Shown here piece after piece: positions 1-64,000 of a DNA stretch of 64,000 bases. Origin of the DNA: Limnochordales bacterium (lineage in GTDB: Bacteria; Bacillota; Limnochordia; Limnochordales; DUMU01); the NCBI GenBank assembly GCA_014896315.1, contig JADBKP010000013.1, positions 1 through 64,000 on the forward strand, read 5' to 3'. The notes beneath the pieces were generated by a model. The model did no database searches. It saw only the letters and a program-made list of their open reading frames with translations, and had not been told where the DNA came from. The position numbers were made by a program, and so were the translations under genes. Each line of letters begins with the position of its first letter. Within the stretch, counting starts at the first letter, position 1.

Positions 1-2412
1 AAGCGCTGGGCAGAGAGCGGAATCTACCGCTCGCAGGCACGCCCGGGCCGGGCCAAGTTCTACTGCCTGGAGATGTTCCCCTATCCGTCAGGACGTCTGC
101 ATATGGGTCACGTCCGCAACTACTCGCTGGGGGACGTCGTCAGCCGTTTCTACCGGATGAAGGGGTTTGAGGTGCTCCACCCGATGGGATGGGATGCCTT
201 CGGGCTTCCCGCCGAGAACGCGGCTATCAAGCGGGGAGTTCATCCGGCCGACTGGACGTATGAAAACATCGCCTACATGCGGGGACAGATGCAAAAGCTC
301 GGTCTGAGCTATGATTGGGACCGGGAGTTTGCAACCTGCGATCCGGAGTACTATCGATGGACGCAGTGGCTTTTCCTGCTCTTCTACAAACGAGGGCTGG
401 CTTACAAAGCGGCCTCGCGGGTCAACTGGTGCCCGGGCTGCAACACGGTTCTCGCCAATGAACAGGTGGTGGACGGCGAGTGCTGGCGTTGCCACTCGCC
501 GGTCGAACAACGGTATCTTGAACAGTGGTTTCTGCGCATTACCCAGTACGCCGAGCGCCTGCTACAGGACCTGGACAAGCTCGAGCGGTGGCCGGAGCGG
601 GTCCGGGTGATGCAACGCAACTGGATCGGCAAGAGCGAGGGCGCCGAAGTGGACTTCCCGGTTCAGGGGAGCGACGAGAAGATCACGGTTTTCACCACCC
701 GGCCGGATACTATCTATGGTGTCACCTTCATGGTGCTGGCGCCCGAGCATCCGTTGGCGGAGAAGCTGGTGGCGGGCCGTTCCGACCTGATGGAGCAGAT
801 CAACAAGTTGCGCGAGCAGGTTGCCATCACAGAACGGGAACGGGCCGTAGCGGAGAAAGTGGGTATTCCGACCGGTGCCTTTGCCATCAACCCGGCCAAT
901 GGTGAACCGATTCCTATCTGGGTGGCCAACTACGTACTGATGGAATACGGGACGGGCGCCGTCATGGGTGTTCCCGCCCACGATCAACGGGATTTCGAGT
1001 TCGCCCGCCGCTACGGTTTACCCATCCGCCCGGTCATCTCTCCCACCGGCGCTCCGCTCTCCGGCGATGATATGCAATGCGCCTATGATGGACCGGGCAT
1101 CATGATCAATTCCGGCCCCTTTGACGGTACTCCCAGCGAGGAAGGGAAGGCAAAGATCACCCGGTGGCTGGCCGAACGGGGAGCAGGACGTGCCCGGGTG
1201 CAATACCGCCTGCGGGACTGGCTGATCAGCCGTCAGCGGTACTGGGGTTGCCCGATCCCTCTCATCTACTGCGACAAGTGCGGGGTCGTGCCCGTTCCAG
1301 AAAAAGACCTGCCGGTGCTCCTGCCGCGCAACGTGGACTTCAGACCGGGCGGTCTGTCGCCACTTCTGACAGTGCCGGAGTTCGTCAACACTACCTGCCC
1401 CCACTGCGGCGGGCCGGCCCGGCGCGAAACAGACACCATGGACACCTTCATCGATTCGTCCTGGTACTTCCTGCGCTACGCCTGCCCCCACGACGACCGG
1501 CAGGCGCTCGATCGCGAGGCCGTCAACTACTGGTTGCCCGTTGACCAGTACATCGGGGGGGTGGAGCACGCCGTTCTCCACCTGCTCTACTCCCGGTTCT
1601 TTACCAAGGTTCTGTACGACGCGGGCCTCATAAACTTTGATGAACCGTTCACAGAGCTCTTCACGCAAGGAATGGTGACTTTGGGGGGCGCGGCGATGTC
1701 GAAGTCCCGGGGCAACATCGTCGACCCGGAGGAGATCATCGCCCGCTTCGGAGCGGATACTGCCCGCATGTTTATCCTGTTCGCCGCCCCGCCCGAGCGT
1801 GACCTTGAGTGGAGCGAAAGCGGTGTTGAGGGTATATATCGCTTTCTCCAGCGCGTCTGGCGTCTTTTCTGGGACTGGCAGGAGACGCCCGGTAAAGAGG
1901 CAGCCAGGGCCGAACCATCCACCCAGTTGCGGCGTTTGATCCACCGCACCATTCAGCGGGTGACTCAGGATATCCAGGAGCGCTTCCAGCTCAACACCGC
2001 TATTGCCGCCATCATGGAGTTCGTAAACGGCCTGTACGAGTACCGGTCCAAGCCCCTGGAGGAGCAGTGCGGCAGCCAGATTGACGAAGCCATTCGCACC
2101 CTGGTCTTGCTGCTGGCGCCTTTTGCCCCCCACCTGGCCGAGGAACTGTGGGAGGCTTTGGGAGAGAAGGAGAGCGTGCACAGGCAGCCCTGGCCGGATT
2201 ATGATCCGCAGGCGCTCGTTCAGGAAGAGGTCACCGTTGTTGTCCAGGTGAACGGCAAGCTGCGCGACCGGGTGGTTGTGCCGGCTGGTTTGAGCGAGGA
2301 GGAACTGCGGCAGGCTGCCCTGGCGGCCGAGGGTGTCAGGCGCTTCGTGGAGGGTAAGACACCTCGTAAGGTGATCGTCATTCCCGACAAGCTGGTCAAC
2401 ATTGTGGTGTGA
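1..2412 (+). CDS. leuS: Leucyl-tRNA synthetase, 5' end outside window
   Basis: Class Ia aminoacyl-tRNA synthetase that charges tRNA-Leu in the cytoplasm. The frame is open from base 1 and already encodes conserved sequence ([13 protein letters not shown]) before the first ATG at 73, so the true start lies upstream and 803 residues are visible. The ATP-binding HIGH motif reads HMGH. The second signature reads AMSKS (bases about 1696-1710), with Ala in place of the first Lys of KMSKS. A CP1 editing domain with TTRPDT lies between them, followed by the zinc-ribbon cysteines CDKC and CPHC and the C-terminal anticodon-binding and tail regions. The gene ends with TGA at 2410-2412 and is followed by a structured region and a terminator before comEA. 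Identification is secure. Confidence 0.97.
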
Positions 2413-2449
2413 GGTTGGCCCGACTTGAGTGGTGACTGTCGATGTTGGC

Positions 2450-2591
2450 CATAAACTTCTCCTTTTCTGGCAATAGGAGGAAGAGGCCTTCCGGCGGCTA
2501 AGGGACACGTAGTTGCCGGCGAAGGCAACAGGCCCGCATCCCCAGAATCCCGTGGTGGGAGGTGCGGGCTTTCTTTGTCGTGTAAGGAGGA
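2450..2591 (+). ncRNA. Structured leader upstream of comEA (unidentified)
   Basis: The gap between leuS and comEA can form several hairpins in series. A CCTTTTC/GAAGAGG stem spans about 2460-2486. A GTTGCC/GGCAAC stem with loop GGCGAA lies near 2512-2529. The terminator hairpin ending at 2576 follows. The comEA ribosome-binding site AAGGAGG starts only 8 nt after the T-run, so this looks like a leader that ends in a transcription decision. I could not match it to a known riboswitch. It may simply be the leuS 3' end plus its terminator. A weak promoter (TTGAGT at 2425, CATAAA at 2450, 19-nt spacer) is possible. Confidence 0.3.
2532..2576 (+). terminator. Rho-independent terminator before comEA
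   Basis: GCCCGCA (2532-2538) pairs perfectly with TGCGGGC (2563-2569). The stem can be extended inward by TCCC/GGGA, and TTTCTTT follows. It ends leuS transcription or acts as an attenuator for comEA. Confidence 0.75.
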
Positions 2592-2597
2592 ATGCGG

Positions 2598-3170
2598 GTG
2601 CGGAGTGGAGGGCGATGGGGATTGCCGTTGTTGTCACCCGCCGAGCGCCTGGTCCTGGCCGTCGTGGTTCTTATCACTCTGGCGGCACACCTGTGGGGGT
2701 GGTGGCAGTCGCCGCGGGCGCCGAGCCTGCCCGCAGAGCAGAAGCCTCCGGCGTTGCCAACGGAGGTTGACCCGAAAGCGCGAGAGAGTTCGCAACCGGC
2801 GGAAGCTGCGGGAGTGGGAAGGGATGCGGAAGAGGCCGATACAGATGGGCGGATACCCGCCGTAGACGCTGACCCGGAACCTGCACCGCTTGCGGCCGCG
2901 CCGACCGACGCAGTGGGGAAAGCCGGCCCGGACGTTGCAAGCTCGGGACCGCCCCCGGCGTCAAGTTCTCCCTCAACGCCAATCTCCCTCAACGGGGCTG
3001 ACGCTGCGGAGCTAGAAGCCCTACCGGGCATCGGCCCTGCCCTTGCCCGCCGGATCGTCGAGTACCGCGAGCAACACGGCCCTTTCCAAAGCGTTGACGA
3101 GTTGCAGGAGGTGCCGGGGATAGGTGAAGCGCGCCTGAGGGAGTTACGGTCGTGGGTGACCGTACCTTGA
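2598..3170 (+). CDS. comEA: Competence DNA-receptor protein ComEA
   Basis: Membrane-anchored DNA-binding protein that captures double-stranded DNA at the cell surface and hands it to the ComEC channel. The 190-residue product has one N-terminal membrane segment (about residues 16-35, LVLAVVVLITLAAHLW). A long Pro/Ala/Glu-rich linker follows, and then a C-terminal pair of helix-hairpin-helix motifs (LPGIGPALARRIVEYR and VPGIGEARLRELR) that bind the DNA backbone. I chose GTG at 2598 because AAGGAGG (2584-2590) is 7 nt upstream. The ATG at 2592 is only 1 nt from that site. The 3' end overlaps comEC by 19 nt, so the two are translationally coupled. comEB, which lies between them in Bacillus, is absent here. 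Confidence 0.93.
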   Translation: MRSGGRWGLPLLSPAERLVLAVVVLITLAAHLWGWWQSPRAPSLPAEQKPPALPTEVDPKARESSQPAEAAGVGRDAEEADTDGRIPAVDADPEPAPLAAAPTDAVGKAGPDVASSGPPPASSSPSTPISLNGADAAELEALPGIGPALARRIVEYREQHGPFQSVDELQEVPGIGEARLRELRSWVTVP

Positions 3171-5812
3171 GGCGTCCGCTGCTCTGGGTTGTGTCCGCCT
3201 GGGCCAGCGGTATACTGCTGGCATACTCAGTACCCGTTTCACCCGGTGCTGCGGGTGGCTTGAGTCTGATTCTGGTTATGGCTGTTGGCTGGCAGGCGTG
3301 GCGGGAGTGGAGAGGCGAAAGCGGTTTGGCCGGAGCAGAAGCGATGAGTCTGCTCCTGCTCCTGGGTGTGGTCCTTGGCGGAGCTTGTGCCTGGTCTGCC
3401 GACAGAGAGAAGCTCGCCGCCTGGCCCCTTCTTCGCTACCGGTCGTTTGGGGCCGAACGCCGAGAACCTCTCCTCCTCGAGGGGGTTGTGTTGAGCTGTT
3501 ACCGCCGTCCCCCCGATAAACGGGAAGGCTGGGAAGTGGTACTGCGCCCGGAGCGCTGGCAGTCCACTCCTGGGTCTTACGCCCTCAGTTTGCCATCGGC
3601 TCGAGGGCTGGTCTGGCAGGAGGTGCAGCCGCCGGCTTTGGTCCTTCTTTACGTCTTCGCCCAACCGGCCCGGGCGGCGGACCCGACAGGAGCCGGTGCA
3701 CGCGGTCGGCCAGGGGAGCAGGCCGCGTCGGTGTGCTCGGGTAACCTGGCGTCTCTGCTGCCGGGCGACCGGATCAGAGTTGCTGTGGAGCTTCGTCGCC
3801 CGGAGGGGGACGGGAACCCCGGGGATTTCTCCTTTGCGGCATACCTGGCGCGCCGTCGCATACTGGCAGTTGCCTACGCCGACTCCTCCGACGTAGCAGT
3901 GCTGGTCGGCAGCAGGGCAGGCGGTTTGAAGCTGGCGGCCAGCCGGTACTTGACCCTGGGAAGGAGGTGGTTTTTGCGTCAGGCAACCAAAAACCTCCCC
4001 CAGCCATTCTCTGCTCTTGCTGCCGGCGTGATCCTTGGGGACAAGGAGGAGATGACGGAGGCGATGGAGGAAGCCTTCCGTCGCAGTGGTCTGAGCCACC
4101 TCCTCTCCGTTTCGGGACTCCACGTGGGACTGCTCGCAGGTCTTCTCTACTTGCTCAGCAAGTCGCTCCGGCTGTCTTCCTGCTTCCGGCGTCTGCTGAT
4201 AGTAGTGGGAGTCGCAGCATATGTTGGTCTCTGCGGAGCGAGTCCTCCGGCGACCAGGGCCGGTCTGATGATAACCGTTTTCACACTGCTCGGTGAGGAC
4301 AGGTCGCTGGAACGGGTAAATCTCCTGGCCGCTTCCGCCCTGTTCATGCTGATGCGGGATCCTTTCCTTTTGCATGATCTCGGCTTCCAGCTCTCGTTTG
4401 CTGCCACAGCCGGACTGCTCCTCTGGTCGGGACGGCTCTGGTCGTTACTGGCCCACTGGCACCCCTGGTTTGGCGGGCAGGTGGGGGCGAGCCTGGCAGT
4501 CACGCTGGTGGCCCAGCTCAGCACACTCCCGATTATCTGGGCTGCCTTTTCAGAGGTGGCAGTCTGGGGCTTGCTGGCCAGCCTGCTGGTTACGCCCGTT
4601 ATGGGGGCGGTGGTGCCGCTTGCTTCAATTCATGCCATCTGCGCTGCGTTGCCGGGTATCGGGTGGCTGGAGTGGATCAGTAGAATGCTCCTGCTCCTGC
4701 CCCTCCGTTATAGTTGGGCAATTCTCGAAGCGGTAGGTCGGCTGCCGGTCAGTCTGGTACGGTTGCCTCCGCCGCCACCGGGGGCGATACTGGTGCTGGC
4801 TGCCCTGGCGGTACGGCTGGCGATGATCCAGCGCGGAGGTTTCCAACTTCCCTTTCACCACCTGCGGCCGGTGCGGCCCCCAGGGGCGGTGATCATACGC
4901 GGATTGGCCGCGGTGCTTGTTCTGATCTGCCTGGGAAGCAGTCTGTCGGAAATTCGTAAAGGTCGGCATCTCCTCCACGTCTACTTCTTTGATGTTGGAC
5001 AGGGTGATGCCGCTCTGCTTCTCCCTGAGGGCGGACGGGGTATTCTGGTGGATACCGGTCCAGCCTACGCAGCCGAGCGGCTCGTGGCAGCAGTGCAACG
5101 GGTGACCGGCACGAAGCAGCTTGAGGCCGTATTCCTATCCCATGCCCATGACGACCATATGGGCGGCCTGCCGGTGGTCCTTACCCGCCTGCAAGTCAAG
5201 AGAGTATGGTATGGGCCTGGAATAACGGCGAGCCCGGAGCTTCAGCATGCGAGCGTGCCAGCTGCTCAACTGGAGGCAGGGGATTGGCAGCACCTGCCAG
5301 GTGGTCTGACCGTGGAAGTCCTGTGGCCTGGGAAGGACGCCCCGGAGTGGAGCGAGAATAACCGATCGCTCGTCTTACTTTTCACCTACGGTTTGGTAGG
5401 TCTGCTCTTTCCGGGTGACCTCGAGAGCTCCGGGCAACAGGCCCTGTGCACGGATATTGCCGGGAGGCAGTTGCGAAGCAGGGGAGCAGCAGACCTGCTG
5501 CGGGTACTTAAGGTCCCGCACCACGGAGGGCGAACTGCCTGGTGGAAGCCGTTTTACCGCCAGATCTGGCCCCCGGAGGTGGCGGTGATCTCCGTGGGTC
5601 GCAACAGTTTCGGGCATCCGGACCGCCATGTGACGGCCTCTCTGGCCGAGACTGGGCTGGTACTCCGCACCGACCTGTTTGGTGCAGTTCATCTCATTAC
5701 GGACGGGCAGCGGCTGATAGTGGAGGTGTGGGTGCGGGATGAAGTGGGGCTGCGCCGCCCGCGCTCGCTTCGCTTGTGGGATAGCCAGACGGCGGTGCCG
5801 AACCGGACATGA
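3152..5812 (+). CDS. comEC: Competence DNA-uptake channel ComEC/Rec2
   Basis: Polytopic membrane protein that forms the channel for single-stranded DNA during transformation. The 886 residues show the family order: an N-terminal DUF4131/OB-like region with membrane segments, a central competence domain with many hydrophobic helices (GLSHLLSVSGLHVGLLAGLL is typical), and a C-terminal metallo-beta-lactamase domain starting at VYFFDVGQGDAALLLPEGG. The metal-binding motif is SHAHDDHMGG (about residues 662-671), so the hydrolase domain looks intact and may degrade the non-transforming strand. It starts with GTG inside comEA, and its TGA overlaps the holA ATG (ATGA). Full length is normal, so natural transformation may be possible, but the pilus genes are not in this window. 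Confidence 0.95.
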   Translation: MGDRTLRRPLLWVVSAWASGILLAYSVPVSPGAAGGLSLILVMAVGWQAWREWRGESGLAGAEAMSLLLLLGVVLGGACAWSADREKLAAWPLLRYRSFGAERREPLLLEGVVLSCYRRPPDKREGWEVVLRPERWQSTPGSYALSLPSARGLVWQEVQPPALVLLYVFAQPARAADPTGAGARGRPGEQAASVCSGNLASLLPGDRIRVAVELRRPEGDGNPGDFSFAAYLARRRILAVAYADSSDVAVLVGSRAGGLKLAASRYLTLGRRWFLRQATKNLPQPFSALAAGVILGDKEEMTEAMEEAFRRSGLSHLLSVSGLHVGLLAGLLYLLSKSLRLSSCFRRLLIVVGVAAYVGLCGASPPATRAGLMITVFTLLGEDRSLERVNLLAASALFMLMRDPFLLHDLGFQLSFAATAGLLLWSGRLWSLLAHWHPWFGGQVGASLAVTLVAQLSTLPIIWAAFSEVAVWGLLASLLVTPVMGAVVPLASIHAICAALPGIGWLEWISRMLLLLPLRYSWAILEAVGRLPVSLVRLPPPPPGAILVLAALAVRLAMIQRGGFQLPFHHLRPVRPPGAVIIRGLAAVLVLICLGSSLSEIRKGRHLLHVYFFDVGQGDAALLLPEGGRGILVDTGPAYAAERLVAAVQRVTGTKQLEAVFLSHAHDDHMGGLPVVLTRLQVKRVWYGPGITASPELQHASVPAAQLEAGDWQHLPGGLTVEVLWPGKDAPEWSENNRSLVLLFTYGLVGLLFPGDLESSGQQALCTDIAGRQLRSRGAADLLRVLKVPHHGGRTAWWKPFYRQIWPPEVAVISVGRNSFGHPDRHVTASLAETGLVLRTDLFGAVHLITDGQRLIVEVWVRDEVGLRRPRSLRLWDSQTAVPNRT

Positions 5813-6879
5813 GCGGCGAGACCGAAGGAGATGACGTAAACTTGCCTCTGACAGTCAGCGAGTTGGAGCAGCAACTGACCAACGGGAAGCTGCAGCGGGT
5901 CTATCTCTTGATTGGAGATGAGACGATTCTCAACCGCCAGGCGTGGAATCTGATCCGCCAGACGGCTCTGGGCTTGGGCGGGGAAGCAGAGAGCAAGGCA
6001 GCGACCTCCTCCTGGAACGAGGCAAGCTACTCTGCCGCTGAAACTTCTGCCCGCGAGGTTCTCGCGGCGGCGTCCGTCCTTCCCTTCCTGGGAGGGCGGC
6101 GCGTGGTACGTGTTGTCGATGTCGACGCCTGGTCGGCGGAAGAGGTTCAGACTCTGGCGCGGGAGATTGCCCGGCTGCCGGAATCGGCCTGCCTGGTGCT
6201 GCAAGCAGGGGAGGGGAAGCAGGAGCTTGCCCCTTTGCGTGCAGCCGTGGAGTCGCAGGGGAGCGTGGTAGAGATCAGATCTCCTGCGGTTTCCGCCCTG
6301 CCGCAACAGCTGGTGGAGAAGGCATCCCGGCAGGGCTACAGGCTGGCGCTAGCCCTCGCAGCCAGGTTGGTAGAAGAGGTTGGGGCGGATCTGCAGGCAC
6401 TCGAAACTGAGCTGGCCAAAGTGATAGCCTATGCCGGGCCAGAGAAGGTCATTGAAAGAAAGCATCTGCAGGCGGTACAGAGCTTGAGCTGGACGCAGGT
6501 CTCGGAGTTCCGCATTTTTGATCTGGCCGACGCCCTTGCCGAGAAGAGAACTGCCGCCGCTCTCAAGATTCTCGACGAATTGCTGGCGGTTGGTCGCCCA
6601 CCTCTGGCTATCCTCGCGACCCTAGCCTGGTACTGGCGACGTTTGCTTATTACCACGGAGATGCTGGCAGGGGGGGCCCAACCCCAAGCGATCGCCAATG
6701 TCATGGGGCTGAAGCCGGGGGCCCTGCGCCGACTGCTGGCCCATGCCCGCCGTTTCTCTGTGGCGCAGGCGAAAGAGGCGTTCCGGTGTCTGGCTGAGAC
6801 GGAGAGTGATATCAAAAGCGGCCGCTTTGAAGGCGCGGCCGCTCTCCAGCTTCTTTGCATAAAAATCAGCCGGGTCTGA
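5809..6879 (+). CDS. holA: DNA polymerase III subunit delta
   Basis: Clamp-loader delta subunit that opens the sliding clamp ring. The product is 356 residues, normal for the HolA/YqeN family. It has an N-terminal RecA-like fold (RVYLLIGDETILNRQAW), a middle domain, and a C-terminal collar domain (FRCLAETESDIKSGR near the end is typical). It starts with ATG overlapping the comEC stop by 4 nt. Its own stop codon lies in the loop of a hairpin that terminates the converging rpsT transcript. The comEC-holA-rpsT arrangement is the one conserved in Bacillota. Confidence 0.93.
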   Translation: MSGETEGDDVNLPLTVSELEQQLTNGKLQRVYLLIGDETILNRQAWNLIRQTALGLGGEAESKAATSSWNEASYSAAETSAREVLAAASVLPFLGGRRVVRVVDVDAWSAEEVQTLAREIARLPESACLVLQAGEGKQELAPLRAAVESQGSVVEIRSPAVSALPQQLVEKASRQGYRLALALAARLVEEVGADLQALETELAKVIAYAGPEKVIERKHLQAVQSLSWTQVSEFRIFDLADALAEKRTAAALKILDELLAVGRPPLAILATLAWYWRRLLITTEMLAGGAQPQAIANVMGLKPGALRRLLAHARRFSVAQAKEAFRCLAETESDIKSGRFEGAAALQLLCIKISRV

Positions 6880-6890
6880 TGTGACCCGGC
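6859..6890 (-). terminator. rpsT terminator, overlapping the end of holA
   Basis: GCCGGGTC (6869-6876) pairs perfectly with GACCCGGC (6883-6890). Read on the minus strand the stem is followed by TGATTTTTATGC, a usable U-run. The loop (6877-6882) contains the holA stop codon TGA (6877-6879), so two converging genes share the same bases. Confidence 0.75.
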
Positions 6891-6917
6891 CGCCGCGTAT
6901 CTCCCAGGCCGGATCTA

Positions 6918-7193
6918 TTACGCGGAACGGACAAAGGTGTTGTAAAAAGCTTTCATCAGGCGGGACTTGCGGCGGTCGGCCTGACGCTTGTGAATCGCTT
7001 TCTTGCTGGCCGCCTTGTCGATCATGGCAACGGCTTGACGAAGCAGCTGCTCGGCAAGCTCCCGGTTGCGCTCGCTCAGCGCCTGGCGGAAACGCTTGAC
7101 CGCCGAACGCATCTTGCCACGGTGCAGAGCATTCTCCAGTCTCCGGCGTTCGGAAACCCGCAGTGCTTTGGCCGCCGATTTCGTGTTGGGCAA
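6918..7193 (-). CDS. rpsT: 30S ribosomal protein S20
   Basis: Small-subunit protein that binds 16S rRNA early in assembly. The 91-residue, very basic product starts MPNTKSAAKALRVSERRR and ends KAFYNTFVRSA, matching S20 along its whole length. A strong ribosome-binding site (AGGAGGGG on the minus strand) sits just upstream. It is transcribed against holA, as in other Bacillota, with its own probable promoter at 7227-7255 and a terminator inside the end of holA. Confidence 0.97.
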   Translation of the reverse strand: MPNTKSAAKALRVSERRRLENALHRGKMRSAVKRFRQALSERNRELAEQLLRQAVAMIDKAASKKAIHKRQADRRKSRLMKAFYNTFVRSA

Positions 7194-7226
7194 TCCAGCT
7201 CCCCTCCTTCTTGCATAACCTTCCGT

Positions 7227-7255
7227 AGTTTATCACGGCTGCATGCCCATCACAA
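7227..7255 (-). promoter_or_regulatory. Probable sigma-A promoter of rpsT
   Basis: On the minus strand TTGTGA (7255-7250) and TAAACT (7232-7227) are separated by 17 nt. Each matches four of six consensus bases. The position, about 34 nt upstream of the rpsT start codon, is right. No equally good promoter for gpr is visible on the plus strand. Confidence 0.4.
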
Positions 7256-7319
7256 GGGAGACAACCCCTAGAGTATACTTCTTTCGCCCCGAGGAGAGGT
7301 TATTGCGGGGGGATTTAGC

Positions 7320-8510
7320 GTGGTATCAGATTGGTCACGAGCCTGGCGGGCCCGGGCCTTGCTGCGCCCGCCGCTTGTGGGTTTCTTGCAAGAGGAAGCG
7401 CTCGATTTACCGGAAGATGAGTGGGCGCGCAGATACGGCATCCGCACGGACCTGGCCATTGAGGCGCGGGAGGTGGTAATTGAAAGAGAGGGTGCGCCGG
7501 AGATTCCCGGCGTCATAGTGAAGCGGGAGCCAATCGCGGGCGGCACTCTCCTGCGGGTTGACATTGAGTCGGACATCGGATCTCGCCTCATGGGGAAGGT
7601 CAAGGGCCGGTATGTCACGCTAGAGGTGGCCGGGCTGCGGGAACATAACCCGACCCTGCACGAAAAGGTGGCGGCCCAGGTGGGGGCGGAGATTCGTCGC
7701 TTCATCGCCGCCATGCAGCTCTCCCCGGAGGCGCCGGTCCTGCTGGTGGGGCTGGGCAACTGGAACGCTACCCCCGATGCGCTTGGGCCTAAAGTGGTCG
7801 GGCACGCCTTTATCACCAGGCACTTGTTTCGCTACGCGCCACCGCAAGCCCGCCAGGGCTTTCGCCCTGTGGCTGCGGTCGCTCCCGGGGTACTGGGCCT
7901 GACCGGATTGGAGACCAGCGAGATCGTGGAGGCGCTCGTCGCACGGTTTAAACCGGCGCTGGTACTTTGTGTCGACGCCCTGGCGGCACGCACCGTGGAA
8001 CGGCTGGGGACGACAATCCAGATCTCGGATGCTGGGATCTCCCCGGGATCGGGCGTGGGAAATCGCCGCAAAGGAATCACTCAGGCTGATCTTGGGGTGC
8101 CGGTACTCGTGATAGGAGCACCCACCGTCATCGGGGCTATGACCATAGTCTCAGATGCCTGGGAACGGCTTGCGGGAAGGGGGGCTTCGGACCTGCCTGC
8201 CACCGCTCGCCCGGCGCCGGCCGCGGCAGTACCGGGCAGCCCTGTTGAGGCAAGCGGTCTCGCAGCAGGGGCCCCTGGTTGGTCAGCGGGCGGTCCGCGC
8301 GTGCGGGACGGAATCATTCCCGGCCCCGGTGAGGCCGGTAAGGAGGAGACGCTGCGCACGCTGCTTGGACCATATCTCGGAACCATGATAGTCACACCCA
8401 AGGAAGTGGACTCCCTCATCGACGATCTGGCGGCGGTAATTGCGGCGGGAATCAACGTCGGACTACATCCGGGGTTCACGCTGGAAGAAGCTTTCGACAC
8501 GTTGCAGTAG
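7320..8510 (+). CDS. gpr: Germination protease GPR
   Basis: Spore endopeptidase that starts degradation of the small acid-soluble DNA-protecting proteins during germination. It is made as a zymogen in the forespore. The 396-residue product carries the N-terminal propeptide region (YGIRTDLAIEARE), and LVGLGNWNATPDALGPKVV and SPGSGVGNRRKGI are typical of the family. A Pro/Ala/Gly-rich insert (bases about 8190-8330) precedes the conserved end (MIVTPKEVDSLIDDLA). The start is GTG at 7320; no upstream start is in frame. TATACT at 7274-7279 resembles a -10 box, but I see no matching -35 and no clear sigma-G site. It is followed by spoIIP, as in Bacillus. Confidence 0.95.
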   Translation: MVSDWSRAWRARALLRPPLVGFLQEEALDLPEDEWARRYGIRTDLAIEAREVVIEREGAPEIPGVIVKREPIAGGTLLRVDIESDIGSRLMGKVKGRYVTLEVAGLREHNPTLHEKVAAQVGAEIRRFIAAMQLSPEAPVLLVGLGNWNATPDALGPKVVGHAFITRHLFRYAPPQARQGFRPVAAVAPGVLGLTGLETSEIVEALVARFKPALVLCVDALAARTVERLGTTIQISDAGISPGSGVGNRRKGITQADLGVPVLVIGAPTVIGAMTIVSDAWERLAGRGASDLPATARPAPAAAVPGSPVEASGLAAGAPGWSAGGPRVRDGIIPGPGEAGKEETLRTLLGPYLGTMIVTPKEVDSLIDDLAAVIAAGINVGLHPGFTLEEAFDTLQ

Positions 8511-8595
8511 TGGACTACCCGATCTCCCCCCCGGCATATAGATCAACCAGTATCCTGGCAAAGCTCAACTCCTTGGGGGGTCGGGGGGATTAACA

Positions 8596-10371
8596 ATGAA
8601 AATAGAGACGCGGGGAAAGAAACCTCTGGGGGTACCCGGGCTTCCCGGGCGGCCGATGGTCGGTTCCTCGGGTTGGTGGCGGGTACCCTCACTTTCTTCT
8701 CCGCCGAAGGATAAGCTACCGGTGGTTTCCACTCCGCAAAGGCCACCGCTCAGATCAGCCTCTGCTGCCGGCCGCGCTGCAGCCAGTGGTACGGCCAAAC
8801 GGGACAGGGGCGTCGGTTTGCCGCAAATCCCGGCAACCTTGCTGCGGGCGGGCCACCAGCATCCGGGCATCCGTGTGGGCAGACCGATGTTTAATCGAGC
8901 CCGCCCTCATCCTCTCAGCTACCGGGCAAGTCCGACCCGCAGAGAAAGGGATTTCTCGCTTCTGTCCGCGCTGGTCGCATTCTTTCTGGGCCTATTCCTT
9001 GTGGGTGCCGGTCTTTACGGTCTTTTTCTGGGGTTGAGCCAACAGGAGGCCGTACCCGCCCTCGCGCCGGGGGATCACGGCGGGGAGGAAATCATGGATC
9101 TCACCGGCGAGGCGACAACCCCTCCCACGTGGAGGGACCGCCTGCGGGGACTGGTCTGGCCTGGCATGCGTCTGGTCGCCCGCGAGCTGTGGACTTGGGA
9201 TCTGGCCACGGCTCTGCCGGGATTGCGGCGCTCCGGGCCGGACCCGGAAACGTTGCTGGACGGCGAAGAAGGCCAGCTGGGCGGGTCACCTCCCGGTGAT
9301 CATGGCATCCGGAGGTGGCTAGCCGCGCTTACGGGTATCGATGTAAGCAGTCCCGCCAGCATATTGCAGCATACACTACCCGGATTTCGCGCTGCCGGCG
9401 GCGGACATGCCTCCCTGTCCGCCTCCCGGCTGCCGGCGCGAGGCGGCATAGGTCTGGGGGCAGTGATCGGGGATAATGAGGTGGTCGGAGCCGGGGGTGA
9501 ATGGCCCCCGCCGGAGGCGATCCCCTCTTCGTTTATGACAGGGTCGGCCGGGCAAGCCTTCCTGGCTACGCCATCTGGCGGTCTGGCCGTACCGGCGCAG
9601 CCAGATGCCGGCTCTGCCGTCTCCGCAAGCCGGACCAGCGCTGCGCGTGACGGCGAGGCAAACAGCACCCCGAGTGCTGCAGCAGAGACAGGGAGCGGTA
9701 CGCCGCGCCCGGCTACGGGCGGGGGGGAAGGGTCAAGGGAGGATGACTACCGTGCTCCGCTGGTCCTGATATACCACACTCACACCGCCGAATCGTATCA
9801 TGCGCCGGGACGGCAGGCGGAAAAGGATCATTACGAATGGAACAGTATCAACTCCGGGGTGGTCCAGGTCGGAAAGGAGATCGCCAGCGCATTGCGGGCG
9901 GCGGGGATACCGGTAGTTCACGCGGTAAGGGTGAATGATTACCCGGAGTTTCGCCGAGCCTACAGCAATTCGCGCCAACTGGTTCGTGAGTATCTGCAGA
10001 AGTATCCGTCGATCGTCGTCGCTTTGGACATCCACAGGGATGGGAAGGAGTACTCGCCCGATGCCGTGAGCAGTGACGGGGAAAGGATAGCCCGGGTCGC
10101 CTTTGTCGTGGGTACGAATACGACGGCGCTGGCCAACCCGCACTGGGGAAAGAACCTGGCCTTTGCTCAAGAATTACATCAGGCGTTACAAAAACTCCAT
10201 CCCGGCGTTTCCCGGGGTATCATGTTACGGGAGGACGCCCGCTTCAACCAGGATCTGCTTCCCAGACTTCTGGTTGTCGAGGTGGGAACCTATACCAACG
10301 AACTGGCCGAGGCCAGGGCGGCCGGCCGGCTTTTGGGGCGGGCGCTCGCCACAATCATAAACCGCCGGTAA
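8596..10371 (+). CDS. spoIIP: Stage II sporulation protein P
   Basis: Peptidoglycan amidase/endopeptidase of the DMP engulfment complex (SpoIID, SpoIIM, SpoIIP). The C-terminal half (from about residue 385, APLVLIYHTHTAESY) is the SpoIIP catalytic domain, with conserved HTHTAESY, ALDIHRDG and VVEVGTYTNE. One membrane segment (about residues 115-137) is followed by a long Pro/Gly/Ala-rich linker. At 591 residues the gene is long because about 110 Arg/Pro-rich residues precede the membrane segment. The start ATG 8596 has a GGGGGG stretch 8 nt upstream. ATG 8887 (residue 98) would give a more usual length but has a poor ribosome-binding site. Bases 8511-8595 hold no gene. Confidence 0.9.
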   Translation: MKIETRGKKPLGVPGLPGRPMVGSSGWWRVPSLSSPPKDKLPVVSTPQRPPLRSASAAGRAAASGTAKRDRGVGLPQIPATLLRAGHQHPGIRVGRPMFNRARPHPLSYRASPTRRERDFSLLSALVAFFLGLFLVGAGLYGLFLGLSQQEAVPALAPGDHGGEEIMDLTGEATTPPTWRDRLRGLVWPGMRLVARELWTWDLATALPGLRRSGPDPETLLDGEEGQLGGSPPGDHGIRRWLAALTGIDVSSPASILQHTLPGFRAAGGGHASLSASRLPARGGIGLGAVIGDNEVVGAGGEWPPPEAIPSSFMTGSAGQAFLATPSGGLAVPAQPDAGSAVSASRTSAARDGEANSTPSAAAETGSGTPRPATGGGEGSREDDYRAPLVLIYHTHTAESYHAPGRQAEKDHYEWNSINSGVVQVGKEIASALRAAGIPVVHAVRVNDYPEFRRAYSNSRQLVREYLQKYPSIVVALDIHRDGKEYSPDAVSSDGERIARVAFVVGTNTTALANPHWGKNLAFAQELHQALQKLHPGVSRGIMLREDARFNQDLLPRLLVVEVGTYTNELAEARAAGRLLGRALATIINRR

Positions 10372-10394
10372 CCTGGGTTTGAGGAGTAGTCCAG

Positions 10395-12134
10395 TTGGAA
10401 GATCAGAACACACCCATCACACCCGAGGCTTCCGACGCCACGGAAGAGCGATCGGAGGCCGTCTCTTCAGTTCCTGAGGGTCAGGAACTTGGCGGCGACC
10501 CTGGTACAAGCAGTACCGCCGGCTCGGCGGGCCCGGTGGAAGGAGCGGCTTCTACCCGGCAGGGGACGACCGGCGTACTGCGGGCCGCCGGTATTCTGAT
10601 GACGGCCACGCTGATCAGCCGGCTGCTTGGGTTCGTGCGGGAACGGGCGGTGGCCGACATCTTTGGCCGCAGCAGTGATACGGACGCTTACACGGCTGCC
10701 TTTGGCATACCCGATCTCATGTACATGTTGCTGGTCGGCGGCGCGTTGAGTGCGGCTTTCATTCCCGTCTTCACCGAGTACCTCGCCAGGGACCAGGAGG
10801 AAGAGGCGTGGCGGATCGGCAGCACGTTCATCAATGTCACCCTGGGCGTACTGCTTCTCTTTCTCGTCCTGGGTATCATCTTCACTCCTCAACTTGCCCC
10901 CCTGGTGGCCTACGAGTTTGCAGGTGAACAGCGGCTGCTGCTCATCCGCCTGATGCGCATCACCTTCCCGGCCGTTTTTTTTACCGCGCTGGCCGGCCTG
11001 CAGATGGGCGTACTCAACTCTTATCGGCATTTCACTGCCCCGGCTTTGGGACCAATTCTCTACAATCTGGGCATTATTGGCGGCACCTACATCCTGGGAC
11101 CACGCCTGGGTGTGGTGGGAATGGCCTACGGAGCGGTGGCCGGGGCGGCCGCCAACTTCCTCGTGCAGCTGCCGGCGATCTGGCGGTATGCCCGCCGGTT
11201 CTACCGGCCTCGGGTAGATCTGCAGCACCCGGCATTCCGACGCATGCTGACTCTCATGGGTCCGGCCGTCATAGGCTTGTCCATCGGCCAGCTGAACGTG
11301 ATTCTCACGCAGAACCTGGCCTCGGGCTTGAGCTCGGGCAGTATGACGGCGCTACGTCTTGCCAACCGCGTGATGCAGTTTCCCCTGGGTATCTTTGCCA
11401 TGGGATTGTCCCAGGCCATTTTCCCTACTCTTACCCGCCAGGCTGCCCTGAACGAGATTGACAGGCTCCGGTACACAGTGGTGCGATCCCTGCGGCTGGT
11501 CCTCTTTCTGACCATCCCGGCAGCAGCAGGAATGATGGTGCTGGGCCGTCCCATCGTTCGCTTCCTGTTTCAGACCGGGGCGTTTGACGACGAGGATACT
11601 GCCGCTACTGCCGCGGCCCTGAGTATCTACTCCGTGGGAATGATTGGACTGGCCGGAGTGCAGATACTGGCGCGGGTGTTCTACTCCCTCAAGGATACGC
11701 GCACCCCCGTCCGGGTAGCCGCGATCAACCTTCTCGTCAACTTCGGCCTTGGCCTGCTCTTCCTCCGGTTCACGTCCCCGGGTTACCTGGGCTTGGCCCT
11801 TTCCTTTGCGCTGGCCGCATTAGCTGCTATGGGCAGCTATCTCTGGCACTTGCACAGGAGGATCGGCCCGATCGGCTATGGTCCGATTCTGAAGGTGGCA
11901 ATATTGACAGGCATAGCCTGTATTCCCCTGGCGCTGGCCGCCTGGCAGGGGGCGGCGTTGGTCCGGAGCCTCCTTGGTACTGCCAGCATGGCAGCACGTA
12001 CTGCGGAGGTGGGAGCAGGGGTGATCGCCGGCATCATGGGCTTTGCCATTGCTGCCTACCTTCTGCATGTAGACGAAGCGGTCGAAATATGGAGGATGGT
12101 ACGAAGGAAGGCAGGTGCGTTCGGCAGTGATTAG
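10395..12134 (+). CDS. murJ: Lipid II flippase MurJ
   Basis: MVIN/MATE-type membrane protein that flips lipid-linked peptidoglycan precursors to the outer face. After a 55-residue acidic, non-conserved N-terminus, the family sequence begins at ILMTATLISRLLGFVRERAV and continues through about 14 hydrophobic segments. ISRLLGFVRE, DAYTAAFGIPD and the later FYSLKDTRTPV are typical. The start is TTG at 10395 with GAGGAG 8 nt upstream. It lies 23 nt after spoIIP and overlaps the next gene by 20 nt. murJ does not sit here in Bacillus. Its position next to an engulfment hydrolase may reflect a wall-synthesis role in sporulation, which is inference. Confidence 0.92.
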   Translation: MEDQNTPITPEASDATEERSEAVSSVPEGQELGGDPGTSSTAGSAGPVEGAASTRQGTTGVLRAAGILMTATLISRLLGFVRERAVADIFGRSSDTDAYTAAFGIPDLMYMLLVGGALSAAFIPVFTEYLARDQEEEAWRIGSTFINVTLGVLLLFLVLGIIFTPQLAPLVAYEFAGEQRLLLIRLMRITFPAVFFTALAGLQMGVLNSYRHFTAPALGPILYNLGIIGGTYILGPRLGVVGMAYGAVAGAAANFLVQLPAIWRYARRFYRPRVDLQHPAFRRMLTLMGPAVIGLSIGQLNVILTQNLASGLSSGSMTALRLANRVMQFPLGIFAMGLSQAIFPTLTRQAALNEIDRLRYTVVRSLRLVLFLTIPAAAGMMVLGRPIVRFLFQTGAFDDEDTAATAAALSIYSVGMIGLAGVQILARVFYSLKDTRTPVRVAAINLLVNFGLGLLFLRFTSPGYLGLALSFALAALAAMGSYLWHLHRRIGPIGYGPILKVAILTGIACIPLALAAWQGAALVRSLLGTASMAARTAEVGAGVIAGIMGFAIAAYLLHVDEAVEIWRMVRRKAGAFGSD

Positions 12135-12564
12135 CCTGGCTCACGGATTGACCGGTGCGGCGCTGGGGGTAATGCTGCGCCATCCCGCGGCAGCCTTACT
12201 GGCAGGCGTGATATCGCACATCCCCCTCGATGAGACGCCGCACCGGGATTACCGGACAGCGCTTGCGGCCATCGTCGACCTGGTGGCAACTGCAGCCGTG
12301 CTGGCGATGGCATGCATCTATCTACATCGCCGGCAACGAGCTGAACTCGTGCTCCCTCTCCTTCTGGGAGCGGTTGGGGGTATACTGCCCGACCTGGAAG
12401 TAGCGATTGGATACTTCTATCATCAGCGTCTCTTCTTCCCAACTCATACCGGTCTATTGCCACACCCACAGCTCCAATCCGGCAACCTGGGGATATGGAC
12501 GCAGGTGGTTGTTATCCTCCTTGACCTGCTCTGCCTTGGGGTGGCAACTGCTGCCCCCAGGTAG
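12115..12564 (+). CDS. Small membrane protein, YdjM-like putative hydrolase
   Basis: The 149-residue product has about four hydrophobic segments and a spaced set of His/Asp motifs: HGLTGAALG near the N-terminus, SHIPLDETPH, GILPDLE and THTGLLPH. This pattern resembles the YdjM/DUF457 group of membrane proteins, predicted to be metal-dependent hydrolases of unknown substrate. It starts with GTG inside the end of murJ (20-nt overlap) with AGGAAGG just upstream, so it is co-translated with the flippase. Function is not established. The family assignment rests on the motif pattern only. Confidence 0.6.
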   Translation: MRSAVISLAHGLTGAALGVMLRHPAAALLAGVISHIPLDETPHRDYRTALAAIVDLVATAAVLAMACIYLHRRQRAELVLPLLLGAVGGILPDLEVAIGYFYHQRLFFPTHTGLLPHPQLQSGNLGIWTQVVVILLDLLCLGVATAAPR

Positions 12565-12599
12565 GAGTCGATCTGGCGCAGATACCACTCGCGAACCGA

Positions 12600-12628
12600 T
12601 TGACCTGAGCGGCAGGCACTGGTAGAAT
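12600..12628 (+). promoter_or_regulatory. Sigma-A promoter of the corA leader
   Basis: TTGACC (12600-12605), a 17-nt spacer and TAGAAT (12623-12628) match five of six consensus bases in each box. The predicted RNA start near 12635 lies about 245 nt before the corA start codon. Confidence 0.7.
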
Positions 12629-12776
12629 GGGCTGGCGTAAGAGGTGAAATGCTGGTGGACGCTGATCGACAAGAGACTAATCAGCCTGCAAGACGCCGGA
12701 ATGCAGGGGTATTGGGGGTATGTCCCGGCTGATCCCGCTGGGGCGCAGGGTGGCGCCCGGCTGGCACGTTGACGGG

Positions 12777-12801
12777 AGGCCCCTTGCGGGCCTTTTTCTT
12801 T
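12777..12801 (+). terminator. Terminator/attenuator in the corA leader
   Basis: AGGCCC (12777-12782) and GGGCCT (12788-12793) form a 6-bp stem with loop CTTGC, followed by TTTTCTTTT. It lies between the promoter at 12600 and the corA start, so read-through would be needed for corA expression. Confidence 0.7.
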
Positions 12802-12878
12802 TGTCCTGAGACCCCCGGTTCCCCGGTTCCAGGAGCAGGTGGGGCAGGCCAGCGTCGTGCCGGCCGGGGGGTGGGATA

Positions 12879-13835
12879 ATGTTGCGGGCATATCGGGAAG
12901 TCGGTGGGGTCTTGCAGGAGGTTCACGATCTGTCCCAGCCGGGCATCTGGATCGATCTGGTACGACCCGATGATGCGGAGCTCAGGAAGGTCAGTGAAGT
13001 TACGGGTTTGTTGCCAGAATTCCTCAGCGCCGCCCTGGATCCGGAGGAGCGGCCGCACCACGAGTTCGAAGATGAACAGGCGCTGATCGTCATCCGGGTT
13101 CCGGCTGCCCGGTCCGAGGTGGAGTACGTAACCATTCCTTTGGGGATCGTGATCGCCCACGACTGCCTGGCCACCGTCTGCCTGGAAGATACCCCGGTGG
13201 TACGTGGACTCATGCAGAATGCCAGGGTCCATCCGGGCAAGAAGACACGTCTGCTTTTGCAGCTTCTCTACCGGACCGCCCGCCAGTATCTGGATAGCGT
13301 GCACCGTCTCTACAGTAAGGCCGAACAGCTGGAAGCGGTCCTTGTCCGTTCAATGCGAAACGAAGAGATGTTCGAGCTGACCGAGATTCAGAAGAGCTTT
13401 GTCTATCTGACTACCGGCTTGCGGGCTAACCATATCGTCATGGACAAACTCCTGCGTTCCCGGCTGCGCCCGGTCGAGGAGGGTGACGCGGGCGGATCGC
13501 CGCTGCGGCTCTACCCCGATGATGAGGATTTACTGGAGGACGCTATTACCGAGAATGAGCAGGCGCTCTCCATGGCGGAGGTTTACAGCAACATTCTGAC
13601 CAACACGATGGATGCCTTTGCCTCCATCATCTCCAACAATTTGAACATTGTCATGAAATTCCTGGCGGCGGTCACGATTATTCTGGCCGTTCCGCAAGTC
13701 ATCGGCACGTTCTTCGGCATGAACGTGCAGGTTCCCCTCGCTTCTACACCGGGCGGGTTTGCTATCATCATACTGGTATCCGTTCTCGTGAGTCTGGGCG
13801 CAACTATCCTCCTGTGGCGGCGGAGGATGCTGTAG
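12879..13835 (+). CDS. corA: CorA-type divalent cation channel
   Basis: Pentameric inner-membrane channel for Mg2+ (or Co2+/Ni2+). The 318-residue product has a large cytoplasmic N-terminal funnel ([19 protein letters not shown] is typical), a long helix ending in [28 protein letters not shown], and two C-terminal membrane segments. The selectivity signature GMN occurs in FFGMNVQVP at the end of the first. The loop after GMN lacks the usual MPE stretch, as in the GMNV subgroup, so the ion is uncertain. ATG 12879 follows GGGGGGTGG. The structured leader and terminator upstream suggest attenuation control. lepA follows after 19 nt. Confidence 0.92.
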
Positions 13836-13854
13836 GAGGGGTAACCAGGACCGC

Positions 13855-15645
13855 ATGGCAGAGATTCGCAACTTCTGTATCATCGCCCACGTCGACCACG
13901 GCAAGTCCACTCTGGCCGACCGGCTGATCGAGCACACCCGTGCTTTGTCAGCGCGGAAGATGACCGACCAGGTTCTGGACCAATTGGACCTCGAACGGGA
14001 ACGGGGCATCACCATAAAGATGCAGGCGATTCGCCTCAATTACCGGGCGCGTGACGGCAAGGAGTACATCCTGAACCTGATTGATACCCCCGGCCATGTG
14101 GACTTCTCCTATGAGGTCTCCCGAAGCCTTGCCGCGTGTGAGGGTGCATTGCTGGTGGTGGACGCGACCCAGGGTATCGAGGCCCAGACTCTGGCCAACT
14201 TCTACCTTGCCCTCGAGCACGGGCTGGAGATCATCCCGGTCATCAACAAGATCGATTTGCCCAGCGCCGATCCGGATCGTGTTCGCCGGGAGCTCGAGGA
14301 GGTTCTCGGCCTGGACGGACGCGGTGCCATTCTGGCCAGTGCCAAGACCGGGGCCGGCACCGAAGAGGTACTGGAAGCCATTGTACAGCGCATCCCGCCA
14401 CCCCGGGGATCTGTCGATGCCCCGTTGCGGGCGCTTATTTTCGACTCGCATTTTGATCCTTACCGGGGTGTGGTCGCCTACATCCGGGTGGTCGAAGGCC
14501 AGGTGCAGGTGGGCGATCGCGTGCTGCTGATGGGGACGGGTAAAGAGTACGAGGTGACGGAGCTTGACGTTTTCCGTCCGCAGCTGGAGCCGGTCCCACG
14601 TCTTCAGGCGGGTGAGGTGGGCAGCCTGATCGGCCAGATTAAGAACCTGCGGGATGCCCGGGTGGGTGACACTGTCACCAGTGCGGAGAATCCTGCCGCA
14701 CAGCCGCTGCCGGGGTATGAGCCGGCCAAGCCCATGGTTTTCTGTGGTCTCTACCCGGTTGAGAATGAGGACTACGAGGGTTTGCGGGAGGCGCTGGAGA
14801 AGCTGCAGCTGAATGATGCGGCGCTCGTGTTTGAACCTGAAACGTCGGCCGCACTCGGCTTCGGTTTCCGTTGCGGCTTCCTCGGCCTGCTACACATGGA
14901 GATAATCCAGGAGAGGCTGGAGAGGGAGTACGACCAGAAGCTGATCGCTACCGCTCCCAGCGTTGTCTACCGGGTTCATAAGACCAACGGTGAAGTGCTG
15001 GAAGTGGATAACCCGGCCAAGATGCCGCCCGCAGGCGAGATTGAACAGATCGAAGAGCCCTATGTACGGGCTACCATCATCACCCCCGGCGATTACGTCG
15101 GGCCCATCATGGAGCTCTGTCAGGAGCGCCGCGGCATATACCAGTCGTTGGAGTACCTTTCGCCTCAAAGAGCGATGCTCACCTACGAGATGCCGCTCTC
15201 CGAGATCTTGCTCGACTTCTTCGACAAGCTAAAGTCCAGGAGTCGCGGTTATGCCTCGCTGGACTACCGCTACATCGGTCACCGTCCCTCCGAACTGGTG
15301 AAGCTAGACATTTTGCTCAACGGCAAGCCAGTCGATGCACTCTCAGCGATCGTACATAAGGATCGTGCCTATCTCCGCGGCCGGCAGCTGGTGGAGAAGT
15401 TGAAGGAAGTGATTCCCCGCCAGCTTTTTGAGGTGCCGATCCAGGCGGCCATCGGCTCCCGGGTGATCGCCCGCGAAACCGTTAAGGCGTTGCGCAAGGA
15501 CGTTCTGGCCAAGTGCTACGGGGGAGATGTCACCCGCAAGAAGAAGCTGCTTGAGAAGCAGAAAGAGGGTAAGAAGCGGATGAAGCGTCTGGGCACGGTG
15601 GAGGTCCCGCAGGAAGCATTTCTGGCCGTGCTGAAGGTTGACTGA
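13855..15645 (+). CDS. lepA: Elongation factor 4 (LepA)
   Basis: Ribosomal GTPase that back-translocates or remodels stalled ribosomes. The 596-residue product has the G1 motif AHVDHGKST (residues 10-18), the switch region [20 protein letters not shown], two EF-Tu/EF-G-like domains and the LepA-specific C-terminal domain ending [20 protein letters not shown]. The start is ATG 13855 behind GGAGGGG. The last 7 codons lie just upstream of hemW, the order conserved in Bacillota. Confidence 0.97.
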
Positions 15646-15664
15646 GAGCGCGGGATGGGGGCGG

Positions 15665-16882
15665 ATGGGCTGGCAGGCTGAAGCGGGAATATATGTTCAT
15701 ATACCGTTTTGCCGGCGCAAGTGTTTCTACTGTGATTTCCCGGTGCTTGCCGCCCGGAGGGAGGCGACGGTCTCACGGTATGTCGACGCGCTGATCCGTG
15801 AGATCGAGTTGTGGGGTGAACAGATGCAAGCCGGATGGCTTGCATCTGGCAGGAGCGGGGAAGCAGGGCAGTTCGTATCGTTATATCTGGGCGGCGGTAC
15901 CCCGACCTACCTCAACAGTTCACAACTTTTGCGGTTGCTCGCAGTGCTGCGACAGCACTTCCCTCTCACCCCTGATGCCGAGATCACGTTGGAAGCAAAT
16001 CCAGACCGGGAGAGTCTGACCGAGGAGAAGCTGGCTGCCCTGCGGGCAGCCGGGGTTAATCGCCTCAGCCTGGGTGCGCAGGTGTTCGATGACGGCTACC
16101 TGCGGGCGATCGGACGAGATCACAACGTGCGGGATATCGAAAGCGCTTTCATCCTGGCCCGCCGTGCCGGGTTCACCAACATTAACCTGGACCTGATCTT
16201 TGCTCTACCGGGACAGAGTATCGAAGAGTGGCAGCTGACCCTGGAGCGGGCGCTGGCTTTGCAACCAGAACATCTCTCCTGCTACTCCCTGATTTTTGAG
16301 GAAGGGACGCTGTTTGAGCGCTGGCGGGCGCAGGGGAGGGTGGACCCTGTTCCGGAGGAAACAGAGCTCAAGATGTACGAGCTCGCCTGTAACTTGGTTT
16401 CGGCGGCGGGATTACGCCAATATGAGATCTCCAACTTTGCGCGGCCGGGACGGGAGAGTCGGCATAACCTGCTCTACTGGCGCTATCAGAACTGGTTAGG
16501 GCTGGGGGCCGGAGCCCACAGCCATTGGGGTGACCGGCGCTGGGCCAACCTGTGGCCGCCCGGTCGCTACGAGGACCGGCTGCAGGAGGCGATCCTCCCC
16601 ATCGATACCGGCACAGAGCTCAGCCTCTCGATTGAAGAGATGATGGAAGAGATGGTTATCATGGGTCTGCGCCTCATCGAGGGGGTCAGCGGACAGGAGT
16701 TTGCTCGGCGTTTTGGCCGCAGCCTGGACGAAGTCTACGGAGATACTATCACCCGTCTGGTCGGGGCGGGTTTCCTCGCCCGCACGCCCGAAGGCAGGAT
16801 TCGCCTGACCCGGCGCGGGCTTCCAGTTGGCAATGCGATTTTCGCCGAGTTCTTGCTGACGCCGGGTTCGTTGACAACTTAA
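15665..16882 (+). CDS. hemW: Heme chaperone HemW (radical SAM)
   Basis: Radical SAM protein of the HemN-like family, often misannotated as oxygen-independent coproporphyrinogen oxidase. HemW is thought to insert heme into target proteins. The 405-residue product begins GIYVHIPFCRRKCFYCDF, giving the [4Fe-4S] ligands C16, C20 and C23. LYLGGGTPTYL and ANFAR-type HemN features follow, with a C-terminal HemN_C domain. I chose ATG 15665; a TTG at 15638 overlapping lepA is also in frame. The hrcA promoter overlaps its last codons, so the heat-shock operon begins inside this gene. Confidence 0.9.
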   Translation: MGWQAEAGIYVHIPFCRRKCFYCDFPVLAARREATVSRYVDALIREIELWGEQMQAGWLASGRSGEAGQFVSLYLGGGTPTYLNSSQLLRLLAVLRQHFPLTPDAEITLEANPDRESLTEEKLAALRAAGVNRLSLGAQVFDDGYLRAIGRDHNVRDIESAFILARRAGFTNINLDLIFALPGQSIEEWQLTLERALALQPEHLSCYSLIFEEGTLFERWRAQGRVDPVPEETELKMYELACNLVSAAGLRQYEISNFARPGRESRHNLLYWRYQNWLGLGAGAHSHWGDRRWANLWPPGRYEDRLQEAILPIDTGTELSLSIEEMMEEMVIMGLRLIEGVSGQEFARRFGRSLDEVYGDTITRLVGAGFLARTPEGRIRLTRRGLPVGNAIFAEFLLTPGSLTT

Positions 16883-16899
16883 CCGGCCCGTGCTATGGT
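16871..16899 (+). promoter_or_regulatory. Sigma-A promoter of the hrcA heat-shock operon
   Basis: A perfect TTGACA (16871-16876), a 17-nt spacer and TATGGT (16894-16899) lie over the end of hemW. The predicted RNA start is just upstream of or within the CIRCE element, as expected for an HrcA-repressed promoter. Confidence 0.8.
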
Positions 16900-16911
16900 A
16901 CAGCTAGGCAA

Positions 16912-16938
16912 TTAGCACTCTCGCCTGGTGAGTGCTAA
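16912..16938 (+). promoter_or_regulatory. CIRCE operator (HrcA binding site)
   Basis: TTAGCACTC (16912-16920), nine bases, GAGTGCTAA (16930-16938): a perfect copy of the CIRCE consensus. HrcA binds it to repress the operon at low temperature and is released when GroEL is titrated by unfolded protein. Confidence 0.97.
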
Positions 16939-16950
16939 GGGGTGGCGGCA

Positions 16951-17970
16951 GTGCTTGATCTTCGTAAGCAGCAGATCCTGCAGGCTGTGGTCGAAGATTA
17001 CATCTCCACGGCCGAGCCGGTTGGATCCAGGACTCTGGCGCGCAAGTACCGACTCGGACTCAGCCCGGCTACGATCCGCAACGAGATGGCGGATCTGGAA
17101 GATGCAGGGTATCTGGATCAGCCGCACACATCGGCCGGCCGGGTTCCCTCGGACAAGGGATACCGCTATTACGTGGACTGCCTGTTGGAGCTGCAGCCGC
17201 CCTCGCCCCAGGAGCGGCAGCGGATTGAGGAAAACCTCAGCTACCGCCGGGAGGGGACATACGTCGTACAGGCTGCCGCCCGGCTGGTGGCAGAGTTTGC
17301 CCCTTACGCAGTTCTGGCGGTGATGCCGGGCCTCAACCGCTCCCGTCTGCGCCACCTGCAGCTGTTGCCCCTCGATGATCATCACCTTCTCCTGGTGATG
17401 GCGGCAGACCCGGGTGTGATCGATACCCGGATGCTGGAGCTCAGCACGCCACTGGACCGGAAGGAGCGGCGGCGGTTGGTATCGCTGCTCAACCGGGATC
17501 TGGCCGGACTGACTCTCTCAGACCTCGACGCGACAATCAGGCAGGAGCTGCGGGACGAGCTGGGACCGGCGCTTTATGAGCAGATCATGGATCAGTTGCA
17601 CGACGTCCTTTCCGGTTCGGAGCCGGGCAAGGTACTGGTGGAGGGTCTGGTTAACCTGCTGCGGCAACCGGAGTTTCAGGATGTGCAGAAACTGACCAGT
17701 CTGCTCGAGGTGCTGGGGCGGCAGGATGAGTGGCTGATCGATCTCCTGCGTCGCCGGGTGCGGCCAGGGGAGATCGGGGTCTCTATCGGGCGGGAGAATG
17801 AGGAAGAGGCGATTCAGTCCTGTGCACTCGTAACAGCCGGCTACGAGGTGCGGGGCGAAGTAGTGGGAATGTTGGCGGTAGTGGGGCCGACACGAATGGA
17901 GTACGGAAGGGTCCTGGGGCTGATGCGTGAGGTGGCAGAGGAACTGAGTCGAGTACTGGATGAACTCTGA
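16951..17970 (+). CDS. hrcA: Heat-inducible transcription repressor HrcA
   Basis: Represses class I heat-shock genes by binding CIRCE. The 339-residue product has an N-terminal winged helix (LDLRKQQILQAVVEDYISTA, PVGSRTLARKYRLGLSPATI) and the HrcA GAF-like and dimerisation domains (SIGRENEEEAIQSCALVTAGY). I chose GTG 16951 because AGGGG (16938-16942) lies 8 nt upstream and the protein then starts like other HrcA. GTG 16942 is also in frame. It is autoregulated by the CIRCE element directly upstream. grpE, dnaK and dnaJ follow. Confidence 0.95.
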   Translation: MLDLRKQQILQAVVEDYISTAEPVGSRTLARKYRLGLSPATIRNEMADLEDAGYLDQPHTSAGRVPSDKGYRYYVDCLLELQPPSPQERQRIEENLSYRREGTYVVQAAARLVAEFAPYAVLAVMPGLNRSRLRHLQLLPLDDHHLLLVMAADPGVIDTRMLELSTPLDRKERRRLVSLLNRDLAGLTLSDLDATIRQELRDELGPALYEQIMDQLHDVLSGSEPGKVLVEGLVNLLRQPEFQDVQKLTSLLEVLGRQDEWLIDLLRRRVRPGEIGVSIGRENEEEAIQSCALVTAGYEVRGEVVGMLAVVGPTRMEYGRVLGLMREVAEELSRVLDEL

Positions 17971-17998
17971 GCCGCGTACCCGGTTCAACCCGGATAGC

Positions 17999-18050
17999 AA
18001 GGAAGGGGAGGGGCGGCGCCGGTAAGGCCGCGTGGCTGCCCCTTCCTTTT
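17999..18050 (+). terminator. Strong hairpin between hrcA and grpE
   Basis: AAGGAAGGGG (17999-18008) and CCCCTTCCTT (18039-18048) pair perfectly over 10 bp. An inner GCGGC/GCCGC stem (18013-18017 with 18027-18031) extends it. Only four T residues follow, so it may be a partial terminator or a processing/stability element that sets the ratio of hrcA to grpE-dnaK-dnaJ mRNA. Confidence 0.5.
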
Positions 18051-18144
18051 GAGCCCGGGGGATCGACCGCCCGCGCGGGCCAGATCAACTCGCTCGGTAC
18101 AGCCCGGGTGATGCCGGGCAGAAAGGAGAGTCGGAGGCTTAGGC

Positions 18145-18867
18145 ATGGCAGGAGACGAGCTGGCGAGAGATGGGATGGCCAAAGATGCTGAACCGGTCGG
18201 GAGCCAGAAGGACGCCTCCGAAGCACCGGACGCACAGGATTTACCCGGCGAGGATCTTAAGTCCGGTGCGGAGCAGGGTGAAGCTGAAGGGGGAGCGGCC
18301 TGGCAGGCGGACCTGGAAAGGTTGGAGCAAACCGTTGCCCTCTTGCGGGACGAGGTAGAGCGGTGGCGCAAACAGGCGGTCGATTGGCAAAATCAGTATC
18401 TGCAGTTGCAGACAGATTTCCGGCGTTATCGGCAGCGGATGCAGGATGAGGCAACCAGGCTGCGCGAGCGGGTGACGGGCGATGTGATCGGCCGTCTCTT
18501 GCCGGTGCTTGACGACCTGGAACGGGCCGCAGAAGCCGCCCGTGAGCACGATATCACCAAAGCCAGGGAGGCACTGGTGCAGGGGGTCGATATGGTCCGG
18601 GCCAACTTCTACCAGGCCCTGCAACAGTTCGGGTTGGCGCCGGTGGAGACGCAGGCGACCCGTTTTGATCCCTCTGTGCACGAAGCGGTCGGGTTTGAGA
18701 TCACAAGAGAGCTGCCAGACGGCTACATCTTGCGCGAAACCCGCCGCGGTTATCGCCTGGGAGAGCATGTTCTGCGTCCCGCGCAGGTGATTGTGGCCAA
18801 GTCTCCGGAAAGTACTGACGGCGGTCAGGAGAGCCCCGGAGAACCGGCGCAGCCTGCGGGTGATTAA
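18145..18867 (+). CDS. grpE: Nucleotide exchange factor GrpE
   Basis: Cochaperone that releases ADP from DnaK. The 240-residue product has an acidic disordered N-terminus, a long coiled coil (about residues 50-115, LERLEQTVALLRDEVERWR) and the C-terminal beta domain (FDPSVHEAVGFEITRELPDG, ending VLRPAQVIVAK). ATG 18145 follows GGAGG at a good distance. It sits between hrcA and dnaK and shares their CIRCE-controlled transcript, possibly reduced by the hairpin at 17999-18050. Confidence 0.95.
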   Translation: MAGDELARDGMAKDAEPVGSQKDASEAPDAQDLPGEDLKSGAEQGEAEGGAAWQADLERLEQTVALLRDEVERWRKQAVDWQNQYLQLQTDFRRYRQRMQDEATRLRERVTGDVIGRLLPVLDDLERAAEAAREHDITKAREALVQGVDMVRANFYQALQQFGLAPVETQATRFDPSVHEAVGFEITRELPDGYILRETRRGYRLGEHVLRPAQVIVAKSPESTDGGQESPGEPAQPAGD

Positions 18868-18924
18868 GGTACGGAAGCCAGACTGAGAATGGTGATTTGC
18901 GAGGACGGGGAGGATTCGCAGGCT

Positions 18925-20769
18925 ATGGGGAAGATCGTCGGTATAGATCTTGGGACCACTAACTCTTGCATCGCCGTGCTGGAAGGCGGCGAGCCGATTG
19001 TGATTCCGAATGCCGAAGGCGGGCGCACTACGCCTTCGGTAGTGGCGATCAGGCCAGGCGGCGAGATTCTCGTGGGCGAGGCGGCCAAGCGGCAGGCCAT
19101 CCTCGAACCGGAACGTACTGTGGTCTCCATCAAACGGCACATGGGGACTGACTACAAGGTACGTATCGACGGCAAGGAGTACACGCCCCAGGAGATCTCG
19201 GCTATGATCCTGCAGAAGCTGAAGCGAGATGCCGAGGCCTACCTGGGTGAACCGATCAAGGAGGCCGTCATCACAGTCCCTGCTTACTTTACGGATGCCC
19301 AACGCCAGGCGACCAAAGATGCCGGCCGTATTGCCGGTCTGGAGGTAAAGAGGATCATAAACGAACCGACGGCCGCATCCCTCGCGTACGGGCTCGACAA
19401 GGAAGAATCCCAAACCATTCTTGTTTACGACCTGGGGGGCGGCACGTTCGACGTCTCCATTCTCGAACTGGGCGACGGCGTTTTTGAGGTAAAGGCGACC
19501 AGCGGTAACAACCGCCTGGGCGGCGACGACTGGGACCAGCGGATCATCGATTGGTTGGCCGACCAGTTCCAGCGGGAGCATGGCATAGATCTGCGCAAAG
19601 ATCGCAACGCTTTGCAGCGGCTGAAGGAAGCGGCGGAGAAGGCCAAGATCGAACTTTCCAGCGCCCTCAGCGCCCAGATCAATCTTCCGTACATTGCTGC
19701 TGATGCTTCCGGCCCGAAGCATTTGACGGCGACGCTGACACGGGCGAAGTTCGAAGAGCTTACGGCCGACTTGGTAGAAGCGACCATGGGGCCGACCCGT
19801 AGGGCGCTGGAGGATGCGGGACTCAGGCCGGAGGACATCAGCAAAGTCCTGCTCGTGGGCGGCTCGACCCGCATGCCGATGATTCAGGAGGCGGTCCGAC
19901 GTTTCTTCGGCAAGGAGCCCTTCAAGGGTATAAATCCGGACGAGTGCGTGGCGATCGGGGCTGCGATCCAGGCGGCCGTACTCGCCGGTGAAGTGAAAGA
20001 TATCGTACTTCTGGATGTTACGCCGCTCTCCCTGGGCATCGAGACGCTCGGAGGTGTCTTCACCAAGATCATCGAGCGGAACACCACGATTCCGGTGAGC
20101 AGGAAGCAGATCTTCACCACTGCCGCCGACAATCAGACGACGGTCGAGATCCATGTGCTGCAGGGCGAGCGGCCGATGGCCCGGGATAATGTCTCTCTCG
20201 GCCGCTTCCAGCTGACGGGCATACCTCCGGCTCCGCGTGGTGTGCCGCAGATCGAGGTCAGTTTCGATATTGACGTCAACGGGATCGTACATGTTTCCGC
20301 CAAGGATCTGGCCACCGGTCGCTCCCAGAGCGTGACCATAACCAACCGTACCTCGCTGTCGGAAGAGGAGATCCAGAGGATGATCCGGGAAGCGGAGCTG
20401 CATGCGGAGGAGGACCGGCGGCAGCGCGAACGGGTGGAACTGCGCAACCAGGCCGAGCATCTTCTCTATACTTCGGGGAAGACCATTCAGGACCTGGGAG
20501 AGAAGCTCCGGGCGGATGAGAAGTCCCGTATCGAAGAGGCCCGCAAGGCCCTGGAGCAGGCGCTGAGCCGGGAGAACAACGACCAGGAGGTGCGGGACAA
20601 GATGGAGGCTCTCACCCGCATTCTCGGTGAAGCGACAACCCGTATCTACCAGGAAGCGGGAGCTCAGGCGCAGGCGCATGCTCAAGGGCAGAGCGCCAAC
20701 GGCACGCCGGGCCGTGAGAGTGGCAGTGCTGGTCAAGGTGGCCGGACGGTCGAAGGCGAAGTACGTTGA
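18925..20769 (+). CDS. dnaK: Chaperone DnaK (Hsp70)
   Basis: ATP-driven Hsp70 chaperone. The 614-residue product starts [20 protein letters not shown] and carries the ATPase signatures [18 protein letters not shown] and [11 protein letters not shown]. The substrate-binding beta-sandwich and helical lid follow, then a Gln/Ala/Gly-rich tail ending VEGEVR. ATG 18925 fits the family start. An upstream ATG at 18889 is in frame but would add 12 unrelated residues. GGGGAGG lies 11 nt before 18925. It follows grpE by 57 nt. Confidence 0.97.
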
Positions 20770-20808
20770 CGCCCACGGCGGCGATGAGATGGGAAAGGAG
20801 AGGCATGG

Positions 20809-22077
20809 GTGGCCAAGCGGGATTACTACGAGGTGTTAGGGGTGGGGCGGGATGCGTCCCTCGAGGAGATCAAGAAAGCCTACCGGCGGTTGGTGCGCCA
20901 GTACCACCCCGACATCAACAAGGATGATCCGCAAGCCGCCGAGAAGTTCAAGGAGGCGACGGAGGCCTACCGCATCCTCTCCGATCCCCAGCTGCGGGAG
21001 CAGTATGACCGGTTCGGGCATGCGGCTTTCGAGCAAGGCGCCCCGGGGAGTGCGGGCGGTCCGGGAGGCCCCGGCACCGGGTGGCCCTTCGGCGGCGGTT
21101 TCGACATCAACTTCGAGGACCTCGGGCTGGGCGATCTGTTCGACTTCATTTTTGGGAGTGGGCGCGGACGGGCGCGGGCGACCGATCCCATTCCCGGTGA
21201 CGATCTGCGCTACGACCTGACCCTTGACCTGGAGGCGGCGGTATTCGGTACCGAGGTGGAATTGGAGGTCCCGCGGCTTGAGGTCTGCTCTCGTTGCCGC
21301 GGTAGCCGTTCCGAACCCGGGAGTCAGCCGGCCACCTGCCCCGCCTGTGCTGGCCGGGGACAGATTCATCAGGACCGGTTGACTCCGTTCGGGCGTATGG
21401 TGGTTTCGCAAACCTGTCCGCAGTGCCGGGGTCGGGGAGAGGTGATAACCAGGCCCTGTCGCGAGTGTCGTGGCCAGGGGCTTGTTCATCGACGGAGCCG
21501 TTTGCGGGTACGAATCCCGCCTGGAGTGGATACCGGCGATCGGGTACGGCTTGCCGGTCAAGGTGAGGCGGGTCTCAACGGTGGTCCGCCCGGCGATCTT
21601 TACGTCTACATTACTGTAAGGCCGCATCCGACCTTTCAACGCCAGGGGGCGGATCTGGTGACTGAAGTCCCGATCAGCATCGTACAAGCAGCTCTCGGGG
21701 CGGAGATCAAGGTTCCCACCCTGGACGGTAAACCGGAAGTGGTGAGGATTCCGGAGGGGACGCAGACCGGTGAAGTTTTCCGCCTCCGTGGCCTTGGCGC
21801 GCCGCGCGTCCGGGGGACGGGCAGGGGCGACCTGTTGGTGAAGGTAAGGGTTGTCACCCCTACGCGGCTGACCCCCAGGCAGAAGGAGCTGCTGCGACAG
21901 TTCGAAGCCGAATGGGCGCAGCCACAGGGAGCTGAGAGCAGAACCGGAAGCGATAGAGCCGCCGGGGTGGAGGTAAAAGGGGAGAATGGCAAGAGTGGCC
22001 CGGATGACGGCTTCCTGCGGAGGTTGCGATCTCACTTCCAGGTCTCTAGCCCAAAGGAGCGACCCAGTGAGAGCTGA
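20809..22077 (+). CDS. dnaJ: Chaperone DnaJ (Hsp40)
   Basis: Cochaperone that stimulates DnaK ATPase and delivers substrates. In order there are a J domain with YHPDINK, a Gly/Phe-rich region (about residues 78-110), four zinc-finger repeats ([31 protein letters not shown]) and the C-terminal substrate-binding domains. At 422 residues it is about 40 longer than usual because of a polar C-terminal tail. It starts with GTG behind AAAGGAGAGG, and the tail overlaps the prmA start by 11 nt. The first zinc repeat has Ser where Gly is usual. Confidence 0.96.
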
Positions 22078-23080
22078 CGGGAGACCGGGTCAGCCTCGAG
22101 CGTTCTTTTGTTTAGCGGTGGATACCACCCGGGGTGCGGCCGAGGCGGTTTCCTACCGTCTGCAGGAGTTGGGCGCAGGCGGCGTGGAGCTGCGCGACAT
22201 CGGGACGGACCTGGTGAGAGTGGTCGCTTACTACTCACCGGCAGGCATGCTACCCGACGTGGCCGAGGTAGCGGCCTGGGTCCGGAGTCTGGCGCAGTTC
22301 GGCCTTGATCCGGGCCCGGCGCAGGTCGAGGCCGGGTGGGTTGCCGAGGAGGAGTGGGCGGAGGAGTGGAAACGATACTACCATCCTCTGGCACTGGGCA
22401 GAGGCCTGTTGATCTGCCCCAGCTGGGAGATACCCGATCCTACTTTTGAACCGCACAGGAAACGGATTATTCTTGATCCAGGACAGGCTTTTGGTACCGG
22501 ACAGCATCCCACCACCCAGATGGCAGCGGAGCTGCTGGAGACGGCCGGGCCAACGGGTCGCACGGTTCTGGATGTCGGCTGTGGGTCGGGAATTCTCACT
22601 CTTGCCGCGCTCGCCCTGGGCGCCCGGCGAGTGGTGGCCATCGACATCGACCCTCTGGCCTGCGAAATAACCAGGGATAACCTGGCCCAGAACCGGGCGC
22701 TGGTGCCCGGAGATCTGAAGGATGCCGTATCCGTGATTGCCGGCAGCTGGGAAGTCCTGCGGGAGGGGTGCCACCGGGATAGCCTCCCCTTTGACATCGT
22801 GGTGGCCAACATCCTGGCCGAAGTGATTATCCCCCTTGCAGCAGATCTTGGCTGGTTGGTGGCGGGGGACGGTCTTTTTATCGGCTCCGGTATCAGTGCG
22901 GGACGCCGGGACGAGGTGGCGGAAGCGTTACGCAGATACGGTTGGACGCGGCAGGAATGGCGTGACGCCGGTGACTGGCGGGCGGTCCTCGCCCGGCGAG
23001 GCTCTTGTGAGCCGTCCGGAAGGAGAGACGGGAGTGAGAATAGGGCTGGTCAGCCTTGGCTGCAAGGTCAACCAGTATGA
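22067..23080 (+). CDS. prmA: Ribosomal protein L11 methyltransferase
   Basis: Trimethylates ribosomal protein L11 using S-adenosylmethionine. The 337-residue product has an N-terminal L11-recognition domain and a C-terminal Rossmann methyltransferase domain with [25 protein letters not shown] (SAM motif I) and [14 protein letters not shown] 22067 has AAAGGAG 7 nt upstream. A longer in-frame start at 21986 lies inside dnaJ and adds unrelated sequence. It overlaps dnaJ by 11 nt and mtaB by 47 nt. The rsmE gene that often follows prmA is missing here. Confidence 0.93.
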
Positions 23081-24353
23081 ACTGGATGCTATCGGAGCGG
23101 AACTAGCCCGGCGCGGTTATATCTGCGTCGGGCCGGATGAGCCGGCCGAGGCTTACTGCGTAAACACCTGCGCGGTTACGAGCACTAGCGAGAAGAAATG
23201 CCGCCAGCTCATCCGTCGTCTGCACCACCTCAACCCTGACGCTGTCATTGTCGTGATGGGCTGCTACAGCCAGAGGGCCGCGGCGGAGGTGGCCGCCTTG
23301 CCCGGTGTAAGGCTGGTTGTCGGCACGGAGGGGCGCCGCAGGATCCCGGATTGGATCGATCGACTGCTGGGCGGCAGAGGGCAACCCCCCCTGCCTGCCA
23401 TAGTGGAGGTCAGTTCCCCCTATCGCCGGCAGGAGTACGAGGAGTTGCCGTTGGCACTCACAAACCTAAGCCGTGCCGTAGTGAAGGCGCAGGATGGTTG
23501 TTCACTATTCTGCACGTACTGCGCGATACCGCACCTGCGGGGCCCGAGCCGCAGCCGCAATCCGGCAGCAGTGCTGCGGGAGATTGAGCAGCTGGTGAAT
23601 GCAGGTTACAAGGAGATCGTTCTCACCGGTGTTCACCTTGCCGGCTATGGTGCGGATCTGGGGGACGGGTGGAATCTGGCCCGCCTGGTGGCGGCGATTG
23701 GCGAGATCGGTGGACTTGCCCGGCTGCGGCTCTCCTCCCTCCATCCCAACGAGGTAGACGATGAACTGCTCTCTGTGCTGACCCGGCTGGAGAGCTTCTG
23801 CCCCCACTTCCACCTGCCCGTTCAGTCCGGCGACGACGAGGTTCTGCGTCGCATGCGGCGCCGCTATACGGCTTCAGATGTCCTCCGTCTGGCTGAGAAG
23901 CTCCGCCGCCTCTGGCCGGATGTGGCCCTGACCACCGATCTGATCACCGGTTTTCCGGGCGAGAGCGAGGAGGCCTTTGCCCGGACGGTCTCCCTCTGCC
24001 GGGAGGTCGGCTTCAGCCGTCTGCACGTCTTCCCGTTCTCGCCACGCCCCGGGACCCCGGCGGCCCGGTATCCGGATCAGTTGCCGGTGAAGGTACGGGA
24101 AGACCGGGCGCGCGAACTGATCAGGGTGGGCCACGAACTGGCCGCCGCCTACCACCGCCGCTTTCTGGGGCGGGAAGTCGAAGTACTGGCGGAAGAAGAA
24201 GAGGAGAAGGGCCGACTTGTCGGCCTGACCAGGACTTATGTCCGGGTACACTTCGAAAGTCGGGAAGGGGCCAAACAACTCCGCCAGCTGTTGCAGGTGA
24301 AGGTGACAGCGTTCAACCACGAAGGGTTGCAGGCGGTGCACGAAGTAGCATGA
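23034..24353 (+). CDS. mtaB: tRNA t6A37 methylthiotransferase MtaB
   Basis: Radical SAM enzyme that adds a methylthio group to t6A at position 37 of tRNAs. The 439-residue product starts [15 protein letters not shown]. It has the MTTase N-domain cysteines, a radical SAM cluster C156, C160, C163 (CSLFCTYC), and a C-terminal TRAM-like domain. GTG 23034 follows AAGGAG by 8 nt; longer in-frame starts lie inside prmA. The last codons overlap the next gene (ATGA). Confidence 0.93.
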   Translation: MRIGLVSLGCKVNQYELDAIGAELARRGYICVGPDEPAEAYCVNTCAVTSTSEKKCRQLIRRLHHLNPDAVIVVMGCYSQRAAAEVAALPGVRLVVGTEGRRRIPDWIDRLLGGRGQPPLPAIVEVSSPYRRQEYEELPLALTNLSRAVVKAQDGCSLFCTYCAIPHLRGPSRSRNPAAVLREIEQLVNAGYKEIVLTGVHLAGYGADLGDGWNLARLVAAIGEIGGLARLRLSSLHPNEVDDELLSVLTRLESFCPHFHLPVQSGDDEVLRRMRRRYTASDVLRLAEKLRRLWPDVALTTDLITGFPGESEEAFARTVSLCREVGFSRLHVFPFSPRPGTPAARYPDQLPVKVREDRARELIRVGHELAAAYHRRFLGREVEVLAEEEEEKGRLVGLTRTYVRVHFESREGAKQLRQLLQVKVTAFNHEGLQAVHEVA

Positions 24354-25369
24354 ACGAAGCGTGGACAACTGCAAAAGAACCTCTGCTTTTGCTGGTCGGG
24401 CTTGGGGGAATAGGCTATCTGGCGCGCCGGCGGGGCTGGCTTAGCCGCCGAAGCGAAGAGGAGCTCACGCAACTCCTGTACCGCCTGACGGTACCGGCAC
24501 TCATCTTTGTCAACACGGTGCAACGGCTCGACCGGTCCATGTTGCTGGACGGGCTGGTGGTTCTGTTGCTATCGGTCTTCCTGGCCGGGGCAGGTCTGGC
24601 TGTCGGCCTGACGGTAGCCCGGCTCGGAAGGTTGCCCGGCCTGACCCAGGGTGCTTTCGCGGTGGCCAGTGCCTTTCCCAACACCCTCTTTCTGGGCTTG
24701 CCGGTCTGTGTGGCGGTGCTGGGGCCTGAGGCTGTACCGCTGGTGGTGCTGTACGATTTTGGCACATCCCTGGTTTTTTGGACCGTCGGGATTCAGGTAC
24801 TGCAGGGACGGGGGTTGCCCGGGTTCGTGCTACCTCGGGTGTCGGCTGCAGCACCCCAGATTGCACCGGCAAAAGGAGCGGGAGAGGGCGGTACGGGAGA
24901 GAGGATGGTGGCCGGTTGGCGGCGTCTGCTCCTCAATCCAAATCTGGCCGCTCTGCTGGCCGGGGCATTACTGGTGCTGGCGGGCGCGAGGTTGCCGTCA
25001 TCGCTTCTGGTTCCGCTGGAGAAGCTGGGTCAGGTGACCGTTCCGGTTGCACTCCTGCTCATCGGCAGTCTTTTTGCCGGCCTTAATGGCGGTGGGGGAA
25101 GCTGGTTTCCGGTACTGGGGATAGTATCCCTTCGCATGCTTGCCTTGCCGGCGCTGGCTTTCCTGCTCGGAATCCTGTTTCTGCCCGCAGGGAGTCTCGC
25201 TGCCAGGGTGGTACTTGTCGAAGCGGCCATGCCTACCATGACCATGTCCGCACTCTATGCCGAAGCGCTTGGGGGTGAGACGAGCACGGCAGTTAGGGGA
25301 GTGGTGGCTACAGTGCTCTTCTCTTTGGTGCAACTCCCGTTCGTCGGCTGGCTGGCGACGTTGCTATAG
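24350..25369 (+). CDS. AEC-family (auxin efflux carrier-like) transporter
   Basis: Integral membrane protein with about ten hydrophobic segments in two halves, typical of the AEC/BASS-fold secondary transporters. FPNTLFLGLPVCVAVLGPEA and the C-terminal EAAMPTMTMSALYAE resemble the conserved crossover regions. The 339-residue length is normal. Substrates in this family include malate, malonate and other small acids; the substrate here cannot be told. It overlaps mtaB by 4 nt, so it is probably in the same transcript. It is not a usual member of this gene block, so it may be a lineage-specific insertion. Confidence 0.8.
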   Translation: MNEAWTTAKEPLLLLVGLGGIGYLARRRGWLSRRSEEELTQLLYRLTVPALIFVNTVQRLDRSMLLDGLVVLLLSVFLAGAGLAVGLTVARLGRLPGLTQGAFAVASAFPNTLFLGLPVCVAVLGPEAVPLVVLYDFGTSLVFWTVGIQVLQGRGLPGFVLPRVSAAAPQIAPAKGAGEGGTGERMVAGWRRLLLNPNLAALLAGALLVLAGARLPSSLLVPLEKLGQVTVPVALLLIGSLFAGLNGGGGSWFPVLGIVSLRMLALPALAFLLGILFLPAGSLAARVVLVEAAMPTMTMSALYAEALGGETSTAVRGVVATVLFSLVQLPFVGWLATLL

Positions 25370-25451
25370 TGGCAGATCGGAGCGCTGGCATAAAGCTTGG
25401 CTTACGTCAGGATCGAGGTCGTGTCCGGCGGGAGAGGTTGGGGGAGACGAG

Positions 25452-25862
25452 TTGACGAACAGAAGAGATGAAATAGAAGGAAAGTTGCCGAACGAGGAGA
25501 ATGTAACAGGGGGTCAGGAGGATACCTGTCCGTTTTGCCGCATCGCCCGAAGGGAAGCGCCGGCGGAGGTTATCTTTGCCGACGACCTGGCCGTTGCCTT
25601 CCGGGATGCCAATCCACAAGCCCCTGCTCACGTACTGGTGATCCCTCGCCGGCATATCGAAAACCTGGACCAGCTGACCGCAGACGACAAGGATCTGGCC
25701 GGACACCTGGTCCTGGTGGCGGGTGAAGTTGCTCGGCGGTTGGGATTGGCAGAGCAGGGGTACCGGCTGGTAGTTAACGTTCGGCAACTAGCAGGGCAGA
25801 CAATTCACCATCTGCATCTGCATATACTGGGCGGGCGTCCGTTACTCTGGCCTCCGGGGTGA
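25452..25862 (+). CDS. HIT-family (HINT-type) nucleotide hydrolase
   Basis: Small histidine-triad protein that hydrolyses nucleoside phosphoramidates or related adenylates. The 136-residue product starts its domain with CPFCRIARREAPAEVIFAD and ends with the triad HHLHLHILGGR, followed by PP. The start is uncertain: I chose TTG 25452 behind GGGGGAG, giving a 27-residue leader before the domain. The frame stays open to 25257, inside the upstream gene. It precedes rpsU, as in many Clostridia. Bases 25370-25451 hold nothing else I can identify. Confidence 0.88.
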   Translation: MTNRRDEIEGKLPNEENVTGGQEDTCPFCRIARREAPAEVIFADDLAVAFRDANPQAPAHVLVIPRRHIENLDQLTADDKDLAGHLVLVAGEVARRLGLAEQGYRLVVNVRQLAGQTIHHLHLHILGGRPLLWPPG

Positions 25863-25940
25863 TACGTTCCGGGTTACACAAATAAACTCATCGGAAGGGC
25901 TCTGGCTCTGACCCCGATGGGACGGGGGGAGGGAGCGGTG

Positions 25941-26120
25941 TTGGCAGAGGTTCGGGTTGGCAAGGATGAGTCCTTCGACCAGGCGCTGCGACGGTTCAAG
26001 CGGGAATGCCAGAGGGCTGGTATCTTGTCGGAGCTGCGCAAGCGTGAACATTACGAAAAGCCTAGTGTGCGCCGGAAAAAGAAGTCGGCCGCGGCCCGTC
26101 GCAAGCGGGCGCGGGAGTGA
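25941..26120 (+). CDS. rpsU: 30S ribosomal protein S21
   Basis: Short basic protein of the small subunit platform, needed for initiation. The 59 residues ([20 protein letters not shown], then [19 protein letters not shown]) match S21 throughout. The start TTG 25941 aligns with the usual MAEV start and has GGAGGG 7 nt upstream. GTG 25938 is one codon earlier and equally possible. A strong terminator follows at 26148. A CATCGG/CCGATG hairpin lies in the leader (about 25890-25920), which otherwise shows nothing clear. Confidence 0.94.
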
Positions 26121-26147
26121 CGAAGGCCGGTTTGCTGGGTGAGGGAG

Positions 26148-26192
26148 AAGGCAGGACCGAGCAGGATCAGCTGAGGTCCTGCCTTTTTGTTT
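26148..26192 (+). terminator. Terminator after rpsU
   Basis: AAGGCAGGACC (26148-26158) and GGTCCTGCCTT (26175-26185) form a perfect 11-bp stem, followed by TTTTTGTTT. It separates the translation/heat-shock genes from the yqfC-yqfD block. Confidence 0.9.
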
Positions 26193-26205
26193 AGTCGGAC
26201 AGAGC

Positions 26206-26243
26206 CTCGCCGGGGCAGACCAGGTGAGGGCCGACCCGGCGAG
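26206..26243 (+). repeat. Inverted repeat upstream of yqfC
   Basis: CTCGCCGGG (26206-26214) and CCCGGCGAG (26235-26243) are a perfect 9-bp inverted repeat with a 20-nt loop. It lies between the rpsU terminator and yqfC. It is not followed by a T-run. It could be an operator or a leader hairpin. Confidence 0.5.
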
Positions 26244-26306
26244 TGCTTCTTCACCAGGGTCGGTCCTCATAAAGATGGCAAAGGAGGGGATGGAGGCGGA
26301 AAGACA

Positions 26307-26591
26307 GTGGCTTTCAACATCTTGGACAGGATGCGCCGGGTGGCTGGAAACCTGGGCGAGTTACCACCCGATCTGGTGCTTGACCTGCCCCGGCTGACTG
26401 TGGTGGGCGGCCTGCAAGTGCATGTGGAGAATCATCGGGGATTGCTTTACTGTTCATCAGAGGAGATTCGTATTCGGATGCGCCGGGGTGAGGTAAACAT
26501 TCGGGGCCAGCGACTGCGGCTGGCCATGTTGCGGGCGGAGGAACTCACCATAGAAGGGACTTTGGACGCCATCAGTTTTGTGCGGACATGA
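26307..26591 (+). CDS. yqfC: Sporulation protein YqfC (YabP family)
   Basis: Small protein of the YabP/YqfC family made in the mother cell during sporulation; its biochemical role is unknown. The 94-residue product is rich in beta strands (LPPDLVLDLPRLTVVGGLQVHVENHRGLLYCSSE). GTG 26307 has GGAGG about 10 nt upstream and gives the usual family length. The frame is open further upstream to 26187 but that part is not conserved. It overlaps yqfD by 4 nt (ATGA), so the two are coupled. I see no convincing sigma-E promoter. Confidence 0.9.
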   Translation: MAFNILDRMRRVAGNLGELPPDLVLDLPRLTVVGGLQVHVENHRGLLYCSSEEIRIRMRRGEVNIRGQRLRLAMLRAEELTIEGTLDAISFVRT

Positions 26592-27865
26592 TCCGGCCAA
26601 AGATGTCGCGAGGGGTGGAAGGAGGGATAGACCTGGCAGCCGGTACTTTCTGGAGACAGCTCGATGGTTATGCTATAATCAAAGTGCATAGCAATAGGCC
26701 AGAAGGCTTGCTCAACGCCTTGCTGGCTCGCCGGCGAGAGGTATGGCATGTCGAAAGGGTCAGTCCGGACCTGCTCCTGATGCGGACATCCCTGGCGGAC
26801 GTACCCATCGTGAGGGCACTGGCCGACGAGTTGGGGGTGTCCATCGTGGTACTCAAGGAGGGCGGGCTGCCTTTTTTGTTTAGGCGCTGGGCATCACGAG
26901 TCCTGTTCGCGTTGGGGGCTGTTCTTAGCCTATTGCTGCTCGTCTGGTTGACAAGGTATATATGGTTCATCGAGGTGCAGGGGGTTGGCCGGGGTGTCGA
27001 GGGGCAGATCCGGGCAGCCTTGACAGACCTGGGCGTCAGTCCGGGGGTGCTCCGACGACGCCTCGATGCGGACCGCCTTGCTGAGCAGCTTTTGCTGCGA
27101 GTTCCCAGGTTGGCCTGGGTTGGTGTCAGTACCCGCGGTACGTACTTGCAGGTGCGGGCGCAAGAGAGGGTAGTCCCGGAGACGCTCGGCTACGGACCGG
27201 CAGACCTGATCGCCCGCAAGGACGGCCTGGTTCTGGAGCTGGTAACGCTGCGGGGAAGTAGCCGGGTGCAGAAGGGCCAGCTGGTGAGCCGCGGGGAGGT
27301 CTTGATTGCCGGTGTAGAGGACGGGCAAGCGGTACGGGCAGAGGGACTGGTACGCGGGCGGGTATGGTATGAGGGGCGGGCGGAGGTCTTGCTCCGGGAA
27401 GAGCGGCGGCAACGGACCGGGCGGATAGAGGAGCGGTTGGGGGTCTGCGTAGGTGATGTTCGCCTTATTCTGCCGTTTCTGGGTCGGGGAAGCAGGGGTG
27501 GCGGCGAGCGGTCGGATCCGGACCTGGCCTGGGAGGAGGAAGCACGAGTAGTTCCCTGGCGGTGGGGGGGATTGCGCCTGCCTCTGGCAGGTCTGGTTGT
27601 GACTCGCTACGAAGTCAAGAGGGAGGTTGTGACTCGCACGGAAGAGCAGGCCCGGCAGGAGGCCCTGCAGGAGGCCTGGAATCGTGCAAGGCAAAAGCTT
27701 CCACCCGGGGTTGTGGTGTTGTCGGCACATGAGGAGGCAGAGCGCAAAGAGGAGGGCGGAAACCCGCGTATTATCGCCCGGGTTTTAATAACCACGTTTG
27801 AGGATTTGGGAGGATATCGGTTGCGTCCCGATACAGCAGCAGGGGGAGGAGATACGAGGCTTTGA
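26588..27865 (+). CDS. yqfD: Sporulation protein YqfD
   Basis: Single-pass membrane protein needed for efficient sporulation, always paired with yqfC; mechanism unknown. The 425-residue product has a cytoplasmic N-terminal part (HSNRPEGLLNALLARRREVW), one membrane segment (about residues 97-118) and a large external domain containing conserved RKDGLVLELVTLRGSSRVQKG and the C-terminal VTRTEEQARQEAL. ATG 26588 overlaps yqfC; the TGA stop overlaps the phoH TTG start. A TGCTATAAT sequence at 26671-26679 inside the gene looks like an extended -10 box but lies in conserved coding sequence. Confidence 0.92.
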   Translation: MIRPKMSRGVEGGIDLAAGTFWRQLDGYAIIKVHSNRPEGLLNALLARRREVWHVERVSPDLLLMRTSLADVPIVRALADELGVSIVVLKEGGLPFLFRRWASRVLFALGAVLSLLLLVWLTRYIWFIEVQGVGRGVEGQIRAALTDLGVSPGVLRRRLDADRLAEQLLLRVPRLAWVGVSTRGTYLQVRAQERVVPETLGYGPADLIARKDGLVLELVTLRGSSRVQKGQLVSRGEVLIAGVEDGQAVRAEGLVRGRVWYEGRAEVLLREERRQRTGRIEERLGVCVGDVRLILPFLGRGSRGGGERSDPDLAWEEEARVVPWRWGGLRLPLAGLVVTRYEVKREVVTRTEEQARQEALQEAWNRARQKLPPGVVVLSAHEEAERKEEGGNPRIIARVLITTFEDLGGYRLRPDTAAGGGDTRL

Positions 27866-28947
27866 CACAAACAGCCCAGGTAAGGTTGCAGTTGGCGAGC
27901 AATGGCCAGGCGCGTCGCATGGCTGGTGCCGCTGATGAGTACTTCCGCTTGATCGAGAGGAAACTGGGGGTGGTGATTCACCCCCGGGGGAACGAGGTTG
28001 CTATTGTTGGTTCACCGCAGGGGGTGGCTTGTGCCCGCCGGGTACTGGAAGATCTGGCCGAACTCTCCCGCAGGCAGGAGTTTCTCAGCCCGGAGGATGT
28101 GCGAGCAGCAGTGGAGCTGGCGCTGGCCGATTCCCCGGTACAGTTGAATGAACTGAGCAACGACGTACTGATCACAACCGCCCGTGGACGGCAGATCGTG
28201 CCACGTACGGTGGGTCAGAAAGCGTATGTCGACGCCATGCGCAAGCACGCCCTGGTATTTGCCATCGGGCCGGCGGGGACGGGAAAGACGTATCTGGCAG
28301 TGGCGATGGCGGTCAACGCCCTGAAGAAAAAGGAAGTGGCCCGTCTGGTCCTGACGCGGCCGGCGGTGGAGGCGGGTGAGAAGTTGGGCTTTCTACCCGG
28401 CGACCTGCAGGAGAAGGTTGATCCTTACCTGCGCCCGCTCTATGACGCCCTCTATGATACTTTGGGGACCGACGGGTTCCAGCGCTATATGGAACGCGGT
28501 CTTATTGAAGTTGCTCCGCTTGCCTACATGCGCGGGCGGACTCTCGACGATGCATTCATAATCCTGGACGAGGCCCAAAATACCACACCTGAGCAAATGA
28601 AGATGTTCCTCACCCGTATGGGTTTCGGCTCCCGGGTGGTGGTGACGGGTGACGTCACGCAGGTCGACCTGCCGAAGGGCCAGGAGTCGGGACTCCTGCA
28701 CGTCCAGGCGGTTCTCAAGGGCGTGGAAGGGGTTGCTTTTATCTATCTGGACGAAAAGGATGTTGTTCGCCACGAGTTGGTGCAGAGGATAATCCGTGCC
28801 TACGACCGTTTCGAAAAGCAGGACCGCACTGCCCCAATCCGGCAGCCGGCGGGCGGCGCTGCGGGTGAGGATGGGACGGCGGCGTTGTACGCTGCTTCTG
28901 CCACAGCCGATGGACCTGCTTTGGTAGAGGCAGTAGGTGGGAGCTGA
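27862..28947 (+). CDS. phoH: PhoH-like ATPase
   Basis: Predicted RNA-associated P-loop ATPase (PhoL/YbeZ type), usually linked with YbeY and ribosome/rRNA processing. The 361-residue product has an N-terminal KH-like domain (LIERKLGVVIHPRGNEVAIV) and the PhoH core with Walker A GPAGTGKT (residues 135-142) and Walker B (DAFIILDEAQN). The start TTG 27862 overlaps the yqfD stop (TTGA), with GGAGGAG upstream. ybeY follows after yqfF, keeping the conserved phoH-yqfF-ybeY order. Confidence 0.95.
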   Translation: MTQTAQVRLQLASNGQARRMAGAADEYFRLIERKLGVVIHPRGNEVAIVGSPQGVACARRVLEDLAELSRRQEFLSPEDVRAAVELALADSPVQLNELSNDVLITTARGRQIVPRTVGQKAYVDAMRKHALVFAIGPAGTGKTYLAVAMAVNALKKKEVARLVLTRPAVEAGEKLGFLPGDLQEKVDPYLRPLYDALYDTLGTDGFQRYMERGLIEVAPLAYMRGRTLDDAFIILDEAQNTTPEQMKMFLTRMGFGSRVVVTGDVTQVDLPKGQESGLLHVQAVLKGVEGVAFIYLDEKDVVRHELVQRIIRAYDRFEKQDRTAPIRQPAGGAAGEDGTAALYAASATADGPALVEAVGGS

Positions 28948-28954
28948 TAGGGCG

Positions 28955-31291
28955 ATGCCCTGGTTGCGGGCGCTAAAACTGGTGCGGCGCCGTATGGCCC
29001 GGGAGTACTGGCAGAACCGGGCAATTCGTCGCGCGCTTCTGATCGGCCTTTTTGCGCTGGCCGCCGCCGCCACCATCGTCAGCGGAGCATTTCCCGACAC
29101 GGTCAGCTTTCGCCCCGGTCAGGTGGCGACGCGGGACATCATGTCGCCCCGGACCGTCGAAAATCGGCCACTCACCCAGGCGCTGCGGGAAGAGGCAGCC
29201 CGCCAGGCCGAGCTTGACGCCATTGCCGATCCCGACAACTACGATCTGGATGTCGGGCAGGCCAGGAGAGCAGGCGAGGTCATCCAGGCCCTCTTTGCCC
29301 GTCTGGAGGCAGCGGCCAGCCAGGATGCGGGCGGCGGCGACGGAGCCGGCAGCGATGCGCAGGGAGCTCGGGAGGATCCGACCCGGGCAGAGAAATCAAC
29401 GGGTGTCGGCGCCGACCGGGTGGAAGCTGTATGGGCCCAGATACGGGACGAGCTCCGCATAGACCTTGGCCGAACCGCCGTTGAGAATGCCCTGGCAATC
29501 GGACCCGAACGGTTGAAAACCCTGGCTGACGCCACCCTGGATCTGGTTGTCCCGTTGATGCAACAGGAGCGGATCAGCAACTCCAACCTCCAGCAGATGC
29601 GGGAGCTGGCCTACATGCGCGCCGAGAATCTGCCCTTGCCCAGAAGTGAGAGGGCGATCGTAGGTGCGGTGGCGCGGGCTGTGATCCGGCCCAACCTGGT
29701 GCTTAACCGGGAGAAGGTGGAGGCGGCCAGGGCTGAGGCGATGGCCCAGGTCCAACCCCTTCTGATTCAGGAAGGCCAGGTCATCGTACGGCGGGGTGAT
29801 GTGATTAAGCCGGAGCACATCACCATTCTTCAGGACCTCGGCCTCTTACGCGGAAGCGCTCCTTACTGGGCGCTTCTGGGTACGGCCCTCTTTGTGGCGG
29901 CCGTGGTTGCCTCCTCCTTCATCTTCGTGCGCCGCTACGCTCCCCGGATGTGGGGTTCCGACCGCCAGCTCGCGCTCTGGGGGGTTCTGATTCTGCTGCC
30001 GGTCGTGATGACCAGGCTTTTCACCCTGATTCCGTGGCAGGGAGCGGGCTTTCTCGTCCCGCTGCCGCTTGGGGCGATCGGCGCATTGTTGTTGCTTGAC
30101 ATGCACCTGGCCTTGGTGGCGGCTCTCGTAGATGCAGTACTCGTGACAGGCGTGGTGGGGTGGGACTCACCGTTGCCCGTGCTCACACTGGTAGGGAGCT
30201 TTGCCTGGATCGGCCTGCTGCCGCGGGGAAGCCAGCGTGCTGATATAACGCGGATCGGCTTGTTGGTGGGAGGATTCTCGGCGCTGATCATGAGCGGTCT
30301 GGCCCTGCTCTTCAGGACTCCTCTCGCGCTCCACTGGGCGGCACTGGGACTGTTCAATGGCGTGTCTACCGCCATTTTTACCCTGGGGATTCTGCCGTAC
30401 GTGGAAACGGCCTTTCATCTTATGTCGTCGATCCGGTTGCTGGAACTCTCCCATCCTACGCAGCCGCTCTTGCGCCGGTTGATGCTGGAGGCACCTGGTA
30501 CATATCATCACAGTATTATGGTGGGGAATTTGGCGGAAGCGGCTGCAGAAGCGATCGGGGCGGACTCGCTGCTGGTGCGGGTTGGGGCGCAGTATCATGA
30601 CATCGGCAAGATCAAACGGCCCTACTTCTTCATCGAGAACCAGTTCGGGGGCGACAACCCACACGACCGTCTCAACCCGCGGCTCAGTGCCCTGATCGTG
30701 CGGGCCCACGTAAAGGATGGAGTAGCCCTGGCTCGACAGTATCGCCTCCCCCATCAGCTGGTCGCCTTCATACAGGAACACCACGGCACCACCCTCATTC
30801 CGTACTTCTATCACAAGGCAGCGGTTGCCGAAGGCGTGGAGGCTGTGAGTGAAGAGGATTTCCGTTACGCCGGACCGCGACCGCAGACCAAGGAGACCGC
30901 CATCGTGATGCTGGCGGATGCTGTCGAAGCGACGGTCCGCTCCCAGCCGCAGATCAACCGTGCCCGGTTGGAGCAGACCGTCAGGAAACTTGTCAGAGAC
31001 AGGCTGGATGACGGGCAGCTCGACGAGTCAGGCCTCACTCTGAAGGACCTGGAAGGCATCATCCAAGCTTTCCTGCGGATTCTGAATGGTATGTTCCACA
31101 ACCGTATCCAGTATCCGTCCGCTACCGAGCAGGACAGGGCTATGAGTACGGCGGGGCACTTGGCGCAGGGGGGCGACCACAGGCGTCGCAGCCTTGGGGC
31201 GGTTGTCCCCGTGCCAGCCGGACCTACGGCCACAGGGCGCGGCGGAAGACGGGAGGAAGGAAGCAGAAGTGTCCGGGAGGCAGGAGTGTAA
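28955..31291 (+). CDS. pgpH: HD-family membrane phosphodiesterase YqfF/PgpH
   Basis: Multi-domain membrane enzyme of the 7TMR-HD family; PgpH of Listeria degrades cyclic di-AMP. The 778-residue product has one N-terminal membrane helix, an extracellular 7TMR-HDED domain (about residues 50-290), seven membrane helices (about 300-470) and a cytoplasmic HD domain. Metal-binding residues are visible in YHHSIMVGN, QYHDIGK (residues about 546-552), RAHVKDG and QEHHGTTL. I chose ATG 28955; GTG 28937 is also in frame but overlaps phoH. Cyclic di-AMP turnover is inferred from family membership. Confidence 0.92.
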   Translation: MPWLRALKLVRRRMAREYWQNRAIRRALLIGLFALAAAATIVSGAFPDTVSFRPGQVATRDIMSPRTVENRPLTQALREEAARQAELDAIADPDNYDLDVGQARRAGEVIQALFARLEAAASQDAGGGDGAGSDAQGAREDPTRAEKSTGVGADRVEAVWAQIRDELRIDLGRTAVENALAIGPERLKTLADATLDLVVPLMQQERISNSNLQQMRELAYMRAENLPLPRSERAIVGAVARAVIRPNLVLNREKVEAARAEAMAQVQPLLIQEGQVIVRRGDVIKPEHITILQDLGLLRGSAPYWALLGTALFVAAVVASSFIFVRRYAPRMWGSDRQLALWGVLILLPVVMTRLFTLIPWQGAGFLVPLPLGAIGALLLLDMHLALVAALVDAVLVTGVVGWDSPLPVLTLVGSFAWIGLLPRGSQRADITRIGLLVGGFSALIMSGLALLFRTPLALHWAALGLFNGVSTAIFTLGILPYVETAFHLMSSIRLLELSHPTQPLLRRLMLEAPGTYHHSIMVGNLAEAAAEAIGADSLLVRVGAQYHDIGKIKRPYFFIENQFGGDNPHDRLNPRLSALIVRAHVKDGVALARQYRLPHQLVAFIQEHHGTTLIPYFYHKAAVAEGVEAVSEEDFRYAGPRPQTKETAIVMLADAVEATVRSQPQINRARLEQTVRKLVRDRLDDGQLDESGLTLKDLEGIIQAFLRILNGMFHNRIQYPSATEQDRAMSTAGHLAQGGDHRRRSLGAVVPVPAGPTATGRGGRREEGSRSVREAGV

Positions 31292-31781
31292 TCCTAAGGG
31301 TGAAATCGAAGTAACCGTAGACTGGAGCGAGAGACTGGGAGAGCCTGACCGTGCTCTGATCGAGACGGCGAAAGCAGTGATACGGGCGACCTTTACCCGC
31401 AAGGGGATCACCTGTGGCCGGGTCGACCTCTTTTTTGTCGACGATGAGGAGATGCGGGAGTTGAACCGGGAGTATCGCGGGATTGACTCCACCACAGACG
31501 TGCTATCCTTTCCCATGGATGCCGCCGGGGTCGTTGCCGGTGAGATGCCCGCTCGGGATCTGCCCCTACCTCCTGAGCTTGGTGAGATCATCATCTCCCT
31601 CCCCAGAGCGCGGGAGCAGGCAGAGACGTACGGTCACAGCCTGGCGCGGGAGATCGGCTTTCTTGCCGTTCACTCCTGCCTGCACCTTTGCGGCTTTGAT
31701 CACAAGACCCCGGAAGAAGAGGAAATAATGCGGAGTCAGGAGGAGGAGGTGCTGGGGGCTCTCGGTCTTACCCGCGACTGA
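31269..31781 (+). CDS. ybeY: Endoribonuclease YbeY
   Basis: Metal-dependent RNase involved in 16S rRNA maturation and ribosome quality control. The 170-residue product ends with the zinc motif HSCLHLCGFDH (HxxxHxxGxDH) and has YRGIDSTTDVLSFPMD upstream. GTG 31269 has GGAGGAAGG upstream and overlaps pgpH by 23 nt; longer starts would run into that gene. In order after phoH and pgpH, as in other Bacillota. Confidence 0.95.
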   Translation: MSGRQECNPKGEIEVTVDWSERLGEPDRALIETAKAVIRATFTRKGITCGRVDLFFVDDEEMRELNREYRGIDSTTDVLSFPMDAAGVVAGEMPARDLPLPPELGEIIISLPRAREQAETYGHSLAREIGFLAVHSCLHLCGFDHKTPEEEEIMRSQEEEVLGALGLTRD

Positions 31782-31794
31782 GGTCCTTGCCGCT

Positions 31795-32547
31795 GTGCGC
31801 AGCCCCAATCTGATAGCAAGCTTCAGCTACGCCCTCCAGGGGCTCGGCTATGCCCTGCGCCGGGAACGCAACCTGCGCATACATTTTCTCCTGAGCGGAC
31901 TGGTCACCCTCCTGGGTCTGGTGCTCAACCTGAGCACTACCGAGTGGATGATCCTAATTCTGCTCTTTGTAGTGGTGATCATGGCCGAGCTTTTCAATAC
32001 CGCCATTGAGACTACCGTCAACCTGTATACCGCAACCTATCATCCTATTGCCCGCGCCGCGAAAAACGTGGCGGCGGCCGCAGTCCTGGTGGGTGCGGGA
32101 GGTGCGGTGGCGATAGGTTACCTTATGTTTTTCCCCCGGCTCACCGCCATCCACCTTCCCCTTAGCTCATGGGCCCACCGGCTTCCCCCGCATGTTACGG
32201 CGGTTTCACTGCTAGTGGTCTCCTTATTGGTACTCGGGATGAAGGCCACTGTGAAGTCCGCCTTCACTCTGCAGGGGGGTATGCCTAGCTGGCATGCGGC
32301 TGTAGCTTCCTCGCTTGCCACCGCTATCCTCCTGCTTACCCCGGGAGGTGGGCCGGTCCCGATACTGGCAGTGGCCCTGGCGCTCCTTGTTGCGGAAAGC
32401 CGTCTCGAGGCGGGCATTCACACCCTGCTGGAAGTGGTTACGGGAACGATTATCGGTTTTCTCATCACCCTGCTTATCTTCCAGGTGGTCGCTGACTCTG
32501 AAACGGTAGCCGCAATTCCACGTTTGTTTGTGTACGTTTTGCTATAA
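31795..32547 (+). CDS. DgkA-PAP2 fusion (undecaprenol/diacylglycerol kinase plus phosphatase domain)
   Basis: The first 125 residues are a DgkA-type small lipid kinase, with RNLRIHF, ELFNTAIETTVNL and AKNVAAAAVLV over three membrane helices. The last 125 are a PAP2 phosphatase-like domain with PSWHAAVASSLA and ESRLEAGIHTLLEV. Together they could interconvert undecaprenol and its phosphate. Compared with the DgkA family, the conserved Asp of VVD and of KD are both Asn here (N76, N91), while E65, N68 and E72 remain. PAP2 PSGH reads PSWH. Activity of either half is therefore uncertain. The start is GTG 31795 with a weak ribosome-binding site. cdd and era, which usually follow, are not adjacent. 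Confidence 0.82.
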   Translation: MRSPNLIASFSYALQGLGYALRRERNLRIHFLLSGLVTLLGLVLNLSTTEWMILILLFVVVIMAELFNTAIETTVNLYTATYHPIARAAKNVAAAAVLVGAGGAVAIGYLMFFPRLTAIHLPLSSWAHRLPPHVTAVSLLVVSLLVLGMKATVKSAFTLQGGMPSWHAAVASSLATAILLLTPGGGPVPILAVALALLVAESRLEAGIHTLLEVVTGTIIGFLITLLIFQVVADSETVAAIPRLFVYVLL

Positions 32548-32548
32548 T
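32540..32548 (+). promoter_or_regulatory. Extended -10 promoter before the DUF502 gene
   Basis: TGCTATAAT is a perfect extended -10 box, overlapping the stop codon of the DgkA-PAP2 gene. No good -35 is seen at 17 nt, which extended -10 promoters do not need. It would serve the DUF502/DUF881 genes. Confidence 0.5.
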
Positions 32549-32601
32549 AAGTACGATTACAGGTTTTCCTGACCACAGTCCGGCTGGAGTAGAAGTGAAA
32601 C

Positions 32602-32910
32602 ATGCGACAAATGAGGAACAGATTCTTGACCGGCGTTATTCTCTCTTTACCCATCCTTGTCACGCTCTACACACTCTGGATGGGATTTCTAGATCTTGAT
32701 GATCTGGTCGACAAGGCCGTACGGGATATAGCTGGTGGGACCATCCCCGGACTTGGGACGGTCACTTTGTGCGTTCTCGTCTTTCTGACCGGGCTCTTTG
32801 GAACTCGCTTCCTCGGGCGACTAGCCGTCAACTGGTTCGACCAGTTAACGGTGAAGATTCCCATCGACAGCCGGGTAACTCGCGCCGGTTGGGTTGCTTG
32901 GGGCCAGTGA
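32602..32910 (+). pseudogene. Truncated DUF502 membrane protein
   Basis: The 102-residue product begins like DUF502 proteins (RNRFLTGVILSLPILVTLYTLW), has a second membrane segment (about residues 52-68) and continues through FLGRLAVNWFDQLTVKIP. It then departs from the family, where a stretch like VRSIYSAVKQ and about 100 more residues would normally follow, and stops at TGA 32908-32910. No other frame restores the missing part. It therefore looks like a C-terminal deletion next to the DUF881 gene, though a short functional protein cannot be excluded. The function of DUF502 is unknown. Confidence 0.65.
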
Positions 32911-32926
32911 GGGACGAGGAGGACGT

Positions 32927-33988
32927 ATGGTGGATCTGATGCCCAAACGGTCGGTCTTCCTCCAAAAGTTGGGCACGGTGGGCCTGGTCCTGCTCCTGGT
33001 GGTCAACATCCTGGTCCTCGCCCGGGCCGTACTCCTCTATCCCCCGGCCAACTCGCAAGGGGAGGCGGACGAAGCCCGCCAGGCTGCCTATGCACTGGCA
33101 GCCTACTACCGCCGGGAGGCGGAACGGCGGGGTCTGAGCGAAAACCCGGCAGTGCGGGAGGCGCTGGCGAGTTTCAGCTACGAGGTGGAACAGGCGGTCA
33201 CGCCGGAGGCAGTGGCAATGGCCATGACGCAGCAGGGCCGTATTGTCGAGGCGACTCTGCAGCGAGAAGAAGAAGCCAGCCGCGAACAGTACCTGCTCCA
33301 ACTCATCAGCTCCGATCCCCGGGTCGCCGCCCAGCAGGAGCCGGCTCGGATTCTCATCGGTACTGAGCTGGGAGAGAACGGGGAGACGCGGGTGGTGATA
33401 GAGGATCCCCAGGGGGTTCTCTCACCGGAGACCCGCAGCCAGTTGCTGAATGACCCCGTGGTACGTGGGTTGACCCGTCTGGTTGAGATCCAGGTGGCGG
33501 GCGGAAAATCAGAGCTCCTGGCCACCCGCACCCTGACCGCGCAGATCGAAGCCTTGCGGAGTGAGGTTGAACGTCTCCGCAACCAGCTGCAGCAGATCAT
33601 GCGTGCGGGTGGATATGCCGAGCTGAGCGGGCCGGGCGTCGTCATCAAGGTGGAGGCCAAGACAAATCGCAATGGTGAGGAGCAGCCCATCTATGCTACG
33701 GACATCAGAGATATGGTGAACGAATTGCTGGCCGCCGGAGCCCTGGGCGTCGAGGTCGGAGGGCAGCGGCTGGTGGCAACCACTTCTATCCGTTCGGTTG
33801 GTGACCAGATTCTGGTGAACCAGCAGCCCATTGTGACGCGGCCGCTCACGATCAAAGCAGTAGGTGACCCGCGCGTGCTCAAAAGCAGCCTTGATCTCAT
33901 CCGAAACATGCCTTACTTCCCGTACCGGCTTGAGGTAGAAGAGTATCCGCTTGTAACTCTGAGCGCTCGGCAGGCGCCGGGAGTATAG
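32927..33988 (+). CDS. DUF881 family protein, first copy
   Basis: The 353-residue product has one N-terminal membrane helix (about residues 13-38), a long charged helical region and a coiled coil (LTAQIEALRSEVERLRNQLQQIM). The DUF881 domain proper begins at YAELSGPGVVIKVE and contains IRDMVNELLAAGALGVEVGGQRL and TIKAVGDPRVL. It is probably exported with the domain outside. ATG 32927 is preceded by AGGAGG. The family occurs in Gram-positive bacteria, often near division genes, with unknown function. It is followed 16 nt later by a second, shorter paralogue. Confidence 0.82.
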   Translation: MVDLMPKRSVFLQKLGTVGLVLLLVVNILVLARAVLLYPPANSQGEADEARQAAYALAAYYRREAERRGLSENPAVREALASFSYEVEQAVTPEAVAMAMTQQGRIVEATLQREEEASREQYLLQLISSDPRVAAQQEPARILIGTELGENGETRVVIEDPQGVLSPETRSQLLNDPVVRGLTRLVEIQVAGGKSELLATRTLTAQIEALRSEVERLRNQLQQIMRAGGYAELSGPGVVIKVEAKTNRNGEEQPIYATDIRDMVNELLAAGALGVEVGGQRLVATTSIRSVGDQILVNQQPIVTRPLTIKAVGDPRVLKSSLDLIRNMPYFPYRLEVEEYPLVTLSARQAPGV

Positions 33989-34004
33989 CGGGTGGGGGGC
34001 GGCG

Positions 34005-35042
34005 GTGTTGCTGACTCACCGGCAGGGTCTTGTCAGCGGCTTGATTCTTGCGTTTCTTTTCACCGACACCCTGTTTTTGGCCCGGGCCACCGGCCTTTTG
34101 CGTCTGCCGCAAGAGCTCACGGAGATTCAAAGGATCCGCCAGGGAGCGGCCGCCGTAGTTCGCCAGTACGAAGAGCTTGCCCGGCAGAGCGGGGTGGACG
34201 AAGATCCGGAAGTTAAGGCAGTGCTTGCCTCGTGGCGGCGGCAGGGCGGTTCGGTGCTGGCCACTGTTGACATAGCCAGGCTGGTCTCCCATTCGCGGGA
34301 AGTGCAACGGGTGATTTCCCAGGCGCTGGCACGCAAGCAGGAAAGATTGGTGGCGGAGATCCTCCAGAAAGACCGGGGAGTGCAACGCTGGCTTTCACCT
34401 CCAGTTCTCGTCCAGGTTGTGGGTGGTCCCACCGGTGCGCTGCTGGTACAGCCGCGACAGGTTGTCACGGCACAGACCGAGGAGGAGCTCGCACGCCACC
34501 CTGATCTCCTGGGATTTGCTCAGGTTCTCGAATTCGAGATCAGCCAGGGGAAGGTCCGACCGGTTAGCTCCCAGGATCAGTGGCGGCGCTTGCGCCAACT
34601 CAAGACCGAGGTTGAGGTGTTGCAGCGCTCCATTGAGAAGGCACGGCAGTGGGCGGCGCTCTCCCCATTGAGTGGACCGGGGGTAGTCATTGAGGCGTCG
34701 GATGCGCCAGGAGGTTATCTTTGGGATGAAATAGTTCACGAAGAGGATATCGTGGGAATCGTAACCGCCCTTTTCGGTGCAGGGGCTCAAGGAGTGGACG
34801 TGGGCGGCGTCCGCTGGCAGGCTCAGACCTGGGTGAGGTGTGTTGGCCCGGTGGTTATGGTCCGGGATAAAGCCGTACCAGCCAACCCGGTGGTGATCCG
34901 GGCGATTGGTGACCCCGAGCGGTTGCAGGAGGCGGTCAAGCCGATACAGGAAGTCTTTGCACGCCTGGGCAAGCGCCTGACGGTGACCGCCGTCGACTCC
35001 CTCGTTCTGCCTGCCGGCCAGCAAGTTGATCTTCAGTGGTAA
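34005..35042 (+). CDS. DUF881 family protein, second copy
   Basis: The 345-residue product has the same plan as its upstream neighbour: an N-terminal membrane helix (about residues 8-28), a charged region with LKTEVEVLQRSIEKA, and a DUF881 domain (LSPLSGPGVVIEASDAPG, IVTALFGAGAQGVDVGGVRW, VVIRAIGDPERLQ). The start is GTG 34005; TTG 34008 is the next codon. Sequence identity to the first copy is low outside the conserved glycine motifs, so the duplication is old. No function is known. It ends in TAATAGGTA, which is repeated 11 nt later. Confidence 0.8.
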   Translation: MLLTHRQGLVSGLILAFLFTDTLFLARATGLLRLPQELTEIQRIRQGAAAVVRQYEELARQSGVDEDPEVKAVLASWRRQGGSVLATVDIARLVSHSREVQRVISQALARKQERLVAEILQKDRGVQRWLSPPVLVQVVGGPTGALLVQPRQVVTAQTEEELARHPDLLGFAQVLEFEISQGKVRPVSSQDQWRRLRQLKTEVEVLQRSIEKARQWAALSPLSGPGVVIEASDAPGGYLWDEIVHEEDIVGIVTALFGAGAQGVDVGGVRWQAQTWVRCVGPVVMVRDKAVPANPVVIRAIGDPERLQEAVKPIQEVFARLGKRLTVTAVDSLVLPAGQQVDLQW

Positions 35043-35059
35043 TAGGTAGGTAATAGGTA
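35040..35059 (+). repeat. Short direct repeat after the second DUF881 gene
   Basis: TAATAGGTA occurs at 35040-35048 and again at 35051-35059; the first copy includes the stop codon. It lies in the only AT-rich stretch of the 62-nt gap before cdd. Significance is unknown; it may be chance. Confidence 0.35.
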
Positions 35060-35104
35060 AAATCTACGCCGCTTCGCTCCGCGGGATATCCTGAGGACTG
35101 GCAA

Positions 35105-35581
35105 GTGCCTGAGAGGCCAAGGAGGAAGCAAAAGGTGGAAATAGCTCCCGAGCTGGTGGTGCGGCTTCTCGATGCGGCCCGGGCCGCGCGCCTCCGCGCC
35201 TATGCACCTTATTCCCAGTTCAGTGTAGGGGCTGCGATTCTGACCGGTAGCGGTGAGGTGTTCGTGGGGGTCAACATCGAGAATGCATCCTATCCCGCTA
35301 CGATCTGCGCAGAAAGGGCGGCGGTCGCTGCAGCGGTCAGTGCCGGGGCCAGGGACCTGCTAGCGGTGGCGGTGGTCGGGCCACAAGGACGTCCCTGTCC
35401 GCCTTGTGGTATCTGCCGGCAGGTGCTGGCCGAATTCAACTCCGAGATGGCGGTCGTTCTCGAGGATGGAGAGAACGGGTGGCATGTGCTATCGCTGACC
35501 GAGTTGCTACCGGGGGCTTTTACCGCCAGGCATCTTACGACCAGCCCGGGCGGGGAAGGTGGATGGACAGATCAGCGATGA
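35105..35581 (+). CDS. cdd: Cytidine deaminase
   Basis: Converts cytidine and deoxycytidine to uridine and deoxyuridine in pyrimidine salvage. The 158-residue product has AYAPYSQFSVGAAI, the catalytic ICAERAAV (Cys and Glu at about 68-70) and the second zinc-ligand site CPPCGICRQVL. It is normal-sized for the homotetrameric type, with a short extra C-terminal tail. GTG 35105 follows GAGG. Its stop overlaps the queA start (ATGA). In Bacillus cdd sits beside dgkA and era; here two DUF881 genes intervene. Confidence 0.94.
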   Translation: MPERPRRKQKVEIAPELVVRLLDAARAARLRAYAPYSQFSVGAAILTGSGEVFVGVNIENASYPATICAERAAVAAAVSAGARDLLAVAVVGPQGRPCPPCGICRQVLAEFNSEMAVVLEDGENGWHVLSLTELLPGAFTARHLTTSPGGEGGWTDQR

Positions 35582-36654
35582 AAACCGAAGAATTTGACTT
35601 TGAACTGCCTCGGGACCTGATCGCACAAGAGCCCGTAACGCCTCGGGATGCATGCCGCCTGCTTGTAGTTCACCGTGACACGGGGCTCCTCGAGCATCGT
35701 ATCTTCCGCGACTTACCGGAGTATTTACGGCCAGGAGACGCACTGGTCATCAACGAAACCAGGGTTATTCCCGCCCGCCTGCGGGGCCGGAGGGCCGATA
35801 CCGGCGGTGCGGTGGAGGTCTTGCTGCTCCACCGGCATACGGGCGGCGGGGCGGCAGAATGCGGGAGCGAGGGCGGGGACTCAAAAATCTGGGAGGCCCT
35901 GGTTCGTCCGGGGCGCCGGTTCGTGCCGGGCCGCCGGTTTCTCTTCGGACCGCCTCTTTCTGAGGGAGGGCTGGAGGCGGAGGTGATAGCCCGGACACCC
36001 AGTGGCGGGGCACTGCTCCGCTTCCAGCCGGCAGCGGACTTTGAAGAGCGCCTCGAGCGGCTTGGCCGGATCCCGCTACCGCCTTACATCACCAAAGAGC
36101 TTAACGATCCGGAGGCATACCAGACTGTGTACGCCCGGGACGCCGGTTCGGCGGCAGCACCCACCGCAGGTCTACACTTCACGCCGGAGTTGCTCGCCCG
36201 GATCGAGGCCATGGGCGTCAAGATCGTTCCCGTGCTGCTCCATGTCGGTCTGGATACGTTCCGGCCGGTGAGAGAGGAGAATGTCGAGGAGCACGAGATG
36301 CATTCGGAATTCTACGCCGTGCGTTCCGAGTCAGCGGCCATTTTGAACGAGGTGCGCCGACAGGGTGGTCGCTGGGTGGCGGTGGGCACTACGGTCACCC
36401 GGGTTCTGGAAAGCGTGACCGACAGCGACGGAGTCATCCACCCGGGAAGCGGTTGGACAGATCTCTTCATTTATCCCGGCTATCGTTTCCGGGCTGTGGA
36501 CATGCTTATAACCAATTTCCACCTGCCCAGGTCGACGTTGTTGATGCTGGTCTCGGCACTGGCGGGCAGGGAGTTGATACGCCGGGCGTATGCGGAAGCG
36601 GTGGCACGACGTTACCGGTTCTTCAGCTTTGGCGACGCGATGCTGATCATATAA
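35578..36654 (+). CDS. queA: tRNA preQ1 S-adenosylmethionine ribosyltransferase-isomerase
   Basis: Transfers and rearranges the ribosyl part of SAM onto preQ1 in tRNA to give epoxyqueuosine. The 358-residue product starts KTEEFDFELPRDLIAQEP and has INETRVIPARL, SAAAPTAGLHFT and the C-terminal NFHLPRSTLLMLVSAL. ATG 35578 is chosen over upstream in-frame starts inside cdd because it gives the family N-terminus. It is followed 18 nt later by tgt, the enzyme for the preceding step. Confidence 0.95.
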   Translation: MKTEEFDFELPRDLIAQEPVTPRDACRLLVVHRDTGLLEHRIFRDLPEYLRPGDALVINETRVIPARLRGRRADTGGAVEVLLLHRHTGGGAAECGSEGGDSKIWEALVRPGRRFVPGRRFLFGPPLSEGGLEAEVIARTPSGGALLRFQPAADFEERLERLGRIPLPPYITKELNDPEAYQTVYARDAGSAAAPTAGLHFTPELLARIEAMGVKIVPVLLHVGLDTFRPVREENVEEHEMHSEFYAVRSESAAILNEVRRQGGRWVAVGTTVTRVLESVTDSDGVIHPGSGWTDLFIYPGYRFRAVDMLITNFHLPRSTLLMLVSALAGRELIRRAYAEAVARRYRFFSFGDAMLII

Positions 36655-37836
<1,182 letters not shown>

Positions 37837-37866
37837 TATACGGGTCAGTGCAAAGGAGGTCTCGTG

Positions 37867-38199
37867 ATGCTTCTTGAGATAGTACAGGCAGCGGAGGCGG
37901 TACAGAACGCGGCAGGCGGCGTGCCCGCCCCCAACCCGTGGTCTGCGATCTTTTCCACCCTGTTCTATCTGGTGCTGATGGTGGGCCTCTTTTACCTCTT
38001 CCTGTTTCGCCCGCAGCAACAACAGCAGAAGCAGCGGCAGGCGATGTTGAACAGCCTGAAGAAGGGGGACAAGATCATCACCACTGGAGGGATTCACGGG
38101 CAGATCACTGAGATCCACGGGGATGAACTCTCCGTCCGCATCGCCGACAAGGTAGAGATCCGCCTCTCCCGTTCGGGCGTGGCTACCGTAAAGAAGTGA
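37867..38199 (+). CDS. yajC: Preprotein translocase subunit YajC
   Basis: Small membrane protein that associates with the SecDF complex. The 110-residue product has one N-terminal membrane helix (about residues 24-45, FSTLFYLVLMVGLFYLFLF) and a basic cytoplasmic tail with the family motif KKGDKIITTGGIHGQITEI. ATG 37867 is 7 nt after AAGGAGG; GTG one codon earlier is possible. secD follows 56 nt downstream. Confidence 0.94.
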   Translation: MLLEIVQAAEAVQNAAGGVPAPNPWSAIFSTLFYLVLMVGLFYLFLFRPQQQQQKQRQAMLNSLKKGDKIITTGGIHGQITEIHGDELSVRIADKVEIRLSRSGVATVKK

Positions 38200-38255
38200 G
38201 TGATGCGGTAACCGGGCTGCTTGGCAGCAGTTCAGACGTGTGAGGAGGTAGCAGG

Positions 38256-39467
38256 TTGAGCAGCAGGACGCATCTGTGGATCATTGCGGGTATTGGCCTG
38301 CTGGCGGCCGGCCTGGTCTACTGGCTCTGGCCCGTGCGGCTGGGGCTGGACCTGAAGGGCGGCGTTCACGTGGTGCTGGAAGCCCAGGATACAGAGACGA
38401 TCAAGGTAAACGAAGAAGTGATGCAGCGAGCGATGGCAGTGGTCAGCCGCCGTGTCGACGGCCTGGGGGTCGCCGAGGCGGTCGTTCAGCGTCAGGGCAC
38501 CCGCCGGATCATCGTGCAGTTGCCCGGTGTGACCGACCAGCAGGAAGCTTTGCGCCTGATTGGCCGCACGGCGGTCCTGGAGTTCCGCGACCCGGAGGGA
38601 AAGGTTGTCGTCACCGGGGCTGATTTGAAGCGGGCGACCGCCACCCGGGGGGAGATGGGGGTCGGCTGGGCGGTTGACCTGGAGTTCACTGCTGAGGGAG
38701 CAAAGAAGTTTGCTGACGCCACGCGGCGCCTGGTAGGTCAACCGATCGCTATCTATCTTGACGAGGAGGAGATCTCGGCTCCTCGCGTTGAAGAGCCGAT
38801 TCCCGATGGAAGAGCAGTGATCACCGGCAACTTTACCGCCACCGAAGCTAAGAATCTCGCGATGCTGCTCAACTCGGGCGCCCTGCCGGTACCTTTGCGG
38901 CAAATGGAGGTCCGCAACGTCGGTGCAACTCTGGGCCGCGACTCGGTGCAGGCAAGCGTCCTGGCCGGGGTGGTTGGGGCATTGGCCGTGGTGATCTTTA
39001 TGGTCGTCTTCTACCGGATCCCCGGACTGCTGGCCGATGTGGCCCTGCTGCTGTACGTATTGCTGAACCTGGCAGTACTTATGGCTTTGAAGACAACTTT
39101 CACGGTGCCGGGGCTGGCCGGTTTCATCCTGGGCGTTGGTATGGCGGTCGACGCCAACGTTGTTATTTTTGAACGGGTGAAAGACGAGCTCCGGGCCGGC
39201 AAGTCAGGCCGGGCGGCAGTGGAAGCCGGCTTCCACCGGGCTTTCGCGGCGATCCTGGACTCCAACGTCACAACACTGATAACCGCAGTAGTCCTTTTCT
39301 ACTTCGGCAGCGGTCCGGTAAAGGGTTTTGCGGTGACGCTGAGTGTCGGCATCATCATCAGCATGTTCACGGCCGTGGTGGTCAGCCACTGGCTGATCCG
39401 GTACCTGGTTGACCGCAACCCCGAAAAAGTGGCCGGTTACTTTGGCCTGCGGGAGGTATCCGCATGA
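38256..39467 (+). CDS. secD: Protein translocase subunit SecD
   Basis: Part of the SecDF proton-driven helper of Sec export. The 403-residue product has an N-terminal helix, GLDLKGGVHVVLEAQDT, an external P1-type domain and five C-terminal membrane helices of the RND fold, with AGFILGVGMAVDANVVIFER. TTG 38256 is 8 nt after GGAGG. The length is that of the short Gram-positive SecD. Its stop overlaps secF by 4 nt. Confidence 0.95.
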   Translation: MSSRTHLWIIAGIGLLAAGLVYWLWPVRLGLDLKGGVHVVLEAQDTETIKVNEEVMQRAMAVVSRRVDGLGVAEAVVQRQGTRRIIVQLPGVTDQQEALRLIGRTAVLEFRDPEGKVVVTGADLKRATATRGEMGVGWAVDLEFTAEGAKKFADATRRLVGQPIAIYLDEEEISAPRVEEPIPDGRAVITGNFTATEAKNLAMLLNSGALPVPLRQMEVRNVGATLGRDSVQASVLAGVVGALAVVIFMVVFYRIPGLLADVALLLYVLLNLAVLMALKTTFTVPGLAGFILGVGMAVDANVVIFERVKDELRAGKSGRAAVEAGFHRAFAAILDSNVTTLITAVVLFYFGSGPVKGFAVTLSVGIIISMFTAVVVSHWLIRYLVDRNPEKVAGYFGLREVSA

Positions 39468-40378
39468 CGGCGGTACAGGAACAGCCCTCAAGGGGACGCG
39501 TATATGACATCGTAGGAAAGGCGAAGTACTTCTTCACCTTGTCGGCGGTACTTGTGATAGCGTCCATTATCCTCGTGCTGGTGAGAGGGCTCAACTGGGG
39601 CATCGACTTCACGGGCGGCACCTTACTCGACCGAGGCTTCGCCCGGCCGGTAACGGTAGCGGAGCTGCGTGCGGCTCTCACCTCCCCGGAGCTTGCCGAC
39701 CTGCAGCTGGAGCGGGCCGGCATTCAGGTAACGGAGGATGGTAAACAGGCCATCATCAGGGTTCCCGAGCTCACTGTTGACGAGATCTCTCGCGTTGACT
39801 CAGTGTTGCGGAGGGTCTTCGGAAACGTAGATGAGCTGCGGACCGAGACGGTCGGACCGGTTGTCAGCAGGGAACTGCTCAATATCACCCTGCTGGCTGT
39901 CCTGCTCGGCCTGGGCGGCATTCTGATCTACGTGGGGTTCCGCTTCGAGTACCGCTTTGCCGTAGCAGGCGTCCTCGCCCTCTTTCATGACGTGGTGGTA
40001 ACCGTCGGCGTTTTTGCCCTTGTGCAGCGGGAAGTAAACATACCCTTTATGGCGGCCCTGCTGACGGTAGTGGGCTATTCCATCAACGACACGATCGTCA
40101 TCTTTGACCGGATCCGCGAGCTGTTGCGGCTCAAACCGCGGCTTGGCCCGGCCGAAATAGCCAACGAGGGGATCCTGCAGACGTTGAGCAGGTCTATCAA
40201 TACGTCGGTCACCACCTTGCTGGCCACCGCCGCCCTGTACTTCCTGGGGGGGACGACCATCAAGGACTTGAGCCTTGCCATGCTCATCGGAGTCATCGTA
40301 GGATCCTACTCGTCGATCTTCATTGCCAGCCCGATCTGGGTCTTCTGGCGGCGGGCCGGAAAGCGCCCGGTCGGTTGA
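39464..40378 (+). CDS. secF: Protein translocase subunit SecF
   Basis: Partner of SecD. The 304-residue product has LNWGIDFTGGTLLDR, FRFEYRFAVAGVLALFHDVV and VGYSINDTIVIFDRIRE over six membrane helices. ATG 39464 overlaps secD. It is separate rather than fused with SecD, unlike in Bacillus. The next gene is tRNA-Asn, whose promoter lies 50 nt downstream. Confidence 0.96.
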   Translation: MTAVQEQPSRGRVYDIVGKAKYFFTLSAVLVIASIILVLVRGLNWGIDFTGGTLLDRGFARPVTVAELRAALTSPELADLQLERAGIQVTEDGKQAIIRVPELTVDEISRVDSVLRRVFGNVDELRTETVGPVVSRELLNITLLAVLLGLGGILIYVGFRFEYRFAVAGVLALFHDVVVTVGVFALVQREVNIPFMAALLTVVGYSINDTIVIFDRIRELLRLKPRLGPAEIANEGILQTLSRSINTSVTTLLATAALYFLGGTTIKDLSLAMLIGVIVGSYSSIFIASPIWVFWRRAGKRPVG

Positions 40379-40427
40379 GCGAGGGCAAAATCGATCCGCT
40401 CGGCCGGACCTGGGTGCGTGTGGGCGC

Positions 40428-40456
40428 TTGACAGGCCCGGCCGAGCCGTCTATACT
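40428..40456 (+). promoter_or_regulatory. Sigma-A promoter of tRNA-Asn
   Basis: Perfect TTGACA (40428-40433), a 17-nt spacer and TATACT (40451-40456), ending 13 nt before the tRNA. This is the strongest promoter in the window by match to consensus. Confidence 0.9.
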
Positions 40457-40469
40457 AGCGGTGTAGCGT

Positions 40470-40544
40470 TCCTCGGTAGCTCAAGGGTAGAGCGTCCGGC
40501 TGTTAACCGGATGGTTGCAGGTTCGAATCCTGCCCGAGGAGCCA
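40470..40544 (+). tRNA. trnN: tRNA-Asn (GTT)
   Basis: All four arms are visible: the acceptor stem TCCTCGG (40470-40476) pairs with CCGAGGA (40534-40540). The D arm is GCTC/GAGC and the anticodon stem is TCCGG/CCGGA. The loop CTGTTAA gives anticodon GTT (40502-40504). The T arm contains GTTCGAATC. CCA is encoded (40542-40544) and a run of seven T (40545-40551) follows, probably ending transcription. G34 is a target of the Tgt/QueA queuosine enzymes encoded just upstream. Confidence 0.97.
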
Positions 40545-40562
40545 TTTTTTTGTCTCTCAAAC

Positions 40563-41891
40563 TCACCGATTAAGCCGCTGGCGGATCTCCGCCCATATTC
40601 CCGGATCCTCCATCCCCAGCCTCCAGAGGGCGATGCCGCCCAGGCCGTACCTCCCGACCAGGTTCAACTGCAAACTGGTGGCGCGACGGTCTTGATACCA
40701 GATGATCCGCTCTTTTCCGTTTTCCCGGTAGCGGAGATAAGGAGCTTTCACTTTCTCGTCCCATCCGGAGGTAATCCCCGTCTGATGGAGCAGGGCCTGC
40801 ACCTGTGAGTAGGAGACCGACCTCGCCCGACCGGAACTCGGCCAGTCGTAACCGTAGCCGGCGACCCCGAGCAGTATCTTGCGGGCAGGAATCCGCGTGA
40901 CAGCGTAAGAGATTATGCCCTCCATCCAGGGAAGGCTTGCCACCGGCCCCGGCGCGCTGTCGACGTAATGCTCGTCGTAGGTCATTACCGTGATGTAGTC
41001 GGCAATCTGGCCCAGAGCGGCATAGTCGTAAGCACCGGTCCAGGCGCTGCGCCGGTCATCACTCTTCTTGGCCGGTACTGCCAGGGTGAGTAGCCGCCCG
41101 TCCGCGTGCAGTGCGGCCGCCAACTCGGCGACGAAGCGGGTGAAGAGCTCGCCGTCCGCAGGGGGAACCGCCTCGATGTCCAGGTGTATCCCATGCACTC
41201 CCCAGTTTGCAGCAGCCCGTCGCAGTTCCAGAATGGCCCGGGCCCTGGCCCGGCTCGAGCTGAGAAGCTTGTGAGCTGCCTGCGGATCAAAACGCGAGCC
41301 GCTGAAGTTGTGGACCAGAAGCCAGGTCTGGGCGCCACTCTCGCCCGCCGTTTTCAAAACTTGTCCAAGACTCGCGGGGGGAAGGGAGAGCGTTAACGCG
41401 CCGGACGGCTCGAGGCGATAAGACCAGGGTACAAGCACCACGTTCTTTTGCGCGGAGGCGGATAGGGTCGGCAGCACCAAGCGGTTGTTCCGGTCCCATA
41501 CGTAGTAGGTAGCCACTATCACCCGCTCGGGAAAGGGAATGCGGGGCGTCTCGACGCCTGGGTCGTCTCCGGTGGCTGGTGTAGATGGAGCACTTCCCGG
41601 CTCACGCAGGTGCAAGTATCTTTCCCTGATCCAGCCGGTGCGGCCGGTGGCGAGGCGGACTTGATACCAGCCATCGGCAGCAGCTACCACCTCAAGAGTC
41701 GTCCCCGCGGTCACCACACCCACGGTATCGCGGCTGCCGTTCGGACCCGCGTAGACCGGTACCTGCTGCCCGATCACCTGTGCCGACGCAGGTAGGGGGT
41801 GGACCGGTCTTGCCACGGGTGGGGTTTCTGAACCGGAGGGATTGAGGAGGCCAAGAAGCACCACAAGCGATAGAGCAAGGATGTTTGACAT
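40563..41891 (-). CDS. Secreted SH3-domain glycoside hydrolase family 18 protein
   Basis: Probable peptidoglycan N-acetylglucosaminidase of the YaaH/SleL or YvbX type found in spore formers. The 442-residue product has a signal peptide (about residues 3-20), an SH3-type wall-binding domain (about 38-95, ending TGRTGWIRERYLHL) and a GH18 barrel. The catalytic motif reads GIHLDIEAV, with D238 and probable proton donor E240. The first Asp of the usual DGxDxDxE is replaced by His. ATG 41891 has GGAGG upstream on the minus strand. Its stop is only 18 nt from the converging tRNA-Asn gene. Confidence 0.85.
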   Translation of the reverse strand: MSNILALSLVVLLGLLNPSGSETPPVARPVHPLPASAQVIGQQVPVYAGPNGSRDTVGVVTAGTTLEVVAAADGWYQVRLATGRTGWIRERYLHLREPGSAPSTPATGDDPGVETPRIPFPERVIVATYYVWDRNNRLVLPTLSASAQKNVVLVPWSYRLEPSGALTLSLPPASLGQVLKTAGESGAQTWLLVHNFSGSRFDPQAAHKLLSSSRARARAILELRRAAANWGVHGIHLDIEAVPPADGELFTRFVAELAAALHADGRLLTLAVPAKKSDDRRSAWTGAYDYAALGQIADYITVMTYDEHYVDSAPGPVASLPWMEGIISYAVTRIPARKILLGVAGYGYDWPSSGRARSVSYSQVQALLHQTGITSGWDEKVKAPYLRYRENGKERIIWYQDRRATSLQLNLVGRYGLGGIALWRLGMEDPGIWAEIRQRLNR

Positions 41892-41905
41892 TGGTCGTCC
41901 TCCCG

Positions 41906-41959
41906 TCGCCGAACAATTCGGCGAATTGCGACTTTGGTCCTGCGGGGAAAAGCAGGACC
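41906..41959. repeat. Two adjacent 8-bp hairpins in a divergent promoter region
   Basis: TCGCCGAA (41906-41913) pairs with TTCGGCGA (41917-41924). GGTCCTGC (41936-41943) pairs with GCAGGACC (41952-41959). Both are perfect and neither is followed by a T-run. They lie between the GH18 gene (minus strand) and the M16 gene (plus strand), so they may be operator sites or leader hairpins of the GH18 mRNA. Confidence 0.55.
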
Positions 41960-42019
41960 GGCCGGTACGTCCTGGTATCAGGGTGGGGGTCGGGGCTGCC
42001 ACTGGCTTGTGCGGTTCTT

Positions 42020-42028
42020 TGTTATAAT
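42020..42028 (+). promoter_or_regulatory. Extended -10 promoter of the M16/dap gene run
   Basis: TGTTATAAT, a perfect extended -10 box, 51 nt before the M16 start codon. No consensus -35 is visible. It would drive the long same-strand run that begins here. Confidence 0.6.
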
Positions 42029-42078
42029 GGAGGGAAGCGCAGGAAGGTACGGTAGGGAGACGGCGAAGAAGGGTGTGC

Positions 42079-43434
42079 ATGTATCAGAAGACCGTTCTGC
42101 CCAACGGTATCCGGGTGATAAGTGAATCGATTCCTTACTTGCGTTCTTTTACGGTGGGATTCTTCTACCGGGTAGGCTCACAGGACGAGTTGCCGGAAGA
42201 GAACGGGCTTTCCCATGCACTGGAACATCTGATGTTTAAAGGCACGCCAAGCCGTACGGCGCGGCAGATCGCCGAAGCATTTGATGCCATCGGCGGACAG
42301 CTCAACGCTTTCACTACCCGTGAGTACACCTGTTATTACGCCCGGGGGTTGGATGAGTATCTCCCTGTGTCGCTGGAGATCATGGCCGACATGCTACTCA
42401 ACGCCAACTTTCCCAATGAGGAAGTGGAAAAAGAGAAGGCCGTGATCCTGGAAGAGATCAAGATGTACGATGATGAACCGGAGGAGGTAGTCCACGATTT
42501 CTTTCTTCAAACCATCTGGCGTGGACATCCTCTGGGCCAGACAATACTGGGCCCCGCGGCAAATGTGGCCGGATTTACGCGGGAGCAGGTGGTCGATTTT
42601 AAGGAACGATGGTATACCGCAGACCGACTAGTAGTGGCGGCTGTCGGGCGGGTGGACCATCAGCAGCTGGTGGAACGAATTGCGGAGCTGTTCGGTTCAC
42701 TCCGCCGGGGAGCATTACCGGCAGCGCCGGCGCTGCCAGTAGCCGATCTGGCGAAGGTTACCTATCGGAGACGCCGTACCGGGCAGGTCCATCTGGTGCT
42801 GGGCGCGCCCGCCTACGCACGCAATGATCCGCGCCGCTTTGCTCTCTTCCTTCTTGATACTGCCCTCGGCGGGGGTATGAGTTCCCGCCTTTTCCAGGGG
42901 CTGCGGGAGGAACGGGGGCTGGTCTACAACACGTACTCGTTCTATTCGGCCTTTGACGAGGTGGGTCTGGTGGGGGCGTATGCCGCGACCGCCCCCGAAC
43001 GGAGTCTGCAGGTTGTCGACCTGATGTGGGCGGAATTTGCCCGGGTGGCCCGGGAGGGTTTGAGCCCCGACGAGTTGGAGCGTGCCCGCTCACAGGTAAA
43101 GGGAAACTACGTGCTCGCCCTGGAGAACCCGGGGAACCGCATGAGCGAGGCGGCCCGTGCCGAGTTGTTTGACGGACGGCCCTGGGATCCCGACGAGATG
43201 CTGCGCGGTATCAGCCAGGTGACATTGGAGGAAGTGCGGGCGGTCGCCGCCGAGCTCTTCCGTCCGGAGCGGTTTACCCTGGTGGGGCTGGGGCCGGCCG
43301 CGGGTGAGCGGGCCTGGCGTCAGCTCCGCCTGGAAGCTGGCGGGCTCGTCTGGGGGGATATCCTAAGTGATAGCAGTGATACTGCGAAGGCGGCGGCTCG
43401 CATACGATCTAGCAGGTTTCCCCGTAAGAAGTAA
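42079..43434 (+). CDS. M16-family zinc peptidase (YmxG/MlpA type)
   Basis: Pitrilysin-family metalloprotease of unknown substrate, conserved upstream of the dipicolinate/lysine genes. The 451-residue product has the inverted zinc motif HALEH (residues 46-50) and the distal Glu in EKEKAVILEEIKMYDDE, followed by the second, non-catalytic M16 half. ATG 42079 gives MYQKTVLPNGIRVI; GTG 42073 is two codons upstream. It is followed 30 nt later by ymxH, as in Bacillus. Confidence 0.93.
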   Translation: MYQKTVLPNGIRVISESIPYLRSFTVGFFYRVGSQDELPEENGLSHALEHLMFKGTPSRTARQIAEAFDAIGGQLNAFTTREYTCYYARGLDEYLPVSLEIMADMLLNANFPNEEVEKEKAVILEEIKMYDDEPEEVVHDFFLQTIWRGHPLGQTILGPAANVAGFTREQVVDFKERWYTADRLVVAAVGRVDHQQLVERIAELFGSLRRGALPAAPALPVADLAKVTYRRRRTGQVHLVLGAPAYARNDPRRFALFLLDTALGGGMSSRLFQGLREERGLVYNTYSFYSAFDEVGLVGAYAATAPERSLQVVDLMWAEFARVAREGLSPDELERARSQVKGNYVLALENPGNRMSEAARAELFDGRPWDPDEMLRGISQVTLEEVRAVAAELFRPERFTLVGLGPAAGERAWRQLRLEAGGLVWGDILSDSSDTAKAAARIRSSRFPRKK

Positions 43435-43464
43435 GAAGTGGATGCCACCCCCGAAGGTGGTGGG

Positions 43465-43785
43465 ATGCAGATGCGTCTGAGCGAGCTGACCGGCAAGGAG
43501 ATCGTTGCCTCCGATGAGGGTATCCGGTTAGGAACAGTGGCCGGTGCCGAACTGCTCCTCTCGACCGATTCCGGACGGGTGGAGGCGCTGTTGATACCGC
43601 AAGCTCCCCGCCGCTTCTGGAGCGGCTGGTTTGGCAGAGGAGGCGGCTCGCTATCACCGTCGCTTACCGTTGTACCCTGGTCCGCAGTGGAAAAGATCGG
43701 TCCGGAACTGGTACTGGTCCGCCTGGCCCGGGCGCGCGAGCTTCCACCCCAGCTACGCAGTCTCACCGGCGGTTGGACTGGATAG
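43465..43785 (+). CDS. ymxH: YlmC/YmxH-family PRC-barrel protein
   Basis: The 106-residue beta-rich product (MRLSELTGKEIVASDEGIRLGTVAGAELLL) matches the YlmC/YmxH family linked to sporulation; function unknown. ATG 43465 is chosen; ATG 43471, two codons later, would start MRLSEL as in relatives. A CCACC/GGTGG hairpin (about 43445-43460) covers the only ribosome-binding sequence, so access may be regulated. It follows the M16 gene and precedes the stress-protein gene. Confidence 0.85.
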   Translation: MQMRLSELTGKEIVASDEGIRLGTVAGAELLLSTDSGRVEALLIPQAPRRFWSGWFGRGGGSLSPSLTVVPWSAVEKIGPELVLVRLARARELPPQLRSLTGGWTG

Positions 43786-43841
43786 AATCAGACCAGGGGG
43801 GAGAGACTACCGCCGACAAGCCTTTGCAAGGAGGTAGTCTC

Positions 43842-44342
43842 ATGCCAAGTGTGGTAGGCCTCTTCTCCAGCAGGGATCAGGCGGAGAAGGCCGTGAAGGC
43901 GTTGAAGGAGAAGGGGATCACCGAGAAGGAGATCTCCCTGGTCGCTAAGGAAGAGACGTTGCAGGGGGGTCAGAGGCAAGGCAAGCGGGATGTGGAAGCA
44001 GGTGACATGGGCACCGGCCAGGACCTCACCTCGGGGGCAACCTGGGGTGGAACTCTGGGAGGTCTGGCGGGCCTGCTGGCCAGCGCGGGAGCCCTGGCCA
44101 TCCCCGGCATAGGCCCCCTGGTTGCAGCGGGACCGATTGCGGCCACCCTTGGGGGAGCGGCAGCCGGAGGCCTCGCGGGTAGCTTGATTGACTGGGGCAT
44201 AGGTGGTGAGGCTGGGAAGAAGTATGAAGAGGGAGTCAAGCGGGGTGAGATCCTGGCGGCAGTAAAAGCCGATCAGGCGAAGGTGGAAACGGCGGCCGCG
44301 ATTATGCGCCAAAACGGCGCGAAGGACGTCGAAGTCCACTGA
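43842..44342 (+). CDS. General-stress (YflT-like) glycine-zipper protein
   Basis: The 166-residue product begins with a YflT-type domain (PSVVGLFSSRDQAEKAVKAL, KGITEKEISLVAKE), as in Bacillus heat-induced stress proteins. The middle is a Gly/Ala-rich hydrophobic stretch (about residues 65-125), probably membrane-inserted, and the end is charged. ATG 43842 is 8 nt after AAGGAGG, a strong site. The function of this group is not known. It is not a usual member of the ymxH-dpaA block. A terminator at 44424 follows. Confidence 0.75.
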   Translation: MPSVVGLFSSRDQAEKAVKALKEKGITEKEISLVAKEETLQGGQRQGKRDVEAGDMGTGQDLTSGATWGGTLGGLAGLLASAGALAIPGIGPLVAAGPIAATLGGAAAGGLAGSLIDWGIGGEAGKKYEEGVKRGEILAAVKADQAKVETAAAIMRQNGAKDVEVH

Positions 44343-44356
44343 GCTTTCCTTTGGCA

Positions 44357-44385
44357 TTGACATTTGTGGCTGTCCATGGCAGAGT
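44357..44385 (+). promoter_or_regulatory. Possible promoter upstream of dapB
   Basis: Perfect TTGACA (44357-44362), a 17-nt spacer and a weak -10 (CAGAGT, 44380-44385). RNA from here would run into the terminator at 44424-44459, giving a transcript of about 70 nt unless it reads through into dapB. Confidence 0.35.
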
Positions 44386-44423
44386 AAGCCAGGAAGCAGC
44401 AGGTCAGTGCGGCCCGAGCGGAG

Positions 44424-44459
44424 AAAGGCGGCTGGCAGGCTTTTGCCCGCCGCCTTTTT
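44424..44459 (+). terminator. Terminator between the stress gene and dapB
   Basis: AAAGGCGGC (44424-44432) pairs with GCCGCCTTT (44449-44457), and TTTTT runs through 44459. An outer CCCGAG/CTCGGG pair (about 44413-44418 with 44462-44467) could compete with or extend it. Confidence 0.85.
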
Positions 44460-44510
44460 GCCTCGGGTATGGGCACGTAAAAGCAACGACGCGCAGGAGG
44501 TAGGCCTACC

Positions 44511-45374
44511 ATGATCAGGGTGGCGGTGGCAGGTGCAGCCGGAAGGATGGGGCGGGAGACCGTAAAGGCAATCCTGGGGGCGCCCGATCTGAAGTTGGTG
44601 GCTGCCATTGGGAACCGCCAGGGAATCGGGAGAGATGTAGGGGAGCTGGCAGGTGTAGGTCCTACAGGGGTGATCCTGACAGCAGACCTGAAGCGGGCTT
44701 TGGAGGAGAGCAACGCGCAGGTATGTGTGGACTTCACCACCCCGCAAGCCGGGGTGACCAACGCCAGGTTGATCCTGGAGCAAGGTGTGCGGCCGGTACT
44801 CGGCACCTCGGGATTCTCCCCTGCCGATCTGGCGAATCTGGATCGCCTTGCTCGCGAGCTGGGACTGGGTGGCGTCGTAGCCGCCAATTTCGCGCTTGGC
44901 GCCATCCTCATGATGCAGTTTGCCGCGCAGGCGGCTCGGGTCTTTCCCGATGTGGAGATAGTGGAGACGCATCATAAGCGGAAGCTTGATGCACCCTCTG
45001 GTACTGCCCGCCGCACTGCCGAGCTGATAGCTCAGGCTCGGACCGAATCGGGCAACTGGGCGGCAGCGGCTGCGGCGATGAGCACACATGAGAGCGCCGG
45101 CCCGACCGCCCCGGAGACGGAAGTTCCGCTGGCAGGCCAGGCGGCACGCGGCCTTCTCTGTGCGGGGGTGCCGGTTCACAGCCTGCGTGTTCCCGGTGTG
45201 GTGGCCCGTCAGGAGGTAGTCTTCGGTTCTGCCGGGCAGACCCTGCGTATCATCCACGAATCGACGGACCGCACCTCGTTTATGCCCGGCGTCCTTTTTG
45301 CTATTCGCAAGTCCCTCGAGCTCTACGGGCTCGTCAGCCTGGAGGAGCTGCTGGCAGCTGCGCTTCGCTCATAG
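44511..45374 (+). CDS. dapB: 4-Hydroxy-tetrahydrodipicolinate reductase
   Basis: NAD(P)H-dependent step of diaminopimelate/lysine synthesis. The 287-residue product has the nucleotide-binding GAAGRMG near the N-terminus, GTSGFS, and the signature VETHHKRKLDAPSGTA with the catalytic His and Lys. ATG 44511 follows GGAGG. dapB is not part of the corresponding Bacillus operon. Here it sits directly before the dipicolinate synthase genes, which use the same substrate, so the competing enzymes for the dapA product are neighbours. Confidence 0.95.
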   Translation: MIRVAVAGAAGRMGRETVKAILGAPDLKLVAAIGNRQGIGRDVGELAGVGPTGVILTADLKRALEESNAQVCVDFTTPQAGVTNARLILEQGVRPVLGTSGFSPADLANLDRLARELGLGGVVAANFALGAILMMQFAAQAARVFPDVEIVETHHKRKLDAPSGTARRTAELIAQARTESGNWAAAAAAMSTHESAGPTAPETEVPLAGQAARGLLCAGVPVHSLRVPGVVARQEVVFGSAGQTLRIIHESTDRTSFMPGVLFAIRKSLELYGLVSLEELLAAALRS

Positions 45375-45438
45375 AGACCGGGAGCTGCCTGTCACGGCCG
45401 GTACGCGTACCCGTCTCCATCCGGCGGGGCACAAGTTG

Positions 45439-45467
45439 CACCTCCCCCCAGAGCCCTTCATATATTG
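45439..45467 (+). promoter_or_regulatory. Candidate sigma-K promoter of dpaA
   Basis: CACC (45439-45442), a 16-nt spacer and CATATATTG (45459-45467) fit the sigma-K pattern (MACM, CATANNNTA) at all but the last base. In Bacillus the dipicolinate operon is sigma-K dependent. The position, 81 nt before the start codon, is plausible. Confidence 0.4.
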
Positions 45468-45547
45468 CTACGGTCCTGGATGGGGCGTTCAATCCTGATA
45501 CGCTTTGGCTGGCGGGCCGGCGGCCTGCAGCCGGCGGGGGGAGCACT

Positions 45548-46444
45548 GTGAGACTGGCGGGGTTATCTGTTGCGGTTCTGGGTGGGGATCAACGGGAGGC
45601 TGAGCTGGTGAGGTCGCTCCTGGCGGAAGGAGCCCGGGTTAAGCTGGCTGGTTACCCGGAGCGACCTGACTGGCAGACAGCAGAGCGATGCGAGAGCGTG
45701 GAGACAGCTCTCACTGAGGTACAGGCCGTCATCGCCCCCATGACCGGGGTTGACGAATCCGGGTTCATCCGGGCTGTACCCGATGGCCGGAGTCGCTTGC
45801 GGCTCTCCGAAGCGGAATTGCGGCTGCTTGTGCCCGGAACTCCTGTTCTGATAGGTACTGCCCGGCCGGCCCTGCGCGAGGCGTGTGCGCGGGCTGGTTT
45901 ACGCCTGGTGGAGCTGGCGGAAGTCGACGAGATAGCCATCCTTAACTCGATACCCACTGCCGAAGGAGCGGTATATCTTGCTATGGGAGAGCTTCCCATC
46001 ACGCTGCATGGCAGCCGCGCAGTTGTGGTGGGCTTCGGACGCACCGCGCAGACGCTGGCCCGCCTGCTGCACGCCATGGGCGCTCATACGACCGTGGTGG
46101 CGCGCGATCGGGCTCAGCGGGCGAGGGCCTACGAAATGGGGATGATTCCCCGTCGGTTTGAGGAGTTGCGGGAGGCGGTGGCCAGCTGCCACGTGGTCTT
46201 CAACACGGTGCCGGCTCTTGTGATCACCGAAGAGGTGCTGCGAGCGATGCCTCCGGGTACTCTCGTGATCGACATTGCCTCCGCCCCCGGTGGGACGGAT
46301 TTTGCTGCGGCAGAACGGTTGGGTATATCTGCCATCCTCGCTCTCGGGCTTCCCGGAAAAGTTGCTCCCAAAACAGCCGGACAGATCCTGGCGCGCACAG
46401 TCCCCGACCTGTTAGGGGAGATGCTGCCTGCCGCTGGTCGTTGA
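45548..46444 (+). CDS. dpaA: Dipicolinate synthase subunit A
   Basis: With DpaB makes dipicolinic acid, the spore-core calcium chelator, from the DapA product. The 298-residue product has an N-terminal domain (SVAVLGGDQREAELVRSL) and a Rossmann domain (AVVVGFGRTAQTLARLLHAMGA). It also has VFNTVPALVI and IDIASAPGGTDF, which are typical of SpoVFA. The start is GTG 45548 behind GGGGGGAG. The 173-nt gap from dapB contains a candidate sigma-K promoter. Confidence 0.95.
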   Translation: MRLAGLSVAVLGGDQREAELVRSLLAEGARVKLAGYPERPDWQTAERCESVETALTEVQAVIAPMTGVDESGFIRAVPDGRSRLRLSEAELRLLVPGTPVLIGTARPALREACARAGLRLVELAEVDEIAILNSIPTAEGAVYLAMGELPITLHGSRAVVVGFGRTAQTLARLLHAMGAHTTVVARDRAQRARAYEMGMIPRRFEELREAVASCHVVFNTVPALVITEEVLRAMPPGTLVIDIASAPGGTDFAAAERLGISAILALGLPGKVAPKTAGQILARTVPDLLGEMLPAAGR

Positions 46445-46480
46445 ACGCCTCTTGGCATAAGCAGACGGGGGTGTGCGAGC

Positions 46481-47083
46481 ATGCGGCTGGAAGGCAAGCG
46501 AATCGCGTTCGGGGTTACAGGCAGCCATTGCAGTCTCGAAGAGGTGTTGCCTCAGATCAGGCAGTTGCGGGATGAAGGGGCGGAGGTGACGGCGGTCTTC
46601 TCTTATTCCGTCCAATTCACCAGGACGCGGTTTGGGAGCCCGGAGGAGTGGAAGCAGGCGTTCACGGAAGCTTGTGGCCGTCCCCCGATTACGGAGATCG
46701 TTGAGGCGGAACCGATCGGCCCCAAGCATCTCTTTGATGCGATGGTGATCTCTCCCTGTACCGGAAATACTCTGGCCAAACTGGCCAACGGTATCAATGA
46801 CACGCCGGTGCTGATGGCGGCCAAAGCGATCGTCCGTAACGGTGGCCCGGTGGTTCTGGCCATTTCCACCAATGACGCTCTGGGCAACAATGCCAAGAAT
46901 CTGGGCCTTCTCCTCAACATGAAGAATATTTACTTTGTCCCCTTCGGACAGGATAATCCGGAGGAGAAGCCCAACTCGCTAGTAGCCGCCTGGGATCTCC
47001 TGGTGGATACGCTGGTCGCGGCTCTGGCCGGCCGTCAACTGCAGCCAATCCTGGTGGAGAGAGCTCGGCGGGCGGTGCGATGA
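46481..47083 (+). CDS. dpaB: Dipicolinate synthase subunit B
   Basis: Flavoprotein-like partner of DpaA. The 200-residue product has RIAFGVTGSHCSLEEVLPQI, MVISPCTGNTLAKLANGI and FVPFGQDNPEEKPNSLVA, all characteristic of SpoVFB. ATG 46481 follows GGGGGTG. Completes the dipicolinate synthase with dpaA 36 nt upstream. Confidence 0.95.
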   Translation: MRLEGKRIAFGVTGSHCSLEEVLPQIRQLRDEGAEVTAVFSYSVQFTRTRFGSPEEWKQAFTEACGRPPITEIVEAEPIGPKHLFDAMVISPCTGNTLAKLANGINDTPVLMAAKAIVRNGGPVVLAISTNDALGNNAKNLGLLLNMKNIYFVPFGQDNPEEKPNSLVAAWDLLVDTLVAALAGRQLQPILVERARRAVR

Positions 47084-47144
47084 AAGGGGCGACGCCAGCA
47101 GGCGGCAGCGGGTGGTAGCGGATGGCAGACAGGGGTGGTAAGGT

Positions 47145-48197
<1,053 letters not shown>

Positions 48198-48245
48198 AGG
48201 GGGCGGGTCCGGGTTGAGCACGTTGGAGGAAGTGATGGCGGCGTG

Positions 48246-49706
48246 ATGGAAAAGGGCCAGGCGCAAGAGAGACCTGTTCTGATCCAGAAGTTTGGTGGCA
48301 CATCGGTGGCCACAGCGGAGACGCGAGCTCAGGTGACCGGTCATGTACGCCAGGCGCTGCAGCAGGGGTACGCGCCGGTGGTCGTGGTATCGGCCATGGG
48401 GCGGGCAGGCGCTCCATATGCCACCGACACGCTGCTCAGCCTGGTTCAGGATATTGCCCGGGATACCTCTCCACGCTCCCTGGATCTGCTGCTCTCCTGC
48501 GGTGAAACCATCTCGGCAGTGATCATGGCAGAGACTCTCCGGGTGGCCGGCATTCCTGCCGTTCCGTTTACGGGTGCGCAGGCGGGTATCATTACCGATA
48601 ACCAGTTTGGGTCGGCCCGCATCTTGCGCATCCAGCCGGAGCGGATCTGGCAGGCGTTGAGCCAGGGGATCGTTCCGGTAGTGGCGGGCTTTCAGGGGGT
48701 GACGGAGAGCGGTGAGATCACCACCCTGGGGCGCGGGGGAAGTGACACTACTGCCGCCGCGCTGGGTGTAGCACTGCGGGCGGTGGAAGTACAGATATTC
48801 ACGGATGTGAACGGTGTGATGACCGCCGATCCGCGGATTGAACCGGATGCGCGTACTCTACGCACCATCTCTTATCGGGAAGTGATGGAGATGGCACAGC
48901 TGGGTGCCAAGGTGATCCATCCGCGGGCAGTGGAGATCGCCATGGAGGGCCGGGTGCCGCTCAGGGTCTTGGCCACCGGCAGCCGTGCTCCCGGCACGTT
49001 GATCGTGGACGCACGGGAGATGGCGAAGCGAAGCGGTGAACCCGTCACCCCCGTCGAAATCCGTTCTGACCGGGTGGTGCGGGCGGTCACCCAGATGGGC
49101 GAAATGGCCAGGGTAGTGCTGACAGATGTGGGGGGAACAACAGACCCGCAAACCCTGGAGATCTTCACCAGCCTGGCGGCGGGTGGCATCAGTCTTGACA
49201 TGATCCAGGTAGAACCGGGCAGAATCGCGTTTGCCATCGATGCGTCCCGGGTCGGCCTGGCTCGCTCCATTCTCCTCGGCCTGGGACACCGGCCGGCCAT
49301 CGAGTCCGGTTTTGTGAAAGTTTCTGCCGTCGGTGGCGGCATGCAGGGAGTGCCGGGGGTGATGGCCCGAATACTGCGGGCACTGGCGGATGCTAACGTG
49401 ACCGTGTATCATACGTCTGACTCTCATGTCAACATCTCTTGTCTGGTGCGGTCCGGCGATATGGCTATGGCTGTGCGGGCGCTGCATCGCGAGTTTCTCC
49501 TTGACGCCGAAGATGACCCCCCTTCGCCGATGGCGCAGACGGTTCGCCCGACCGCAGCGCTAACGCGGGATGACAGGGAAAAGAGAAATGGCTACAGTCA
49601 GGTACCGGTGCGCATCGAGGCAGCTCAGGCCAGGGAGCAGGCGGGACGGGTTGGCACAAGCAGCACGAGAGAGGGGTCCGACGAGCATGCAACCGGTGTT
49701 TGGTAG
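48246..49706 (+). CDS. lysC: Aspartokinase (DapG type)
   Basis: Phosphorylates aspartate, the first step of lysine, diaminopimelate and dipicolinate synthesis. The 486-residue product has QKFGGTSVA (residues 12-20), the kinase domain and two C-terminal ACT domains ([18 protein letters not shown]), which normally bind lysine or meso-diaminopimelate. A polar tail of about 65 residues after the second ACT domain is unusual, and its last codons overlap dapA by 20 nt. ATG 48246 overlaps the stop of a four-codon frame (48235-48246) that has its own GGAGGA, so the start may be reached by reinitiation. Confidence 0.93.
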
Positions 49707-50574
49707 ATTGATCACGGCAATGGTAACTCCTTTTGACAAGGATCTGGCCGTCGACTACGGCCGGGCGGCGGCCCTGGCCAGGCGGCTGGTGGAGACCGGT
49801 TCGGACGGGGTGGTGGTCTGCGGCACAACCGGCGAGTCGCCCACTCTGACCCGTGAGGAGAAGCTCAACCTCTTTCGCACTGTAGCGGAAGCCATCGGTG
49901 GAAAGGCGATGGTGATTGCCGGCACAGGGACAAACTCAACCCGTGACACTATCGAGTTGAGTCAGGCGGCGGAGAAGGCCGGTGTAGACGGTCTGCTCCT
50001 GGTAGTTCCTTATTACAACAAGCCTCCCCAGGAGGCACTCTACCAGCATTTCCAGGCCGTGGCCCGGTCTACCAGCCTGCCGATCATGCTGTACAATGTT
50101 CCCGGTCGCACCGGAACCAACCTGGCCCCGGAGACGGTAGCCCGGCTGGCCGAGATAGAGAACATCCGGGCCATCAAGGAAGCGGCCGGCAATCTCGACC
50201 AGGTTTCAGAATTGCGCCGGCTGGTACCTGACGACTTTGCCATATACTCCGGTGATGATTCGCTCACTCTGCCCATGCTGGCCCTGGGGGCGGCCGGGGT
50301 GGTGAGTGTCGCCTCCCACCTGGTTGGCAGGCGGCTTCGGGAGATGATCGATTCGTTCCTGGCAGGGAAGGTAGCAGAGGCAACTCGCATCCATCTGGAA
50401 CTCTTCCCGCTTTTCCGTGCACTCTTCTTGACAACCAATCCCATTCCGGTCAAGCGGATGCTGCAGCTGGTGGGTGAGGATATGGGTGGCCTGCGTCCGC
50501 CCCTTATGCCTGCCACGCCGGCGGAGACCGAACGCCTGCGCGCGGTGTTGCAGCAGCTGGGATTGATCTCTTAG
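49687..50574 (+). CDS. dapA: 4-Hydroxy-tetrahydrodipicolinate synthase
   Basis: Condenses pyruvate with aspartate semialdehyde; its product feeds both DapB and DpaAB. The 295-residue barrel has GTTGESPTL, the catalytic Tyr in YNVPGRTG and the Schiff-base Lys in [11 protein letters not shown] 49687 starts [17 protein letters not shown] as in the family; in-frame upstream starts lie inside lysC. RNase J follows after 48 nt. Confidence 0.96.
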
Positions 50575-50622
50575 GAAGCAACAGCAAGGCAATGATCTCA
50601 GTCTAGGCAGGTGGAGGCTGAT

Positions 50623-52296
50623 TTGAGCCATCAGCAGCAAGAGAGCCTCTCGCTGATCCCCATGGGGGGAGTTGGCGAGATCGGAAAGAACATGTGGCTT
50701 CTGGAGTACGGCCGCGACATCATCGTAATAGATGCCGGCGTCGAGTTTCCTACCGAAGAGATGCTGGGGATTGACCTGGTCATCCCCGACATGAGCTACC
50801 TGGAGGACAAGAAAGATAGAATCAGAGGCTTGCTTCTCTCGCATGGGCACGAGGATCACATCGGCGCCGTACCCTACTTCCTCCACCGTTTTCCCCAGGT
50901 ACCCGTCTACGGCACGAACCTCACCCTCGGCTTGCTGGAGAACAAACTGGCCGAACATGGTCTCGCAGGCCGCGCAGATCTTAGGCAAGTAAAACCGGGT
51001 GATCGGGTAAGTCTGGGGGCGGTGGAAGTAGAGTTTATTCATGTCAACCACAGCATCCCCGATGTTGTCGCTATGGCCTTCCGCACTCCCGTCGGAGCGG
51101 TGTTGTACGCTACTGATTTCAAGTTTGACCAGACTCCCATCGACGGGCGGCAGACCGATTACTACCGCCTCGTACAGCTTGGTGCTGAGGGCCTTCTCGT
51201 ACTGATGTCCGACAGCACCAACGCCGAGCGCCCGGGGTTTACCTTCTCTGAACGGGTGGTAGGCGAGACGCTCAGCGAGGTCTTCCGGGATGCTGACGGT
51301 CGGGTACTGGTGGCTACCTTTGCTTCCAACGTCCACCGCATCCAGCAGGTGATCGACGCCTCGATCTGTTACGGCCGTAAGGTAAGCTTCGTCGGCCGGA
51401 GTATGATCAACGTGGTGCGGATCGCCCGCGAGCGCGGATACCTGCGAATTCCGGAGGGCCTTCTGGTCGATGTCTCCGAGGTAGGAGACCTGAAGCCCCA
51501 TGAGATTACTATCATCACTACCGGTTCACAGGGGGAGACTACCGCCGCCTTGACCCGCATGGCCATGGCGGAGCACCGTCTCGTGGAGATCATGCCGGGG
51601 GACACCGTCATTATCTCGGCCAATCCCATTCCCGGTCATGAACGCTCCATCGGGAATATCATCAACCACCTCTTCCGCCTGGGGGCCAAGGTGATCTACC
51701 ATGCTGTCTCGGGAGTACACGCCTCCGGCCACGCCAGCCAGGAAGAGCTGAAGCTGATGATCAACTTGACCCGGCCGCGCTTTTTCGTACCCATTCACGG
51801 TGAGTACCGGATGCTGGTGCGCCATGCGGAGCTGGCCGAGGCGGTCGGCATACCCAAGCAGAACATTCTCATTCCCGAGTTGGGCGACCGCATCGTGGTC
51901 ACTCGCGACAGGTTGATCCGGGGAGAGCGCGTGCCCTCCGGCCAGGTTTATGTAGACGGGCTGGGAGTGGGAGATGTGGGCAATGTTGTCCTGCGGGACC
52001 GCCGGCTGCTCGCGCAGGACGGTATACTGATGGTGGTAGCCAGCGTGAACCGGCAGACCGGCGAGGTGGTGGCAGGTCCGGACATCATCTCCCGCGGCTT
52101 TGTCTACATGAAGGAGTCGGAGGCACTCCTTGAAGAGATGCGACAGAAGGTCAAAGAGGTGCTGGATGAGTGCCAGCGGGAATCGATGACGGAGTGGGGG
52201 CTGATCAAGAACAACGTCAGGGACCTTCTTTCCGCGTATGTGTGGGAGAAGACGAAACGCCGGCCGATGATCCTTCCCATCATCATGGAGGTCTGA
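50623..52296 (+). CDS. rnj: Ribonuclease J
   Basis: Metallo-beta-lactamase RNase with endo- and 5'-exonuclease activity in mRNA decay and rRNA maturation. The 557-residue product has SLIPMGGVGEIGKNM, the metal motif SHGHEDHIGA (residues 73-82), the beta-CASP region (VLVATFASNVHRIQQVID) and the RNase J C-terminal domain. TTG 50623 follows GGTGGAGG by 5 nt; GTG 50611 is also in frame. The dapA-rnj order is as in Bacillus (rnjB). Confidence 0.94.
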   Translation: MSHQQQESLSLIPMGGVGEIGKNMWLLEYGRDIIVIDAGVEFPTEEMLGIDLVIPDMSYLEDKKDRIRGLLLSHGHEDHIGAVPYFLHRFPQVPVYGTNLTLGLLENKLAEHGLAGRADLRQVKPGDRVSLGAVEVEFIHVNHSIPDVVAMAFRTPVGAVLYATDFKFDQTPIDGRQTDYYRLVQLGAEGLLVLMSDSTNAERPGFTFSERVVGETLSEVFRDADGRVLVATFASNVHRIQQVIDASICYGRKVSFVGRSMINVVRIARERGYLRIPEGLLVDVSEVGDLKPHEITIITTGSQGETTAALTRMAMAEHRLVEIMPGDTVIISANPIPGHERSIGNIINHLFRLGAKVIYHAVSGVHASGHASQEELKLMINLTRPRFFVPIHGEYRMLVRHAELAEAVGIPKQNILIPELGDRIVVTRDRLIRGERVPSGQVYVDGLGVGDVGNVVLRDRRLLAQDGILMVVASVNRQTGEVVAGPDIISRGFVYMKESEALLEEMRQKVKEVLDECQRESMTEWGLIKNNVRDLLSAYVWEKTKRRPMILPIIMEV

Positions 52297-52309
52297 GAGA
52301 GGTTTGAGC

Positions 52310-53158
52310 ATGGAGGCGAGGCCACGGATCGGTGCCCATCTCAGCGTGGCTGGCGGCGGCCTGGCCGGCGCGGCGGTGCGGGCACGCGAGCTGGGCGCCG
52401 ACATTTTCCAGTATTTTCCCAAGAACCCCCGTAGCTACCGCCCGAAAACGGTTGATAAGGATGAGCTGCGCCGCCAGGCCGACCAGGCCGCCCGGCTGGG
52501 AATAGAGAGTGTGGCGCACTCGCCGTATGTTACCAATCTCTCCACCGTTGACGAAAACCTGGCACGGCTGACGCGAGATTCCATCGTCAACGACCTGGAG
52601 ATTGCCGGAGCCTGCGGGAGTGCGTACCTTATCGTTCACTGCGGCAGGTATGTGGAGGCGGGGGCTGAACGCGGCAGGGAGGCAATGGTTGCTGCGGTCC
52701 GGGAAATCCTCAGCCGCTACGAGGGTGATTGCCGGCTGCTGCTTGAGAATACCGCCGGTCAGGGTACCGAGCTCGGGCAGACGCTGGAGGAACTGGCGGA
52801 GCTGGTCCGGGTGATAGGTGTAGATGAGCGGCTGGGGATCTGTTTTGACACCTGCCATGCCTATGCCGCGGGGGTGCTCGATTTCGGCGATCTCGACGGT
52901 TTTGTGCGCAAATGGTACGAAACCGGTATGGACAAGCTAGTGAAAGTGATCCACCTCAACGACAGCAAATACGGATTCGCTTCGCACAAAGACCGGCATG
53001 AGTATCTGGGGCGGGGAATGATAGGCCGGGAGAATCTGGCTCGTTTTCTGCGCCGTCCCGAGTTTCGGACGATCCCCTGGTTGATAGAGACACCGGTGGC
53101 GGATGAAAGCGAATACGCGGGGGAGATCTCTCTTGCCCGCGAGTTGGCAGGTGAGTAG
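52310..53158 (+). CDS. nfo: Endonuclease IV (AP endonuclease)
   Basis: Cuts DNA at abasic sites in base excision repair; in spore formers it helps repair spore DNA. The 282-residue product keeps the tri-zinc motifs: HLSVAGG, VAHSPYVTNLS, LIVHCGR, LLENTAGQG, CFDTCHAYAAG, VIHLNDSK and KDRHEYLGRG. ATG 52310 follows GAGAGAGG. It sits 13 nt after rnj, and the next gene starts 5 nt after its stop. Confidence 0.94.
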   Translation: MEARPRIGAHLSVAGGGLAGAAVRARELGADIFQYFPKNPRSYRPKTVDKDELRRQADQAARLGIESVAHSPYVTNLSTVDENLARLTRDSIVNDLEIAGACGSAYLIVHCGRYVEAGAERGREAMVAAVREILSRYEGDCRLLLENTAGQGTELGQTLEELAELVRVIGVDERLGICFDTCHAYAAGVLDFGDLDGFVRKWYETGMDKLVKVIHLNDSKYGFASHKDRHEYLGRGMIGRENLARFLRRPEFRTIPWLIETPVADESEYAGEISLARELAGE

Positions 53159-53163
53159 TGGGT

Positions 53164-54054
53164 ATGTCAGAACCGGAGGTTTTCCTGAACGGCGAGTGGA
53201 TGCCGCACAGCCGCGCCCGGGTGAGCGTAGACGACCGTGGCTTTGTCTTTGCCGACGCCATTTATGACGTCCTCAAGGCGTACCGCGGCTTTCCGTTTGC
53301 CCTTGAGCGCCACCTGGACCGGTTGGAGAGGAGCGCGGCCGCGGTGCGGTTGCGGCTGCCGGTGGGGCGGGCGGAACTCAAGCGGCTCGTCCTCGAGTTG
53401 CTTGAGCGGAACGGTCTTGGCCGGAAGGCAGACCGGGACGCCATGATCTACATTCACATAACTCGGGGCGTCGCCCCCCGCAATCATCTTTTCCCGGCCG
53501 GGGTCGAACCAACCTTCTATCTTTATGCCCGAGAGTTGCCACCCTGGCCCGAGTGGATGTTCAGCGAGGGGGTCAAGGTGATCACTCTGCCGGATCGGCG
53601 CTGGGAGCTATGCCACATCAAGACAACCGGGCTCCTGTACAATGTGCTAGCCCGGCAGCAGGCATACGAGGCAGGGGCGTGGGAAGCGGTACTTGTGCGG
53701 GACGGGAAGGTGACCGAGGGGAGTCACACCAACCTGTTTGCCGTGGTCGACGGCGTCCTCCGCACTCATCCGACTGGCCCGCACATCCTGCCCGGGATTA
53801 CCCGCAGTGTAACGCTGGAGGTGGCGGCAGCGCTTGGGATTCCCGTGGAAGAGCGGGCGCTCGACCTGGATGAGCTACGCCGGGCCGAGGAGGTTTTCCT
53901 TACCGGCACCACCATTGAGGTACTCCCGGTTAGGGAGGTAGACGGCAGGCCCGTAGGGCAGGGGCGGCCGGGAGTGGTGACCCGGCGTCTGCGGCAGGCT
54001 TTCCTCGAGTCGGTCGCTTTCCGGAAAGCGCACCCCTCGCCAGCTGGCTGCTGA
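53164..54054 (+). CDS. dat: D-amino acid (D-alanine) aminotransferase
   Basis: PLP-dependent class IV aminotransferase, probably interconverting D-alanine and D-glutamate for peptidoglycan. The 296-residue product has the fold-type IV pattern VSVDDRGFVFADAIYDVL, the PLP Lys K153 in CHIKTTGLLYNVLA and GKVTEGSHTNLF, closest to D-amino acid rather than branched-chain enzymes. ATG 53164 is chosen; GTG 53158 is two codons earlier and touches the nfo stop. A terminator follows at 54078. A 4-amino-4-deoxychorismate lyase is a less likely alternative. Confidence 0.85.
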   Translation: MSEPEVFLNGEWMPHSRARVSVDDRGFVFADAIYDVLKAYRGFPFALERHLDRLERSAAAVRLRLPVGRAELKRLVLELLERNGLGRKADRDAMIYIHITRGVAPRNHLFPAGVEPTFYLYARELPPWPEWMFSEGVKVITLPDRRWELCHIKTTGLLYNVLARQQAYEAGAWEAVLVRDGKVTEGSHTNLFAVVDGVLRTHPTGPHILPGITRSVTLEVAAALGIPVEERALDLDELRRAEEVFLTGTTIEVLPVREVDGRPVGQGRPGVVTRRLRQAFLESVAFRKAHPSPAGC

Positions 54055-54077
54055 TCCCCGCCCGACGCAAGAGAAGG

Positions 54078-54130
54078 GGTTGGCTGAACCGGCAGCGAAT
54101 AGAGTCAGCGCCGGTAGCCAGCCTTTTTGT
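54078..54130 (+). terminator. Terminator after dat
   Basis: GGTTGGCT (54078-54085) pairs with AGCCAGCC (54116-54123, one G-T pair). An inner CCGGC/GCCGG stem adds to it, and TTTTT follows. It closes the long run that starts at the M16 gene. Confidence 0.85.
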
Positions 54131-54164
54131 TACTGCAGCTGGTAACGCATGGAGGTGTTTTTTC

Positions 54165-54935
54165 GTGAGTGCGCAGAAGTATTGGGAAGCAGCCGCCGGT
54201 ATCCTGGCCAGGATCCGGGAAACCCAACAGGAGGCGGTGGAGAGGGCGGCCACTTTGATGGCCGACGCCATTGCCGGCGGCCACTGGGTGCGGATTTTCG
54301 GCAGCGGCCATTCGGTTATCCCGGCCATGGACATTTTCCCTCGGTATGGTAGCTTCGTCGGGTTTTATCCCCTGATCGACCCCCGGCTCACCTGGACGCA
54401 GGTGGTTGGACCGGGAGGGGCGCCGGAGCTGCTCTGGCTTGAGCGGCAAGAGGGTTATATCCAGAACTTCCTTAAGGCATTTCCTCTTTCGCCGGAAGAT
54501 GTCATGTTGATCTATTCTCATGGCGGGCTCAACGCTGCACCGGTAGAAGCGGCCTTGTACGCCCGGGAGGCGGGTATGAAGGTGGTGGCCGTCACGTCGG
54601 GCGAAAATCACCGCCAGGCCAGAGCCACGCACTCGTCCGGTAAGAAGTTGGGTGACCTGGCAGACGTTCTCATCGATAACTGTGTGCCGCTGGAGGATGC
54701 GCTGGTGGAGATACCCGGCCAGCGGGAGAAGGTGGCCGCCGGTTCGACTCTGGCAATTGTGGCAATCTCTATGGCTCTGGTGGCCGAGACCGCCCGGCGC
54801 CTGGCCGAAAGGGGAGTCTATATGCCCACCTTCGTCTCACCCAATCTCGAGCCAGATCCCGCCCATAACCAGGCGGTCTTCCAGGCTTTCGCGGAGCGGG
54901 CCCGCCGCACGGCGGTGGCCAGCACCGGTAAATGA
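54165..54935 (+). CDS. SIS-domain sugar-phosphate protein (UPF0309-like)
   Basis: The 256-residue product is a SIS-fold protein of the UPF0309 type: ETQQEAVERAATLMADAI, RIFGSGHSVIPAMDIF, LERQEGYIQNFL, and SSGKKLGDLADVLIDNCVP. These proteins are thought to bind or isomerise phosphosugars, and often lie beside sugar ABC transporters and kinases. The usual SNSGRN reads SHGGLN here. GTG 54165 has GGAGG about 10 nt upstream. Its stop overlaps an in-frame ATG of the ROK gene, so the two are probably co-translated. The substrate is unknown. Confidence 0.82.
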   Translation: MSAQKYWEAAAGILARIRETQQEAVERAATLMADAIAGGHWVRIFGSGHSVIPAMDIFPRYGSFVGFYPLIDPRLTWTQVVGPGGAPELLWLERQEGYIQNFLKAFPLSPEDVMLIYSHGGLNAAPVEAALYAREAGMKVVAVTSGENHRQARATHSSGKKLGDLADVLIDNCVPLEDALVEIPGQREKVAAGSTLAIVAISMALVAETARRLAERGVYMPTFVSPNLEPDPAHNQAVFQAFAERARRTAVASTGK

Positions 54936-54979
54936 GCGGGAGATCACCGCAAGGGAACGGAGAGGGTGCTCGGAGGAGA

Positions 54980-56059
54980 ATGGATGATCACGGCTGGGTC
55001 GTCGGCGTCGACATCGGCGGCACAAAGATAGCAGCGGCAGCGCTTACGTCTGGAGGAGAATGGCTGGCCCGGGCCCGTCCCCGGGCCGTCACTCCTGACG
55101 ACGGCGAGGCTTGCTTCGAATCCCTCCGGCAGGTCGTAGGCGAAGTCGTGGACTGCGTGGCCGCAAGTCCGCGGGCGATCGGTGTGAGCATGGCAGCGGT
55201 TGTGGATCGGAGGACAGGGACGGTGATCTGGGCGCCGAACTTGCCGGCCTGGGATGGCTTTCCCCTGGCCGAACGTCTCCGGTCCGAGTTTGGCTCTCCG
55301 GTTTTCGTCGACTTCGACGGCCATATGGCGTTGCTTGGCGAGTACTGGTTGGGTGCGGGGCGGGGAGTGAGAAACGTTTGCATGATGGTGGTGGGAACGG
55401 GCATCGGCGGAGGGCTGATTGCCGATGGACGGTTGATCCGGGGAAGCTGCGGTATTGCTGGGGCTTTTGGCTGGATGGCAGGAGAAGGTCTGGCTGACGT
55501 CGGTCTTCAGATGGCAGGTGGTCGCAGAAGAGCCGAACCTTATCCGGGCTGGAGCTGTCGGTGGCCGCAGATTGGCTGGCTGGAGAGCCTTGCGGCCGGC
55601 CCGGCCATCCTGGCCCGGGCCGTGCATCTTGCGCGGCAGGGGTTTGCCACCAACGAGAGCACGGGAGGGGACACGCAGGCTGCTGCATTCGATGCCAGCT
55701 GCACCGGCCGTTACCCGGATACCCGGGCAGTCTTTGCCGCTGCTCGGAGCGGCGATCCTATCGCCTCCCGGGTTGTTGCCGAGACGGGATGGCTTTTGGG
55801 CCTGGTCGCAGCGAATGTCGCTAGCTTCTTTGGGCCGGAACGGTTCATCCTGGGAGGGGGAGTCGGAGAAGAGGCCGATCTGCTGCTTCCTCCCATGCGT
55901 GCTGCTGTTGAACGATTTGCCCAGCCTCATGCCGCCCGCCGGATGGAGCTGACCGCTGCCAGTCTGGGAAACGGGGCGGCTCTGGCCGGTGCTGCCCGCT
56001 TGGCCTGGGAGGCGATAGGAGTTCTGCCTGCGGCAGCCTTTGGGACCGGATCGGAATGA
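54980..56059 (+). CDS. Atypical ROK-family sugar kinase-like protein
   Basis: The 359-residue product has the ROK phosphate-binding motif DIGGTK (residues 11-16), GTGIGGGLI (139-147) and the catalytic-type Asp D113. Other signatures are altered. The NDAN box reads FDGH, AGExGH reads AGAFGW (E to A162, H to W165), and the zinc motif CxCGxxGCLE reads CRWPQIGWLE (only C193 kept; Trp at 195 and 200), with E202 retained. It is therefore a zinc-less ROK protein whose substrate or activity has probably changed. There is no N-terminal DNA-binding domain, so it is not a repressor. ATG 54980 follows GGAGG; ATG 54932 overlaps the SIS stop. Confidence 0.82.
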   Translation: MDDHGWVVGVDIGGTKIAAAALTSGGEWLARARPRAVTPDDGEACFESLRQVVGEVVDCVAASPRAIGVSMAAVVDRRTGTVIWAPNLPAWDGFPLAERLRSEFGSPVFVDFDGHMALLGEYWLGAGRGVRNVCMMVVGTGIGGGLIADGRLIRGSCGIAGAFGWMAGEGLADVGLQMAGGRRRAEPYPGWSCRWPQIGWLESLAAGPAILARAVHLARQGFATNESTGGDTQAAAFDASCTGRYPDTRAVFAAARSGDPIASRVVAETGWLLGLVAANVASFFGPERFILGGGVGEEADLLLPPMRAAVERFAQPHAARRMELTAASLGNGAALAGAARLAWEAIGVLPAAAFGTGSE

Positions 56060-56078
56060 TTCTCCAATCCTTTTCATA

Positions 56079-56107
56079 TTGCCTGAAGTGAGGCTCCGTG
56101 CTAAAAT
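56079..56107 (+). promoter_or_regulatory. Promoter of the glycerophosphodiesterase gene
   Basis: TTGCCT (56079-56084), a 17-nt spacer and TAAAAT (56102-56107), with TGC just before the -10 box (extended type). It lies 34 nt before the chosen start codon and separates this gene from the ROK gene. Confidence 0.55.
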
Positions 56108-56140
56108 TTGGACAGAATTCCTGGTCAGGGAGGCGGAATT

Positions 56141-57634
56141 GTGGTCAACCAGGCCGGTGCCGACGCGTTCTTGCTGGCTTTCGCAGTGGCATTGGGGCTA
56201 CTCCTCGGTGCTCCGGATCGTGTCCTCGCACAGGCCGAGCCCGTGCCAGAACAACCCCTGCTTCAGGAGGATTTCGACCAGATACCGGACGGAACTCTCC
56301 CGGCCGGGTGGAAGGTTGTGGAGGGTGAGTGGAGAGTGGAGGGAGGGCGGCTGATAGGTAAGAGTCCCTCCTCAACCGTGCAGGGACGCATCGTCTTCGG
56401 TGATCCAGACTGGACGGATTATGAGTTTTCGGCGGATGTGACCTTCATCTCTGCAAACGACCAGACGCGCTGGACAGCGCTGATGTACCGGACTCCCGCT
56501 ACCGGAGCTTACCCCTACTATCTGTTTACAGTGCGGAATAACATGACGGCTTATAACGGCACAGAGGTGGCCCGCCGCGGCACGAGCGGTGGGTGGGAGG
56601 TAATGGCTACCCGTCCGGCATCCCGGCGGATACCGAACGGCCAGTCTTTCAACCTGCGGGTTCAGGTAGTAGGCTCCAGCGTACGCTACTTCTTCAACGG
56701 AGAGCAGATCCACGAGATGATCGGGATCGTCCAAAATGACAAGGGGCTGGTCGGCCTGCACGTCAACGGATCGACGGTAGCCTTCGACAACGTTGTTGTC
56801 AGGCCGCTGAATCCGGACCAGGTACCGGGTCTCGTTCAGGAAGCCGGGATAGTTCCTCCCGCCCGTACTGCGAAGACAGTTGCACTGGCCAGCTCACTAC
56901 CCTTCATCATCGCCCACCGCGGCGCCTCCAGGGAGGCTCCCGAGAACACGCTGGCTGCGTTCTGGCGTGGCATAGAGCTGAAAGCCGATCTTCTGGAATG
57001 TGATGTCTACTTGAGTGCCGATGGCGTGCCGGTGTTGATGCACGACAGTACGGTCGACCGCACCACCAACGGATCTGGCAGCATCACCTCCCTTACCCTT
57101 GAGCAGATCAAGCAACTCGATGCGGGCTCATGGAAAGGTGCGGAGTTTGCCGGTGAGAAGGTTCCCACTCTGGAGGAACTCCTGGAGCTGGCGAAGGGGA
57201 AGGCGCAGCTTCTGATCGAGATCAAACAGGCCGGCCAGCCGGTGGTGGCCGCCACCATCGCGGCGATCCGGAAGACGGGCATGACCAACAACGTGGTGAT
57301 CCAGTCGTTCAATCGGGAGTCGGTGAAACTGGCCTCTCAGCTTGCACCAGACATTCCCCGGGCGCTCTTGCTGGGCGACCCGGGTATCCGCGATACAGCG
57401 ACGGCGGGAGCATTTATCGTAAAGCAGGTTCTGGAGAGTGGCGCCAATGCGGTCTCGATCAACTACGGTGCGGTCACTCCCGAACTGGTCCGCTACCTGC
57501 ATTCCCGGGGAATTGCCGTCTTTGTCTGGACGGTAGATGACCGGTACTATCTGCAGCGGATGATCATGGCCGGAGTGGACGGTATTATCACCAACGATCC
57601 GGCCACTGCCTGGCAGGTTATTACCAGTCAGTAA
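56141..57634 (+). CDS. Secreted glycerophosphodiester phosphodiesterase with N-terminal beta-sandwich domain
   Basis: Hydrolyses glycerophosphodiesters to glycerol-3-phosphate and an alcohol. The 497-residue product has a signal peptide (about residues 8-30, cleavage near VLAQA). A laminin-G/DUF1080-like beta-sandwich follows (about 40-225, FDQIPDGTLPAGWKVVEGEW to VAFDNVVVRPL), then a GDPD barrel (about 250-495). The GDPD motifs are IIAHRGASREAPENT, LLECDVYLSADG and VLMHDSTVDRTTNG. GTG 56141 is 7 nt after GGGAGG. The extra domain may bind polysaccharide or lipid-linked polymer such as teichoic acid, which is inference. Confidence 0.88.
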   Translation: MVNQAGADAFLLAFAVALGLLLGAPDRVLAQAEPVPEQPLLQEDFDQIPDGTLPAGWKVVEGEWRVEGGRLIGKSPSSTVQGRIVFGDPDWTDYEFSADVTFISANDQTRWTALMYRTPATGAYPYYLFTVRNNMTAYNGTEVARRGTSGGWEVMATRPASRRIPNGQSFNLRVQVVGSSVRYFFNGEQIHEMIGIVQNDKGLVGLHVNGSTVAFDNVVVRPLNPDQVPGLVQEAGIVPPARTAKTVALASSLPFIIAHRGASREAPENTLAAFWRGIELKADLLECDVYLSADGVPVLMHDSTVDRTTNGSGSITSLTLEQIKQLDAGSWKGAEFAGEKVPTLEELLELAKGKAQLLIEIKQAGQPVVAATIAAIRKTGMTNNVVIQSFNRESVKLASQLAPDIPRALLLGDPGIRDTATAGAFIVKQVLESGANAVSINYGAVTPELVRYLHSRGIAVFVWTVDDRYYLQRMIMAGVDGIITNDPATAWQVITSQ

Positions 57635-57650
57635 TGGAAGGAGTGGAAGC

Positions 57651-58973
57651 ATGCGGTGCGTACGGTTCTGCCGGAAGGCATGGCCTGTGGTGCTGCTCCT
57701 GGTCCTGAGTCTATTGGGAGCTGCACAAGCAGTAGCCGCAGCCCGGAAGACCCTGGAGCTTGCTACTTATGGCGATCCCATCGTCGACGGTGAGGTGTGG
57801 GCGCAGATTAAGGCTGCTTTTGAGAAGCGGTATCCGCAGTATGAGTTGAAGATCACCGTCACTCCCTATGTGGATTACATAAGCAAGCTGACCACCCTCT
57901 TTGCGGGTGGCCAGGCCCCCGATGTCTTCCAGACCTGGGCGCAGTACAAGCCGGCCTGGGCTGAGGACGGGCTCTTGCTCGACCTGACCAGCCGGGTGGA
58001 GAAGAGTAGTCTGGTCCCGTTGCGTGAGTTCTTCCCAGTGGTGGAAGAGATGATACGCTACAAGGGCCGCATCTGGGGGACGCCGCACGACTTCAGCGCC
58101 ATGATCTGGTATGTCAATGTCGATCTCCTGGATGATGCGGGCGTACCGGTACCGGGGATGCGCTGGACCGTGGATGATCTGCGGGCAGCAGCTATGAAAG
58201 TGGTTCGCCCGGAAAGGCAGATTTACGGCACCACCAACCCCGTGGGATGGGGTGGGCTCAACAACCTGCAGTGGACTTACAACTTCACCGGTCATTACTG
58301 GCTGACGCCGGATGGCAGTGACGTGGCCGTAGACGATGAGGGTACCGCCAGAATGCTGCGCTTCTGGTATGAGATGGTCTGGAAATACAAGGTGACCCCG
58401 CCGCCCAGTATGAACTGGGATACCAAGAACAGCTGGAATGGTTATGTGGGCCTGTGGGAGGCATGGCTGAGCCAGTTCCGGAACCTCGAGGAGGTTCGCC
58501 GCGGCCGGGAGGCGGCCGGGCGGAAGATGTTCCGCTGGACCATCCTGCCCTTCCCGGCAGGTCCTTACGCACAGGCTGACTTTGCTCAGGGACATATGTG
58601 GAGCATACCCGCCAACCACCCGAACCCTGACGACGCCTGGAAGCTGGCGGAATGGTTGGCCAGCCGGGAGGCAGAAGTGATATTCACTCGCAACCAGAAA
58701 GCCCAGCCCCTGCGCCCGGACGAGGAGTTGTGGGATAGCTGGCTCAGTTTCCTGCCCAGGGCGCAGGCACAGCAGCTCAAGGTTTGGGTGTTACAGTACC
58801 TGTTCGGGACCGGCATAGCGAAGAACTTCAACTACTGGCGCACGTACAACGAGATGGCCAGCGTAATGTCTGTTCACCTGGTCAACATCTTCAGCCACCA
58901 GCGTCCCATTGAAAACGAGATGAAAGCTGCTGCAGCGGAGATGCGCCAGATCCTGAAGCGGCAGAAGAAGTAG
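57651..58973 (+). CDS. ABC transporter solute-binding protein, family 1 (orphan)
   Basis: Extracellular sugar or glycerophosphodiester receptor. The 440-residue product has an N-terminal signal sequence (about residues 10-28) ending GAAQAVAAARK, with no lipobox Cys, so it is predicted to be released by signal peptidase I. ITVTPYVDYISKLTTLFAGG and APDVFQTWAQYK are typical of the MalE/UgpB group. No permease or ATPase gene lies on either side; the next genes are on the other strand. It is 16 nt after the phosphodiesterase gene, so a UgpB-like role is possible. A terminator follows at 59022. Confidence 0.88.
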   Translation: MRCVRFCRKAWPVVLLLVLSLLGAAQAVAAARKTLELATYGDPIVDGEVWAQIKAAFEKRYPQYELKITVTPYVDYISKLTTLFAGGQAPDVFQTWAQYKPAWAEDGLLLDLTSRVEKSSLVPLREFFPVVEEMIRYKGRIWGTPHDFSAMIWYVNVDLLDDAGVPVPGMRWTVDDLRAAAMKVVRPERQIYGTTNPVGWGGLNNLQWTYNFTGHYWLTPDGSDVAVDDEGTARMLRFWYEMVWKYKVTPPPSMNWDTKNSWNGYVGLWEAWLSQFRNLEEVRRGREAAGRKMFRWTILPFPAGPYAQADFAQGHMWSIPANHPNPDDAWKLAEWLASREAEVIFTRNQKAQPLRPDEELWDSWLSFLPRAQAQQLKVWVLQYLFGTGIAKNFNYWRTYNEMASVMSVHLVNIFSHQRPIENEMKAAAAEMRQILKRQKK

Positions 58974-59021
58974 GCAAGAGACCGGACTGCCGCCTAGCCG
59001 GCGAGCGGTCCCGATCGCGCC

Positions 59022-59066
59022 AAGCCCCACTCGCGGCAGTTACGAGCAGCGGGTGGGGCTTTTTTC
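59022..59066 (+). terminator. Terminator after the solute-binding protein gene
   Basis: AAGCCCCACTCGC (59022-59034) pairs with GCGGGTGGGGCTT (59049-59061, one G-T pair), followed by a T-run to 59065. It is strong on the plus strand; the minus strand lacks a T-run. Confidence 0.88.
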
Positions 59067-59120
59067 CTACTGAGCCGGGCGGTGCGGGCGGGAAGGCGGT
59101 GGGAAGTCCGCCTCTATGGC

Positions 59121-60053
59121 TCACCGACCTTGGGATTCGGGATCAGCAGCATCGAGTCCGAACAGCCGTGCCAGCACGAGGGCTACGCCATCTTTGTCAT
59201 TCGCAGGGGCGACCTCCCGGGCGACCTGCCTGAGCTCCGGAGCACCGTTCTCCATCGCCACCCCTATCCCGGCAGAGGCGAGCAGGTCGTAGTCATTCAT
59301 GTCGTCGCCAAAGGCAATCACGTCGGCTAGGGTAAGGCCGAGAAGATGGGCGACATAAGCCACGCCGGCCGCTTTGCTTGCCTGGGCGTGGAGTACCTCG
59401 ACGGACCAGATCACTCTGCCCTGGCTGTTGTAGAGGACCGTACGGGCCTGCTGCCCGGTGCTTGGGAGTACTGCCCGCAGCTTTTCGTGAAACGGCCCAA
59501 TACTTTCCGGTGGGCCGGCGCAGATCAGCTTGAGGGGCCGCGCGGGCAGTGCGCGCAGAAGGTCGGCAACTTCCTGGATCAGCCCGCCGCTTTCCACTAC
59601 GAAACGACGGTCAAAGGGATTGCGCGGCATCCGTTCAATCAGACCTGCTCCCTCCCGCTCGGTGGGATCGCTAAAAAGGAGAATGTCAAGGTCAAAAGTG
59701 CGCGCCAGCAGAATGGTGGCCTCGGCCGCCTCGCGCGGAAGCGGCAGGTACCGGAGAGTCTCGCCGGTCAACGGGTGGGCGATTAGAGCACCGTTGTGCA
59801 GCACAAGGGGCTGCTGCAAACCCAGGCTTCTTGCATAAGGAAGAGCGGCACTGAACCGGCGGCCGGTGGCCAAAGTGACGGCAACTCCCATCTCGCCGAG
59901 CCGCTTGATCACTTTGACAGAGAGAGGACTCAAGCTGGCATCGCTGCGCAGCAATGTTCCGTCGCAGTCCAGGGCGACAAGGGCCGATGGCGTCCGGGAC
60001 GGGCTGGTCCACCGCCAGGCCGTGACGCCGGCCGAAGGGTCTGCACCGTACAT
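59121..60053 (-). CDS. HAD-family Cof-type phosphatase
   Basis: Predicted sugar-phosphate or nucleotide phosphatase. The 310-residue product has HAD motif I DCDGTLL, motif II TLATGRR, the Cof cap and the C-terminal motif IV GDDMNDYDLLASAGIGVAMENG. I chose the ATG at 60053 because AGGAGG is 9 nt upstream; the ATG at 60059 is too close. It is the last gene of the typA-nitrilase-HAD run on the minus strand, 18 nt after the nitrilase stop. The substrate is not known. Confidence 0.88.
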   Translation of the reverse strand: MYGADPSAGVTAWRWTSPSRTPSALVALDCDGTLLRSDASLSPLSVKVIKRLGEMGVAVTLATGRRFSAALPYARSLGLQQPLVLHNGALIAHPLTGETLRYLPLPREAAEATILLARTFDLDILLFSDPTEREGAGLIERMPRNPFDRRFVVESGGLIQEVADLLRALPARPLKLICAGPPESIGPFHEKLRAVLPSTGQQARTVLYNSQGRVIWSVEVLHAQASKAAGVAYVAHLLGLTLADVIAFGDDMNDYDLLASAGIGVAMENGAPELRQVAREVAPANDKDGVALVLARLFGLDAADPESQGR

Positions 60054-60071
60054 GACCATTATCCTCCTGTT

Positions 60072-61055
60072 TCAAGCAATCCTCGTCACCAGCACGCACT
60101 CTTCGGTAGGCGATGGCGCAACAGCGAGGAAGCCGGGACGGTCCGGACAAGCCTGATACCCAGGGAGATGTCGCTCTGCTTTTCTGGCCTGCGCACCGTG
60201 GGCGGCGATAATCGCCGATTGGCCCTGGAACTCCAGGTCGAAAAGACGGCCGACCAGCATGGGGTTGATGGCCAGCTGAAAGCGGGAGGTGCTCTCTTCG
60301 CCCTCGGTCAAGGTGGCGGTCCAGGCACCGTTTAGCCAGTCGAGCTGCTGCTCCGGCGTCCAGATGCCGGGATTGGCGGAGGGTTGGACGAGGATCTCAG
60401 CCCCCTGTGCGCGAAGGTGATTCCTCACGTCGGTGAAGAAACCATCGTAACAAATGGCAACCCCGATCTCTCCGAGTGACGTGGAGATGGGATGAAGCTG
60501 CTCCAGCGGAGCAGGGCTGAGATCGAGTCCTCTGGCCTCCAGTTCAATAAGGTGAACTTTGCGCTGCCGCCCGATGACCCGCCCGTGGGGATCGAATACG
60601 TACGCCACGTTGTAGACCTCGGCGCGGTCGTTGCCGTCCAGGTCGGGCAGGGTAGTCGAGCCGGCGACGATATAGGCCCGGAAATCCCGGGCCGCGCGGG
60701 CAAAGACGGAAATGTAAGTGCGGGCGATCAGGTCGGCCTGGAGCAGGAAAAGCGCTCGGACCCACCCAACCCGGTGGCGCAGTCGCTTGAAGAGCGCAGG
60801 CCAGAAGCGGCGGCGCATCAGGTAGCCAATCGCGCCCGCCAGGGTTTGCTCCCGCCGAATCAGCTCGGTCTCGCCGAGGAAGGCACAGGGGGTGCCTATG
60901 TCCTCGGGAAATGCAACCAGCAGCGGGATCTTCTCGTCCGGATCGGCCTTGTCGCGCACCTGTTCGAGGAGCCGGTAGATCTTGCGCCGGAAAGTCTCCT
61001 CGGATAGGTAATCCCGGACATCGACACGGGCCTGGACAGCTGCAACCTGCTTCAT
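60072..61055 (-). CDS. Carbon-nitrogen hydrolase (nitrilase superfamily)
   Basis: Amidase or nitrilase-like enzyme with the Glu-Lys-Cys triad: E51 in FPEDIG, K166 in RKVHL and C202 in AICYDGFF. The 327-residue product has a hydrophobic/basic insert (about residues 80-115, RRRFWPALFKRLRHRVGW), longer than usual between the first two triad residues, which may contact the membrane. The ATG at 61055 is 11 nt after GGGAGG. It follows typA by 27 nt. The substrate is unknown; the superfamily includes omega-amidases, N-carbamoyl hydrolases and others. Confidence 0.82.
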   Translation of the reverse strand: MKQVAAVQARVDVRDYLSEETFRRKIYRLLEQVRDKADPDEKIPLLVAFPEDIGTPCAFLGETELIRREQTLAGAIGYLMRRRFWPALFKRLRHRVGWVRALFLLQADLIARTYISVFARAARDFRAYIVAGSTTLPDLDGNDRAEVYNVAYVFDPHGRVIGRQRKVHLIELEARGLDLSPAPLEQLHPISTSLGEIGVAICYDGFFTDVRNHLRAQGAEILVQPSANPGIWTPEQQLDWLNGAWTATLTEGEESTSRFQLAINPMLVGRLFDLEFQGQSAIIAAHGAQARKAERHLPGYQACPDRPGFLAVAPSPTEECVLVTRIA

Positions 61056-61082
61056 CCCCCGCAAGACCTCCCAGAAAGTGGG

Positions 61083-63020
61083 CTAGCGCCGCGGCGCCAT
61101 CTCTGCCTCACGCGACGCATCATCCCGCCGCCTGCCGTCCCGAGCGCGGCGCGCCCAGCGTTCAGTGCGACTTAAAATGCGTTTGCGCAGCCGCAAGTGG
61201 TGAGGCGTCACCTCCAGGAGCTCGTCGTCCTCCAGGAAAGCGATGGCAAACTCAATAGTAAGCGGCCGGGGAGGATCGAGTTTCTCCTGTATCTCGGCGG
61301 TGCTGGAGCGCATATTTGTCAGATGCTTCTTTTTGGCGACGTTGACGTCAATATCCTCCTCGCGGTTAGAAATACCGACGATCATTCCTTCATAAACCTC
61401 GGTTCCAGGTTCAATGAAGAAAGTGCCCCGGTCCTGGAGGTTGAGGAGCGCGTAGGCAGTGGCCACGCCCGTTTCCCAGGCGATGAGCGTCCCATGTCCG
61501 CGCCCTGCTATCGGTCCACGGTAGGGACCGTAGCCGGCAAACGAGTGCGACATGACCCCGTAGCCCTTGGTGTCGGTGATGAATTCCGAGGTAAAACCGA
61601 TCAGACCCCGCGCTGGTACTTTAAACTCCACCCTGATCCGGCCTTCACCTGCCGGGACCATGTTGAGCAACTCGCCCCGGCGCTCGCCGAGCTTCTCCAT
61701 AACCGGGCCGAGTGCTTCCTGGGGGACATCCGCTACCAGGTGCTCCAGCGGCTCCCACCATTCACCGTTGATCTGTCGCATAACGGGGACCGGACGAGAG
61801 ACCGCAAATTCGTAGCCCTCCCGCCGCATGGTTTCGATCAAGATGGCCAGCTGGAGTTCACCCCGCCCTGCCACCTCGAACGCGTCGGGCGAATCGGTCT
61901 CCCGCACCCGCAGCGCCACGTTGTTGCGGGCTTCGCGCAAAAGACGCTCCCGAAGCTGCCGGGAGGTGACGTACTGGCCGTCGCGCCCGGCGAACGGACT
62001 ATCGTTGACCCGGAAGATCATGGAGAGGGTCGGTTCATCCACCTGGATGGGGGGCAGAAGGTGCGGCGTCTCCAGGTTGGTGATGGTATCACCGATACTG
62101 AGTTCGTCGATCCCGCTCACGGCAACGATATCGCCGGCGACCGCTTCGGGGATCGGTAGCCTTTTGAGTCCCTGGAAAGTGAAAAGGTTCTGGATTCGCC
62201 CCGGCTGGACTTCTCGTCCGGGGTCGCCCTTGTCGGGATCGGCTCCGCGGCCTACCCCCACCGTCATGCCTGCCCGGAGCTTGCCGTTGTGGATGCGGCC
62301 GATGCCGATCCGGCCCAGGTAGTCGTCCCATACCAGCGTGGTCACGAGCAGTTGCAGGGGTGCACCGGGATCTCCTGTTGGCGCCGGCACGTGCTGGATG
62401 ATGGCATCCAGGATTGGAAGGATACCGCGGGAGACTGCCAGCGGTGCGGCTCCGTTCTCAACGGCGCGTACCGCCGCCAGGGCGTCCTCCATCGTGTCGG
62501 CCGCTACCCCGCTGCGGGCGGATGCGTACAGGACAGGGAAATCAATCTGGCTGTCATTGGCTCCCAGATCGATCATGAGTTCGAGCAGATCGTCGAGAAC
62601 CCGGTCGGGCTGAACTCCGTCCCTGTCGATCTTGTTCAGTATCACGATCGGCCGAAGCTGCCGGGCCAGGGCTTTTTGGAGCACGAAACGGGTCTGCGGC
62701 ATCGGGCCTTCAAAAGCATCGACCAGGAGAAGACAGCCATCCACCATGTTCAGGATCCGCTCGACTTCGCCGCCAAAATCGGCGTGCCCGGGTGTGTCAA
62801 CTATGTTGATCTTCACATCCTGGTAGAAAACGGCAGTGTTCTTGGCCAGAATGGTGATGCCGCGCTCCCGCTCCAACTCGTAGGAGTCAAGGACCCGCTC
62901 CTCAAGCAGGGCACTCTCTCGCAGAGTCCCGGTTTGCTTGAGAATGGCGTCCACCAGCGTTGTTTTGCCGTGGTCTACGTGGGCGATGATGGCAACGTTG
63001 CGTATGCCGTTGCTCCTCAT
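61083..63020 (-). CDS. typA: Ribosome-associated GTPase TypA/BipA
   Basis: Translation-factor GTPase that acts in 50S assembly and stress adaptation. The 645-residue product has [49 protein letters not shown]-like domains and the TypA C-terminal region ([13 protein letters not shown]). A 20-residue Arg-rich tail is extra. The ATG at 63020 fits the family start. The frame is open further upstream, but TATAAT at 63037-63042 suggests the mRNA begins close to this ATG. The ribosome-binding site is poor, consistent with a very short leader. Confidence 0.94.
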
Positions 63021-63036
63021 GACGCTGTTCCCGGTT

Positions 63037-63042
63037 ATTATA
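63037..63042 (-). promoter_or_regulatory. -10 box of typA
   Basis: A perfect TATAAT on the minus strand, 16 nt before the typA ATG. The -35 region is weak (AGATTG at 17 nt). RNA starting 6-7 nt downstream would have a 5' leader of about 10 nt. Confidence 0.5.
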
Positions 63043-63214
63043 TCTGGTCCTTTTGCCAACAATCTCTTGCCCCCTGGCGCGAAAAAGCGCATCGTGCGGG
63101 AATCCCCGTACACGCGCGCCTGCCGGTTCAGTTCACTTCAGAATTGTAGAGTCGCTGCCCGGGTATCGTCAACGGCGCGGCCGGCGCTCAGCGGGGTGCG
63201 GCCGCCTGCGGGCA

Positions 63215-63233
63215 GGGTATTCTGGGGTATTCT
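63215..63233 (+). repeat. Tandem GGGTATTCT repeat
   Basis: GGGTATTCT occurs at 63215-63223 and 63225-63233, ten bases apart, i.e. on the same face of the helix. It lies between typA and the small gene at 63279 and could be a regulator binding site. Nothing else is recognisable in 63043-63278. Confidence 0.4.
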
Positions 63234-63278
63234 AAAGTAACGACACTCAGATGCAGGTTAGGAGAAGGGGCGACGCGT

Positions 63279-63503
63279 GTGGCTGTTCAACCGGACGCAA
63301 GTGCGGAAAGGGAGCGGCGGATCAAGGCCATTGTTGACTTTGTCTCCGATCACCGGGAGTCCCTGGCTTCCCTGGTTATCTGTCGCCGGGCGCTGGGAGA
63401 AGCTGTTCCCCGCGTGAACGGACAACTAATCCAACAGCTGGGTGAGTATCTGCAGCACGCCAACGATGAGGAACTTGCTTCGTATTACGATTTCGTTCTT
63501 TGA
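63279..63503 (+). CDS. Small hypothetical protein
   Basis: The 74-residue product (EIN-type helical, AERERRIKAIVDFVSDHRE and LIQQLGEYLQHANDEELA) is predicted to be all helix, soluble and acidic at the C-terminus. I do not recognise the family. GTG 63279 has AGGAGAAGGGG about 10 nt upstream. It lies between the tandem repeat at 63215 and the mtnP-like gene, with a 121-nt gap after it. Its codon use is like its neighbours and it has a good ribosome-binding site, so it is probably real. Confidence 0.55.
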   Translation: MAVQPDASAERERRIKAIVDFVSDHRESLASLVICRRALGEAVPRVNGQLIQQLGEYLQHANDEELASYYDFVL

Positions 63504-63624
63504 TAGTAAGGCGGCAGACGCAGACGAAGACCGGACAGGGTAGGCAGGAGTAAGGAGCCTCCGGCAAGAAAACTTCCCGTGCTAGCAGCAGGCGCCAGCG
63601 ACTGGCGGAAAGGGTGACGGGGGA

Positions 63625-64000
63625 ATGGTCCCGGATGCGCCATTTGCCGATGCGCGGGCTGACCGGACAGCAGAAGCGGTGGCAATCATTGGCGGAAGCG
63701 GTGTCTACGATCTGGAAGGTTTCGAAAGCGAGGGACCGGTGAGGGTTGAGACGCCCTACGGCGCAGTGGAAGTGTTTGCCGGCCGACTGGCGGGCCGCCC
63801 AGTATACTTTCTCCCGCGCCACGGGACGGGACATGCTCTGCCTCCCCACCGGGTCAACTACCGCGGTAACATCTGGGCGTTGCGGGAGTTGGGAGTGACT
63901 CAGGTCCTGGCTACCAACGCGGTCGGCTCCCTCCGTTACGACCTGCGGCCGGGGCGCCTTGTTGCCGTCGACCAGTTTCTGGACTTCACCCGCGGGCGTC
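63625..64000 (+). CDS. mtnP: S-methyl-5'-thioadenosine (thioinosine) phosphorylase, 3' end outside window
   Basis: Phosphorolytic enzyme of methylthioadenosine recycling. 125 residues are visible. [15 protein letters not shown] gives the phosphate-binding Gly/Ser loop, and [20 protein letters not shown] and [16 protein letters not shown] follow as in the MTAP/MTIP family. The NAVGSL stretch, in place of TAC/TAV, leaves the choice between methylthioadenosine, methylthioinosine and purine nucleosides open. ATG 63625 is preceded by GGGGG. The frame runs open to the window end. Confidence 0.88.

Follow-up and report, generated by a model that had tools for sequence, protein, structure and literature searches.

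A putative magnesium-sensitive leader peptide in front of corA in a Limnochordales bacterium, and similar acidic leader peptides in other Bacillota

The window, a stretch of 64,000 nucleotides from a Limnochordales bacterium, contains corA together with a promoter, a leader and an intrinsic terminator (Table 1). The gene order in this 2.59 Mb genome (G000) is spoIIP, murJ, an ORF of 149 amino acids, corA and lepA, and all of the elements associated with corA are 3' of the 149-aa ORF. The CorA encoded here is the only one found in G000, and a search of the genome for MgtE and MgtA found neither. Only in G000 do corA and its leader separate the 149-aa ORF from lepA (region 12115-13854); these two genes adjoin in its two nearest relatives, with a gap of ~150 bp, and no similar CorA was found there.

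Table 1. Features of the corA leader region (positions in the window)
Feature	Position	Strand	Basis or remark
Promoter, TTGACC-17 nt-TAGAAT, extended -10 TG	12600..12628	+	10/12 match
Leader transcript	12635..12802	+	start ~12635 inferred from -10 distance
Shine-Dalgarno GAGGTGA of leader ORF	12641..12647	+	7 nt 5' of GTG; sequence
Leader-peptide ORF, GTG start, MDADRQETNQPARRRNAGVLGVCPG then stop	12655..12732	+	sequence; MDAD[RQP] conservation
Candidate antiterminator hairpin	12745..12787	+	-21.6 kcal/mol; takes up terminator 5' arm; not above shuffled controls
Intrinsic terminator, GGGAGGCCCCTTGCGGGCCTTTTTCTTTT	12774..12802	+	-12.8 kcal/mol
corA	12879..13835	+	ATG at 12879; Pfam CorA E=1.5e-49

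The original prediction placed a near-consensus promoter and an intrinsic terminator in front of a divalent-cation channel gene, and we agree on both. A promoter match or a terminator match taken singly is only modestly above chance (3 promoter-like sites vs 0.7 expected, and 3 terminator-like sites vs 1.3 expected). The order promoter-leader-terminator-corA is found again in loci L175, L067/L176 and L177, and hexamers resembling the promoter are also present at the equivalent position in L175, L067 and L177. An ordinary constitutive promoter followed by a terminator that is read through, with no regulation of corA, would fit scans that are each so near chance. However, the order of the elements and the encoded peptide are conserved in four leaders, and small ORFs of this type are strongly enriched upstream of corA (see below), so we give such an unregulated arrangement very little credence.

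The leader contains a short ORF that is preceded by a Shine-Dalgarno sequence and is upstream of the gene for a Mg2+ transporter, CorA. The ORF has 25 codons, begins Met-Asp-Ala-Asp-Arg and includes a run of three arginines (RRR). An in-frame ATG at 12649 was rejected as the start codon because it is only 1 nt from the Shine-Dalgarno sequence. The sequence at the Shine-Dalgarno site, AGAGGTGAA, is identical in L175. Among the nearest relatives of this CorA (69% identity for L175, 66% for L067/L176 and 64% for L177), the shared portion of the leaders is the ribosome-binding site followed by the short ORF, and the pairwise comparison of the window leader with that of L067 scored better than 498 of 500 shuffles. 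The peptides are MDADQRGCRARHAYTGGG in L175 (starting MDADQ), MDADRPALANRIEAVPAGGRTGH in L067 and MDADRPALANRIEAGLAGGGAGR in L177 (both starting MDADRP), and a more distant locus from a Negativicutes MAG, L083, also has MDADRP (MDADRPSSLKES...). Positions 2 and 4 of the window peptide (MDADR) are acidic, as they are in L175, L067, L177 and L083, and the pattern MDAD[RQP] extends to L112 and L123. The codons for Asp-Ala-Asp differ at their third positions (GAC/GAT GCT/GCC/GCA GAT/GAC) while the residues are constant, and the start codon varies. The window peptide has no proline before residue 11, and therefore no EPDP-type proline beside an acidic residue; in relatives proline is at residue 6 (L067/L177) or residue 5 (L112/L123). 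An intrinsic terminator is 3' of the ORF in the window, L067, L175 and L177. The next nearest CorA, that of L178 (55%), has no such leader. The DNA itself shows the ORF and its Shine-Dalgarno sequence, the conserved acidic start of the peptide, the terminator and the link with a Mg2+ transporter gene.

Two neighboring features were seen in these relatives. A 134-aa ORF of similar appearance to the 149-aa ORF is directly downstream of corA in L067 (4028-4432). A TPP riboswitch, an Rfam match at 945-1058 in L177 and recognized by eye in L067, is on the opposite strand upstream of the corA leader, so the leader terminator probably does not belong to an upstream operon in these loci.

Coding constraint at the N-terminus could also be expected if the peptide were a functional small protein, for example a partner of CorA, and not a regulatory upstream ORF (uORF). 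However, conservation is limited to about the first five residues, the C-terminal parts diverge even between L067 and L177, and the shortest uORFs have 11 residues and the longest more than 40. We find this explanation hardly credible.

The original proposal was that the leader may be a metal-binding riboswitch, either new or far diverged from a known one; the ORF would then be incidental. A promoter, leader and terminator arranged in front of a cation channel gene, and short strings resembling the Mg2+-sensing M-box, are in keeping with that proposal. The strings are indeed present, but 'AGGTGAA' is the Shine-Dalgarno site and 'AAGACGCC' falls within the codons for Ala-Arg-Arg of the leader ORF. 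No Rfam family reached its gathering threshold in the window leader or in that of L067, and in the window leader two hits at E<=10 were far below their cut-offs; the M-box and all other Rfam families were rejected for both leaders at relaxed thresholds as well. The M-box covariance model (RF00380) found no match in the window at E<=10 and none in the genome. The same search found an M-box in G002, a genome of the same family (E=1e-31), and the negative result for G000 is therefore informative; the G002 match (L223, contig 4, 43429-43596) is a full M-box of 133 bits. The leader fold is no better than those of shuffled sequences (z -0.32), so the three or more hairpins once described there are no more than chance would give. 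Inspection of a MAFFT alignment of the four nearest leaders did not support a conserved RNA structure, and no conserved aptamer was found; conservation was highest over the Shine-Dalgarno sequence and the first codons. Blastn searches with the leader DNA found no convincing second copy, either in G000 or in 100 relatives. A 6S RNA or other stand-alone small RNA was also considered and rejected, because Rfam gives no support for one and because the unit goes together with corA in relatives. A metal-binding riboswitch is thus very unlikely. What stands of the earlier proposal is an attenuator-type leader of a divalent-cation transporter gene, with Mg2+ as the likely cue. The region in front of corA probably encodes a tiny Met-Asp-Ala-Asp peptide.

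Acidic uORFs are common upstream of corA. We scanned 330 bases upstream of corA in 130 non-identical loci for uORFs with a Shine-Dalgarno sequence, 5-45 codons, Asp or Glu at residue 2, and Asp, Glu or Pro within residues 3-6. Such uORFs were found at 42 of the 130 loci; two thirds of the corA loci had none by the same scan. The reverse strand gave 0, dinucleotide shuffles gave a mean of 3.0 (maximum 9), and regions upstream of other genes at these loci gave 2 of 114 (1 of 113 after one mis-assigned corA was removed). A stricter pattern, with acidic residues at both positions 2 and 4, was found at 20 of 133 corA loci and 0 times on the reverse strand. The corA loci had themselves supplied the motif definition, after examples had been seen, so it was then kept unchanged for the leaders of other genes. 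It was present before mgtE at 11 of 29 loci, before mgtA at 3 of 19, and before trkH, which encodes a potassium transporter, at 0 of 30 (p=1e-4 for mgtE vs trkH and p=0.05 for mgtA vs trkH; many of the loci are related and not phylogenetically independent, so these p-values are guides). Examples include MDADPKRT (corA of Christensenella hongkongensis, L139), MDGDPS, MDSGPEH and MESDPS, MDADPGSS before an mgtE and MEPESS before an mgtA. When the peptides are pooled, the profile reads M-D-(D/G/A/S)-D-P-S-S: D or E at residue 2, D the commonest residue at 4 and P at 5, and acidic residues infrequent from residue 10. In the pooled corA, mgtE and mgtA uORFs, most of the proline codons within residues 3-6 are CCT (23 of 37). 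CorA, MgtE and MgtA belong to three unrelated families that have Mg2+ in common, and the presence of similar peptides before all three suggests that translating ribosomes serve as a magnesium gauge.

Some of these leaders also contain an M-box. M-boxes are present in 9 of the 42 uORF-bearing corA loci (L071, L079, L082, L093, L097, L184, L209, L211 and L221) and in five mgtE or mgtA loci with the motif (L249 and L252 for mgtE; L224, L227 and L228 for mgtA). In the corA cases whose coordinates were compared, the M-box ends ~75-130 bases upstream of the uORF. Leaders with both an M-box and an acidic uORF appear to have two Mg2+ sensors in tandem. By eye, uORF codons 2-4 (GACGACCC) in L209, L211 and L221 are complementary to a distal GGGTCGT segment of the same uORF near the ribosome site of corA, and a translational switch could result. 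L071 has a very long hairpin (~2930-2995) whose 5' arm falls in the last part of the uORF; the 3' arm precedes what may be a second hairpin (ACGACC/GGTCGT) surrounding the Shine-Dalgarno sequence of corA.

The cue sensed through translation of the leader peptide need not be Mg2+. Polyamines, charging of Arg or Asp tRNA, general translation stress or an antibiotic could act on the ribosome, with the terminator as the readout. Classic amino-acid attenuators share the layout of a uORF plus an intrinsic terminator, and the RRR run in the window peptide would suit such a mechanism. However, the acidic start is conserved and the arginine runs are not, the gene downstream encodes CorA and not an enzyme of amino acid biosynthesis, and D-A-D is the conserved part of the peptide. 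In addition, the same start is found before mgtE and mgtA and not before trkH, and an M-box is present in many of these leaders. We consider a cue other than Mg2+ unlikely.

Acidic leader peptides that respond to Mg2+ are a kind already known. In E. coli MgtL, the residues EPDP are at positions 2-5; in low Mg2+ the ribosome dissociates there and transcription continues into mgtA, an effect that is lost when Glu2 and Asp4 are mutated (PMC11282234). The window ORF resembles mgtL of E. coli and Salmonella in being a short leader ORF of a Mg2+ importer with acidic residues at positions 2 and 4 (PMC11282234, PMC11552253). In contrast, mgtL acts via Rho whereas the window leader has an intrinsic terminator, and the window peptide has D-A-D-R in place of E-P-D-P, with no proline in residues 3-6, and precedes CorA in a member of the Bacillota. 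The corA leader of E. coli and Salmonella also has a uORF, corL, and the more corL is translated, the less corA is expressed (PMC11552253). However, corL is reported to have fewer proline and acidic residues than mgtL and uses Rho and stem switching, and we liken it to the window uORF by description, not by sequence. mgtQ, an 8-aa ORF before Salmonella mgtB, similarly controls a Mg2+ transporter through acidic early codons (Asp2 and Glu5), which abort translation (PMC8092293), although it governs initiation of mgtB translation within the operon and not termination. The M-box likewise places Mg2+ transporter genes under Mg2+ control and shares leaders with acidic uORFs in other Bacillota, although it is absent from the window leader and its genome. 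Lastly, a conserved small ORF of Mycobacterium tuberculosis, rv1805A, is between an M-box and a Mg2+-related operon; its peptide is reported to be specific to mycobacteria, and the system is Rho-dependent (PMC12810186).

Since the Bacillota peptides have acidic residues at the positions that matter in MgtL, we propose that ribosomes do not get beyond the start of the ORF in low Mg2+ and that the terminator is then read through. Transcription would begin just 3' of the promoter and produce a leader with a ribosome-binding site and the 25-codon ORF. When Mg2+ is sufficient, the ribosome would pass the acidic start and reach the stop codon, the terminator would fold, and corA would be off. When Mg2+ is low, the acidic residues at positions 2 and 4 could make the ribosome unstable or slow it over the first few codons, as in MgtL. 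Ribosomes held at the start of the ORF might then allow an alternative hairpin to take up the 5' arm of the terminator, and corA would be transcribed. Translation of the ORF, its dependence on Mg2+, destabilization of the ribosome and the antiterminator are all steps that we infer.

In the predicted fold, the candidate antiterminator hairpin and the terminator arm (12774-12797) are mutually exclusive. Equilibrium folding gives a terminator probability of 0.16 with the ribosome at codons 3-5 vs 0.82 with the ribosome at the stop codon, a difference equaled by 13% of shuffles, and the balance between terminator and antiterminator is sensitive to changes of a few bases in the extent of ORF masking. 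No such change in terminator folding with ribosome position was found in L175, L067 or L177. The RNA switch in the window leader is thus a candidate that is not above chance. Pairing of the tail of the uORF with the terminator arm was rejected, as the complementarity is not above chance. In the wider set, 33 of the 42 corA leaders have no terminator after the uORF, and a test of whether the uORF generally sequesters the ribosome site of corA was null. The readout in most of these leaders therefore probably differs.

We think it likely that the window contains an attenuated corA leader with an acidic, Mg2+-sensitive leader peptide, a counterpart in the Bacillota of mgtL and corL that uses an intrinsic terminator. 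We also lean toward a broader conclusion, that a widespread class of Mg2+-sensing leader peptides with the pattern Met-Asp/Glu-x-Asp-(Pro) exists in the Bacillota, is common to CorA, MgtE and MgtA and is often behind an M-box, with ribosome stability as a second gauge of Mg2+ in the same transcript. In the open-access literature that we searched, we came across no acidic leader peptides of Bacillota Mg2+ transporters, and sensing of Mg2+ by such peptides is described only in enterobacteria (mgtL, mgtQ and possibly corL). As far as that literature shows, the new elements are the taxon, the occurrence with three kinds of transporter, the M-box tandem and the use of an intrinsic terminator. The tandem of M-box and acidic uORF raises the question of why one leader would have two Mg2+ sensors. 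If our proposal is correct, the ribosome's own need for Mg2+ would be widely used as a sensor, with readouts that differ between leaders, the intrinsic terminator being the one used in the window.
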